NCBI GenBank assembly: GCA_016209155.1
Contig: JACQWU010000012.1
Span: forward strand, 1 to 7,811
DNA from: Candidatus Desantisiibacteriota bacterium
Lineage (GTDB): Bacteria; JACRDZ01
Direction of reading: 5' to 3'
Length of the DNA stretch: 7,811 bases
This document shows, piece by piece, positions 1-7,811 of this stretch; positions within the stretch are counted from its first letter, which is position 1, and each line of letters begins with the position of its first letter. Below the pieces are notes generated by a model that did not search any database, was not told where the DNA came from, and saw nothing but the letters and a program-made list of their open reading frames with translations. The position numbers and the translations under genes are program-made.

Positions 1-2
1 TT

Positions 3-569
3 TGTGACGCGGCAAATGTCGCGAAGAGGTTTGCCGGACTTTTAATAGTAGCGGCGACTTCCTTTGACGCCTCGGCCTTTTCCGTACCGGCAGAAATTAA
101 CGGTTTGCGTATAATGAAAGTCAAAATTAATCCCGACCTTTCCATGGGTGACCTTTTGAAAAAAACAGGTTCAGGTAATTTATTTCTTGCCTTTGGCGAA
201 CCGGAGATAAAAATAAAAAAAACAAAAGATGAGATTATTGTAGAAATCATGGGTATTGATGTTTACGATCCCGTAAAAAGCGAAATTCGTTCCAGCGGTT
301 CCGGCGATCCCGAACACGATATCGCCGCCTGGTTTATTGATACAAACTATAATGGCGATGCCTTCTTTGTTACACACGCCTACTTTTTAGGAGCAGATAA
401 GCCCTACGAAAAACTTAAAAAAGCGCTTAAGGCAGACATTAATGAAGCGGCATGGGAAGAGTTATATTCCACAACCTCCCGCCCCTTTCCAAAACCAAAA
501 ACCGGCAAAATTGCCGTGAAGGTTATCAATCACTTTGGGGATGAAGTAATGAAGGTGGTGGAAATTTAG
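3..569 (+). CDS. Adenine-specific DNA methyltransferase, C-terminal part (5' end outside window)
   Basis: The reading frame is open from base 3 to the TAG at 567-569, giving 188 residues with no natural start; the TTG at 105 and the ATG at 114 are internal, since the coding-like frame continues upstream of both. Visible blocks are DLSMGDLLKKTGSGNLFLAF, GEPEIKI, DIAAWFIDTNYNGDAFFVTH, an ALKADINEAAWEELYSTTSRPF segment and IAVKVINHFGDEVMKV at the end. As I remember them, these blocks are typical of the C-terminus of large adenine-specific DNA methyltransferases (type III Mod-like or related), which add a methyl group to adenine in a target site. The catalytic DPPY-type motif and the SAM-binding motif would lie upstream, outside the window, so the activity is inferred from the tail only. 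The segment is richer in G+C than everything to its right. No restriction subunit is visible downstream; only decayed sequence follows. Confidence 0.7.
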   Translation, partial: CDAANVAKRFAGLLIVAATSFDASAFSVPAEINGLRIMKVKINPDLSMGDLLKKTGSGNLFLAFGEPEIKIKKTKDEIIVEIMGIDVYDPVKSEIRSSGSGDPEHDIAAWFIDTNYNGDAFFVTHAYFLGADKPYEKLKKALKADINEAAWEELYSTTSRPFPKPKTGKIAVKVINHFGDEVMKVVEI

Positions 570-643
570 GAATGGCTCGTCTCACATTATTTTAACTTAA
601 AATCTCAAATTAAATTGAATACCAACTTACCGATAATAAACAT

Positions 644-933
644 ATGAACGAAAATATTTCACACGAACAAGAACTTTTAACAATTATAGCAGAACTGCAA
701 AAACATCTTAATGAAAAGGGTGCATCCCCGTGTAAATTTTGTCTATATGTGTATTCCCCCGCATTTGCCGCCAGATGTCTTATCAAAAACGCGAGGAATT
801 ATGTTGTTTTGGTGTTAGTCTTGGTAATTTCGAAGAAAAATATCTTTCAAAATATCCGGATGTAAGCCATAGCCTTACCAGTGTGAGCAAAGAAAAGGCT
901 CTCGTAAATAATGAAATTAAAAAAATGGAGTGA
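644..933 (+). pseudogene. Decayed coding stretch split over frames (unknown product)
   Basis: No intact gene is recognised. An ATG at 644 opens a plausible, charged N-terminus (MNENISHEQELLTIIAELQK, then HLNEK) without a clear ribosome site. The protein-like character fades after about base 720, although this frame runs on to 865. A different frame, open from 736 to the TGA at 931-933, carries a plausible hydrophilic C-terminus including NFEEKYLSKYPDVSHSL and EKALVNNEIKKME. A third frame (about 720-818) is also briefly open, with HLPPDVLSKTRGIMLFW. The simplest reading is one former gene of about 95 codons with one or two frameshifts between 715 and 820. The alternative is chance open frames in non-coding DNA. 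The last codons overlap a GGAG motif placed correctly for the ATG at 937, which suggests a former operon. Confidence 0.3.
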
Positions 934-1200
934 ATTATGAGATTTTTTATAATTGATAAAATAATAAAATGGGAAATAGGATAGAATGCAGAAGCCTTGC
1001 GGATTATATTACTGTGGGATTTGGATTAAAAATGTAAAAAAATGACAATAATAATAGCATGAGAAGTGTAGTAATAAGAATATCAATATTTCTCTTCTTT
1101 TTCTTTTCTATTTTTTGGAAATATATAAAAGGGAGAAGGCTTCTCATATAGTAATAAATTTTTTTAATTGGATGGGGAATTTCTATATTTTAAAAGATTT
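934..1200. other. AT-rich intergenic stretch with gene vestiges
   Basis: No credible intact gene lies here. At 937 an ATG with a good ribosome site opens only 15 codons (MRFFIIDKIIKWEIG) before the TAG at 982-984. An overlapping frame (969-1037) gives a 22-residue peptide that could continue it after a frameshift. A 30-codon hydrophobic reading frame (1059-1151) has no ribosome site. A short GAGAA/TTCTC inverted repeat (arms 1133-1137 and 1141-1145) sits 11 bases before a run of seven T and does not make a convincing terminator. The rest is low-complexity A/T. Confidence 0.5.
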
Positions 1201-1202
1201 TC

Positions 1203-1231
1203 TTGACTTTAATTTTAATGAAGAGTAAACT
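1203..1231 (+). promoter_or_regulatory. Probable sigma-70 promoter for the cupin regulator
   Basis: TTGACT (1203-1208, five of six matches to the -35 consensus) is followed, after exactly 17 bases, by TAAACT (1226-1231, four of six matches to the -10 consensus). A perfect TATAAT lies at 1232-1237 but would need a 23-base spacer to this -35 box; with a 17-base spacer it would have only a poor -35 element. Either box would start transcription around 1238-1245, about 90 bases before the regulator gene. The AT-rich background makes chance matches easy, but the position fits. Confidence 0.45.
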
Positions 1232-1265
1232 TATAATCATAAATATTAAAATACAAGGAATATAC

Positions 1266-1295
1266 AAGGAGGTAAATTTCATGTATTTAATTTAA
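1266..1295 (+). promoter_or_regulatory. Consensus ribosome site with a 4-codon leader ORF
   Basis: AAGGAGG (1266-1272) is the best ribosome-binding site in the window. It lies 8 bases before an ATG at 1281 that encodes only M-Y-L-I before the TAA at 1293-1295. The real regulator start is 35 bases further on, in another reading frame, and has its own weaker site. The element may be a translated leader that tunes expression of the regulator, or the remains of a former gene start. What is seen is the site and the mini-ORF; the role is inferred. Confidence 0.35.
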
Positions 1296-1300
1296 TTTTT

Positions 1301-1314
1301 TAAATCATGATTTA
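1301..1314. promoter_or_regulatory. Perfect 14-bp palindrome, candidate operator
   Basis: TAAATCATGATTTA is a perfect inverted repeat placed between the promoter-like block and the ribosome site of the regulator gene. XRE-family repressors bind such dyads as dimers and often control their own promoter, so this is a natural candidate autoregulatory site. It could equally be a chance AT-rich palindrome; no second perfect copy was noticed in the window. Confidence 0.3.
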
Positions 1315-1329
1315 GTTGAGGTGTGTATT

Positions 1330-1890
1330 ATGCCAGATAATAGTGTAACTCTAACGCTAGGTGAAAAAATAAAAAATATCAGACTTGAAAAACGTATTAC
1401 TTTAGAAGAGGTAGCAAGACATACAAAATTAACTCCAAGCTTTATTTCTCAGATAGAAAGAAATCTTGCTTCTCCATCTGTTCAATCTTTACATAAAATT
1501 GCAATTGCATTGGGCAGTAAAATAAGTAATTTTTTTGAAGAAAATGATTCTAAAGGTTTAGTTCTTTTGAAAAAAAATTATAAGCAAAATATTCCCGTTA
1601 AATTTCAAGCTTATACTATAAGATTAATAAATGATATTTCGAGCATTAATCTTCATCCCTTTGTTATTATTTTGGACAATAGTCCCAATGCTGAAAAAGA
1701 ACTTCCTTCACACAGTGAAGATGAATTTGGGATAGTTATCAAAGGAAAGATTTTACTCTCTATAAATAAAGTCACATATACCATGGAAGAAGGAGATTGT
1801 ATTTATCTTACTTCCCCCGGGAAACATAAAATTACAAACATTGGTAATAAAAAAGTTGAAGTTCTATGGATTTACGGAAGCAATTTTTAA
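1330..1890 (+). CDS. XRE-family transcriptional regulator with C-terminal cupin domain
   Basis: A 186-residue one-component DNA-binding regulator. Residues 11-69 form an XRE/Cro-type helix-turn-helix: GEKIKNIRLEKRITLEEVAR, then TKLTPSFISQIERNLASPSV and the LHKIAIALGSKISNFFEE end. Residues 110-183 form a cupin barrel with H128-S-E-D-E132 and G139 of motif 1, and G155, P163-G164, H166 and N170 of motif 2, so metal or small-ligand binding is plausible. Length and order match the known HTH-cupin regulator family (PuuR is a member), which senses a small molecule through the cupin; the ligand here is unknown. The ATG at 1330 is preferred over the in-frame GTG at 1321 because GAGGTG (1318-1323) lies 6 bases before it and overlaps the GTG. 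The gene stops 15 bases before the metallopeptidase start, so the two are probably co-transcribed. An upstream palindrome suggests autoregulation. Intact. Confidence 0.9.
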   Translation: MPDNSVTLTLGEKIKNIRLEKRITLEEVARHTKLTPSFISQIERNLASPSVQSLHKIAIALGSKISNFFEENDSKGLVLLKKNYKQNIPVKFQAYTIRLINDISSINLHPFVIILDNSPNAEKELPSHSEDEFGIVIKGKILLSINKVTYTMEEGDCIYLTSPGKHKITNIGNKKVEVLWIYGSNF

Positions 1891-1905
1891 TCATTGATAA
1901 ATAAT

Positions 1906-4581
1906 ATGGAAATTTTTCTCAAAAAAATTGTTCTTATTTTTTTATTTTTTTTATACCTGCCAATCAATCTCACCGCTTTTGATAATATTTTATGGAGAAC
2001 TTTAAAAACAGAACATTTAACTGTATTCTATAAACCCGGGTATGAGATAAAAGCCCGGGAAGCTTTGAAAACATTGGAATATTACAGGCTGGATATAGAA
2101 AAGCTTACCGGTAATAAGAATCAAAAATTTTCAGTTGTTATTGAAGATGAAGGAACAATATCTGATGGACTGGCAAATCCCCTCACCTACTCAATGTCTT
2201 TTTCAACCTATCCTCCTTTAGCCGGTGAACTCGGTTTTACAGAGAACTGGTTTTCTGATGTAGGTATTCATGAATATACACATTTAAATAATCTGACGAA
2301 AGCAGGAGGAACTCCCGGAGTACTCACGAATCTATTTGGTAATTTATTGTTCCCAAATATATTACTGCCGGACTGGGCTATTGAAGGTTTTGCTGTATAT
2401 AGCGAATCACAATTTTCCCGATATCAGGGCAGATTAAATGATGGATTTTATGATGCATATATAGGTGCATGTGTGAATGGTAAACGTTTTCCATCTATTT
2501 TAAAAGCAACATATTCACCCCTGGAGTTTCCATATTACAACGGCAGTTATATTTTCGGCAGCGAATTTTTTCAATATTTATCCAAAATTTATGGGCAGGA
2601 AAAATTAACAAAATTTTTTGATATATATAGTTCATCGCTTTTGTCATATCTCTCACCTGTTTTACCTTATGCAGGGATTGACCGCGCAAGCGAAAAAATA
2701 TATGGCAAATCATTTCCTCTGCTATGGCGGGAATGGAATGAATATGAAAATAAAAGATTTGAAAATTTTAGCATGGAGGGAGAAAAGCTTACTGATTACG
2801 GATGGTTTATTGATGGGACCAGATTATATAATAATAATCTTTATTTCAAAAGACGCTATCCGGTTAAGACAGGAGCCTTTGATAATTTCTGGTTCAATGA
2901 AATAACAAAAAAAGATCTCTCGAATAATAAAGAAGAGACCATTGTATCCACTTCATCTTCTTTTACAGGGCAGATAAAAATTTATAATGATAAATTATAT
3001 TATACAGTTTTTGAGATAAAATCCGGATATGCCAATACTTCTTTTTCGGGGTTAGGATATTATTCAATTATTCACGAAAAAGATTTGCTGACAGGTAAGG
3101 ATTCAATTTTACTCTCGGACGAAATCCGGACATTTGATATTCTTCCGGATGGAGATATCCTGTATTTTAAGGATAAAAAACAGGAATTCGGCACACAAAT
3201 AAGCATTTATAAAATAAAAACAGGCGAAAAGAAATTGGTTTTTGAAACAGATTTTATTATTGATGATATTGCTCTTGATGAAAAAAGAATCGTTGTTTCA
3301 GCGCGTAAAGACTGGGAGAATTTTAGTTTATATATACTTGATCTGAAAGAAATGAATTTGACACCGCTTATTCACACCCCATTTTTTGAAACACACTTAA
3401 CCCTCAGTGAAAATAAACTTTTTTTTACAGCAAATTATGAAAAAACATATAGTATCTATTGCTATGATTTTGAGTCCAATAAAATATTTCGTCTGACAAA
3501 AAACGGTTTTTCGGATTTTTCCGCATTTGACAAAAAAGGACAGCTTTATTTTATCGGAATTAACTCAAACGGTTTTGATATTTATAAAAAAAAGGCTGAA
3601 TTCGATGAATTTAAAATACCTGATTTCCCGGTTTCAAAAAAACCTTCATTCATATTAAAAGAAAGTGATTTTACAAAAGGAGGATATGGTGATAATTTAA
3701 AAACTTTATTTCCGCCCGGAATATTACGTTTGCCTATCATTTCTTCTGACAGCGAAAGAACAATTGCAGGGTTTATTTTTGCCGGTGGAGATGCGCTGGG
3801 ACATTTTCCCGGATATTATGGAACTATTTATTATGATTCAAAAGAAAAAGACCCTCAATTCTCGATTAATTTTCCGGTCAGATTATTCGTCCCGTTTTAT
3901 TCATATATCAATCTTGAAAATATTGAGGAAAATTCTTTAAAATTTGATTTGACTTATCCATTTATTAATAGACTTTCACCCGGCATATCAAATCTTTCTG
4001 CAGGTTTAACGGATAATTTTACTGAAAATTTTGAAAAATTGGAAATGATACCCCATGTCTCTTTAAATCTCCGCTATCCCGGCACATTTGCCGGATTAAG
4101 TCTAAAACTGCCGGTTGAAAAAAAAAATATGGGATCGGATATAAACCGGACAGGGATATATGCAGACGCTGAACTTTCGCAGTACCTTCCGCTTAGAAAT
4201 AAATTACTTTTTAGAATAAAGGGTATTGATGACAGAGATAATCCTGACACTATTTTTCCTAAAATTCGCGGTTATACGGAGATAATCGAAGCAAAAAAAG
4301 GAGGTGTATTTTCTTTTGAATACACCAGACCGCTATTTCACATCCGAAAAGGTATCTGGAATCCGAATATCTTTTTTGAAGATTTAAATTTAGTTTTTTT
4401 TATAGATTCAGCCATACCATATAAAGATAATAATGATACAGTACAGTTTTCAAACGGACTGGAATTTCTTGTTGAGACAAAAACATTTTTATTCGCATCA
4501 CTTAATTCCGGAATCAGACTTTCTATAAATAAAGAAAAAGAGACCCGCGTAGAATTATTAATACAGTCAGTTATAAAGTGA
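1906..4581 (+). CDS. Exported zinc metallopeptidase with propeller-like middle and outer-membrane barrel-like C-terminus
   Basis: An 891-residue protein. Residues 1-24 are a signal peptide (K6-K7, a long I/L/F core, cleavage probably after L-T-A24). The peptidase domain (about 30-280) has HEYTH at 122-126 and LPDWAIEGFAVYSE with E160 as the likely third zinc ligand, the pattern of the gluzincin/peptidase-MA-like group; E123 would be the catalytic base. Residues about 286-575 are repeated four-strand-like segments (for example KIYNDKLYYTVFE, DILPDGDILYFKD, LTLSENKLFFTANY), as in TolB/WD40-like propellers. Residues about 620-891 alternate polar and hydrophobic positions (GGDALGHFPGYYGTIYY, FSFEYTRPLFHIRKGIW, and a final strand ending LLIQSVIK), resembling BamA-family surface-antigen barrels. 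It is therefore probably anchored in the outer membrane; substrate unknown. The ATG at 1906 is chosen over the TTG at 1894 because it gives a standard signal peptide; neither has a clear ribosome site. It lies 15 bases behind the regulator gene. Intact. Confidence 0.8.
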   Translation: MEIFLKKIVLIFLFFLYLPINLTAFDNILWRTLKTEHLTVFYKPGYEIKAREALKTLEYYRLDIEKLTGNKNQKFSVVIEDEGTISDGLANPLTYSMSFSTYPPLAGELGFTENWFSDVGIHEYTHLNNLTKAGGTPGVLTNLFGNLLFPNILLPDWAIEGFAVYSESQFSRYQGRLNDGFYDAYIGACVNGKRFPSILKATYSPLEFPYYNGSYIFGSEFFQYLSKIYGQEKLTKFFDIYSSSLLSYLSPVLPYAGIDRASEKIYGKSFPLLWREWNEYENKRFENFSMEGEKLTDYGWFIDGTRLYNNNLYFKRRYPVKTGAFDNFWFNEITKKDLSNNKEETIVSTSSSFTGQIKIYNDKLYYTVFEIKSGYANTSFSGLGYYSIIHEKDLLTGKDSILLSDEIRTFDILPDGDILYFKDKKQEFGTQISIYKIKTGEKKLVFETDFIIDDIALDEKRIVVSARKDWENFSLYILDLKEMNLTPLIHTPFFETHLTLSENKLFFTANYEKTYSIYCYDFESNKIFRLTKNGFSDFSAFDKKGQLYFIGINSNGFDIYKKKAEFDEFKIPDFPVSKKPSFILKESDFTKGGYGDNLKTLFPPGILRLPIISSDSERTIAGFIFAGGDALGHFPGYYGTIYYDSKEKDPQFSINFPVRLFVPFYSYINLENIEENSLKFDLTYPFINRLSPGISNLSAGLTDNFTENFEKLEMIPHVSLNLRYPGTFAGLSLKLPVEKKNMGSDINRTGIYADAELSQYLPLRNKLLFRIKGIDDRDNPDTIFPKIRGYTEIIEAKKGGVFSFEYTRPLFHIRKGIWNPNIFFEDLNLVFFIDSAIPYKDNNDTVQFSNGLEFLVETKTFLFASLNSGIRLSINKEKETRVELLIQSVIK

Positions 4582-4719
4582 GGGCAGACCCTATTCAAAA
4601 AATCCAAAAAATTACTTGACTTCTCATTAAGCCTTATGATTAAATAAACTAACTAAATTACTTGCAATCTGTGCAAAAATTACCTGCCTTAATATGTGAA
4701 TATGACATAAGGAAGTTAA
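4582..4719. promoter_or_regulatory. Intergenic regulatory region upstream of the large exported-protein gene
   Basis: This 138-base gap holds a possible promoter: TTGACT (4616-4621), an 18-base spacer and TTAAAT (4640-4645). It also holds an inverted repeat, TTGCA-N5-TGCAA (4662-4676), just downstream of the promoter-like block, three copies of an AAATTAC(T/C)TG motif (4609, 4655 and 4677), and a weaker dyad, TATGT-N7-ACATA (4693-4709), that touches the ribosome site AAGGAAG (4709-4715). The large gene therefore probably has its own promoter rather than depending on read-through. No terminator with a T-run follows the metallopeptidase stop codon. Confidence 0.4.
4662..4676. repeat. Inverted repeat TTGCA-N5-TGCAA, candidate operator
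   Basis: Two perfect 5-base arms are separated by 5 bases, a spacing of about one and a half helix turns between arm starts. It lies about 17 bases downstream of a possible -10 box and 44 bases before the next start codon, where a repressor would block transcription. The left arm overlaps one of the three AAATTAC(T/C)TG repeats. The function is inferred from position only. Confidence 0.25.
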
Positions 4720-4899
4720 ATGGGGAATATTTTTAAAAAAAGATATTTTTATTTTGAAAATTTAAAAAAAAATTCGCCTTGTAAATTTTTTTTGCCACAA
4801 ATCTTAATCATATATATTTTTTTTCAATTTTTTTATAGCATTCCTTTTTTATTCGCGGCAGATGAACTTTCTGCAAGATTAGACAAAAATAGTTTTTAA
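4720..4899 (+). CDS. Signal-peptide fragment of the large exported protein, ended by in-frame TAA
   Basis: Fifty-nine codons with a good ribosome site 4 bases before the ATG. The start is lysine-rich (FKKRYFYFENLKKN), followed by about 20 hydrophobic residues and a probable cleavage site before ADELSARLDKNSF. The next codon is TAA. On its own the product would be little more than a signal peptide, so it is best seen as the 5' piece of the following gene. The alternative, an independent small membrane protein, is unlikely because the downstream sequence continues in the same frame without an independent start. Confidence 0.55.
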   Translation: MGNIFKKRYFYFENLKKNSPCKFFLPQILIIYIFFQFFYSIPFLFAADELSARLDKNSF

Positions 4900-5001
4900 G
4901 CTTCCGGTACTAATGAAACCCTATTAACAGTTGATAAATTTGGAAGATACAGTATTAAGATTAAAAGCAATTCAGGTTCTGCTTTACAAATTGTAAATAA
5001 A

Positions 5002-7128
5002 ATGAGCGGCCCATGTGAAATGTCTGGTGAAATTAATAAAAAAGACGGCAGAATTGATACATTGCTGGATAATGGAACATATAAAATAATAACATATTCA
5101 GACCCGGCCTCTACCGGTGATTTGATTTTATCTGTAAATGATTTTAAAGAATTAAATCAACCGATTCCTATAATTAAAAAATACAAATTATATGAAAAAG
5201 AACTTAATGATTATGAAAAAATTTCATATTGGTTTAAAATTGATACTAAAACAACTGTATATTTTGATGCAATTGGAAGAAGTTTAAAGGATTTAAGAAT
5301 CTGGTTTGAAGGTAACTGGCTTATTGACCATGATTTATATTCAGAGACTATTGAAAATAGCTCCGGAAAACCAATGATATATTGCAGGCTTGTCGCTGTT
5401 TTAAATCCGGGATACTACCTTTTAACAGCATATAGCGGTGAACCTCTTAAATGGGCAAATGAAGATAATAAATATCCTTTTTACATTCGATATGGGATCC
5501 CAAAAATAAATGAAACAGATATGTTTAAAGATACTGTATCTCCATTTGGCTTTAATCATTATTTAATAACCTCAAACTCAGTTGTTGGTACAAATTATTT
5601 TCACCTAATGCTAAATGAAAGAAAAGAATTTGAATTGAAGATTTCTCAATGTGATAATCCCGGCAGAAGCAGTTTAAATTTTGAGGTGTTATTAGGAAAT
5701 AATAAAATAACCAATAAATCAAAAGATCCGGAATGTGAAATTAATATAAATAGCGGGTATCATAATATTATTGTTACTGTTATTGGACCTCCGGGTGAAA
5801 ATTTTGTTTTACAAAACTTTTCAAAATCTCATTTCCCTTATAAATTCTTCGGTGCAGGCGGAAAATATTGGATTTCGACAATACATTCCGGTTATTTTGA
5901 AGATAATATTGATATAAGCGGCTTTTTAGTAAGAATAAATATTCGCCAATCACAAATTGAATACTCTAAACCAATTGCGACAAATGTATTAACTTTAGAT
6001 AAAGACAAACCGTGGTCACGGCACATTAATTTATTAGATGATAATAAAATAGTATTTAATATCCCTGAAGACGGAGAATATCAGGTAACAACTTCAGGGG
6101 CAAAAGCATTATGTAAATTTGAACCTTATTTTATAAATTTGCCGGCGGGCTACCGAACACCTGATTTTGTACCTGCCAATCAATCTTTTCTATTACTTAA
6201 AGGATATAATCTTTTAAGTATAAAACCTATGAAAAAAGGAATATTGGATATAACGGTCAGTAAAGTTGAACAAAAAGATATTCAAAGTTTTAAAAACAGA
6301 ATAACAGGTTTTCTTGGTGATTTAGTACCCGATATACTGAAATCTAAACCGCAATTTATCTCATCAGATGAAATGACTGAATCATCTAACAATAATTTTA
6401 AAGGGAATTTCCAGATACCGGGTATTGAATTATATTATAATGACCAATTTACTTTATTTTTACATGATCAAGCAAGTAGAAATATTGGAGTCATAATAAG
6501 ACCGCATGCTTTAAATTTAGCAGAATCGCTTCCCGTTGTTTTAGCATCAGGGGAAATAATAAGTTTTCCATTTTATTTAAATGAAAATAGCAAACTAAAT
6601 ATTAAATCATTAAAAGAATCTGAGGTAATATGCAATATTGATAACAAACTTTTCGAAAATCAAGAATTAAATACAGGTCATCATATTATTGAACTAAAAA
6701 ATAATAGTAAAAAGACGGATGTATTCTTTGTGAAAAGCTATCCGGTAGAAAATGATATTACGTTTTATTTACCTGATAATATAGTTACTAATTTTTCACA
6801 ATTTCAAACTATTGAAGATAAAGCACCGGCATTTTTCGATCTTGGGTATAATGACAAAAAAACAATACTTTTTAATGTAAGTGCTCCTGGTCTATATAAG
6901 TTTGAGAGCCTTGGAAGATTAAAAACCAATTGTTTCATTCGTACTCGTATTGTTACAAATTTGTTTAGCGCGAGTGAAAATGGGATTGGAAATAATTTTT
7001 TATTAAATCAATATTTAAAAGATGGAGAATATCAAATTACTTTTGGGACACTGGAAAAATCCAGCGGCCATATGGGAATAAAATTAACTAAAACAGAAAT
7101 AATAAATGGAGGAAGGTTGAAACAGTAA
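5002..7128 (+). CDS. Main open segment of the large exported protein (708 residues from first ATG)
   Basis: This frame is open from 4900; an automatic caller would start at the ATG at 5002, but no ribosome site precedes it. The codons before it (TVDKFGRYSIKIKSNSGSAL and onward) look coding, so 5002 is internal to the original gene. The segment is a chain of beta-rich modules, each ending in a pattern like L-x-x-G-x-Y followed by alternating hydrophobics: LLDNGTYKIITYS, LNPGYYLLTAYSG, NINSGYHNIIVTV, IPEDGEYQVTTSG, LNTGHHIIELKN, VSAPGLYKFESLG and LKDGEYQITFGT. This recalls PPC-type (pre-peptidase C-terminal) beta-sandwich domains. No enzyme active-site motif is seen. It ends at the TAA at 7126-7128, just after the frame change. 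Confidence 0.6.
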   Translation: MSGPCEMSGEINKKDGRIDTLLDNGTYKIITYSDPASTGDLILSVNDFKELNQPIPIIKKYKLYEKELNDYEKISYWFKIDTKTTVYFDAIGRSLKDLRIWFEGNWLIDHDLYSETIENSSGKPMIYCRLVAVLNPGYYLLTAYSGEPLKWANEDNKYPFYIRYGIPKINETDMFKDTVSPFGFNHYLITSNSVVGTNYFHLMLNERKEFELKISQCDNPGRSSLNFEVLLGNNKITNKSKDPECEININSGYHNIIVTVIGPPGENFVLQNFSKSHFPYKFFGAGGKYWISTIHSGYFEDNIDISGFLVRINIRQSQIEYSKPIATNVLTLDKDKPWSRHINLLDDNKIVFNIPEDGEYQVTTSGAKALCKFEPYFINLPAGYRTPDFVPANQSFLLLKGYNLLSIKPMKKGILDITVSKVEQKDIQSFKNRITGFLGDLVPDILKSKPQFISSDEMTESSNNNFKGNFQIPGIELYYNDQFTLFLHDQASRNIGVIIRPHALNLAESLPVVLASGEIISFPFYLNENSKLNIKSLKESEVICNIDNKLFENQELNTGHHIIELKNNSKKTDVFFVKSYPVENDITFYLPDNIVTNFSQFQTIEDKAPAFFDLGYNDKKTILFNVSAPGLYKFESLGRLKTNCFIRTRIVTNLFSASENGIGNNFLLNQYLKDGEYQITFGTLEKSSGHMGIKLTKTEIINGGRLKQ

Positions 7129-7811
7129 GAATCACCACATTAAATCGCATATTGGAAAAAGAAGAAATAAAAGGCAGAGGACCGCATAAATTAACGATAA
7201 ATGAACCAATAAAAAATACATGGATAGAATCTCCATCTGATAAACCGCGGGAAAAAGATATTTACGAGTTTGAAATAACAGCGCCGGTTAATGCCAAAAT
7301 AAGCATAAATAACGATATGCAAGGGTTGCTAACTTTAAAAACAAACGATAAAGAATATAAAATTATTGATAAATTATATTACAAAAATATCTGGTCAGGG
7401 ATATTGGATATCGGGTCATATAGAATATTACTGGAAAACAGCAGAAAAAATAATTATCTAAAATATGAATTAAAAGTTGAAACTAATGAACTTATGCCGG
7501 GGCTTGATAAAACAATAAATGTTCCTGGGAAATTTGATTTAAATGTCGGGAAGCGGTCTTTACTGGAGATCTATTCTGATGGTAATATAGATTGTAAAGG
7601 TACCTTAACTTCTTATGAAAACAATGATTTAAAAATAATAAATGATGATATCCCCGATGACTGGAATTTTGGGATATCAACATTGCTTGACGAAGGAAAG
7701 TATAAACTTAAAATTACACCTGTTGGAAATAATAAAACAGGAAATAATTTCACGAAAATAATTTTTAAAGAATTGAATGAAAAAACAAATAATACTATTG
7801 CGAATTTTCCT
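7092..7811 (+). CDS. Continuation of the large exported protein in the -1 frame (partial, runs off window)
   Basis: This frame is open from 7092 to the last base (240 codons) without a credible start; the first candidates are a TTG at 7152 and an ATG at 7314, neither with a ribosome site. The sequence carries on the style of the preceding segment: DIYEFEITAPVNAKISINND, a GILDIGSYRILLEN module end, LDKTINVPGKFDLNVGKRSL and a STLLDEGKYKLKITPVG module end. The same modular pattern and the -1 offset support it being the same protein after a single-base deletion (or two-base insertion) between 7092 and 7128. Confidence 0.6.

Follow-up and report, generated by a model that had tools for sequence, protein, structure and literature searches.

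Interrupted genes and apparent pseudogenes have been described from draft bacterial genomes, and technical artefacts are acknowledged as a possible cause of apparent pseudogenes (PMC11017572). The gene studied here shares with them an in-frame stop and a frame change in an otherwise open homologous gene, and no difference from them could be shown. Two other described systems are close to the locus, namely, the type I operon, in which thioester alpha-2-macroglobulins (A2Ms) are encoded with PBP1c (PMC5764988), and the bacterial pre-peptidase C-terminal (PPC) domain together with the collagen-binding domains of clostridial collagenases.

The window, at 7,811 nucleotides, spans contig C331 from end to end. 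This contig belongs to G000, a metagenome-type draft genome with 352 contigs, a total length of 3.08 Mb, and a completeness of 79%. We consider it very likely that positions 4720 to 7811, together with positions 143 to 2020 of a second contig, C17 (L049), belong to a single gene whose exported product would have about 1700 residues, and that the TAA at 4897 to 4899 is a one-codon lesion of the substitution type without a function of its own.

A stop codon after the signal peptide

On the plus strand, a ribosome-binding-like AAGGAAG lies at the normal distance upstream of the start codon ATG at 4720 (4707 to 4722), opening a frame with 59 codons before the TAA. This N-terminal piece of the gene (4720 to 4896) comprises a signal peptide with the hydrophobic core ILIIYIFFQFFYSIPFLFA and the first ~13 mature residues, and aligns with the N-terminus of the homologue in genome G272 up to ...FDKTEF. 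The frame reads ...LDKNSF*ASGTNETLL..., remains open from 4900 to 7128 after the TAA, and offers its first ATG past the stop at 5002. All of this layout, from the start codon and signal peptide to the shared frame ending at 7128, had been described in the first-pass annotation and is correct letter for letter. The gene body follows in the unchanged frame from 4900 to 7115. A search of the window against Rfam gave no match.

The first-pass annotation had further held that the 34 codons between the TAA and the ATG at 5002 look coding, and both composition and homology bear this out. Their codon usage falls in the 21st percentile among 34-codon pieces of coding frames, with 5% of off-frame pieces scoring as high, and the 34 codons alone align to the homologue in G351 (L126) with 59% identity (E 1.2e-8). 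The scores of this short region against G351, G151, and G080 were each reached by 0 of 2000 shuffles, and the distant G266 gave no signal over those 34 codons.

Other features of the window include an 895-residue exported protein (1894 to 4581) with the zinc-peptidase motif HEYTH and no Pfam family, for which a weak TolB-propeller match (E 0.02) stays below the cut-off. The 52 bases at 578 to 629 are 94% identical to L044:5140-5191 and are perhaps a dispersed intergenic repeat, and two overlapping short frames at 644 to 933 on the plus strand may be another broken small gene.

Homologues across the stop

Homologues were reached by following the A2M relatives in other genomes upstream. In G151, G351, G080, G266, and G130, a single uninterrupted gene of 1438 to 1890 residues is found immediately before A2M, and a profile search of 386 genomes contributed a further intact copy, in G272, giving a relative in six other genomes (1438 to 1894 residues), with the stop present only in the G000 copy. 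A direct tblastn of 60 kin genomes returned the window itself as the sole match, and two pattern-based scans of named genomes returned no relatives of the window protein. Searched with tblastn, the region 4900 to 7125 aligned from its first residue to uninterrupted genes (G351, E 6e-114; G151, E 4e-104), and the G272 homologue matches the window gene with 35% identity (E 3e-115).

Both flanks of the stop are thus homologous to one uninterrupted gene, and the intact relatives lack the stop. All aligned homologues carry a sense codon at the TAA column, being Leu, Ala, or Pro. With G272, the best-matching relative, the alignment passes over the stop ungapped (LDKNSF*ASGTNE against FDKTEFLAKGKNE), and the TAA therefore occupies the place of one residue and not that of a lost stretch; because the alignment is gapless on both sides, 4897 was rejected as a junction with lost sequence. 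The suggestion that the signal peptide and the mature protein are parts of the same gene is hence upheld, as the homologues are unbroken through 4900 to 5001. The first-pass annotation had named homologues that start at 5002, without similarity upstream, as the outcome that would overturn it, and the alignment showed the opposite, with the similarity continuing through this region.

The first domain

The AlphaFold2 model of 4900 to 5520 (mean pLDDT 87, pTM 0.80) contains strands at residues 4 to 11, 15 to 22, and 28 to 33, all of which precede the ATG at 5002. Among the solved structures closest in fold are collagen-binding beta-sandwiches of PPC-like type, with PDB ID 5iku at E 3e-6 and, normalized by target length, 5sv5 at a TM-score of 0.64 and 1nqd at 0.57. 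The domain thus resembles the bacterial PPC and clostridial collagenase collagen-binding domains in its PPC-type beta-sandwich, but differs from the collagenases in not being joined to a peptidase. The Pfam search of the window protein gave no PPC match above the curated cut-off; the G266 homologue has a PPC match near the cut-off at the same place (25.4 bits versus 25.9). We infer that the gene product consists of repeated beta-sandwich domains beyond the first ones that were modelled.

A gene caller starting at 5002 drops the export signal, as the first-pass annotation had pointed out, and judging from the model, such a start would also remove the first three strands, leaving half a domain.

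A second break and the contig end

The earlier reading had the long frame end at 7128 and expected a single base change to restore a continuous exported protein, and neither point can be kept. At 7105 to 7128 on the plus strand, the coding-frame model and the homologue alignment indicate a second break, where ~75 residues are missing relative to the homologues and the coding-frame model changes frame at ~7115. The missing part spans residues 763 to 840 of the G151, 792 to 868 of the G351, and 750 to 832 of the G272 homologue. Because of this loss and the frame change, the TAA at 7126 to 7128 is a by-product and does not mark where the gene naturally ends, and because the gene is broken again here, one base change at 4897 is insufficient to restore it. 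A programmed frameshift at ~7115 was dropped, since ~75 residues are missing and no slippery sequence was recognised.

From 7116, the gene continues on the plus strand in another frame to the contig end at 7811, and its last third lies on C17. The piece in the other frame (7092 to 7811; best E 8e-37) and C17:143-2020 (best E 9e-29) match the same A2M-upstream genes, in order. The 141 bases that close the window (7671 to 7811) recur at the start of C17 (L049:1-141) as an exact reverse complement, and 141 is a common assembler k-mer. This inverted copy creates a false reading frame at the start of C17.

Broken genes elsewhere in the draft genome

The screen of other G000 genes covered roughly one fifth of the genome. 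We counted 23 internal N gaps, some of them flanked by repeated sequence, in 0.55 Mb of further G000 contigs. A glycosyl transferase and a histidine kinase are each split between frames. Three conserved genes have lost 41 to 47 residues together with a frame change (L035, L052, and L073). In CheB, a single in-frame TAA interrupts the gene, and the profile match covers positions 2 to 132 ahead of this stop and 134 to 174 behind it. On C17, the A2M gene opens with a signal-peptide-like segment (L049:2184-2300) whose ATG at 2184 is out of frame with the body of the gene; a TAA follows at 2240, and some of the N-terminus found in G151 seems absent there.

Such breaks in genes other than the one studied here argue for a genome- or assembly-wide fault. 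The frame-change screen that picked up the losses of 41 to 47 residues, run with G000 proteins as query, found no site in two genomes of the same phylum, and these two screened against each other showed one to two sites. The counted in-frame stops were mostly wrong-strand shadow ORFs and were discarded by eye, and several candidate frame changes were rejected as resembling normal operon junctions with TTG starts. We attribute the gene-breaking faults to the G000 assembly or, with lower probability, to genome decay.

Cause of the stop

In the sequence as assembled, translation initiated at 4720 would yield the signal peptide and a short tail, and no exported protein would be made from this copy, the TAA being a lesion of the assembled copy with one codon substituted and no function. 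We think that the TAA is probably an error in the consensus or the assembly of this metagenome bin, which is of low quality.

A genuine nonsense mutation, making the gene a recent pseudogene in the sampled population, is a serious alternative that we judge rather unlikely. It would agree with the second lesion in the same gene, where ~75 residues and the frame are lost, and with the out-of-frame signal peptide of the adjacent A2M gene; moreover, substitution errors are normally rare in assembled contigs. However, breaks of the same types also affect conserved genes that have no relation to this one, CheB among them, and this suggests a cause acting across the assembly; the gene also still keeps 742, 240, and 626 stop-free codons. 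That it is otherwise open over long stretches fits an error and a recent mutation equally well.

Translational read-through of the TAA, by recoding or suppression, would allow a regulated export of the long protein, and the frame does resume immediately, with the first domain needing the codons right past the stop. This reading is nevertheless highly improbable. All intact homologues have a sense codon at the site, so that the stop is not conserved, and we recognised no sequence context for read-through. In G000, TAA closes 130 of 196 long ORFs, more than any other stop codon, and is therefore not reassigned, and no stop anticodon was seen among the tRNAs found in the 79% complete bin. The downstream frame change would in any case be beyond repair by read-through.

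That 4720 to 4899 encodes a small exported peptide and the ATG at 5002 starts a separate intracellular protein, as a literal reading of the ORF list would have it, is scarcely credible and is refuted by the homologues found, which are continuous across the site, while inspection of the sequence recognised no ribosome-binding site of Shine-Dalgarno type before 5002, and initiation at this ATG would strip three strands from a domain that was modelled with confidence.

We see the TAA less as a special feature than as one among several gene-breaking faults of G000; it is in itself an ordinary finding and most likely no new mechanism.

An unnamed exported family beside A2M

On C17, the last part of the gene (143 to 2020) is followed by the A2M gene and then by a PBP1C-like gene. 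The A2M protein has bMG10, A2M, MG2, bait-region, and TED domains with a GCTEQ thioester motif, and the PBP1C-like gene, named from its sequence only, lies on the same strand ~0.86 kb downstream. A thioester CxEQ A2M beside a PBP1C-like gene is the arrangement of the type I A2M/PBP1C operon (PMC5764988), from which the locus differs in two respects: a gene for a giant, unnamed secreted protein stands ahead of A2M, both here and in another five genomes, and a toxin-antitoxin-like pair separates A2M from PBP1C on C17. By eye, this small gene pair (L049:7903-8588, minus strand) resembles a HigB/HigA module. Ahead of the A2M gene, at L049:2040-2150, there is an inverted repeat (ACCACAGAGG...CTCTGTGGTT).

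The genes for giant exported proteins directly upstream of A2M are L124:9010-14259, L126:11091-16487, L127:3667-7983, L128:2637-8060, and L129:6448-12120. Of the six other genomes with a member of the family, five have it adjacent to A2M; in the sixth, G272, the gene ends near a contig edge. Neither Pfam nor NCBIfam holds the family above cut-off, and a sequence search of the PDB gave no match. We tentatively suggest that these giant, multi-domain exported proteins may constitute a family not described before, encoded and working with a thioester-A2M clade in several bacterial families, for example, as a surface or periplasmic protease-trapping scaffold; the putative partnership with A2M is read from gene order.

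The TAA itself matters mainly for annotation, since the protein recorded by an automatic caller would lack the export signal as well as half a domain. The A2M-linked family is a mildly new by-product of this analysis, and a conserved unnamed family beside bacterial A2M could point to a partner of the bacterial protease-trapping systems.
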